The position numbers and the translations under genes were made by a program. Positions 1 through 34,122 of a stretch of DNA of 34,122 nucleotides are shown piece after piece (the first letter of the stretch is position 1; every line of letters starts with the position of its first letter). Where the stretch lies: NCBI GenBank assembly GCA_021804785.1, contig JAJZGY010000024.1:1-34122 (forward strand). The letters are read 5' to 3'. The stretch comes from Pseudomonadota bacterium. Its GTDB lineage: Bacteria > Pseudomonadota > Alphaproteobacteria > Micropepsales > Micropepsaceae. The notes below the pieces were generated by a model. The model saw nothing but the letters and a program-made list of their open reading frames with translations. It searched no databases and had not been told where the DNA came from.

Positions 1-1114
1 ACCGACGCAGTTCGGCCGCCACCCGACGGGCCAGATTGCGATCTGGGGTCACAAGAGCAGAAGTGGTGTTGTTTTCTTGGAGGCTTTGGCGCAAGGCCAG
101 GGCAATGACGAGTGCTTCTTCTGCCGGATTGGCGGCCTCGATGAGCGTGAGGCCCTCGAGCCCTGGCAAGAGGGGTTCGATACCGGCCTGGGTGAGCCTT
201 TGCCAGGCATCGGTGGCGGGGGCTGGCAGCAGGGCCTGGCGGATCAGAAGCCGGCGTGCTGAGCCTGGTTCGGGCTCCTCCCAGGCCTGTACCTCGGCAC
301 GAGGGGTTTCGAGCGCTCCCAGAAGCTGTTTCAGACCAAATTGGGGATGGCCCTCTTGCAGGCTGCTCCAGCTCTCCTCGTCCAGATCCAGATCGAGGTC
401 TGGGAGAATTACTGCTCCATGGGGCAACGCGGCGATGGCAGAGAGCAGGCGCGCCGTCGCAGGAATACTGCCCGTGGAACCCGCGGCGATAACTGGACCT
501 GGGCCGCGCCGTGGAAGGCTGCGGCTGAGCATGGCTAGCGCAAGATTACGTCGTGCGGCTGGATCCAGCGTTCCTTCCGCCGCAAGGACTGGTGGCCATG
601 CTTCGCGCAGCAACAGCAGAAAGTCGCGCACATCAGCCCAGTGCGCGGCGAGTGAGCCATCGATGAGTGTATCAAGGCGGTCAAGGCTTGCATTGGCAGT
701 TTGAATTTCGAACAAGAAGCTGGCAAGGCTGTTGGCTAGTGCGGCCGCTTGGGCGAAACTTGGCCTGTCACCACGGCGCAAGGACCAGCGCTGGACCAGC
801 TGAGCTAACAGCAAACGCTGGCGCAGGGGCGAGATGACTGGAGGCAGAGCAAGTTCATCGCTTCCAGGATCCAGAGTGATTTCGTCTTCGTCCACATCGC
901 CAAGCGCTCGAATGTCCGGCAGTAGCGCTGCTCCGTCGAGCTGCCGTGCGAATTCATCACTGAGCGCTCGTACCGCACGGCGTGTGGGAAGAAAAATGAC
1001 AGCTCTAGCCAGGGCAAGTGGATCTTGCTGCGGACGAAGCCGACGGATGAGGCCGTGTACAAGGGTCTTTGCAAAGCCCTGGCCTGCGTCAATGGTAAAG
1101 AGGTTCCTGGCCAT
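1..1114 (-). CDS. addB: AddB, double-strand break repair protein (5' part, runs off the window)
   Basis: AddB is one subunit of the AddAB helicase-nuclease, which processes double-strand breaks for RecA-dependent recombination in the cytoplasm. The reverse strand stays open from an ATG at 1114 to the left edge, giving about 371 N-terminal residues. The translation begins MARNLFTIDAGQGFAKTLV and contains VIFLPTRRAVRAL, GSTGSIPATARLL, ILPDLDLDLDEESW and HPQFGLKQLL, which I recognise as the N-terminal inactive-helicase half of alphaproteobacterial AddB. The C-terminal nuclease domain and its Fe-S cysteines are outside the window. The start is supported by a GAGGG ribosome site in the 6-base gap after murU, so it is probably co-transcribed with murU, amgK and tsaE; addA would be expected next, beyond the edge. 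Plus-strand open frames across this stretch are shadows. Confidence 0.9.
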   Translation of the reverse strand, partial: MARNLFTIDAGQGFAKTLVHGLIRRLRPQQDPLALARAVIFLPTRRAVRALSDEFARQLDGAALLPDIRALGDVDEDEITLDPGSDELALPPVISPLRQRLLLAQLVQRWSLRRGDRPSFAQAAALANSLASFLFEIQTANASLDRLDTLIDGSLAAHWADVRDFLLLLREAWPPVLAAEGTLDPAARRNLALAMLSRSLPRRGPGPVIAAGSTGSIPATARLLSAIAALPHGAVILPDLDLDLDEESWSSLQEGHPQFGLKQLLGALETPRAEVQAWEEPEPGSARRLLIRQALLPAPATDAWQRLTQAGIEPLLPGLEGLTLIEAANPAEEALVIALALRQSLQENNTTSALVTPDRNLARRVAAELRR

Positions 1115-1120
1115 CTGCCC

Positions 1121-1846
1121 TCATACAGGCGCCAGATCGGCCAGGCAGGCCTCTGCCGGCGCTATCGCCTCGGGTCGGTCGATGTGCATCCAGATGCCAT
1201 CGAGTCTCATGCCGTACAGTCTGCCTCGCGCTATGGCCCTGTCCCACAGGGGGTTTATGGAAAAACGACCACCGGGGGCGGCATCGAACAGCCGCGGATG
1301 CACGATTTCCACGCTGGTCCACACGAACGGACTCACATGATGCTCCGGTACCCGCGCCAGGCGGCCTTGCGCGTCCATGACAAAGTCTCCCTTGCCCTCA
1401 TAGCAGACCGAATTGACCGTCGCTGCCAGAAGCATCAGGGCGTCCATGACAGAGGGCTGCCACTGCTGTTTAAGGCGCTCGAGGGCGTGGCTCGTGCCTT
1501 CGATCCAGACGGTGTCGGCGTTGACATGGAAAAACGGCTCACCCTCGAAATGGGAAAGGGCCTTAAAAATGCCCCCCCCGGAATCAAGCAACTCGCCGCG
1601 TTCGTTGGAGATCCGGATTTCTAGGTCACGCCGCTTGGCCAGATGAGCTTCGATCTGATCCGCAAGGTAGTGGACATTGACGACTGCAACTTCCACCCCG
1701 GCAGCGACGAGACGATCAAGAACGTGGTCGATAAGCGCTTTGCCCGCCACCATGACCAGGGGTTTGGGCATGGCGTGGGTCAGTGGACGCATGCGCGTGC
1801 CAAGTCCGGCGGCCATGACCATTGCGCGCTTTGGGCCAGTCTTCAC
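1121..1846 (-). CDS. murU: MurU-type N-acetylmuramate-1-phosphate uridylyltransferase
   Basis: This 241-residue sugar-nucleotide transferase has the nucleotide-binding signature GLGTRMRPLT-x4-PKPLV near residues 14-31. The fold continues with an NVHYLADQI segment and the HVNADTVW metal-site segment. In Pseudomonas and Caulobacter MurU makes UDP-MurNAc from MurNAc-1-phosphate, letting recycled cell-wall sugar bypass de novo synthesis and fosfomycin. The assignment rests mainly on context: its ATG overlaps the amgK stop by four bases (ATGA), and AmgK is the kinase that supplies MurU's substrate. From sequence alone it could be another small nucleotidyltransferase such as a mannose-1-phosphate guanylyltransferase-like enzyme, and it is often annotated so. 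It is cytoplasmic and most likely translationally coupled to amgK. Confidence 0.85.
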   Translation of the reverse strand: MKTGPKRAMVMAAGLGTRMRPLTHAMPKPLVMVAGKALIDHVLDRLVAAGVEVAVVNVHYLADQIEAHLAKRRDLEIRISNERGELLDSGGGIFKALSHFEGEPFFHVNADTVWIEGTSHALERLKQQWQPSVMDALMLLAATVNSVCYEGKGDFVMDAQGRLARVPEHHVSPFVWTSVEIVHPRLFDAAPGGRFSINPLWDRAIARGRLYGMRLDGIWMHIDRPEAIAPAEACLADLAPV

Positions 1847-2955
1847 GTTCGGGCTCCTGTCTGCGGGGCTGCATGGCGCAGCTCGGCGGGAATATGGTTA
1901 TCATACCAGAACTTCAGATGGGCGAGCACGGGGTGACATAGATCTTGTTCGAGGTATCGCCACACGCGCGGAATCATCGCCAGGTAGCGCGGCTTGTTGT
2001 CGCGTAGATAGAGGCGAGAGAAAATTCCAATGATCTTAGCGTTACGCTGCCCAGCCATGATGGGCATTTCCGAACCAAAAGAATGTGCGTCAAATCCGCT
2101 GTGACCACGTCTCAGTTCCAGATAGTATTTGCGCATGGCCGCGGCCAGCTCTGCAGGCACGTCCCGCCGGGCATCTTCGAGCAGCGATACGAGATCATAG
2201 GCTGCGGATCCAGCAACCGCATCCTGAAAGTCGATCACTCCGGTGCGGGCAAAGCCCTTCCGCCGCGCAAGCCACATCAGGTTTTGCGCATGATAGTCGC
2301 GATGTACGAAGACTGGGCTGTTACCTCTCAATGGAGTGAGCACGTTAGCCCAAAGGCCACGATGTTCAGCGATTTCCTGCTCACTGGCCTTGCGTCCCAG
2401 AACTACAGGCAGGTACCACTCTGCGAACAGATCGATTTCCGCTAACATCGCAAGCTCATCGTAACGAAACAGTACAATGTCACCAGATAGAACGGTGGGG
2501 GCCGGCTCTTCATGCAGACGGGCCAGGACGTCCACGGCCGTCTGATAGAGTTCCATTGGATCATGACCGGTCGCGATCATGTCGGCGTAAAGCGTGTTTC
2601 CGAAATCTTCGCTGAGAACAAAGCCGTCCAGTGCGTCGTATGCGTAAATCTCTGGTGTGCTGACCCCAACGCGTCTGAGGTGTTCGGCTACAGCAACAAA
2701 ACGGCTGCAATCTGCTCCGGCAAGACGAGCAACGGCGTTATAGCCAAGCTGCAGGCGTTGCACCGGATCGGCGTCTGCGGGTGCCGCGGGAGATTCAGCT
2801 GCCTGTGGTTGGTCCATCACCATTGCCGTGGTGCCATTGCGCTCGGCGCGAAGATAGCGTCGTGTAGAGGCATCGCCGGCCAGTGCCGTCAAACTGGCGT
2901 CGCCCCAGCCAGCGCGGACGAGAAAATCGCGTAGGCGCTCAGCGCGGTCAGACAT
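1843..2955 (-). CDS. amgK: AmgK-type N-acetylmuramate/N-acetylglucosamine anomeric kinase
   Basis: This 370-residue aminoglycoside phosphotransferase-fold kinase has the catalytic loop HRDYHAQNL (around residue 218) and the metal-binding IDFQDA motif about 20 residues later. AmgK phosphorylates the anomeric hydroxyl of MurNAc and GlcNAc released during peptidoglycan recycling; the product feeds MurU, whose gene starts inside this stop codon. The ATG at 2955 is preferred over the in-frame TTG one codon upstream; a CGGAG ribosome site lies about 12 bases ahead. It follows tsaE by about a dozen bases, an arrangement common in Proteobacteria. It is often annotated only as a phosphotransferase; the pairing with murU makes the AmgK role more likely than antibiotic resistance. 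No degenerated residues were seen. Confidence 0.87.
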   Translation of the reverse strand: MSDRAERLRDFLVRAGWGDASLTALAGDASTRRYLRAERNGTTAMVMDQPQAAESPAAPADADPVQRLQLGYNAVARLAGADCSRFVAVAEHLRRVGVSTPEIYAYDALDGFVLSEDFGNTLYADMIATGHDPMELYQTAVDVLARLHEEPAPTVLSGDIVLFRYDELAMLAEIDLFAEWYLPVVLGRKASEQEIAEHRGLWANVLTPLRGNSPVFVHRDYHAQNLMWLARRKGFARTGVIDFQDAVAGSAAYDLVSLLEDARRDVPAELAAAMRKYYLELRRGHSGFDAHSFGSEMPIMAGQRNAKIIGIFSRLYLRDNKPRYLAMIPRVWRYLEQDLCHPVLAHLKFWYDNHIPAELRHAAPQTGART

Positions 2956-2970
2956 CAAAACAGCTCCGGT

Positions 2971-3432
2971 TCAGAAATAGTTTGCCCAGCGTTGTGGTCC
3001 ACGCAGCTCAACGTGTCGCTTGCCCTGCGTACCGCTGACAATGTGAACGAACAGGGTGTCATCTGGCAGCTGGCCAGACGCCCTCTGCGGCCACTCCATT
3101 AGTATCGCGCCTTGGTCGAGCGCGTCCTCAATGCCAAGTTCGAGCAATTCTGCATCGTGTTCGATGCGATAAAGGTCAAAATGCGAGATCGTAAGCCCTG
3201 GCAGGTCATAGGATTGCACCAAGCTAAAGCTTGGGCTCGGAGCCTCGGTCTTCAGTCCTCGCGCGCGGAGCACGGCGCGGGCGAGCGCGGTCTTGCCGGC
3301 GCCGAGTTCTCCGGCCAGCGCGACCGCCGTTCCCCTGTGAAGGCCAGCGGCAATCTGCGCGCCAAGTGCGCCGGTCGCGGCCAGATCATTCAAAACGAGG
3401 CTACGATGAAATTCTGGAGGCGTATGGCTCAT
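2971..3432 (-). CDS. tsaE: TsaE, tRNA t6A biosynthesis ATPase
   Basis: TsaE is the small ATPase of the TsaB-TsaD-TsaE complex, which makes N6-threonylcarbamoyladenosine at position 37 of ANN-decoding tRNAs. The 153-residue product has the Walker A motif GELGAGKT at residues 41-48, the family segment PSFSLVQSY shortly after, and HFDLYRIEH plus the LMEWPQRA Walker B-like segment, all typical of the family in order and length. It begins with ATG at 3432 and leads the operon tsaE-amgK-murU-addB. Upstream, about 120 bases separate it from a divergent ferredoxin reductase gene, so its promoter must lie in that gap. In related genomes, as I recall, the PAS sensor kinase gene is directly upstream; here two redox genes intervene. 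Confidence 0.93.
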   Translation of the reverse strand: MSHTPPEFHRSLVLNDLAATGALGAQIAAGLHRGTAVALAGELGAGKTALARAVLRARGLKTEAPSPSFSLVQSYDLPGLTISHFDLYRIEHDAELLELGIEDALDQGAILMEWPQRASGQLPDDTLFVHIVSGTQGKRHVELRGPQRWANYF

Positions 3433-3552
3433 GGTGCCTGTTTATCCTGTTGAGGCCGAGCTCTCAACGCGTCGTTAAGTGGAGTTTGCGGGGCCCTATG
3501 GACATGCTAGGGGAAGTGGCAGTTTAGGTACCAACCGGCAAGCGGACCTGGG

Positions 3553-4764
3553 ATGACGGACAAGATTGTAATAGTGGGCGCCGGGCAGGCAGCCGCCCAG
3601 GCCATAGCCAGCCTCCGGGGTGAGGGCTATTCCGGCGCCATTACCCTTGTGGGTGACGAACCCTTCCTCCCCTACCAGCGCCCGCCATTGTCCAAAGCCT
3701 ATTTGCTCGGCAAGCTCGAACGCGACCGGCTGTTCCTAAAACCTGACCAGTTTTATACGGATGCGGGAATTGACCTGCGCCTCGGCGTGCAGGCGACAGC
3801 CATCGACCGTTCCGCGCGCCGGCTACAGCTCTCGGACAACAGCGCGCTCGCCTACGATAAGCTTTTGCTCGCCACGGGCACCCGCGTTAGGCGGATAAAG
3901 GTGCCCGGAGCCGAACTGGCCGGGGTTCATTATCTGCGCAGCATTGCCGACGTCGACCTGCTGCGACCGGCGCTGGTTCCTGGCAAAACGCTGGCAGTGA
4001 TCGGTGGCGGGTATATCGGGCTTGAAGTTGCCGCAGTGGCGATCAAGCTTGGCCTTGAGGTCACGGTGTTTGAGGCTTTGGACCGTCTCATGGCGCGGGC
4101 CGTATCGCCGGTGCTGTCGGAGTTCTACCTGGCCGAGCACAGGAATGCCGGGGTCAAATTTCAACTGAAGACTGGCGTAGAGGGGTTTGTCGGCGGGGGC
4201 CGCCTTAGCGCCGTGCGGGCAGGGGGAGCCGAACATGCGGCTGACTTGGCTCTCGTCGGAATCGGGGTCCTGCCCAATACCGAGATTGCCGCAGCGGCAG
4301 GTCTTTCCTGTGATGACGGTATTATGGTGGACCCGTACTGCACCAGCATTGATGACCCAGCGATCTTCGCAGCCGGGGACTGCACCCGCCATCATGGCCG
4401 CGATGGCGCGGTGCTGCGCCTGGAATGCGTGCAGAACGCGATCGACCAGGCCAAGCATGCGGCGCTGGCCATGCTCGGCCGCCCTACTCCTTACGCTGAA
4501 GTGCCGTGGTTCTGGTCAGACCAGTACGACCTCAAGATGCAGATTGCCGGGTTGTCCCGCCCAGGGGACGATCTAGTATTGCGTGGGGACCCGACGGGAC
4601 GAAAATTTGCAGTCTTCCACCTGCGGAAGGGACGGGTCGCGGCCGTCGAAGCTGTCAACGCGGCCTCTGAATACATTGTCGGCCGCAAATTGATCACTGA
4701 CGCCACGCCGGTGTCCGCGGAACGTCTTGCGGACACCGGCATCTCTATGAAACAGATTGTCTGA
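3553..4764 (+). CDS. NAD(P)H-dependent ferredoxin reductase, putidaredoxin-reductase type
   Basis: This 403-residue flavoprotein belongs to the pyridine nucleotide-disulfide oxidoreductase superfamily without redox cysteines. It has an FAD-binding VGAGQAAAQA motif at residues 8-17, the YQRPPLSK segment typical of the putidaredoxin/terpredoxin reductase group, a second dinucleotide motif IGGGYIGLEVA near residue 150 for NAD(P)H, and the closing FAD motif IFAAGDCTR near residue 275. The C-terminal third is the reductase dimerisation-type domain. It should move electrons from NAD(P)H to the [2Fe-2S] ferredoxin encoded 28 bases downstream. The final acceptor is unknown: no cytochrome P450 or oxygenase is in the window. 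The ATG at 3553 has only a weak GG-rich ribosome site. The gene is transcribed away from tsaE and towards the sensor kinase. Confidence 0.88.
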   Translation: MTDKIVIVGAGQAAAQAIASLRGEGYSGAITLVGDEPFLPYQRPPLSKAYLLGKLERDRLFLKPDQFYTDAGIDLRLGVQATAIDRSARRLQLSDNSALAYDKLLLATGTRVRRIKVPGAELAGVHYLRSIADVDLLRPALVPGKTLAVIGGGYIGLEVAAVAIKLGLEVTVFEALDRLMARAVSPVLSEFYLAEHRNAGVKFQLKTGVEGFVGGGRLSAVRAGGAEHAADLALVGIGVLPNTEIAAAAGLSCDDGIMVDPYCTSIDDPAIFAAGDCTRHHGRDGAVLRLECVQNAIDQAKHAALAMLGRPTPYAEVPWFWSDQYDLKMQIAGLSRPGDDLVLRGDPTGRKFAVFHLRKGRVAAVEAVNAASEYIVGRKLITDATPVSAERLADTGISMKQIV

Positions 4765-4768
4765 ATAG

Positions 4769-5113
<345 letters not shown>

Positions 5114-5134
5114 GCTCCTTGAGCCGAGCAGTCT

Positions 5135-5151
5135 GGTCAGGCGACCTGACC
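5135..5151. terminator. Hairpin between convergent ferredoxin and sensor kinase genes
   Basis: A perfect 7-base inverted repeat, GGTCAGG-CGA-CCTGACC, spans the stop codon of the sensor kinase and lies about 20 bases past the ferredoxin stop. Its position between converging genes suits a bidirectional terminator. There is no run of T on either strand, so intrinsic termination is uncertain. Confidence 0.4.
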
Positions 5152-7533
5152 TACATCCTGAACGCGCCGGGGCAGGTGACAGCGTACGGTCGTACCGCGA
5201 TTGGCGGCACTGTCGATTTCGACCCAGCCATTGTGCAGCTCGACGAAGCGGTTGACCAGGGCCAGGCCGAGCCCTGCGCCGGCGCGCTGGCCGGCATGGC
5301 CTTTGGCTGAAAAATGCTCAAAGACATTCGCCTTGACCTCAGGAGCGATGCCGGGACCGGTATCCGACACGTAAATCTGGACGTCACCGTCCTCACTTGC
5401 AGCTCCAAGGACGATGCGCCCCCCGCGTGGCGTAAACTTGAACGCATTTGACAGCAGATTGAAGACCACCTGCCTTATGCGTTTCTGGTCAAGTTTAACA
5501 GCTCCGATGTCATGCCGACAATCCAGAACAAATTCGATATCAAGTGCTTCGGCATGCCGGCGCAAGGGCTCGCCTACCCGCGACAGAAGTTCGTAAAGAT
5601 TGACTCGGGACAGCTCCAGTCGCATTGCTCCTGAATCGATCATCGCCAAGTCGAGGATGTCGCTTGTGACTTCTGCGAGTTTGGCAGAAGCCGAGAGTAT
5701 ATCTTCCACGTATTCGCGCTGCTTCGTTGTTAGTGGACCGGCTACACCGGAGGAAAGCAGATCTGCAAAGCCATGCACGGCGTTAAGGGGATCGCGGAAC
5801 AGAAAAGAGGCATGGTGAATGAAGTCAGATTTGAGCTGATCCGCGGCGACGAGTGCTTCATTGCGTTCCCGCAGGGCATTTTCCATGCGAAAACGATCGG
5901 TAATGTCAGCGAATGACACGAGAGTGCCACCGTCCGGAAGTGGTGCCAGTGAAACCGAGAGCACGATCTTGTCGTTGCGCTCCATCTGGCCCCAATCATG
6001 CTGGCGGTCGGCGTTCGAGGCGATACTGGAGACCAGCCTCTTCCACATAGCGTCATTTCCGAACCGGTGCGAGCACGTCTCAGCCACACGCCGAATGTGT
6101 GGCTCACCCTCAAGCTCAGCCGGCTCCAGTTCCCAAAGCTGGGCGAAGGCTGCATTGCGCAGTTTGAGTCGGCCGTCGGTGCCAAATACGGCAACCGCCT
6201 CCCGCAAGGTGTCGAGAGTGGCACTCTGAGCCTTGATCAGCGTGTTATAGTTCGTCTCAAGGGCGAAGCGTTCACTCATATCCTCATAAAGGAAAATCAG
6301 CCCACCGAAGGGGTGTGGCTGGGCAATAACGCGCAAGGTCCGTCCGCCAGGAAGGTGCCATTGCTCCTCAGGGAGAAATTCCGTTCCATGGCCATAAAGG
6401 GAAAGCCGCGATCTCTTCCAGCTTTGGTAATCACGCTGCTCGGGAAGTTTACGCACTTCGCGCAACTGATCGAGGATCTCCCCGTCTGAGGGCCGGCGAT
6501 CGAGGAACTGTTCGCTCAATTCCCAAAGTCGGGCAAATGCCTGATTGTAGAAGGTCAGCTTCTGCTCTGCATCGAAAATTGCGACTGCGGTGGTTAGCCG
6601 GTCGAGGGTTTCTGCGTGGGCATCGATATGCTGCTGCAGCCGCGCCTCAGCAGCGGACAATTCGGTGACGTCGATAGCACTGCCCACAATCTGTCCGGTT
6701 GAAAGCGGAGTATGGGTGAAGGTCAGGGCTCTTCGCTGACCGGCGATAACCGCGAAGCGTTTGGACTCCATGACCTGATTTTCGGCACGGGCTGCGCTGG
6801 CTAAGTCACGTTCGGACTTATCGAGAGAGGATTGCTGAGCGAGTGCTTCGCTATCGTCCTCGAGCCCTAGCGCTTGCAGAAATGCCTGGTTGCCCCACAC
6901 CACACTCAAAGTTTTGTCCCGCAGCCATACGGGTATGGGCAAGGCATCAAGGATGGCACGGAAATTAAATGGTTGTGCCAGCGCGGCTCCGACTGGTTCG
7001 AGCCACACGCCCACTGCGGCACCCACAGCTCTGCCGCGCACCGAAATCGCGCGCCCGTCCGGCTCGTGGGCGATCAGCGAGAAACTCCGGCCCTGGTCAC
7101 TTAGCCCATCCAGCGCGGCGGATAGCTCCGTCGCCTCTTGGCCATGTAGACACGCATCCAGGAGAACTTCGCCGCCGCCGTAGGAGCGCGGTGCCAATCC
7201 GTCCCGGCCCCAAACCACCAGCGCCTCGCGGCCCGCGGTGATCAAAGCGTCTCGGCTGTGAACCATGGCCCGCTGGCGGGCTGCTAAGAGCTTGAGGTTT
7301 CGCTGGAGGCGGTGGGTCTGGTGCTGTTCCCACAGTGCCCAGATACCCGCGGCTACAGCCAATGCTGCGGCGCCGAGGGCGATGGCTGAGCTCACCGCCA
7401 CCGCGCTGTGACTGGCGGCAAGTGCCGGTGATGGGACAAGTAGCGCGGGGACCAGAAGCAGGACTACTGCCGCGCGCCGTCCTGCGCCACCTTGGCCGTC
7501 ACCCATACGCTTGCCTGCTTCGTTCCCGGCCAC
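5137..7533 (-). CDS. Membrane PAS-domain sensor histidine kinase with altered H-box
   Basis: The 798-residue product has an N-terminal membrane segment (about residues 20-40) and a second at about 45-66, then several PAS-type sensor domains (at least three between residues about 185 and 550). A dimerisation helix follows at 565-630, and a HATPase domain has the N-box (FNLLSNAFKF), G1 (DTGPGIAP) and G2 (GAGLGLAL) motifs intact. In the dimerisation helix the usual S-H-E-L-R-T-P-L reads S-F-L-F-R-D-P-L at residues 576-583, so the phosphoacceptor position is Phe577. Two histidines, 573 and 574, lie one helical turn upstream. It starts with GTG at 7533 after a GAGGGGGAAGG site; ATG at 7506 is an alternative. 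The linked genes ahcY and tsaE suggest a conserved position. Its partner regulator is not in the window. Confidence 0.88.
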   Translation of the reverse strand: MAGNEAGKRMGDGQGGAGRRAAVVLLLVPALLVPSPALAASHSAVAVSSAIALGAAALAVAAGIWALWEQHQTHRLQRNLKLLAARQRAMVHSRDALITAGREALVVWGRDGLAPRSYGGGEVLLDACLHGQEATELSAALDGLSDQGRSFSLIAHEPDGRAISVRGRAVGAAVGVWLEPVGAALAQPFNFRAILDALPIPVWLRDKTLSVVWGNQAFLQALGLEDDSEALAQQSSLDKSERDLASAARAENQVMESKRFAVIAGQRRALTFTHTPLSTGQIVGSAIDVTELSAAEARLQQHIDAHAETLDRLTTAVAIFDAEQKLTFYNQAFARLWELSEQFLDRRPSDGEILDQLREVRKLPEQRDYQSWKRSRLSLYGHGTEFLPEEQWHLPGGRTLRVIAQPHPFGGLIFLYEDMSERFALETNYNTLIKAQSATLDTLREAVAVFGTDGRLKLRNAAFAQLWELEPAELEGEPHIRRVAETCSHRFGNDAMWKRLVSSIASNADRQHDWGQMERNDKIVLSVSLAPLPDGGTLVSFADITDRFRMENALRERNEALVAADQLKSDFIHHASFLFRDPLNAVHGFADLLSSGVAGPLTTKQREYVEDILSASAKLAEVTSDILDLAMIDSGAMRLELSRVNLYELLSRVGEPLRRHAEALDIEFVLDCRHDIGAVKLDQKRIRQVVFNLLSNAFKFTPRGGRIVLGAASEDGDVQIYVSDTGPGIAPEVKANVFEHFSAKGHAGQRAGAGLGLALVNRFVELHNGWVEIDSAANRGTTVRCHLPRRVQDVGQVA

Positions 7534-7753
7534 GGGGACGCCTTCCCCCTCGCCAATTTCGGCGAATCAATTGTAAATCAATATGATAGGCGCGCTCGGG
7601 AGAGATCGCTAGGCAAGGTAGTTAATAAAGTGTAAAGCCCGGAATGTTGTAGGTACCTCCTAAATATTGCCAGGCCCTGCTTCGGGGGTACGAAGGTGCA
7701 TGAGCAGATGATCCGCATCTTGCGCTGGTGGAGAAATCGATTTTTACGCAGCA

Positions 7754-7786
7754 GGCCACGGCCGCCAACTCGCGGCGGCCGTGGCC
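7754..7786 (-). terminator. 13-bp perfect stem downstream of ahcY
   Basis: GGCCACGGCCGCC and GGCGGCCGTGGCC form a perfect 13-base stem with a 7-base loop, starting 10 bases past the ahcY stop. Its strength and place argue for transcript termination or 3' end protection. No T run follows on the minus strand, so it is not a textbook intrinsic terminator. The rest of the 262-base gap to the kinase start holds no gene. Confidence 0.6.
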
Positions 7787-7795
7787 GACTGGTGT

Positions 7796-9193
7796 TCAAT
7801 AGCGATAGTGATCCGGCTTGAATGGGCCGCTGGTGCCCACGCCGATATACGTCGCCTGCTTATCACTCAGTTTGGACAGCTTGACGCCGATCTTTTCGAG
7901 ATGAAGCATCGCGACCTTTTCGTCCAAGGATTTGGGCAAGGTGTAGACGCCCACGGGATATTGTTCGGTTTTGGTGAAAAGTTCTATCTGTGCCAGCGTT
8001 TGGTTGGTGAACGATGCGCTCATCACAAAGCTGGGATGGCCGGTCGCGCAGCCCAGATTAACGAGCCGTCCTTGGGCCAGGAGAATGATGCGTTTGCCGT
8101 CTGGAAACTCGATTTCATCGACCTGGGGCTTGACGTTGTGCCATTTGAAATTCTTGAGCTGGCCAACTTGGATCTCGCTGTCAAAGTGACCGATGTTGCA
8201 CACGATAGCCCGGTGCTTCATTGCCCGCATATGTTCTACGGTGATGACGTCAATATTGCCGGTCGTTGTTACGAAAATGTCGCCACGCGGTGCGGCATCT
8301 TCCATGGTCGTTACTTCATAACCTTCCATGGCGGCTTGTAGGGCGCAGATGGGATCAATTTCCGTGACGATGACGCGGCATCCAGCCTGCCGCAGCGATG
8401 CCGCCGAACCTTTTCCAACGTCGCCAAAGCCGGCCACGACCCCAATTTTCCCTGCCATCATGACGTCAGTCGCGCGGCGGATGCCATCAACAAGCGATTC
8501 GCGGCAGCCATAGAGATTGTCGAACTTGGACTTAGTGACGCTGTCGTTGACGTTGATCGCCGGCCATAACAGGCTGCCCTTTTTGTGCATTTCGTAGAGG
8601 CGGTGAACACCTGTGGTGGTTTCCTCGGTGACGCCTTTGATTGCCGCCGCACAGCGTGTGTAGAATCCCGGCCTGTCTTTCAGCCGACGTTTGATGGCTG
8701 CGAAGAGTACCTGCTCCTCTTCATTTCCGTAGCTGTCCAGGAAGGAGGTATCACCATCTTCAGCCCGTTTGCCCAGATGGATCAGAAGGGTGGCATCGCC
8801 ACCGTCATCGAGGATCATGTTAGGGGTGCCGCCGTCAGCCCATTCAAAAATACGGTGGGTGTATTCCCAGTACTCCTCTAGAGTTTCTCCCTTTTTGGCA
8901 AACACGGGAGTGCCGCTGGCTGCGATGGCGGCGGCGGCATGATCCTGGGTGGAAAAGATGTTGCAGGATGCCCAACGAACATCGGCGCCCAGATGCTTTA
9001 GGGTTTCTATCAGGACCGCGGTCTGGATTGTCATATGCAGGCTCCCGGCGATACGGGCACCTTTAAGGGGCAGTTTGGGACCGAATTCTTTGCGCGTCGC
9101 CATCAGGCCGGGCATTTCGGTTTCGGCCAGGTCAATTTCCTTGCGTCCCCAGTCAGCAAGCTTGATATCGGCGATGACATAGTCGGTGCTCAT
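7796..9193 (-). CDS. ahcY: S-adenosylhomocysteine hydrolase (adenosylhomocysteinase)
   Basis: AhcY reversibly splits S-adenosylhomocysteine into adenosine and homocysteine, clearing the inhibitor made by every SAM-dependent methyltransferase. The 465-residue product has the canonical N-terminus ([17 protein letters not shown]), the substrate-domain segment [13 protein letters not shown], the NAD-binding motif [10 protein letters not shown], and the invariant C-terminal KPDHYRY. The length is normal for the proteobacterial form with its insertion. The open frame extends 31 codons further upstream, but the ATG at 9193 is chosen because family homology begins there and an AGAGGAT ribosome site precedes it. 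An AT-rich inverted repeat lies about 65 bases upstream. A strong stem follows the stop codon. Confidence 0.97.
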
Positions 9194-9258
9194 GAAGCGA
9201 TCCTCTAGATTGACGGCGGCGGGGGTATAGCAGGGAGGGTCAAAAGTCACAAGAAGAT

Positions 9259-9282
9259 ATAAAGAAATCTGCATATCTTTAT
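9259..9282. promoter_or_regulatory. AT-rich inverted repeat between ahcY and queC
   Basis: Half-sites ATAAAGA (9259-9265) and TCTTTAT (9276-9282) are exact reverse complements around a 10-base centre, in an otherwise GC-rich stretch. This resembles the ATAAAGA/TCTTTAT dyads that I recall from ArsR-type regulators of methionine and SAH genes in alphaproteobacteria. Binding is an inference. Confidence 0.4.
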
Positions 9283-9370
9283 GCATTTAGGATAGAATGG
9301 CTCAAAAACCCGGTTTCCATAAAAGAATGATCCGCCGGGTCAGCGTGATATGCGCAAGGAGGCAAGATCT

Positions 9371-10072
9371 ATGTCTGGCGCTTTGGTTCTGTTATCCGGA
9401 GGACAGGATTCGGCAACCTGTCTGGCTTGGGCGCTCACCCAATATGCCCAGGTTGAGACCATCGGCTTCGACTACGGTCAGCGTCACCGCAGCGAACTGG
9501 AGGCACGCAGCCGGGTACTTCAGGGTCTTCGCAGCAAATTTCCCAAATGGGCGCCAAGGCTTGGAACGGACTATGTTCTTGATTTGGGCGTGCTCGGTCA
9601 GATCAGCGAAACCGCACTCACCCGCGACTGCGATATCGCGGCCTCTGGTAACGGACTGCCAAATACCTTCGTGCCTGGGCGTAATATAATTTTTCTGACC
9701 TTTGCCGCTGCCGTGGCTTACCGGAGGAAACTCACGCACATCGTCTCCGGGCTCTGCGAAACGGACTATTCGGGGTACCCGGATTGCCGAGACGACACCG
9801 TCAAGGCGCTTCAGGTGGTGCTCAATCTCGGCATGGAGCAGCGCTTTGTGCTCGACACGCCCTTGATGTGGATTGATAAGGCAGAGACGTGGCGGATGGC
9901 GGAACGATTGGGTGGCAATGATCTCGTTGAGTTGATCCGTTCCCAAACACTGTCCTGCTACAAGGGCGACACCCAACATTTGCACGCGTGGGGCCAAGGC
10001 TGCGGTGATTGCCCGGCCTGCAATCTGCGTGCAAAGGGTTATGCCAGCTTTATTGCCAGATCACCTCAATAG
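9371..10072 (+). CDS. queC: QueC, 7-cyano-7-deazaguanine (preQ0) synthase
   Basis: QueC converts 7-carboxy-7-deazaguanine to preQ0 with ATP and ammonia, a step towards queuosine in tRNA. The 233-residue product opens with the PP-loop motif [12 protein letters not shown], carries FDYGQRH and the VPGRNIIFL segment, and ends with four zinc-binding cysteines, C196, C211, C214 and C217, in the pattern C-x14-C-x2-C-x2-C. The ATG at 9371 is chosen over upstream in-frame starts because AAGGAGG lies eight bases before it and homology begins there. It is transcribed divergently from ahcY. Its last seven bases overlap the 3' end of the convergent acyl-CoA dehydrogenase gene. Other queuosine genes are not next to it. 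Confidence 0.96.
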
Positions 10073-11232
10073 GATTTCGGTAGGCCCAAGACTCGCTCTG
10101 CGATGTAACAGAGCGCCAGTTGCGGACTTATCGGGGCGATCCGTGCGATCATGACTTCCCGCAGGTAGCGTTCAACGTGAAAATCCTTGGCATAGCCAAA
10201 TCCGCCATGTGTCATCACCGCCTGCTGGCATGCGTCAAATCCAGCTTCGCCGGCGAGATATTTGGCTGCGTTTGCGCTCGCACCAGATTCGAGGCCACGG
10301 TCGTACTGGTCAGCTGCCTTTAAGGTCATAAGCCAGGCGGCTTCTAGAGCCAGCCAGTTTTTGGCCAATGGATGCTGGATTGACTGGTTTTGGCCAATGG
10401 CGCGATCAAACACAATGCGCTCTTTCGCGTAGCGTGCGGCTCTGCTCAGCGCAAGTTGACCAAGGCCGATGGCTTCGGCTGCGATCAGCACGCGCTCAGG
10501 ATTCATGCCGTCAAGAATGTACTTAAACCCCCGACCTTCAACTCCGATCAGGTCATCTTCGGGTATCTCTAAATTTTCGATAAAAAGCTCATTGGAATCG
10601 ATCGCCTTGCGGCCCATTTTGTCGATTTCTCTTATCGCGATGTGGCGGCGATCAAGATCGGTATAGAACAGGCTGAGACCGTCAGTTGGCTTTTGGACAT
10701 CGCTAAGTGGAGTAGTACGGGCAAGAAGCAAAATCTTGCTGGCGACCTGTGCGGTTGAGATCCATACCTTTTGTCCGTTGACGATAAAGCGATCTTTATG
10801 ACGCACGGCACGCGTCTTGAGACGGGTTGTGTTCAAGCCCGTATCCGGCTCAGTAACGGCAAAGCATGCTTTTTCCTGTCCAGAGACAATAGGGGGTAGC
10901 ATACGCAGCTTTTGTGTATCGCTGCCATGGGCAACCACTGGGTTAAGTCCGAAGATATTCATATGCAATGCAGATGCTCCCGACATGCCGGCGCCGGATT
11001 GAGCGACTGTTCGCATCATTACTGCGGCCTCGCAGACACCAAGGCCAGATCCGCCATAGGCAGGTGGAATACAAATGCCCAGCCATCCGCCCTGGGCAAA
11101 GGCCTGGTAGAAGTCCTCTGGAAAGCCGCCCGAGTTGTCGCGGGCGCGCCAGTAGGCATCATCGAAGTTCGTGCACAGGGACGCCACTGCACTTCGCACA
11201 TTCTCCTGGTCCGGACTCAGTTCGAAATCCAT
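10066..11232 (-). CDS. Acyl-CoA dehydrogenase
   Basis: This 388-residue FAD enzyme of the acyl-CoA dehydrogenase family should introduce the alpha-beta double bond in an acyl-CoA thioester. It has the N-terminal helical domain, the flavin/substrate-binding segment [20 protein letters not shown] (about 123-142), the KVWISTA strand and the C-terminal helical domain with [12 protein letters not shown]. The usual medium-chain catalytic Glu in YEGT is absent; the aligned segment reads IAPIS. A glutamate does occur at E246 in GMNPERV, the helix-G position used by isovaleryl-CoA and long-chain dehydrogenases. The enzyme is therefore probably active, with a branched or long substrate more likely. The ATG at 11232 is the likely start. 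The gene stands alone and converges on queC. Confidence 0.88.
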
Positions 11233-12099
11233 TGTTCAGTTCCCAGTGGTGAGCATTTCTCCGTATAAAAGGTTATGGCGGCCGGACGAGCCGGATGCAA
11301 TCTTCCCAGAACCTTGGCCTGTCTGGAGCAGTGTCTCGGGTGTAAAGGAAAAACCGGGTATTTGCGTGTCAAGGTACAGCGTTAGAAGGCTGCTAGATTG
11401 AGCGCGCGGTCCCAGGATGGAGGTTTTTCGCTCAACTTGGGAGGCCATATTGGCGCCGGCAGGACGCGTCCAGCTGGTTAATTCCCCAACGGAGCGTCTA
11501 ACCTTGCGCAGGGCGGATTTGAACGGTCCCCAAAGTGAATTTACCGAAGCAGCAGGATCTCAAATCAACGAGGACTTGTTCGACCTGGGAGTACTATCAT
11601 TTTCTAGTGGAGAGAGCCTCAGCCTGTGGGCAACAGCCGCAGACGCCTCGCCCCGAATGCGGCGCAGTAATTCAGGCGAACTGGCGTGGCCGACGCATTC
11701 CGGATGGACGCAAAATCACATGAGGATCGATCGCCCGGGCCGGGTTGGCAAGAACGGCCGTGAAGTTAAAATGCCCAGGTTCAAAAGCGCTATTTCGAAG
11801 CCGTAGGGGCGTCCTGCAGAAGAGACGGAGAGGCAACAGCTCAGCGATTTCATTTGTTGGGTGTCCGCACGCTCAACGGCAAAGAAGTTGCTCGCAACAC
11901 ATTCATTTTGGCGCAGACACCAAACGGACCATTAGCCTCGATGCTCGGCTCGATGTGGGCCAGGGCGCCAATTCGTCGTTACTTGCCACCAGGCAAGGAT
12001 ATTAGGCGCCTCCTATGCCCTTTGGCACGGACAGTGCCTTCGGCCTTTATTTCAAGGACGGCACTCGCCTAGTCACGGGATGAGACTTTGGTCGTTCAC
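11233..12099. other. Gene-free stretch at the core/accessory boundary
   Basis: In these 867 bases I find no open frame with recognisable protein similarity and no RNA gene. Short open frames in all plus frames are broken by stops. One has two cysteine pairs (CGQQP and PECGAV, about 11.61-11.67 kb) that look faintly like a transposase zinc finger, without enough to support a call. The stretch separates the conserved left block from patchy genes to the right, so decayed mobile DNA is possible. Confidence 0.5.
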
Positions 12100-12627
12100 C
12101 TAACTGCTCTTCGTCGTTTGACCTGGCACACCCATTCCAATCCCAGGTCTTAGGATGTCGGGTCCTGACGCATGCGGTTCTGGTTCTCCCGCCATATGCT
12201 CATGCTCATCCGGCAACCCCATCCTTGGCAGTTTATCGCGCAAGTCACCTTTAGGGCGCTGGAGGCGCGGCAGAAGTTCGTGCGAGTCCCCGATGGCCCA
12301 TCCGGCTAGAGCAATCGTCACAAGCCCGAAGATAATCGAGTTTAAAGCCACGGCATCTATCTGCGGGTATCCCAAAACCTGCGGCGCGATGAAAAGCCAT
12401 GCGCCCAACCCGGCAATGCACCATTCCTTCCAGCGAGCAAAACCCGAGAGCTCCGACAACCCCAAAAAAATCAGCAAAGCACCGCAGATCCACGAACTCC
12501 AAAGCAATTCGACACCGCTGGGAATAGCGGCGGTTGATGCTTGCATTACTGTCAAAAACCACGGAGAAACAAAAAGCCAGGTACCGACAAGAGCTGTACC
12601 CCAATCTTGCCAATGTTCCTTTTTCAT
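12100..12627 (-). CDS. SPW-repeat membrane protein
   Basis: The product (175 residues from ATG 12627) carries two SPW-type repeats. The first contains W-x2-W-x6-GTWLFVSPW near the N-terminus; the second reads GAWLFIAPQ about 60 residues later, where the second SPW signature has decayed to APQ. Four hydrophobic segments are spread over the first 110 residues, and the tail is polar, proline-rich and cytoplasmic-like. The role of SPW proteins is not established; they are often found among stress genes. An in-frame ATG at 12678 would add 17 residues, but the FNR-like dyad ends only a few bases from it. From 12627 the dyad sits at a proper activator distance, so I prefer the shorter start. Confidence 0.75.
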   Translation of the reverse strand: MKKEHWQDWGTALVGTWLFVSPWFLTVMQASTAAIPSGVELLWSSWICGALLIFLGLSELSGFARWKEWCIAGLGAWLFIAPQVLGYPQIDAVALNSIIFGLVTIALAGWAIGDSHELLPRLQRPKGDLRDKLPRMGLPDEHEHMAGEPEPHASGPDILRPGIGMGVPGQTTKSS

Positions 12628-12686
12628 GAGACGTCTCGCATCATCATGTTGCAAGACTAATGTCCTGCTATGTGACATCGATGATC

Positions 12687-12700
12687 TTGACCAAGATCAA
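12687..12700. promoter_or_regulatory. FNR/FixK-type box upstream of the SPW gene
   Basis: TTGACCAAGATCAA matches the FNR/Anr/FixK consensus TTGAT-N4-ATCAA in 9 of 10 fixed positions. It lies within a longer dyad, TGATCTTG-AC-CAAGATCA, at 12682-12699. With the dyad centred at -41.5, transcription would start near 12652, some 25 bases before the ATG at 12627. Regulation by an oxygen- or redox-sensing Crp/Fnr protein is inferred. Confidence 0.6.
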
Positions 12701-12798
12701 AGGGATGCCTCCCAATTCCGGCGGACAAGTTGAGAGTATTCCGGCCAGCGTTGGCCGCAGCGCTGAACGCCATTGATGAGAATAATGTCGGTCACTCA

Positions 12799-13125
12799 TC
12801 AGTACTCACTTGCATGCATGATTGTTAAGACCCGTTGCGTAAGCATTTTATCGAGCGGGTCCGGTGATGCCATGCTGAGTGTCAAGTCATAATAGTCAAT
12901 TTTCCAAAAATATGTTTCACCATCAAACTCAAATGAGCCGAAATCGTGCTCATGATAGGGATCATTATGATTGGTGAACTCGCAGAATGTGCGAACTCTC
13001 TCCAGTAAAGCTTCCAAGGCTGGATGACTTTGGACCTTGGGGGTTATCAGCCAGCGTCCCCGGCGGGGATGATGCCGCACCTCATCGTTTAGCGCGCGAA
13101 TCCGAGCCACCCTCCAACTGGTCAC
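12799..13125 (-). CDS. DUF3768 domain protein
   Basis: The 108-residue protein matches the DUF3768 family pattern as I know it: RIRALNDEVR at the start, a glycine/arginine-rich turn, FCEFTNHNDPYHEHDFG in the middle, then WKIDYYD, SPDPLDKMLTQRVLTIM and the terminal SEY. The family is small, soluble and of unknown function, common in alphaproteobacteria and frequently carried on plasmids and other accessory DNA. It starts with GTG at 13125 behind a clear GGAGGA site. It lies about 120 bases upstream of the SPW gene on the same strand, but the FNR-like box between them suggests separate control. No signal peptide or membrane segment is seen. Confidence 0.85.
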   Translation of the reverse strand: MTSWRVARIRALNDEVRHHPRRGRWLITPKVQSHPALEALLERVRTFCEFTNHNDPYHEHDFGSFEFDGETYFWKIDYYDLTLSMASPDPLDKMLTQRVLTIMHASEY

Positions 13126-13564
13126 AATCGTCCTCCGGCGGTTGAGTGGTAAGGCGTCGTCAGCTCTGTAGCCGCATTGGATGAATGTGCCTAAATGCGG
13201 AAGGTTTCATGTGAGTTCGACCTTCCAGGCGCCTTTGCCGCCATGCGTGAAAACATCTCTCAGCGGACATTCAGCAGGTCTACGTCGCCCCGACAGTCGT
13301 AGATAATCTAGGCGTGTTAAATCGTCATGACATCCCAGCTTGTTATTCCTTATACTGGCTTTAAAAACTTAGGTGATCCGAAGTCCGGATGCTGGTCATA
13401 GTGGCGGGGGTAGAGGTTGGAACACATTGACCTGCTGGCAGCTTATCAGGGTGCGTCCGACCAATTTCGACACGGGTTTAGGTGGGGCGTCATGAAATCA
13501 TCATCCAAATAGAGATTGGATTTGCTAGGCTGAGAACCGGGGCTTGCTCTCAAGGGGGATTTCT
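13126..13564. other. Intergenic region between divergent DUF3768 and phosphoesterase genes
   Basis: About 440 bases with no supported gene. It must contain the promoters of the two divergent genes; I cannot place them with confidence. A GTCAT-N4-TCATCAT sequence near 13.49 kb resembles a PHO box only weakly. Confidence 0.4.
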
Positions 13565-15529
13565 GTGCGCCTGAAACCTTTATATCGTTCGGTTTCTGTA
13601 GTGATTTCGACTGCGTTAGCGGCGATGCAGGTATCGGCGACACCCTATGCAGCGATAAATACCGCACCCGGACCTGGCATTAGGCCGTACATGACCGGGC
13701 ATGATGCAGAGCCTCATCTTTCCCATCGCCAGATCGTTGCATTGCTACGTCAGCACATCAAATACATCTTTGTGCTTTACCAGGAGAACAGAAGCTTTGA
13801 TTCGTATTTTGGGACATTTCCAGGTGCAGACGGCTTATTCAGCCAACCTCCAGCGCAGACGCCTGGATTTTATCAGCGAATAGTCAATCTCAATGGAACA
13901 GTTTCGCAAATTCATCCGTTTCGTATAGGACCTGGACAGGATGCGGCCGATACAGACGATGTGGATCATTCTCATCCGATGATCGTGGAGAAGATGAACT
14001 TCGTGAACGGCCGGCCGCGGATGAACCGATATGCCGAAAGCGAGGAGGAAAAATATTTTCAGAACGGGGCGCCCACGCTCATGGCCAAGCAGTTCGGAGA
14101 ACTCACAATGGCTTATGAGGATTGTAATACGGTACCATTTTTGTGGCGCTTCGCCGATCGCTTTACCCTCATGGACCACATTTTCCAGCTGGTAACAGGA
14201 CCTTCCACGCCTGGAAATCTTGATATCATTGCGGCTCAGACAGGGGTTACACAGTGGATTGAACATCCTGAGCAGGGTTACGCAGGGAATGGCGCATCGG
14301 GCCCGGGAGAACCAGTTGTCAATGATTCAGATCCGTTTTGGGGATCTCCTTATGACTGGCAAAGGAAGGTACCGGTAAATCCTTACGATTTTGGCGGCGA
14401 TTACCAAACGACAGTGCAATACAATCAAACCTACGCCTCTTTACCATTGACGCTTGCCGGCAGAAGTTTGGCTGATGTGGCAAAGGATGACGCACTACCA
14501 CAGGAAGATCTGGGTGATGTTAGGGGTGACATTGCGGAAATTACCGCCACGGGGCATATGCCAATAGCATGGCGCTGGTATGAAGAAGGGTTTGATCATG
14601 AGCCAAAGGACAGTGTGGACCCAGTAGATGCGTCAGGCCTGCATGCATCCTACATCACGCATCATAACGGCCCACAATACTTTGGATATGTTTCAAATAA
14701 CCCCAAGATGCGTGGAAACTTGCGCGGTCTAGGAGACTTCTTTCGTGACGTAAAAGATGGACGGTTGCCGATGAAGGGAGGTGTCTTTTATGTAAAGGGA
14801 GGATACGGGAATATCGCCGGGCTTAGACCGGTTGACCCTCATGCACAGGACGTTTTTGTGGGTGACGACGATCACCCAGGATATTCTGACGCCATGATTT
14901 CTGAAGCTATGGTCGCCCGTGCGGTCGATGCGATAGCTATGAGTCGTTACTGGAAGCAGAGCGCAATTATTATCACCTGGGATGATTCTGAGGGCGATTA
15001 TGACCATGTTCCACCACCATTGCTCGCAACGCACCCTGATACCGGTGTATTGAAAGCGACTGTGCCGTTATCCGATGGTCCACGTGTACCGCTAATCGTC
15101 ATCTCGCCTTTTGCCCGAGTACACTATGTTGATCATAGCGTTGGCAGTCACGCATCAGTGGTAAAATTTATTGATCACGTTTTGGGATTAATTCCACTTG
15201 CCAAGCTTCCGAATGAACTTGCTGCGCGCAAGCTCGGGGAAAAAGTGGAGCACGAAAAATACCTAGGGCCACAAGATGCGTTGACACCGGAGGTCAATGA
15301 TCTAACTAGCGCATTTGATCCGGCCCGATTGAGTGGACGGATAAAGCCACTACCCGCAAGTTACGCGATAATACCCTTGAAGCTCGTCGATACGCAGCCG
15401 TCAGAACTGTCCGGTCTCTATGGTTGTAGGCAGGTTGGCATTATTCCTACGGACAGACAACTTGGGATTCATAACGAGATCCCCATGGATTTTAATCCGC
15501 GTCCAAAGACTGAGCCGTCGTCGTACTGA
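13565..15529 (+). CDS. Secreted phosphoesterase (acid phosphatase AcpA / phospholipase C family)
   Basis: This 654-residue protein belongs to the PF04185 phosphoesterase family, which includes non-haemolytic phospholipase C and the acid phosphatase AcpA. A signal peptide covers about residues 1-29 (positive MRLKPLYRS, hydrophobic VVISTALAAM, cleavage near ATPYA), so it acts in the periplasm or outside. Family hallmarks are the metal-binding QENRSFDSYFGTFPG (E74, N75), the nucleophile-region segment TGPSTPGNLD, the HHNGPQYF segment, and IITWDDSEGDYDHVPPP with the second metal site, followed by SHASVVKFI. The substrate, phosphomonoester or phospholipid, cannot be told from sequence. The start is GTG at 13565, placed by AAGGGGGA five bases upstream; a TTG seven codons earlier would spoil the ribosome-site spacing. 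It stands alone. Confidence 0.9.
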   Translation: MRLKPLYRSVSVVISTALAAMQVSATPYAAINTAPGPGIRPYMTGHDAEPHLSHRQIVALLRQHIKYIFVLYQENRSFDSYFGTFPGADGLFSQPPAQTPGFYQRIVNLNGTVSQIHPFRIGPGQDAADTDDVDHSHPMIVEKMNFVNGRPRMNRYAESEEEKYFQNGAPTLMAKQFGELTMAYEDCNTVPFLWRFADRFTLMDHIFQLVTGPSTPGNLDIIAAQTGVTQWIEHPEQGYAGNGASGPGEPVVNDSDPFWGSPYDWQRKVPVNPYDFGGDYQTTVQYNQTYASLPLTLAGRSLADVAKDDALPQEDLGDVRGDIAEITATGHMPIAWRWYEEGFDHEPKDSVDPVDASGLHASYITHHNGPQYFGYVSNNPKMRGNLRGLGDFFRDVKDGRLPMKGGVFYVKGGYGNIAGLRPVDPHAQDVFVGDDDHPGYSDAMISEAMVARAVDAIAMSRYWKQSAIIITWDDSEGDYDHVPPPLLATHPDTGVLKATVPLSDGPRVPLIVISPFARVHYVDHSVGSHASVVKFIDHVLGLIPLAKLPNELAARKLGEKVEHEKYLGPQDALTPEVNDLTSAFDPARLSGRIKPLPASYAIIPLKLVDTQPSELSGLYGCRQVGIIPTDRQLGIHNEIPMDFNPRPKTEPSSY

Positions 15530-15864
15530 TCGACATGAAGGCAAAAGGTTTGGCGGGGGACAGGTGCTCACACTGGTCGGCAGAGGATGAGTATTTTCTG
15601 CAATTATATCGTTAGATCGGTGCTGTCTAATGCCTTCGCCGATTTCGCTGCCTTTTGAGGTGCTTTTCGGTGGGAGCTAGGTCAGGGTGATCATGTCGAG
15701 CTATGTGGTGGTGCGGATAGGCACAGGCTCACTTTATGGCGCGTGGTTGATTCTGTCGTGATTGCTTGCATGGGGCAGGGTCTTGGGCGTTAGGCTGTCC
15801 ACTCGGGAGGCTGCGTCTTAGGGTGTGCAGAAAATAGAGGCTCTAAGAAGGCGTTGGTTCTACT
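15530..15864. other. Gene-free stretch between convergent phosphoesterase and TetR genes
   Basis: These 335 bases hold no supported gene, RNA or obvious hairpin. They are G/T-rich on the plus strand, unlike the neighbouring genes, which would fit decayed DNA of foreign origin, but nothing is recognisable. Confidence 0.4.
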
Positions 15865-16485
15865 CTATGTACGGGTATCGGAACCCGGTGGGCTGCCGGT
15901 AGCGCCTCGGAGCATTCTTACCAGCTGTCGTCCTATTTCCGCGGGAGGATGGCCACCTTGGTGGTACCAGAACTTGGTACCATTCAACGCCGTTAGCAGA
16001 TGCAGGCGGAATATCTTGGGATCGACCGTGTCTGGAATGGTGATATTTTCCACCAAAATGGCGAACATGCGCTCATAGCCGTCGCGTTGAGCCGTGAGTT
16101 GGTGCCGTACGCCATCGGCAATCAGCGGGAAAATGGGTGCGATGACGCCCATGAAAGCATTTGCACCATTGAGCGCTTCGCAGTGTGCCGCCGCAGCTTC
16201 TTCAAGACGCTGCCAGGGATCATCAATGCCATGTATCGCCGTTCGAACGGCTTCTGTCATCATGTCGACGGCCGCGGCATGGACTGCAATGAATAGCGCT
16301 TCTTTCGAGGGGAAATGATAGTAAATTGAACCGGCCAAAACACCTGCCTCGGCGGCTACATCGCGCATGTTGGCGCCTTGAAAGCCGTAGGAGCTGAACT
16401 GGCGCGCGGCGGCCTCGAGAATTTGCTGCCGCTTATTTCGGCTTTTGGCATCTTCCGCCAGCGGTGTCCTACCATTGCGCTTCAA
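15865..16485 (-). CDS. TetR/AcrR-family transcriptional regulator
   Basis: The 206-residue protein has a TetR-type DNA-binding domain: QQILEAAARQFSSYGFQG (20-37), then the recognition region MRDVAAEAGVLAGSIYYHFPSKEALF (40-65). A ligand-binding helical domain follows. It starts with TTG at 16485, supported by GGGAGGA just upstream. It is divergent from the acyl-CoA dehydrogenase/icmF operon across 167 bases, so it most likely represses that operon and itself in response to an acyl-CoA, as other TetR regulators of fatty-acid genes do; this is inference from position. The intergenic AAC-GTTT-GTT element at about 16567-16577 is a weak candidate operator. Confidence 0.9.
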   Translation of the reverse strand: MKRNGRTPLAEDAKSRNKRQQILEAAARQFSSYGFQGANMRDVAAEAGVLAGSIYYHFPSKEALFIAVHAAAVDMMTEAVRTAIHGIDDPWQRLEEAAAAHCEALNGANAFMGVIAPIFPLIADGVRHQLTAQRDGYERMFAILVENITIPDTVDPKIFRLHLLTALNGTKFWYHQGGHPPAEIGRQLVRMLRGATGSPPGSDTRT

Positions 16486-16652
16486 ATATTCCTCCCACGG
16501 CGGCAGGCAGGGCCTTTGCCCCGCCGCGCACTTGCCGACTTTATCCAGCTTGTTTATAACCTCCCTAACGTTTGTTCAAGAGACACCAGAATCCCGGGGG
16601 ATCCTCGCCTGAGGTGTAACTTGGGCTGGCCAAGCTACTTACAGGAGGTCCT

Positions 16653-18443
16653 GTGACCGTCTTTTTTGCGCCCCTTGATGACATGTACTTCGCTGCCGTT
16701 CGGCTCGCCGGATTCTCAGACATCACAGCCTTGCCAGGGGGAGAAGAGCTTACTGAGGAACTGCTCAAAACGATTTTGGAAGAGGGCGGAAAATTCGCGG
16801 CGGGAGTACTTGCTCCGCTTAATCGTGCCGGAGATTTGCAACGCTCCCGGCTGGTGCAGGGTGTGGTGCACACGCCGGACGGATGGTCAGATGCATATCG
16901 CGCATTTGTTGATGGCGGCTGGAACGCAGTGCCTTTCGGCACCGAGCATGGTGGCCAAGGCCTACCCTGGCTAGTGGCGACGGCTTTGCAGGAGATGTGG
17001 CATGCGTCCAACATGGCATACGCACTCTGTCCCATGCTTACACAAGCGGTGGTTGAGGCCCTTAGCCATCATGGGTCCCCCGAAGTAAAAGCACGCTTCC
17101 TTCCAAAGCTCGTCTCAGGTGAGTGGACCGGGACTATGAATTTAACGGAATCGCAGGCTGGGTCCGATCTCGCCGCTATCCGTACGCGTGCAGTGCGCGA
17201 AGGTGATCATTATCGAATTTCAGGTCAGAAAATCTTCATCACCTATGGTGATCACGAGATGACTGAAAACATCATTCATCTCGTGCTTGCTCGTCTACCG
17301 GACGCGCCAGCGGGCGTGAAAGGAATTTCTCTCTTTGTTGTGCCCAAATACTTGGTTGGCAAGGATGGTAAGATCGGAGAGCGAAATGATCTACGCTGCG
17401 TATCTCTTGAACATAAAATGGGGATACACGCGAGCCCAACCGCTGTGATGTCGTATGGCGAGAATGGCGGAGCTTACGGACTTTTGGTTGGTGAGGAAAA
17501 CAAGGGGCTCCAATACATGTTCACCACCATGAACAATGCTAGACTAGCCGTTGGGCTTGAGGGCGTTGGCGTCGCCGAAAGGGCACTGCAGAAGGCAGCG
17601 AGCTTTGCTCGCGAACGCGTTCAGGGCCGTGATGCAACGACAGATAGCCCACTCCCGGTCACCATAATTCATCACCCCGATGTTCGTCGGATGTTGCTGA
17701 CGATGCGCTGCTTGACGGAAGCAAGTCGTGCACTAGCCTACTTTGCAGCGGCAAAGCTCGACATAGCCAAGCGGCACCCTGACCTCACTGAACAAATGAG
17801 AGCGCGATCAATTGTTGATCTGCTGATACCTGTGGTGAAAGGCTGGGGATCTGAAGTGGGATCCGAAGTCGCCTCGCTTGGCGTTCAGGTACATGGAGGG
17901 ATGGGGTACATCGAAGAAACTGGTGTCGCACAATTCATGAGAGACGCTAAGATTGCAGAGATCTATGAAGGGACAAATGGCATACAGGCCAATGACCTTA
18001 TTGGGCGCAAACTCACGCGCGATGGTGGTGAAACCGCGCGGTCATTCATCTCCGAAATGCAGTCTCTTGATTGGAAACCTGCAAGTTCAAATGAAAACTT
18101 GACCAGGCTGCGCACCGCCCTCACAAGCGGAATAGCTGCCTTGAATGAAGCAACCGATTGGATCCTGGCGCGTACGGTAGAAAGTCGATCTGATGCAGCG
18201 TCTGGCGCAATGAACTATCTACGGCTATGGGGTACTGTAACCGGTGGTTGGCTTATGGCCAAATCAGCGCTGGAGGCCACGTCTGACCTAAGACGCGAAG
18301 TCGGAAATCCAAAGTTTCTAAAGGCTAAAGTGTTAACCGCACGCTTCTATGGAGAACACATATTGCCAAGGGCTGAGGGCCTTAAGGCCGCAGCTACGGC
18401 CGGAGCCGGTACCCTAATGGCAATGGATAACGACGCGTTCTGA
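16653..18443 (+). CDS. Acyl-CoA dehydrogenase with C-terminal extension (DmdC-like family)
   Basis: At 596 residues this is the long acyl-CoA dehydrogenase form that carries an extra C-terminal domain (about 455-596), as in DmdC (3-methylmercaptopropionyl-CoA dehydrogenase) and related FadE proteins. Key features are NLTESQAGSDLAAIRTRA (163-180, flavin/substrate site), the QVHGGMGYIEETG segment (412-424) and the catalytic Glu439 in IYEGTNGIQ. It starts with GTG at 16653, six bases after AGGAGGT. It is the first gene of an operon with icmF 25 bases downstream and is divergent from a TetR regulator. Beside IcmF a short branched or straight C4 acyl-CoA substrate is plausible; the DMSP product specificity of DmdC should not be assumed. 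The sequence has more AT-rich codons than the left block. Confidence 0.9.
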   Translation: MTVFFAPLDDMYFAAVRLAGFSDITALPGGEELTEELLKTILEEGGKFAAGVLAPLNRAGDLQRSRLVQGVVHTPDGWSDAYRAFVDGGWNAVPFGTEHGGQGLPWLVATALQEMWHASNMAYALCPMLTQAVVEALSHHGSPEVKARFLPKLVSGEWTGTMNLTESQAGSDLAAIRTRAVREGDHYRISGQKIFITYGDHEMTENIIHLVLARLPDAPAGVKGISLFVVPKYLVGKDGKIGERNDLRCVSLEHKMGIHASPTAVMSYGENGGAYGLLVGEENKGLQYMFTTMNNARLAVGLEGVGVAERALQKAASFARERVQGRDATTDSPLPVTIIHHPDVRRMLLTMRCLTEASRALAYFAAAKLDIAKRHPDLTEQMRARSIVDLLIPVVKGWGSEVGSEVASLGVQVHGGMGYIEETGVAQFMRDAKIAEIYEGTNGIQANDLIGRKLTRDGGETARSFISEMQSLDWKPASSNENLTRLRTALTSGIAALNEATDWILARTVESRSDAASGAMNYLRLWGTVTGGWLMAKSALEATSDLRREVGNPKFLKAKVLTARFYGEHILPRAEGLKAAATAGAGTLMAMDNDAF

Positions 18444-18468
18444 TCTAAGAACGATTTAGGAGAAAGCT

Positions 18469-21400
18469 GTGTCCGACATCGCAACTTCCCGACAAGGCAA
18501 AGGCCTCGGGCTAGAAGGGCAGACGTCTTTTAAGATCCGTAACAAACTTAGATTTATTACGGCGACAAGTCTTTTTGATGGACACGACGCCGCAATTAAT
18601 ATCATGCGACGAATTCTTCAGGCCTCGGGCGTGGAAGTAATTCACCTGGGTCATAATCGTTCGGTGGACGAAATCGTAACAGCGGCGATACAGGAAGACG
18701 TACAAGGTATCGCAATCAGCTCCTATCAAGGAGGTCACATCGAATATTTCAAGTATGCCGTGGACCTCTTACGAGAGAGAGGCGCGTCTCGCATTAAGTT
18801 GTTTGGTGGTGGCGGAGGTGTGATCACCAAAAGTGAGATAGAGGAACTCCATTTCTATGGAGTTGAGCGGATCTACTCCCCGGAAGACGGTCAGCGTATG
18901 GGTCTCCAAGGTATGATCGACGACATGATCAGTCGAGCTGATTTCGATCCAACAGACAAGAGTACTGTAGACATCAGCGCACTCGCGTCTTCTGGGTGGA
19001 GTGGGCTGTCAAGATATATTTCCCTTCTGGAGTCTGGGAAAATTGACTCCAGGGCACTCGTTGCACAACCCGGTTCCAAGCGCCGTATCATGCCCGTACT
19101 CGGCGTCACTGGAACTGGGGGCTCGGGAAAATCCTCATTGACCGACGAGTTGGTTAGAAGATTCCGCTTGGACAGTGAAGAGTTTAAAATTGCGATTCTG
19201 GCCATTGATCCATCAAAGCGGAAGACGGGTGGTGCCTTATTGGGTGATCGCATTCGTATGAATGCTATTAATGCGGCCCAGATCTACATGCGTTCAATTG
19301 CTACGCGTGAATCTGAAAGCGAGGTTCCGAACTTCATACCGGGTGCAATAGAGGCGTGCAGGGCGGCCGGCTTTGATTTGGTTATTGTGGAGACGCCCGG
19401 TATCGGCCAGGGTAATGCGGCTATATCCGATATTTCTGACGTATCACTCTACGTAATGACACCAGAGTTTGGTGCGGCTAGTCAGCTTGAAAAGATTGAC
19501 ATGTTGGACTTTGCAGACGTCGTTGCGATCAACAAATTTGACCGCAAAGGTGCTGAGGATGCTCTGCGCGATGTGTGCAAACAGGTTCAAAGAAACAGGA
19601 AGGCTTTTAATGTGCCTTCCGAAACCATGCCTGTGTACGGGGCCATCGCCGCGAGGTTTCAGGATGATGGCGTAACGGAACTTTACCTTGAGCTGCGTCA
19701 TAGACTTGCGGAAAGGAGCCCCGCTCTCCCGCCAAGCAGATTCAAAGGGCGGTCCAAGCATGTACCGTCAACACGGCCGCCAATCCTGCCACCTGGACGC
19801 CAGAGGTATTTAGCAGAAATAGCGTCAGCTGTACGTGCCTACCATGGCGGAATTGCTTCGCAGGCACATCTGGCGAGGGAAATTCAGCAACTGAGTGCCG
19901 TCACGCGGATGCTTGAGGCTAAGGGTGGTGACGCCTCGGCACTCCGCCCGTTGTTAAGCGAGCGCAAAGCCCGTCAGAACCCGGCAGTCCGAACGATGCT
20001 TGAGGCTTGGCCTAAGGTGCAGGCAGCGTACTCGGGCGACGAGTACGTGATGCAAGTGCGTGATCGGGAAGTTCGCGTTCGCCAAATCAGTACTACTTTA
20101 TCTGGGACCAAAGTACGAAAGGTTGCGCTACCCCGCTATGAGGACCACGGAGAACTATTGCGTTGGTTGATGGCCGAAAATGTTCCGGGCATGTTTCCGT
20201 ACACTGCGGGCGTGTTTCCCTTTAAGCGCGAGGATGAGGATCCAACACGTATGTTTGCGGGAGAGGGGGATCCATTTCGCACAAATGCCAGATTTAAGTT
20301 TCTTTCCAAAGAGTCCGAAGCAAAACGGTTATCCACGGCCTTTGACTCAGTGACTTTATATGGCTGGGATCCCGACGAGCGCCCCGATATATTTGGCAAA
20401 GTCGGAAATTCCGGAGTGTCCATTGCCACGCTGGACGACATGAAGGTCCTGTATGACGGCTTCGATCTATGTTCGCCTACAACATCGGTATCAATGACGA
20501 TCAATGGGCCCGCGCCGATGTTGCTGGCAATGTTTTTCAATACCGCTATTGATCAGCAAATAGAACAATTTAAGAGATCAAATGGAAGGGGCCCCAACAA
20601 AGAGGAGGAGGGAAAGATCCGGGCCTATACATTGGAAGCAGTTCGAGGAACGGTACAGGCAGATATACTGAAGGAAGATCAGGGCCAGAACACCTGCATA
20701 TTTTCAACGGAATTTGCGCTCAAAATGATGGGTGACATACAGGAGTATTTTGTTAAGAACAGAGTACGTAATTTTTACTCAGTCTCGATTTCCGGTTATC
20801 ATATTGCAGAAGCTGGCGCGAACCCCATCTCACAGCTCGCATTTACGTTGGCAAATGGCTTTACATTCGTCGAGTCGTACCTGGCGCGGGGTATGCATGT
20901 AGATGACTTTGCGCCGAATTTGAGCTTCTTTTTTTCCAATGGGATGGATCCCGAATACTCTGTCATCGGTCGAGTGGCACGACGCATTTGGGCAGTTGCG
21001 ATGCGTGACAGGTATGAGGCAAATGAACGTTCTCAAAAACTGAAATATCATATTCAGACATCTGGGAGATCCCTGCACGCACAAGAGATGGACTTCAACG
21101 ATATACGCACAACCCTTCAGGCGCTGATTGCTATTTATGATAATTGCAATAGCTTGCATACAAATGCCTTTGATGAGGCGTATACAACGCCAACAGAAAA
21201 TTCAGTAAGGCGGGCGATGGCAATTCAGATGATAATTAATCGCGAGTGGGGTCTTGCGAGGAACGAGAATGCTAATCAGGGCTCGTTTATCATTGAGGAA
21301 TTGACGGATTTGGTAGAGGAGGCCGTATTGAAAGAATTTGATCGTATCGCGGATCGCGGCGGGGTTCTTGGAGCGATGGAAACGGGCTACCAGCGCGGGA

Positions 21401-21741
21401 AAATTCAGGAGGAAAGCTTATATTACGAGCACAGGAAGCATGATGGATCTTTGCCAATCGTTGGCGTGAATACCTTTATAAATCCTGAGCCCGAGACTGT
21501 TGCTCCGCCCAAGCTCCAGCGATCAACGATTGAAGAAAAGTACGGTCAAATCAGAAGGCTGGGCCAATTTAAGAAGAGTAACGCAGATGTGGCCCCGATT
21601 ATGCGAGAGAAACTACGTCAAGCGGTCATCGAAAATGGCAATGTCTTCGAGGTGTTGATGGATGCTGTTCGCGTGTGCTCCCTTGGACAGATCAGCGAAA
21701 CGTTGTTTGAGGTGGGCGGTCAGTATAGGCGCAATATGTGA
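18469..21741 (+). CDS. icmF: Fused B12-dependent isobutyryl-CoA mutase IcmF
   Basis: IcmF interconverts isobutyryl-CoA and n-butyryl-CoA with adenosylcobalamin; the fusion also contains its own G-protein chaperone. The 1090 residues show the order expected. The B12 domain is at about 25-160, with the cobalt-ligand motif DGHDAA (His39), the SSYQGGH loop and GGGGG. The MeaI-like GTPase domain begins near 205, with the P-loop GTGGSGKS at 215-222 and the NKFD motif. The linker follows, then the mutase barrel from about 550 (AGVFPFKRE, then [29 protein letters not shown]). Phe583 lies where methylmalonyl-CoA mutase has its substrate-selecting Tyr, which supports a C4 neutral acyl-CoA rather than methylmalonyl-CoA. 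It starts with GTG 18469 after AGGAGAAAG. Its TGA overlaps the next gene's ATG. Confidence 0.96.
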
Positions 21742-22412
21742 TGATTTTAGAAGTGATGCGGGCGATTGACGCCGCTGGACTGGCGCATAGAGGGACAGTG
21801 CAGCTTGAGGATGACGAGCAACGCGAGGGACTCAACGCAAGAAGCCTTGTCCTTGTCGGCTTTAGCGGCGATCAAGGGTGGGATGCCTTTACAGCATCTG
21901 CGGAGTGGCATCAGGGTGAGGTGGACGCACTTGACCGCTGGTCGTGCCGAGTGATTGGAGGTATTGCGCGGGAGGTTGGGGCGAAGGCTCTGTTTCCATT
22001 TGAAGGGCCACCCTGGTGGCCGTTTCAAAAGTGGGGGCTCAGGGCGGAGGCGGCCTCTGCATCTCCCATCGGCATACTGATGCACCCCAAGTGGGGACTA
22101 TGGCATTCCTGGCGCGGCGCGCTTGCCTTTCAGCTGAACCTGCATGCGCCGGAACCGGCAATTAGTGTCAGTCCATGTGAAACCTGTGAGGGAGCACCGT
22201 GCTTAACCGCGTGCCCCGTACATGCATTTGCTGACGCAGAGTATGACGTGACGCGTTGTTTGAGCTTCCTGGAAGGGATAGATGGCAAACGCTGTATGAC
22301 CGCTGGCTGTATGGCGCGTCGGGCCTGCCCAGTTGGCATCGAATATCGCCATCTCGGCGAACAAGCCAGATTTCACATGAAAGCTTTTCTCGAAAGTCAG
22401 CGGCGATCATAG
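21741..22412 (+). CDS. Fe-S protein of unknown function, QueG-like ferredoxin
   Basis: The 223-residue protein combines an N-terminal half rich in tryptophan and aromatic motifs (DALDRWSCRV, PFQKWGLRAE, PIGILMHPKWGLWHSWRGAL) with a cysteine-rich C-terminal half: CETCEGAPCLTACP (C-x2-C-x4-C-x3-C), then RCLSF, RCMTAGC and ARRACPVG. The cysteines suffice for two [4Fe-4S] clusters. I recognise it as a widespread alphaproteobacterial ferredoxin-like family without assigned function; the layout recalls epoxyqueuosine reductase QueG without its HEAT tail. The ATG at 21741 overlaps the icmF stop (TGATG), so translation is coupled; a GTG one codon earlier is possible. Linkage to icmF suggests a role in the redox state of cobalamin or of the acyl-CoA product. 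That is inference only. Confidence 0.8.
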   Translation: MILEVMRAIDAAGLAHRGTVQLEDDEQREGLNARSLVLVGFSGDQGWDAFTASAEWHQGEVDALDRWSCRVIGGIAREVGAKALFPFEGPPWWPFQKWGLRAEAASASPIGILMHPKWGLWHSWRGALAFQLNLHAPEPAISVSPCETCEGAPCLTACPVHAFADAEYDVTRCLSFLEGIDGKRCMTAGCMARRACPVGIEYRHLGEQARFHMKAFLESQRRS

Positions 22413-23200
22413 TCTGAAGCTGCCCAGCTACTAATTATTTTTTGCATTTCGCTTAGTCCGTCTGTCAGCGCTGCAGGTCCCGGTTGCAGTATAACTGCGG
22501 ATTTAATCTCGTGCATTTGACCGTTGCGCACTGCCGGTATCTCCGAGAATCCTGGTCGTTGACGCACTACAGACGGCTGAAATCGACGACCGCACCATGA
22601 GCCAACAATTATGTCAGGGGCGGCGATTACAACATCTGAAGGGGTAACTATACGACTTTTAGCGGCAGGTTGCCTGGCGCACTCTGGGAAAATGTCGACG
22701 CCACCGGCAATTTCAACCAGTTCCGAAACCCATCCAATTCCCGATATTAAGGGATCCGGCCATTCCTCGAAAAACACCTTTGGACGTGCTGCTAAAGAAT
22801 TCGCTTGCATCTTCACACAGTCAATATGGTGCTGAAGTTCTTTAACAAGCGTATCTGCTCTTGCACTCGCTCCCACCATGGCTCCCAATAGGGATATCAT
22901 ATCCAGAATGCCTGATACTGTTCGCTGGTTAAATGCGTGAACGTGTAGACCTTGACGAACAAGATCCGCGACTATGTCAGCCTGTATGTCAGAAAATGCT
23001 AGGACCAAGTCCGGATTTAGACCAAGAATTTTTCCTGTATCTGCCGAAGTGAACGCACTTATTCTGGGCTTTTCGCGACGCGCTTGCGGTGGTCGTACCA
23101 CGTACCCAGAGATTCCAACTATGCGATCTTGCTCACCCAAAAGGTAAAGCACCTCCACAGTCTCTTCGGTCAGGCAGATAATTCTATCGGGAGGATGCAT
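22397..23200 (-). CDS. Cobalamin-binding protein, BtuF-like, without signal peptide
   Basis: The 267-residue protein has the fold pattern of class III periplasmic binding proteins (PF01497): RIICLTEETVEVLYLLGEQDRIVGISGY at the start, KPRISAFTSADTGKILGLNPDLVLAFSD, a long central helix, VFFEEWPDPLISGIGWVSELVEIAGG and the C-terminal lobe with IIVGSWCGR. These segments resemble BtuF-type cobalamin-binding proteins. Unlike true BtuF it has no signal peptide, and an in-frame TAA lies only about 13 codons upstream of the ATG at 23200, so export by a normal route is unlikely. No btuC or btuD genes are nearby. It converges on the Fe-S gene with a 16-base overlap of 3' ends. Next to icmF, a cytoplasmic cobalamin-binding role is plausible, but the ligand is unproven. 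Confidence 0.78.
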   Translation of the reverse strand: MHPPDRIICLTEETVEVLYLLGEQDRIVGISGYVVRPPQARREKPRISAFTSADTGKILGLNPDLVLAFSDIQADIVADLVRQGLHVHAFNQRTVSGILDMISLLGAMVGASARADTLVKELQHHIDCVKMQANSLAARPKVFFEEWPDPLISGIGWVSELVEIAGGVDIFPECARQPAAKSRIVTPSDVVIAAPDIIVGSWCGRRFQPSVVRQRPGFSEIPAVRNGQMHEIKSAVILQPGPAALTDGLSEMQKIISSWAASDYDRR

Positions 23201-23607
23201 GAGAGTGGACAGCTTTTAATCTACGAAATGTGACGTGACTTCCGCCTAGAAGGCGTTAGTACAGTATTCAATTATGACGGAGGGCTCAAATATAGAAGAC
23301 CTTTATGGATAAAAATAGTGCAGCTTCCCAGCATGTATACAAGAAGCGGAGTTGAATTCACATTCACCAATGCAAATCAAATCTGATGAAGTAACCCGTG
23401 TTCGGTAATGCGGTTCATGTCGTGCGTTATAGATTGACCCTTCGCGAAATCTGCGTTGACGAATTCTTGTCGTCTAACGCCGAGGTATGGCAGGCAGAGA
23501 CGTGAGTGCATCTTCGGGTCCCATAATTCCGGCTGGTCCGAAAGGCGGACCGGCTGGACATGATGACGGATCTTCCCAGGAGATTTATACCTGTTCAGAG
23601 GGGATGT
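23201..23607. other. Intergenic region with a hairpin downstream of the hibernation-like gene
   Basis: About 400 bases without a supported gene. A stem GGTCCG-AAAGG-CGGACC at 23535-23551, extended by two further pairs, lies about 55 bases past the hibernation-like stop and may end its transcript, although no T run is present. The remainder should carry the BtuF-like gene's promoter. I searched for a B12-box and saw none. Confidence 0.45.
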
Positions 23608-23991
23608 TCATGACTTGGTCGGGGTGGCCTTAGGACGGTTCGTTCGGCGCTGCTTCTGGCGTGCTTCGCGCTTGCTTTCTTCCTCATCTAACCGCCGACG
23701 AGCCCGTCTGAACGCATCGTCAATTGCAAAGCGTACGTCCGCTTGGCGTGGATCAAGTTGCCCAATTGCGGGGGATGCTTCGACTTGAAGGCCCCCGGGT
23801 AGCGAAAATGTCAATGTTACCTGGAATGGCTCGCCTTTATGATGGTGGCCATTCGGCGCTCGCACTAACAAGTTACAATTGATAATTCTGGGGTACCGGT
23901 CAAGTAAAACGCTGAGCTGCTTTTCAATTATGTTTTTGATGCTGTCGGGCAGCTCAAAGCCATTTACTTCGAGGTGAAATGGAATAGTCAT
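23608..23991 (-). CDS. HPF/RaiA-family ribosome-associated protein
   Basis: The 127-residue product begins MTIPFHLEVNGFELPDSI and follows the beta-alpha-beta-beta-beta-alpha pattern of short hibernation-promoting factors. Examples are the first helix IKNIIEKQLSVLLDRY, the VTLTFSLPGGLQVEA strands, the final helix VRFAIDDAFRRARRRLDEEE and a basic tail. Such proteins bind the 30S decoding region and silence ribosomes in stationary or low-energy states. The start is ATG 23991, with GGAGGA six bases upstream; a longer frame from 24051 lacks this support. The predicted transcription start near 24003 would follow from the FNR-like dyad centred at 24044.5, with a CATAGT -10 element. It is divergent from the broken DUF2267 gene. 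Ribosome binding is inferred from the family. Confidence 0.75.
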   Translation of the reverse strand: MTIPFHLEVNGFELPDSIKNIIEKQLSVLLDRYPRIINCNLLVRAPNGHHHKGEPFQVTLTFSLPGGLQVEASPAIGQLDPRQADVRFAIDDAFRRARRRLDEEESKREARQKQRRTNRPKATPTKS

Positions 23992-24037
23992 TTTCGTCCT
24001 CCGTGCGATCACTATGCGACCATCTTTCATGGCTGTA

Positions 24038-24051
24038 TTGACCGCGCTCAA
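24038..24051. promoter_or_regulatory. Bidirectional FNR/FixK-like dyad
   Basis: TTGA-CCGCGC-TCAA keeps the core TTGA-N6-TCAA of FNR/FixK sites. Placing it at -41.5 for both directions predicts starts near 24003 (minus; -10 CATAGT; just before the GGAGGA of the HPF-like gene) and near 24086 (plus; -10 TATGCA at 24074-24079; 18 bases before GTG 24104). Both fit, which is unusual support for a weak consensus. Confidence 0.55.
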
Positions 24052-24103
24052 AAAACCTCGGGCGGTAATGCGCTATGCAACCAAGATCGCATTGGAAGAA
24101 AAT

Positions 24104-24552
24104 GTGCGCGACAGAGGTCTTGAAGTCATAGCTCAAAGCGTTCAGCTAATGCACTCCTGGGTGGACGATGTGGATTTGGAGATGGGCTGGAGAGATCCCC
24201 ACAAGAGCTTTCGGCTGCTGCGAGGTTGGTTGCACGTGTTGCGTGATAGTCTTCCTTTATCAGACGTTGGTAATCCATCGGCCCAGCTTCCACTTATAGT
24301 GCGGGAGCCACTTTCTAGCAATGGAATCCGACGAAGGCGCATGTGCGCATGGACAGCGCAACATTTCTTCAACGACTTCACCCTGAAGTGTATCCTGGCC
24401 ATTTAGAAATTCCGGCCCGAGCAGCAGCCTCGCTATACTCGGTGCTTGGCTCGCGCATTGGAGAGGACGAGGTTAATAGGCTGATGCACGCATTACCTTA
24501 TGGCATGCGGGAATTGCTTTCCGCTCGCCAAGTTCCTGAAGAATTCAGATGA
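24104..24552 (+). pseudogene. DUF2267 protein gene broken by a frameshift
   Basis: Two adjacent frames together encode one DUF2267 protein. The first, from a GTG at 24104 with GGAAGA upstream, reads GLEVIAQSVQLMHSWVDD and then LRGWLHVLRDSLPLSDVGNPSAQLPLIVREPLSS. The second, one base out of step and open after a TAG at 24316-24318, continues WNPTKAHVRMDSATFLQRL and ends with ASLYSVLGSRIGEDEVNRLMHALPYGMREL. Family members carry these parts in a single frame, with the join at the GWRP-like segment. A single-base loss near 24319-24323 explains it. The gene may be a real pseudogene or a sequencing error. DUF2267 proteins have unknown function and are often induced by oxygen limitation with hibernation factors, which fits the shared FNR-like dyad. 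Earlier in-frame starts exist, but they leave no room for the predicted promoter. Confidence 0.75.
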
Positions 24553-25366
24553 CAATTTGGCTCAGTTGCTTTCAGACCCCAAATAACTGCTGTGTGCCGG
24601 AGACTTCAAGGAGCGCCCCGCATTTCACTGAGAATCCGTTTTGGATTGTTCTTTTGGTGCAAAGTTCCGCTGTACAAAGTGATCACGCATCTGCTGAGAC
24701 ATGCGACCTGTAGCATGAGCGCGCTGTTCGATGGTGTGCTCATTGGACCTGATTTGGTCTTCGGAGTTAGGTATCTGCTTATATGAGGATCAGGCTGAAT
24801 TTACGTCCTGTAGCAGCACTTACGTTTTAGCTAGGATTCCATTTGGACTGTGAAGACTAAATCTTAGGGTTCTTGACACTGATGGCAAGTATGTGGCGAT
24901 GCGAACGTAACCAAGTTCTCTGATAAGTGAATTAATTTACGTAGCACTTCTGCATTCGTAACGTCATTTGAGAATTGCGAAGGGCACTGTTAGTACGATC
25001 TGCAACTTCAACTTTATAAGGAGCGGAGAAGTCCAATAATAAGCCTGATGATCTACACCGAAAATTGCTTTGCGCAAAAAACACCAGCGAAAATGCGATA
25101 GTCAAAGTTCGCCTCCAGACAGGTTAGCGCTTCCTTATGCTGGCGGTTGGTTGGTAACCCGGATTCGGAGAGATGCGATAGAGCGGCTTGGATGGGCAAT
25201 AAAGTGGTTGCGAGAGCGGTACTGCAGCCAAGGGGAAAGTATCGCGTGCTAGGATGCATGAGGGGGCCCATCTTCCTGACTTAAATTTATCTTCTATTTG
25301 CAGACAAAAGGGGTTGCGAGATATACTTTAGTCGGATCCGCGTAGAGCCATTAGAAATATTTATCG
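24553..25366. other. 814-base stretch with no recognised gene
   Basis: No open frame here has recognisable similarity or a good ribosome site followed by a long reading frame; an AAGGAGCGGAG near 25018 is not followed by a useful start. The DNA is AT-rich compared with the left block. I see no tRNA, CRISPR or clear inverted repeats. It lies just before the LysR gene and the sulfur cluster and may be relic DNA from the junction. Confidence 0.4.
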
Positions 25367-26248
25367 ATGACTTTAGAACAACTTCGAATATTCGTTGCCG
25401 TGGCTGAGCGCGAACATGTTACGCGCGCGGCGGAAGCTCTCCACCTAACACAGTCCGCACTTAGTGCGGCGATACGGAACCTTGAGGCGCGGTATGACGT
25501 GGTACTGTTTAGAAGAGTTGGTCGCCGGATAGTTCTTACGGAAGAGGGTAAACTTTTTTTGGACGAGGCCAAGGCTGTATTGGCTCGAGCATCGGATGCT
25601 GAACATATTTTAGAAGAGTTTAGCGGGCTAAAGCGCGGTAGGCTTACTATTCAGGCCAGTCAAACCATCGCGAGCTATTGGTTGCCGATGAGATTGGCAG
25701 CTTATCGTAAGGCCTATCCCCAAATTGAGGTAAAGCTTCAGGCTGGTAACACACAGCAAGTCGCACGAGCCGTAGTTGAGGGGAGGGTTGATGTCGGATT
25801 TGCCGAGGGCCAGATTGAAGATCCAGCTTTTGAAATAGCAAGGGTTGGGGCGGACAGGCTTGTTGTAGTGGTGGCTGCGGCACATGGATGGGCCCGGCTG
25901 AAGCGCTTGCATGCTAAAGAGTTGATTTCCGGCGAGTGGGTGCTGCGTGAGCCTGGTTCAGGAACAAGGTCTGAATTTGAGTCAGCGCTTCGGGCACGGG
26001 GAATAGAGGTTGGTAAACTTACTGTGGCTCTCGAACTTCCATCTAACGAAGCGGTATGTGTGGCTGTGCAGTCAGGGATTGGTGCCACGGCTATATCGGA
26101 GCTGGCTGTATCGGCGGAGCTCAGGTCTGGCGCGCTTGTTCGGGTGCCCTATAGGTTGCCGGAACGAGAGTTTTATGCAGTTCGCTTGAGGGGGCGCTAT
26201 TATTCGCGGGCGGCAAAGGCATTTATGACAGTAGCTACGGGAACCTAG
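25367..26248 (+). CDS. LysR-family transcriptional regulator
   Basis: The 293-residue protein starts with the LysR helix-turn-helix (MTLEQLRIFVAVAEREHVTRAAEALHLT, recognition helix about residues 28-38 with SALSAAIRNLEA) and continues with a two-lobed effector domain from about residue 88. The type with a GRLTIQASQTIASYWLP lobe entry and the GIGATAISELAV segment resembles CysL/CbbR-like regulators of sulfur or carbon metabolism. It lies at the edge of the sulfide cluster and is transcribed towards it, but it is separated from DUF2892 by 335 bases and convergent with it, so the target cannot be read from position. The ATG at 25367 starts at the family's normal first residue. No other change was seen. 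Confidence 0.9.
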   Translation: MTLEQLRIFVAVAEREHVTRAAEALHLTQSALSAAIRNLEARYDVVLFRRVGRRIVLTEEGKLFLDEAKAVLARASDAEHILEEFSGLKRGRLTIQASQTIASYWLPMRLAAYRKAYPQIEVKLQAGNTQQVARAVVEGRVDVGFAEGQIEDPAFEIARVGADRLVVVVAAAHGWARLKRLHAKELISGEWVLREPGSGTRSEFESALRARGIEVGKLTVALELPSNEAVCVAVQSGIGATAISELAVSAELRSGALVRVPYRLPEREFYAVRLRGRYYSRAAKAFMTVATGT

Positions 26249-26583
26249 TTCGTCAAAATTGAGCATTTCATCTGACCTAAGCGGTTTGCACTTAGGAATG
26301 GCAGGAATCATAAAAACGGAGGTTGGCGCCTTTATGGGGTAAAGATTCTTGACTTGTAGCGCGAGCCATATGTTCGTGTCTGCATTGCTTGGATTGACGT
26401 AGGATACCACTTCAAAAATGCCAGTTGTCGGAACCACGTCGATCATGCGCTTGAACCAAGTCCACAAATGGAGTCGGCTGGGTGCGCATGCTGCTAACTA
26501 AATTAGTGATAACGCCGCAGACATCGTCCGTCGTAGATCACAACATATGAATAGTATTCATTCGGTCGCCACGATGGAAAGTG
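26249..26583. other. Intergenic region between convergent LysR and DUF2892 genes
   Basis: These 335 bases hold no supported gene. A minus-strand open frame starting at a TTG (26467) or ATG (26446) runs through them and into the LysR 3' end. It has no recognised similarity or ribosome site, and I leave it out. Confidence 0.4.
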
Positions 26584-26787
26584 CTATTCGAAGGCGCTAC
26601 CTGATCTGAGTCCGAGTTTTCGGAAAATTATCGCGGCAGGGCAGAACTTCGTAAACGCAGCCTGTAGCATGTTGAGACCGGCAAATGCGCTAAGTAGAAG
26701 CCACCAAGGAGAAATCACCTGGGACAGTATAAGCCCAAGGAGAACAACAAATCCCGCAAACGCGAGGACTGCACGATCGATGTTCAT
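26584..26787 (-). CDS. DUF2892 small membrane protein (YgaP membrane-domain type)
   Basis: This 67-residue protein starts MNIDRAVLAFAGFVVLLGLI, has two hydrophobic segments (about 7-25 and 27-45) and ends with the family signature FTKFCPAAIIFRKLGL. DUF2892 is the membrane-anchoring half of E. coli YgaP, where it is fused to a rhodanese domain. Here it stands alone, 11 bases after the sulfide:quinone oxidoreductase stop and in the same operon, while the rhodanese is encoded by the divergent operon. It may anchor or dock a sulfurtransferase at the inner membrane next to the quinone reductase, which is inference. A single Cys (in FCP) is conserved in the family. Confidence 0.87.
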   Translation of the reverse strand: MNIDRAVLAFAGFVVLLGLILSQVISPWWLLLSAFAGLNMLQAAFTKFCPAAIIFRKLGLRSGSAFE

Positions 26788-26798
26788 AATATCTCCTG

Positions 26799-28076
26799 TT
26801 ATCGAGTGCGTGTTAGGCGATGGATGCCCAATGCCTGCATGATCCAGCGTTCGTAGAAAGGCTCACTTTCACCTTTCCGCATCTTCCGCAGGTAATATTT
26901 TTCGAACGCTTGCTTTGCGTAATGAACCCATACGCCTTGTGACGACCAGTTGACATTGCGTGGTGGTATTTGGGGTTCTGCAACAAAGGCGATTCCTCTG
27001 TCGCCAAAGTCTGCCAGGCAGACGGCGTTCCAAGTTGCTTCAGCGTCCGGAGTAACTCCCCGCAGCAACGCTCCGACATTATGTGTGGCTGCCGTCACCA
27101 TAGATTCAATCATAAATCCGGTTTTAGGTACGCCAACTGGCACGGGAGTAGGGCCGGTTGGGGCAATCGCAACGCAAACTCCAATCGCAAAAATGTTCTG
27201 GAACGACGGGTTGCGTTGTCCTCGATCCACAAGCACAAATCCGCGTGCATTAGTGAGCCCATCAATTCCATATACTGCTCTTACTCCGCGAAATGCCGGT
27301 AGAATCATAGAATAGGAAAACGGCAAATCAAAAGACGCCCTTATTTTACCGTCCTCGGCTAACTGGTCCACCAACATATTTTGGGGGTTCACGCTTTTAA
27401 TTGTGGCGTTAGTGATCCACTTGATGTGACGCTTTCGGAGCTCACTTTCGAGTAGTCCTTTGGTGTCCCCTACGCCATCTAATCCGAGGTGGCCAATATA
27501 CGGTTCTGGAGTAACGAAGGTCATGGGCACCTTGTGGCGCAGACGTTGCCTTCGTAGTTCAGTATCCAGGATAAAAGCGAATTCGTAGGCGGGTCCAAAG
27601 CACGACGCTCCTTGGCTAGCGCCCACTACAATGGGGCCAGGATCTTTGATGAAGGCCTTAAGAGCGTTACTCGCCTTTTCCGCGTGGTCGACATGGCATA
27701 TCGAGTGTGTGAAGCGGTCTGGTCCAAGTCCATCGACTTCATCGAACGCGAGGTCTGGGCCAGTGGCGATAATGAGATAGTCATATGGCAGTGATGTCCC
27801 ATCCGTAAGCTCTAGGAAGTTCTTCTCCGGATGTAAGCGCTTTCCACCTTTATCTATATACCTGATATTCTTTCGGCTCATGACTTCCGGGAGTGAAACT
27901 TCTATGTCAACTTTGGACCTCCATCCTGCAGCCACCCAGGGGTTTGAAGGCACGAAATGGTATGTTGGCCCTTGGCCCACTACAACCAACTCGTCCTCAG
28001 ACCTGAGAGCCGGCTTCAGTTCGTAGGCCATTAATGTCCCAGCTAGGCCCGCGCCGAGAATTACGATCTTTGCCAT
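26799..28076 (-). CDS. sqr: Sulfide:quinone oxidoreductase
   Basis: SQR oxidises hydrogen sulfide to sulfane sulfur/polysulfide and passes electrons to the quinone pool at the inner membrane. The 425-residue flavoprotein has an N-terminal FAD motif (ILGAGLAG, 6-13), YHFVPSNPWVAAGW, and all three cysteines of the Acidithiobacillus ferrooxidans enzyme: C127 (SICHVDHA), C159 (GASCFGPAYE) and C353 (NAVCLADFG), equivalent to C128, C160 and C356. The C-terminal quinone-binding part (PQIPPRNVNW, FEKYYLRKM) is complete. The ATG at 28076 has GCAGGAG in front. It is divergent from bigR and followed by DUF2892. Length and motifs match the A. ferrooxidans group closely, consistent with an acidophilic or sulfur-rich habitat, though that is inference. 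Confidence 0.95.
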   Translation of the reverse strand: MAKIVILGAGLAGTLMAYELKPALRSEDELVVVGQGPTYHFVPSNPWVAAGWRSKVDIEVSLPEVMSRKNIRYIDKGGKRLHPEKNFLELTDGTSLPYDYLIIATGPDLAFDEVDGLGPDRFTHSICHVDHAEKASNALKAFIKDPGPIVVGASQGASCFGPAYEFAFILDTELRRQRLRHKVPMTFVTPEPYIGHLGLDGVGDTKGLLESELRKRHIKWITNATIKSVNPQNMLVDQLAEDGKIRASFDLPFSYSMILPAFRGVRAVYGIDGLTNARGFVLVDRGQRNPSFQNIFAIGVCVAIAPTGPTPVPVGVPKTGFMIESMVTAATHNVGALLRGVTPDAEATWNAVCLADFGDRGIAFVAEPQIPPRNVNWSSQGVWVHYAKQAFEKYYLRKMRKGESEPFYERWIMQALGIHRLTRTR

Positions 28077-28172
28077 GCAAAATCTCCTGCATGCCTATTT
28101 TGGTCTGTGGCACGGCGCCTTCATTGATTGAACGCAAAAAGCGTCGCCGAATTCCCAAGCCATTATCAGCGC

Positions 28173-28204
28173 TTGACAATAAGTTCTATACGTCGTATAT
28201 ACGA
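28173..28204 (+). promoter_or_regulatory. bigR promoter with overlapping operator palindrome
   Basis: TTGACA (28173-28178), a 17-base spacer and TATATA (28196-28201) make a near-perfect sigma-70-type promoter. A perfect 12-base palindrome, TCGTATATACGA (28193-28204), covers the -10 element, followed by AT-rich GAATATAT/GAATATAA repeats. Binding of the downstream ArsR-type repressor here would block the promoter, giving autoregulation; the divergent sqr promoter is probably controlled from the same 130-base gap. Confidence 0.7.
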
Positions 28205-28208
28205 ATAT

Positions 28209-28565
28209 ATGAATATAAATATCGGCCAAATGCAACAGCAGGCAGCGGCTGCCGAGCAGCTTCTAAAGGCTGCTGCCAACCGTCACCGCCTGATGATTCT
28301 CTGCCAACTCGTCGAGGGTCCGCAGCCGGTCCATAGGTTGGCAGAGTTTCTTGACCTCAGAGACTCTACTGTTTCCCAGCATCTTACGTTGTTACGAAAA
28401 GACGGCCTTGTCTCTACTCGTCGTGATGGTCAAACGATTTGGTATTCGCTCACAAGTGAGCCCGGGAGACGACTCGTGGAAACCTTGTATGACATTTACT
28501 GCAATGAAGGCAGTAAATGTGCTGTGAAGGTAAAGATGCGTTCTAATAAGAGGGTGATGCGATGA
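28209..28565 (+). CDS. bigR: BigR/SqrR-type persulfide-sensing ArsR-family repressor
   Basis: The 118-residue winged-helix protein has the ArsR core LLKAAANRHRLMILCQLVEG, the recognition helix DSTVSQHLTLLRKDGLV and the wing TRRDGQTIWYSL. Its two cysteines, C32 in MILC and C98 in DIYC, are 66 residues apart, exactly the spacing of the persulfide-sensing pairs C41/C107 in SqrR and C42/C108 in BigR; a further Cys follows at 104. It should repress the operon until sulfane sulfur links the cysteines. The start is ATG 28209, directly at the predicted transcription start (possibly leaderless), or ATG 28230; neither has a clear ribosome site. A longer frame from 28128 would read through the promoter. 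Its stop overlaps the rhodanese ATG. Confidence 0.9.
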   Translation: MNINIGQMQQQAAAAEQLLKAAANRHRLMILCQLVEGPQPVHRLAEFLDLRDSTVSQHLTLLRKDGLVSTRRDGQTIWYSLTSEPGRRLVETLYDIYCNEGSKCAVKVKMRSNKRVMR

Positions 28566-28912
28566 CAATAGTTAATCTCGAGCCGAATGAAGTCTCACGT
28601 ATGCTGGAGGAGCGGAATATCTTATTGATAGACGTCAGGGAGCCCGCTGAGTACGAGGCGGAACACATCCAGGGGGCGTTCCTATATCCGCTGTCTTCGT
28701 TTGACCCGGAGATGATTCCGGTTCCCAATAATTTGATGGTAGTGTTTCAGTGCGGATCTGGGGTGCGTTCTGCAAAGGCTTTACAGGCATGCGAATCGGC
28801 CGGTCTTGCCTTTGAGCATCATCTCCGTGGTGGGATACAAGCCTGGAAGGCGGCGGGACTCCCGACCGTCAGTTTGGATCCTTCAACGGGAAGGGTGCGC
28901 GGCGCGCGCTAA
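28562..28912 (+). CDS. Rhodanese-domain sulfurtransferase
   Basis: The 116-residue single-domain rhodanese has the strand-helix pattern of the family (LLIDVREPAEYEAEHIQGA, 21-39) and the active-site loop with Cys64 in FQCGSGVRSAKAL, followed by the usual HHLRGGIQAWKAAGLP ending. It moves sulfane sulfur from persulfides to thiol or cyanide acceptors in the cytoplasm. Its ATG overlaps the bigR stop by four bases, so both are co-translated. The protein matches the soluble half of YgaP, whose membrane half (DUF2892) is a separate gene on the opposite strand. It probably handles the sulfane sulfur produced by SQR, which is inference from context. Confidence 0.93.
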   Translation: MTIVNLEPNEVSRMLEERNILLIDVREPAEYEAEHIQGAFLYPLSSFDPEMIPVPNNLMVVFQCGSGVRSAKALQACESAGLAFEHHLRGGIQAWKAAGLPTVSLDPSTGRVRGAR

Positions 28913-28919
28913 TTGGGCT

Positions 28920-29945
28920 ATGTGGCACTGGCTGTCGATCCTTCTTATATCGCTTGGACTTATTGCCAAGCCTGCCCCGCACGTTTCGCCCAGAAGCGCT
29001 GAAATTTTTACATATGATGTACATGATGGCTGGATAACAGACGAGAAGCCGGTGTTCGCCACAGTGGAGAGTACAAATATTGTGCCAGCGCGAGCGCGGG
29101 TAAGCGGTACGGTAGCAGAAGTCAATGTTCGTCAGGGAGATCACGTAAGCTTGGGCCAGCAGGTTGCCCAGGTCGGTGACCCGAAGCTAGTTTTGGCTGT
29201 CCAAGCCGCTACCGCCCGGATGGAGGCGGCACGGGCGCAACTCGGTCAGGCTCGTGCAGATTTTCGGCGCGCAGTGGGATTGATGAAAGCTGACGCCATA
29301 TCACAGGCTGCTTACGATGCTGCTAAAACTACGTTTGATGTTGCAAGCAAGACGCTCGCCGCACAAACTGCGTTGCGCGCAGAGGCAGAACAGCAGATGC
29401 GCGAAGGCCGTATTTTGGCTCCGGCAAGTGGAAGGGTTCTCACAATTTCGGCGACTGCTGGTACCGTCGTGATGGCGGGAGACAGTGTGGCTACCGTTGC
29501 CGTACAGAACTTTGTTCTGCGGCTGGAAGTACCAGAACGGCATGCACGCTTCCTTGCCGCCGGTGACAGAATTCGGGTAAATGGCGCGGATGTTGGCCTA
29601 GGTTCAGGCGTGAAATATGGAACGATTACGTTAGTTTATCCGCAAATTACCAATGGCTTAGTGCAGGCCGACGCCACCATTCCCGGACTAACAGACTATT
29701 ACGTAGGTGAGCGTGTTCAGGTTTGGATTTCCGCGGGAAGACGCAGAGCGATTGTTGTTCCTTCATCCTACGTTTTTACGCGTGATGGCATAGACTATGT
29801 CCGCTTGCTACGGAAGTGGGGCGCAGAAGATGTGCCCATCCAAAGGGGGTTGCCACACCCTACTCCTACTGAACCAGATGGCTTGGAAATCTTGTCAGGT
29901 CTGCATAGCGGTGATCGCTTGCTTAAGCCGCTGTACGGTGATTAA
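28920..29945 (+). CDS. RND efflux periplasmic adaptor (membrane fusion protein)
   Basis: This 341-residue adaptor of the HlyD/AcrA type has an N-terminal hydrophobic segment (WLSILLISLGLIA, 4-16). A lipoyl half-motif follows (ARVSGTVAEVNVRQGDHVSLGQQVAQV), then a coiled-coil hairpin with repeated heptads (about 85-150), the second lipoyl half (REGRILAPASGRVLTISATAGTVVMAGDSVATV) and beta-barrel domains. The ATG at 28920 lies 7 bases after the rhodanese stop; a longer frame starts inside the rhodanese gene and is unlikely. Co-transcribed with the RND pump, it should link the inner-membrane pump to an outer-membrane channel, for which no gene is in the window. The exported substrate is unknown. 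Linkage to the sulfur operon suggests polysulfide, thiols or metal-sulfur adducts, which is speculative. Confidence 0.88.
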   Translation: MWHWLSILLISLGLIAKPAPHVSPRSAEIFTYDVHDGWITDEKPVFATVESTNIVPARARVSGTVAEVNVRQGDHVSLGQQVAQVGDPKLVLAVQAATARMEAARAQLGQARADFRRAVGLMKADAISQAAYDAAKTTFDVASKTLAAQTALRAEAEQQMREGRILAPASGRVLTISATAGTVVMAGDSVATVAVQNFVLRLEVPERHARFLAAGDRIRVNGADVGLGSGVKYGTITLVYPQITNGLVQADATIPGLTDYYVGERVQVWISAGRRRAIVVPSSYVFTRDGIDYVRLLRKWGAEDVPIQRGLPHPTPTEPDGLEILSGLHSGDRLLKPLYGD

Positions 29946-29947
29946 CC

Positions 29948-32900
29948 ATGAAACTTGGTCTTTCCGGGCGGCTAACTCAAGCTACCATTTCTTCGAAACT
30001 TACCCCACTGTTTCTCATCGCCGCTCTAGTTGCTGGAATATTCGCTGTCTTCACGATACCGCGTGAAGAAGAGCCCCAAATTCATGTGCCGATGGTGGAT
30101 ATTATTATTCAGGCGAATGGCCTTTCTGCGGCCGACGCTGTGCAGCAGGTTACCAAGCCTGTGGAACAGATTGTTAAGGGCATAAGGGGGGTAGAACACG
30201 TCTACAGTCAGACGCAAGACAATCAGGTGATGGTCACTGCCCGCTTCTATACAGGAACAACTGTAGATCAGGCGGTGCTTCGAGTTCAGGCTCAGTTACG
30301 CGCGAATTACAACCGAATTCCCTTGGGCATACCGGAACCACTGATTGTAGCCCACGGCATCAGCGATGTTGCCATAGTTACGCTCACGCTGGTGCCTAAG
30401 CCCGGTGCCGCATCTCGTTGGAGCCCGCAGGCGCTCTACACGCTGGCCAAAAAGGTGCAGTCGCAGCTAGATAAAACTGAAAACGTCGGGTTGACCTATA
30501 TATCTGGCGGAGCACCAGAGGAGATCAGCGTCGAACCGGATCCTGCTAAACTTGCTCTGTTTGGAGTAACGCTTCAACAACTTGAAGCAAAAATACAGGG
30601 CGCCAACCGGTCTGAACTGGCCGGAGAGATACGCTATCGCGACAAGGAAATGCAGGTCGTGGCGGGTAAGACACTCTCCGGAGTGCCGGATATTGGCCTG
30701 CTGCTGGTGGAATCGCGAGATGGAAGACCAGTGTATGTGCGCGACCTCGCGAAGGTCGTTGTCAACTCAAATCCCTCGAATAGTTACGTTTGGAATGTAG
30801 ATAAATCAGGGGGGCATTGGGAGGCGGCGCCAGCCATAACTGTTGCGTTTGCGAAGCGACCAGGTTCAAACGCGGTGGTGGTAGCTGACAGTCTGATTAG
30901 GCGGCTTCATTCCATTGAAGGAACAATTGTACCGAGAGATATTTCTATAAAGGTCACTCGTGATTACGGGAAAAGTGCCAATGATAAAGCGAACGAGCTG
31001 CTCTTTCACTTGGCATTAGCCACTGTTTCAATTGTACTTCTAATTGGCATTTCTATCGGGTGGAGGGAGGCTGCGGTAACGGCTGTCGTCATCCCTACAA
31101 CCATTTTGTTAACGTTGTTCGCCGCAAAGGTAATGGGATATAGCATTAATCGGGTCAGTTTATTCGCTCTGATCTTTTCAATAGGAATTTTAGTTGATGA
31201 TGCAATAGTGGTAATTGAGAATATTTCTCGTCACTGGGAGATGGGTGACGGCCGTGGCCGCATGAGGGCGGCGATCGAGGCCGTTGCGGAAGTGGGTAAC
31301 CCAACTGTAGTAGCAACGCTGACTGTTATCGCAGCCCTTTTGCCGATGCTATTTGTCTCAGGAATGATGGGACCGTACATGGCCCCCATCCCCGTGAATG
31401 CATCAGCCGCGATGCTCTTCTCGTTCTTTGTCGCCATGGTAATAGCGCCTTGGGCCCTGGTTAAATTCGCTGGGGATGACTCTCAGAGATCTTCTGCCGC
31501 GCACCATAAGGAAAATGCACTATCGCGTATCTATCGGCGGATGGCGTCACCGATTGTGTCGTCGAAGAAGAACGCGAAAAGATTTCTTCTGGCAGTTACA
31601 GTGGCAACGGTCGCGGTTTGCGGCCTTTTTTATACGGAGAACGTAACGGTTAAGCTTCTTCCCTTTGATAATAAGTCCGACTTGTCTGTCATGGTAGATT
31701 TGCGAGAAGGTGCCACCGTCGAAGATACAGCGCAGGCCTTGTTTCAGGTTGCGCATATAGCTGAGCAATTTCCCGAAGTACGGCAGATGCAGCTGTACGC
31801 GGGAACACCGGCACCGTTTGATTTCAACGGTCTCGTACGGCACTACTATATGCGCACTCAACCTGAGCTCGGGCAGGCATCTCTGCAACTTTTACCAAAG
31901 TCTGATCGCGATCGGGAAAGCCATACTATTGCCCTAGATTTACGCCGACGATTAGACGCTGCACAGTGGCCGAAGGGCACGTCAATTAAGGTTGTAGAGG
32001 TGCCAGCTGGTCCGCCAGTGTTGGCTCCGCTTCTGGCTGAGATTTACGGACCTGATATCAAAACTCGACGCGCAGTTGCGGAAGAAGTTGAGAAGCTTTT
32101 TAAGTCAGTGCCTTACATAGTTGACGTAGATAATTCCTTCGGGAGGTCTCGGCCGCAGTTAAGAATTGTTCCTGACGAGGACAAGTTAGAATATTTCGGG
32201 GTCCAAGAATCGGATGTCTATGACACCATAAGTGCCCTCTTTGGCGGACAGTTGGTTGGATATTCTCACAGAGGCACCGATCGTGATCCGATTCCAATTG
32301 TAGTTCGAGAACCCAAATCAGAACTTACCTGGAATCGGGTATTGGCGTCGACACCGGTACCGGCGAATTCCTTGCCGGGAAGCCGGAATGTAGTTGAACT
32401 CGGAGAGCTCGTGAATGTCCATGAAACAAAAGGGTCCCCGGTACTGTTTCGAAGAGACGGGCATTACGCGGACATGGTCACTGGGGATGTTGCGGGGGAA
32501 TTTGAGTCACCAATCTATGGAATGCTCGCCGTTGACAAGCTGATTGCGAAGCACAATTGGGGGAATCTACCTCGACCAAGCATTCGCTTTCATGGACAAC
32601 CAACAAATGAGTCCAGGCCGTCTTTGCTCTGGGATGGTGAGTGGGAGGTCACTTATGTGACGTTCCGTGACATGGGGGCGGCATTCATAATCGCAATTTT
32701 GGGTATATATGTTCTAGTAGTGGGGCAATTCGGCAGCTTTAAACTGCCGCTCGTTATACTAACCCCTATCCCACTCACTCTCATCGGAATAGTGCTCGGG
32801 CATTGGCTCTTCGGAGCGCCGTTTACTGCCACCTCCATGATTGGATTTATCGCGCTAGCTGGAATAATTGTGAGAAATTCAATTCTCTTGGTGGACTTTA

Positions 32901-33172
32901 TTCGTCATGGTGCAGGAGAAAGTGGAAAGCCTCTTCGTGAGGTCTTGCTCGATGCTGGTGCGACGCGGTTTCGTCCGATTCTGCTGACGGCTTTGGCGGC
33001 GATGATCGGGGCTGCAACAATACTTAGTGATCCCATATTTCAGGGGTTGGCGATATCGTTGCTGTTCGGATTAGCCTCATCAACTCTGCTAACTGTACTG
33101 GTAATTCCTGCAATTTACGTGTGGCTCAGAGATGCGGATCAACCTGTGGTGACCAGGCCGGAGAACGGCTGA
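29948..33172 (+). CDS. RND efflux transporter permease (AcrB/HAE1-like)
   Basis: The 1074-residue inner-membrane pump follows the RND plan: an N-terminal membrane helix (SKLTPLFLIAALVAGIFAVFTIP), a large periplasmic loop, a block of helices with the proton-relay motif GILVDDAIVVIEN (Asp417 and Asp418), a second periplasmic loop, and a closing helix block (GQFGSFKLPLVILTPIPLTLIG, GFIALAGIIVRNSILLVDFI). The paired Asp and the tail helices match the hydrophobe/amphiphile exporters rather than the CzcA metal pumps. The ATG at 29948 starts two bases after the adaptor stop. It is the last gene of bigR-rhodanese-adaptor-pump; a 155-base gap precedes the TauE gene. The family normally exports drugs or lipids; the sulfur context suggests a different or unusual load, which is not shown by sequence. 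Confidence 0.92.
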   Translation: MKLGLSGRLTQATISSKLTPLFLIAALVAGIFAVFTIPREEEPQIHVPMVDIIIQANGLSAADAVQQVTKPVEQIVKGIRGVEHVYSQTQDNQVMVTARFYTGTTVDQAVLRVQAQLRANYNRIPLGIPEPLIVAHGISDVAIVTLTLVPKPGAASRWSPQALYTLAKKVQSQLDKTENVGLTYISGGAPEEISVEPDPAKLALFGVTLQQLEAKIQGANRSELAGEIRYRDKEMQVVAGKTLSGVPDIGLLLVESRDGRPVYVRDLAKVVVNSNPSNSYVWNVDKSGGHWEAAPAITVAFAKRPGSNAVVVADSLIRRLHSIEGTIVPRDISIKVTRDYGKSANDKANELLFHLALATVSIVLLIGISIGWREAAVTAVVIPTTILLTLFAAKVMGYSINRVSLFALIFSIGILVDDAIVVIENISRHWEMGDGRGRMRAAIEAVAEVGNPTVVATLTVIAALLPMLFVSGMMGPYMAPIPVNASAAMLFSFFVAMVIAPWALVKFAGDDSQRSSAAHHKENALSRIYRRMASPIVSSKKNAKRFLLAVTVATVAVCGLFYTENVTVKLLPFDNKSDLSVMVDLREGATVEDTAQALFQVAHIAEQFPEVRQMQLYAGTPAPFDFNGLVRHYYMRTQPELGQASLQLLPKSDRDRESHTIALDLRRRLDAAQWPKGTSIKVVEVPAGPPVLAPLLAEIYGPDIKTRRAVAEEVEKLFKSVPYIVDVDNSFGRSRPQLRIVPDEDKLEYFGVQESDVYDTISALFGGQLVGYSHRGTDRDPIPIVVREPKSELTWNRVLASTPVPANSLPGSRNVVELGELVNVHETKGSPVLFRRDGHYADMVTGDVAGEFESPIYGMLAVDKLIAKHNWGNLPRPSIRFHGQPTNESRPSLLWDGEWEVTYVTFRDMGAAFIIAILGIYVLVVGQFGSFKLPLVILTPIPLTLIGIVLGHWLFGAPFTATSMIGFIALAGIIVRNSILLVDFIRHGAGESGKPLREVLLDAGATRFRPILLTALAAMIGAATILSDPIFQGLAISLLFGLASSTLLTVLVIPAIYVWLRDADQPVVTRPENG

Positions 33173-33327
33173 TACGTCCGAGATGCATCAAAGTTGGCTG
33201 AATTTGAGGAGGCTAGTTTTGCCGTCCTAGAGAGCTCTGGAGAGATGCATGCGTGGGAATATGCAGATCGATTGGAGGCTGCGTAGGGGAAGCTCCGGCA
33301 TTGGACAGATATGGATAGGACGTTGGC

Positions 33328-34113
33328 ATGACGACCCTGCAGATGCTTCTGGCGGTGCTTTCAGGAAGTATTGTTGGACTGTCTCTTGGTCTCATCGGGG
33401 GAGGTGGATCAATACTGGCGGTACCGCTAATGATCTACGTAGTGGGAGTATCTTCACCGCATTTGGCTATAGGTAGCAGCGCGGTGGCTGTTGCAACAAA
33501 TGCCTTTATAAATCTCTTCGGTCATGCTCGGGACGGTAATGTAAAGTGGCGATGCTCCCTGGTATTTGCGGGATTTGGAATTGCTGGTGCAGCTGTTGGT
33601 GCACAGGTCGGGAAAGCTGTTGACGGAAAAAGTCTGCTTTCCGCGTTCGGCGTTTTGATGGTTGTAGTGGCTGTACTTATGCTCTTGCCGCGAAGGGGCG
33701 GAGATGATCCTCATGTTCGGCTGGACTTGAGATCTGCAAAGAAGCTTGTGCCGGCTTTAGCGGGTACCGGCTTTGGAGTAGGAGCATTATCGGGATTTTT
33801 CGGCATTGGCGGAGGCTTTTTAATCGTTCCGGGCCTGGTGAGTGCGACCGCGATGCCACTTCTTAATGCAATTGGGTCTTCGCTTGTTTCGGTTGCCGCG
33901 TTTGGAGCAACAGCGGCAGTTAGCTACGCAGTGTCAGGTTTAGTAAGTTGGACTGTGGCAATCCTGTTTATTTTGGGCGGTGTGCTTGGAGGTGTTGCAG
34001 GAGTGCGGTTGGCACGGCGTCTTTCTGCCAGTAAGCGCGGGCTGTCATTAGTGTTCAGTGCCATTGTAGCGATCGTTGGGCTATACGTCATTGTAAAAGG
34101 TACGATGGGCTAG
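33328..34113 (+). CDS. TauE/SafE-family sulfite/organosulfur exporter
   Basis: The 261-residue protein is a TauE/SafE permease of seven or eight transmembrane helices built as two repeats: SLGLIGGGGSILAVPLMIYVVG early and LSGFFGIGGGFLIVPGLVSAT after the middle loop. Both contain the glycine-rich G-x-GGG turn and proline typical of the family. TauE/SafE proteins export sulfite, sulfoacetate or related anions; members near SQR and BigR genes have been linked to sulfide detoxification. The ATG at 33328 has a weak AGGA site about 10 bases upstream. The stop (TAG) ends at 34113, nine bases before the window edge. It follows the pump by 155 bases and may or may not be in the same transcript; those bases hold no gene I recognise. 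Confidence 0.9.
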   Translation: MTTLQMLLAVLSGSIVGLSLGLIGGGGSILAVPLMIYVVGVSSPHLAIGSSAVAVATNAFINLFGHARDGNVKWRCSLVFAGFGIAGAAVGAQVGKAVDGKSLLSAFGVLMVVVAVLMLLPRRGGDDPHVRLDLRSAKKLVPALAGTGFGVGALSGFFGIGGGFLIVPGLVSATAMPLLNAIGSSLVSVAAFGATAAVSYAVSGLVSWTVAILFILGGVLGGVAGVRLARRLSASKRGLSLVFSAIVAIVGLYVIVKGTMG

Positions 34114-34122
34114 ACTTTTATG

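Follow-up and report, generated by a model that had tools for sequence, protein, structure and literature searches.

A pump-linked DUF2892 subtype and an RND ortholog group in a putative sulfide detoxification module of Alphaproteobacteria

A DUF2892 membrane protein of a distinct subtype and an RND permease of one ortholog group recur as neighbours, together with a BigR-type repressor and SQR, in alphaproteobacterial genomes and beyond. In the window (the entire contig C162, 34122 bases) these genes form a module which, in our view, fairly probably represents a sulfide detoxification system induced by sulfane sulfur and equipped with an export arm of its own, the sulfur cargo being presumed. 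The most likely single claim is that this DUF2892 subtype and an RND-superfamily permease cooperate in the export of a sulfide-oxidation product. SQR makes reactive sulfane sulfur, whose known sinks are oxidation by persulfide dioxygenase (PDO), transfer and storage; in the literature surveyed, no pump is established as serving its disposal. A possible new way of reactive-sulfur disposal thereby becomes testable. Moreover, the general remark that BigR-type regulators adjoin RND, TauE, sqr and rhd genes (PMC12423496, section 2.1) is turned into a defined partner set: the permease ortholog group and the DUF2892 subtype with its diagnostic motif, to which one genus adds a predicted operator.

Layout of the locus

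A summary is given in Table 1. As originally predicted, DUF2892 and SQR on the minus strand face bigR, rhodanese, MFP, RND and tauE on the plus strand, and each of the seven reading frames is open and intact, with coordinates equal or close to those expected. The plus-strand operon is indeed compact, with a 4-base overlap of bigR and rhodanese and gaps of 7 nt before MFP and 2 nt before RND. TauE is separated from RND by 155 nt; in three relatives (L034, L035, L038) the mechanical ORFs of both overlap by 4 bases. No outer-membrane factor was found within the window, and 14 OEP-domain matches are located elsewhere in the genome. There is no case for recent foreign DNA: the module has a GC content of 51.7%, close to the 55.4% of positions 1-22400, and module and flank differ by at most 2.3 points in eight relatives.

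Table 1. Features of the module in the window
Feature	Position	Strand	Support
DUF2892 (YgaP-like TM), 67 aa, pump-linked subtype	26584..26787	-	PF11127 43.5 bits, cut-off 25.3
SQR, A. ferrooxidans-like	26799..28076	-	455 bits to 3SZ0 and related chains, cysteines aligned
Predicted bigR promoter and operator-like site	28173..28208	+	site unique in window; position conserved in genus
ArsR-family repressor, BigR/SqrR/YgaV/HlyU group, C32 and C98	28209..28565	+	best solved relatives
Single-domain rhodanese, active-site loop CGSGVR (C64)	28562..28912	+	PF00581 62.9 bits
RND periplasmic adaptor (MFP), 341 aa	28920..29945	+	HlyD_3, HlyD_D23; TIGR01730 above cut-off
RND permease, 1074 aa, separate ortholog group, D417 and D418	29948..33172	+	ACR_tran 499 bits; tree
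TauE/SafE membrane protein, putative sulfite exporter	33328..34113	+	PF01925 165.6 bits

Full-length similarity and three cysteines place the SQR, with putative activity, in the A. ferrooxidans type. These residues (C127, C159 and C353), which we take to be catalytic, are conserved in 76, 76 and 75 of 76 sequences, respectively. The rhodanese C64 is kept in 76 of 78.

The repressor keeps two cysteines at the sensor positions, in line with the predicted BigR/SqrR type. C32 is present in 115/120 and C98 in 95/120 BigR-type regulators, and both align with cysteines of HlyU. Best solved relatives are HlyU, an ArsR regulator which from its entry codes is presumably SqrR, BigR, NolR and YgaV. With 89.5 bits against a cut-off of 155 for the NCBIfam BigR equivalog, the protein is a relative rather than an equivalog of BigR.

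The predicted bigR promoter consists of TTGACA (28173-28178), a 17-nt spacer and TATATA (28196-28201). It is missing from the promoter-scan list because the scan requires a T as the sixth base of the second hexamer; the call rests on conservation. A palindrome, CGTATATACG, at 28194-28203 encloses TATATA and hence covers the -10 of bigR. Since the promoter spacing is conserved, ATG 28209 and not TTG 28128 is considered the start of bigR, and as this ATG follows the palindrome by only 5 nt, the mRNA is probably leaderless. With up to one mismatch allowed, CGTATATACG occurs only once in the window, and it occupies the same place relative to the ATG in 15 of the 18 BigR genes examined. Other BigR upstream regions carry such a site at 0-1 mismatch in only 16/98 cases, which counts against the sulfide detoxification reading. 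Within this genus, the predicted operator-like site is confined to bigR, a point in favour; the palindrome with fixed spacing on the bigR -10, a predicted operator in one genus, is new here.

Conservation of the permease and its DUF2892 partner

As expected, the gene set is met again in other genomes, and its members co-occur there. When 80 RND loci were selected solely by similarity, 67 had DUF2892 within 6 kb, 65 BigR and 41 SQR, a few duplicates being contained in the locus counts owing to double-fetched places (L036/L054, L104/L227, L126/L223). The genus row of this count (20 loci) is made up of 17 genus loci, the window and two loci from other families (L049, L050), the RND fragments L051-L053 having been dropped. 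Counted against the module are the 13 loci that have no DUF2892 in this range, although in five of these the upstream sequence extends for only some 2 kb or less, and the presence of SQR near the pump in only about half of the loci. From one search with matches in 160 genomes, 60 places in 59 genomes were fetched. In the class, SQR accompanies RND in 11/29 genomes vs 4/356 without (385 alphaproteobacterial genomes, p=7e-11, kinship ignored). Within the genus, SQR is present in 14/20 genomes with pump vs 2/40 without (p=2e-7) and DUF2892 in 19/20 vs 13/40 (p=4e-6). A DUF2892 match lies within 13 kb at 15/19 RND ortholog places of the genus vs 0/60 RND paralog places; of the four ortholog places missing it, three have it on other contigs and one 16 kb away.

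Other families have the same neighbours at this permease, arranged differently. The set is present in Alphaproteobacteria, other Pseudomonadota, plasmids of Vibrio and Salinivibrio and one cyanobacterial plasmid. On plasmids, 35 of the 40 RND records listed also hold this DUF2892 at a distance of ≤2.8 kb; the remaining 5 count against the pairing.

Judged by identity, the RND permease belongs to an ortholog group with sharp limits: orthologs are 56-92% identical, other genus RND matches listed at E 1e-50 ≤28%. Its class is indicated by ACR_tran, the adaptor gene and D417/D418, presumably the TM4 aspartate pair of RND pumps, kept in at least 97% of 123 sequences. Fourteen NCBIfam models of named drug or metal RND subfamilies match, none at its cut-off. 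In the same tree (FastTree, with long branches) a clade of 13 rows has no module partner at all, two of these loci (L246, L248) having less than 1.5 kb on one side. The outgroup row L031 fell inside the alphaproteobacterial clade and was left out of the counts.

The pump-linked DUF2892 carries N39, Q42, T46 and C49 on one face of helix 2 (N-x2-Q-x3-T-x2-C). This motif is found in 121 of 131 copies near the pump, a number obtained by repeating the scan with models of other types as an HMM of the pump-linked proteins could favour the motif, vs 0/19 genus copies away from it (19 of 22 matches compared). Among the copies near the pump, C49 is present in 125/125, N39 and Q42 in 123/125 each. Nine of the 10 motif-free near copies belong to loci which also hold a motif-bearing one. 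A Paracoccus copy of the PDO group (L135), 4 kb from the pump, is among these 10 and forms a twentieth copy in the genus comparison; second copies in L260 and L261, outside the 19, lack the motif as well. The copy in L266 (internal stop) was left out. DUF2892 is placed upstream on the opposite strand in 66, upstream on the same strand in 41 and downstream on the same strand in 14 loci, and this varied placement is counted in favour of the pairing. Three cases count against it, namely a motif-bearing Paenarthrobacter copy with no transporter in reach (the record ends 0.4 kb beyond), Azospirillum argentinense Az39 with only a short adaptor-like gene left beside, and the genus genome G043, in which the copy adjoins SQR at a contig end and RND was not found. 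The helix-2 motif, apparently diagnostic of the pump-linked subtype, is new here.

The original idea of a split YgaP is wrong in detail. Helix 2 of the window protein reads GLNMLQAAFTKFCPA and conforms to GxNxxQxxxTxFCPA instead of the YgaP motif GxGLxFAGxSGxCG, the protein being a distinct subtype. In the window, rhodanese and hairpin are two genes on opposite strands; fused rhodanese–YgaP_TM genes exist in six sister genomes, beside PDO and with another helix-2 motif. YgaP-type copies in L259 and L269-L274 likewise differ from the window protein in helix 2.

A PDO was expected to be missing, and none was found in the 96%-complete assembly using a Blh-type query, the metallo-beta-lactamase fold and motifs. 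The Blh/PDO gene of a classical bigR operon is absent from the window and was not found in the assembly, in which the best Blh-type match reaches 46 bits. HxHADH, which we take to be the PDO motif, is carried by 0/10 metallo-beta-lactamase-fold ORFs of the assembly. Six DNA-pattern matches were level with a reversed-pattern control (5) and given no weight, and the strongest candidate, L178, has its highest score with a glyoxalase II model without reaching the cut-off of that model. A replacement of PDO by the pump is not borne out: in the genus, PDO is present in 3/20 with pump vs 13/40 without (p=0.22, not significant), these 16 genomes being defined by ≥184 bits to the Blh-type query, which misses other PDO types. 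A Blh-type PDO is near the pump in 6/80 RND loci.

MMPL transporters are part of the RND superfamily. In plasmids of Rhodococcus, Nocardia and Tsukamurella, DUF2892 lies ≤450 nt from an MMPL transporter in 11/11 records with both places read, accompanied by a CsoR-family repressor and sulfur genes in the plasmids whose regions were read. In these groups (Rhodococcus jostii RHA1 pRHL3 and others), as in the window, DUF2892 and an RND-superfamily permease are joined by rhodanese, TauE or an SQR-like flavoprotein; unlike the window, they have MMPL in place of RND and MFP, and a repressor of another family. All four repressors examined show C35, C64 and G60, as under what we take to be the CstR rule for persulfide-sensing CsoR proteins (two cysteines 29 apart, no His four before the second). 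No NCBIfam CstR model is among their matches; copper, formaldehyde and once nickel/cobalt types matched below cut-off. Counting against the proposed reading of the module, the Rhodococcus and Nocardia DUF2892 keep N39 and C49 and lack Q42 and T46. We know of no paper on these groups, and the apparent association of a related DUF2892 with MMPL and sulfur genes in actinobacteria is new here. The partnership with another repressor family and sulfur genes suggests that permease and DUF2892 are the core. Given the MMPL permease in actinobacteria, the MFP and the outer channel would represent a Gram-negative addition.

Putative function and alternatives

SQR would oxidise H2S with quinone to sulfane sulfur (persulfide or polysulfide), which would switch off the BigR-type repressor via C32 and C98 and free the bigR promoter. 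For the window module this predicted SQR step and the repressor switching are well supported by homology. Judging from the anatomy of the locus, the repressor on CGTATATACG over the -10 would control both directions, the cytoplasmic rhodanese would load sulfane sulfur, and the NxxQ...C hairpin of DUF2892 would pass or present it in the inner membrane. RND permease, MFP and a TolC-type channel encoded elsewhere may then expel sulfur species, TauE taking sulfite. More tentatively, at somewhat under an even chance, the N(xxQ)...C hairpin and the RND-superfamily permease (RND and MFP in Gram-negatives, MMPL in actinobacteria) could constitute a dedicated sulfane-sulfur exporter, a disposal route apart from PDO in which the small protein hands sulfur to the permease. 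Among the points against the sulfide detoxification reading is that no cysteine is conserved in the RND protein.

RND pumps usually export organics or metals. It is conceivable, if rather unlikely, that the pump clears secondary damage such as metal-sulfide complexes, hydrophobic S-alkylated or S-thiolated products or toxic organics, sulfide being the inducer and sulfur not the cargo. Beside the usual cargo, this is favoured by the nearest solved structures (MdtB, ZneA, MexK, AcrB), a mixture of drug and metal pumps with none close, and by a Nocardia plasmid MMPL–DUF2892 group near a mercury gene. A general stress pump, however, is not expected to pair with one invariant-cysteine DUF2892 subtype, in RND and MMPL loci alike. 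An experimental parallel is Azospira suillum Dsui_3440-3443 (unknown, RND, SQR, MFP), one operon highly expressed under H2S oxidation and with a Bar-seq signal, which favours the sulfide detoxification reading, although its authors read the pump as serving metal sulfides (PMC5358917). It resembles the window in operon content (SQR, MFP and an RND that may be a counterpart of the window's) and differs in gene order, neither BigR nor rhodanese being named in the account of that operon. Deletion of the whole operon left the H2S oxidation rate unchanged (PMC5358917), an observation counting against the sulfide detoxification reading.

As proposed for YgaP, the DUF2892–rhodanese pair might handle thiocyanate or cyanide and the pump export that product. 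For the TM domain of YgaP, a response to SCN- near C159 has been described and export suggested (PMC4730233); the PF11127-type proteins compared here have retained a cysteine close to the helix-2 end, presumably equivalent to C159. This seems highly improbable given that SQR co-occurs with the pump, that rhodanese is near it in only 23/80 RND loci and that the regulator is of the sulfane-sulfur type. E. coli ygaVP itself is derepressed by sulfide (PMC9774250). There, a regulator of the same group likewise adjoins rhodanese and DUF2892 domains, whereas in the window these are separate genes linked to SQR and an RND pump.

Quite improbable, too, is a role in stress from nitrosative conditions or low-oxygen respiration, in which mixed sulfur-nitrogen species would be cleared and sulfide would be only one input. 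It derives from Bradyrhizobium blr5774–trxC–bsr5776 (FAD oxidoreductase, TrxC, DUF2892), listed in the NnrR regulon (PMC6710368), which implies that sulfide is not the sole input and counts against the main reading. Its order equals the SQR–TrxC–DUF2892 half adjoining the pump in Bradyrhizobium-type loci (e.g. L059), a likeness by order; the window has no trxC at that place. The linked regulator, however, is BigR and not an NO regulator, and in that source NnrR control concerns one strain.

Two further BigR-type systems invite comparison. The bigR operon of Xylella and Agrobacterium (BigR, Blh sulfurtransferase/dioxygenase, TauE-related exporter; PMC5823870) shares regulator and TauE with the window, which has MFP–RND in place of Blh/PDO. 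The Rhodobacter capsulatus SqrR regulon, in whose description RND and DUF2892 are not named, likewise places SQR and one rhodanese under a BigR/SqrR-type regulator; loss of its rhodanese rcc01557 prolongs sqr induction (PMC9995734).

Gene layout and encoded proteins

All seven genes named in the original prediction are present and intact, and the compact plus-strand operon from bigR to RND proposed there was recovered as well (see table). The window is a complete contig of a 3.29 Mb assembly (96% complete). In the related loci L034, L035 and L038 the RND gene overlaps the mechanically called TauE reading frame by 4 bases. Just beyond DUF2892 lies a LysR regulator gene; its top NCBIfam models are the selenium-metabolism LysR and YeiE types, both below cut-off. 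LysR genes 52% identical to it are found close to the module in L044 and L047.

Features of the sulfide module and its surroundings in the window
Feature	Position	Strand	Remark
LysR regulator	25367-26248	plus	
DUF2892 protein	26584-26787	minus	67 residues; 11 nt after SQR
SQR	26799-28076	minus	
Palindrome CGTATATACG	28194-28203		
bigR	28209-28565	plus	
Rhodanese	28562-28912	plus	overlaps bigR by 4 bases
MFP	28920-29945	plus	7-nt gap after rhodanese
RND	29948-33172	plus	2-nt gap after MFP
TauE	33328-34113	plus	155 nt past RND

The sulfide:quinone oxidoreductase (SQR) aligns over its full length to the A. ferrooxidans-type enzyme (455 bits) and retains C127, C159 and C353. The nearest solved relatives of the regulator are HlyU, BigR, NolR, YgaV and an ArsR regulator that is probably SqrR. 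It retains C32 and C98 and scores under the curated BigR cut-off. The rhodanese cysteine is present in 76 of 78 module copies. The permease matches ACR_tran with 499 bits and reaches no named subfamily cut-off; D417 and D418 are conserved in at least 97% of 123 RND orthologs.

Association of the pump with DUF2892, SQR and BigR

In 60 genomes of the window's genus an RND ortholog of at least 71% identity occurs in 20, two of them carrying fragments, while the remaining RND matches listed do not exceed 28%. SQR is found in 14/20 genomes with this RND versus 2/40 without (p=2e-7, kinship ignored), DUF2892 in 19/20 versus 13/40 (p=4e-6, kinship ignored). The co-occurrence that the original prediction suggested testing also holds across 385 alphaproteobacterial genomes from 276 genera, with RND in 29, SQR in 15 and both in 11 (p=7e-11, kinship ignored). 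Nine of the twelve SQR-bearing families in this survey also have the RND.

We further picked 80 loci by RND similarity alone and counted neighbours within 6 kb. DUF2892 (67) and BigR (65) are the most frequent, followed by SQR (41) and rhodanese (23); a TolC-type gene (8), persulfide dioxygenase (PDO, 6) and TauE (5) are rare. From an even draw of Pseudomonadota, 19 of the 33 high-scoring loci, own genome aside, and 41 lower-scoring ones were examined. The former hold DUF2892 in 13/19, BigR in 14/19, SQR in 13/19 and rhodanese in 7/19, the latter in 21/41, 13/41, 7/41 and 14/41, respectively. On plasmids, 35 of the 40 RND records listed contain a match to the window DUF2892 at a distance of at most 2.8 kb. 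DUF2892 takes three positions relative to the pump: upstream in opposite orientation (66 loci), upstream in the same orientation (41) and, in 14 loci, downstream and co-oriented. Of all the signs that pump and DUF2892 share a function, this pairing maintained through rearrangement is the strongest.

The RND tree holds an alphaproteobacterial clade, a clade of 22 rows, a clade of 13 rows located between the others, and a basal group. The 22-row clade is mostly non-alphaproteobacterial (exception L238), contains a Vibrio plasmid copy and has DUF2892 in 17/22; in the basal group it is found in 4/6. In the 13-row clade DUF2892, BigR, SQR and rhodanese are all absent, and broader models still detect no DUF2892 there. 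These partner-free pumps (L198-L202, L237, L242-L248) are related to the window pump.

Some loci show deviating arrangements. In L213, L214, L253 and L254, all from one non-alphaproteobacterial family, BigR–TolC–MFP–RND–DUF2892 is followed by three rhodanese matches and by an extra DUF2892 gene, or two, of another type; all but one of these loci have SQR close by. Bradyrhizobium and several other alphaproteobacterial loci have a TrxC-type thioredoxin gene between SQR and DUF2892 (e.g. L059 5735-6178, L078 5907-6365), which the window lacks at this place.

A DUF2892 subtype and a candidate operator

The original prediction regarded rhodanese and DUF2892 as the separated halves of YgaP. In detail this view does not hold. 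The helix-2 motif N-x2-Q-x3-T-x2-C is found in 121/121 best DUF2892 copies per pump locus and in 121/131 of all copies close to the pump, its residues N39, Q42, T46 and C49 sharing one helix face (at 100 degrees per residue). It occurs in 0/19 genus copies away from the pump and is also absent from two further genus copies read; the DUF2892 of genome G029, located 16 kb from its RND, carries it. Comparing 20 motif-free proteins, i.e. these 19 and the Paracoccus copy of the PDO group, we assigned 12 to the YgaP type, with GxGLxFAGxSGWCG or a similar sequence, and the other 8 to a third, CPA type, the cysteine being retained in all 20. In PDO loci of sister genomes, each of the six YgaP-type frames that we checked encodes a rhodanese fused to YgaP_TM. 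The module thus carries a DUF2892 subtype of its own rather than the remains of a split YgaP.

In the sister-genome loci L141-L144, L147 and L148 the fused gene adjoins a Blh-type PDO; the genus thus has another group of sulfur genes besides the module. On plasmid 1 of Paracoccus denitrificans PD1222 (L135 3440-12159) PDO–DUF2892–YeeE–DUF6691–sulfurtransferase adjoins DUF2892–MFP–RND; both sulfur routes can thus stand side by side.

The palindrome CGTATATACG occurs only once in the 34-kb window, even if one mismatch is allowed. It spans the -10 element TATATA, which a 17-nt spacer separates from TTGACA; 5 nt past the palindrome comes the bigR ATG. Of the 18 BigR genes covered from the genus set, 15 share this arrangement of palindrome, promoter and ATG, whereas L040, L050 (another family) and a second BigR in L041 deviate from it. 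Given this fixed spacing, the bigR mRNA is presumably leaderless or nearly so. Among the genus-set loci, L049 has the only copy with 0-1 mismatch outside a bigR promoter. Of 98 other BigR upstream regions, which include at least one genus copy (L054), 16 contain it with no more than one mismatch, 7 of them without any, and among perfect 10-base palindromes none is as frequent in these regions.

Homology and conservation support an SQR that oxidises sulfide, a repressor switched through two cysteines, a rhodanese and a pump made up of RND and MFP. The repressor would bind at the palindrome and may control transcription in both directions. Rhodanese would load sulfur, DUF2892 could pass or display it, and RND together with a TolC-type channel would export it. 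An outer-membrane factor is annotated inside the module in some relatives, e.g. on Sphingomonas plasmid pISP1; in the window's genome such factors are encoded elsewhere.

Published systems and an MMPL parallel

Sulfane-sulfur-responsive ArsR regulators have already been described with RND pumps, TauE, sqr, pdo and rhd in their vicinity (PMC12423496). Azospira suillum strongly expresses, during H2S oxidation, an operon coding for a protein of unknown function, an efflux pump, SQR and MFP; this operon gave a Bar-seq signal, its deletion leaving the H2S oxidation rate unchanged. A separate DUF2892 gene was ~10-fold up, and its deletion slightly delayed the onset (PMC5358917). The SQR–TrxC–DUF2892 genes beside the pump in our Bradyrhizobium loci have the gene order of a Bradyrhizobium FAD oxidoreductase–trxC–DUF2892 operon entered in the NnrR regulon (PMC6710368). 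In the portions of the open-access DUF2892 literature covered, an RND pump is not named as its partner, and the open-access titles and abstract openings searched contain no claim of such a pump. Taken together the module is real and widespread; that regulators of this kind occur near RND pumps had been noted before in a general way. New as far as searched are the RND group as delimited here, the subtype of DUF2892 and the candidate operator. The MMPL parallel described below is new so far as a literature search aimed at DUF2892 and the RND pump can show.

A plasmid search with the window DUF2892 gave 81 records, of which the best 60 are listed; ten regions were read. On plasmids of Tsukamurella, Rhodococcus and Nocardia, an MMPL transporter (PF03176, RND superfamily) has DUF2892 as a neighbour at a distance of 84-448 nt; this holds for 11/11 records with both places read. 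Three other listed records have a second MMPL place and stand outside this position count. All four of these DUF2892–MMPL regions that were read encode a CsoR-family repressor whose two cysteines lie 29 apart, the position four residues before the second not being His, a pattern that would fit the persulfide sensor CstR. The accompanying genes vary among the plasmids and include rhodanese, TauE, metallo-beta-lactamase-fold genes and an SQR-like flavoprotein. The Tsukamurella protein has the full motif, those of Rhodococcus and Nocardia N39 and C49 only. In loci L280, L282, L283 and L288, which combine DUF2892, MMPL and the CstR-like repressor, DUF302 is another of the genes that can accompany them.

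A stretch of 6 kb holds both ArsR–DUF2892–flavoprotein and rhodanese–MFP–RND in the cyanobacterium Pseudanabaena, and in Salinivibrio DUF2892–flavoprotein stands opposite MFP–RND–ArsR. Counter-cases are Paenarthrobacter (at the record end) and Azospirillum argentinense Az39, both having DUF2892 with the motif and no transporter in reach. The match in Sphingobium EP60837 is a weak relative, with neither motif nor transporter. The Az39 locus (L287 4663-6204) retains ArsR, rhodanese and DUF2892, a short adaptor-like gene replacing MFP and RND of related strains; it is perhaps a decayed copy.
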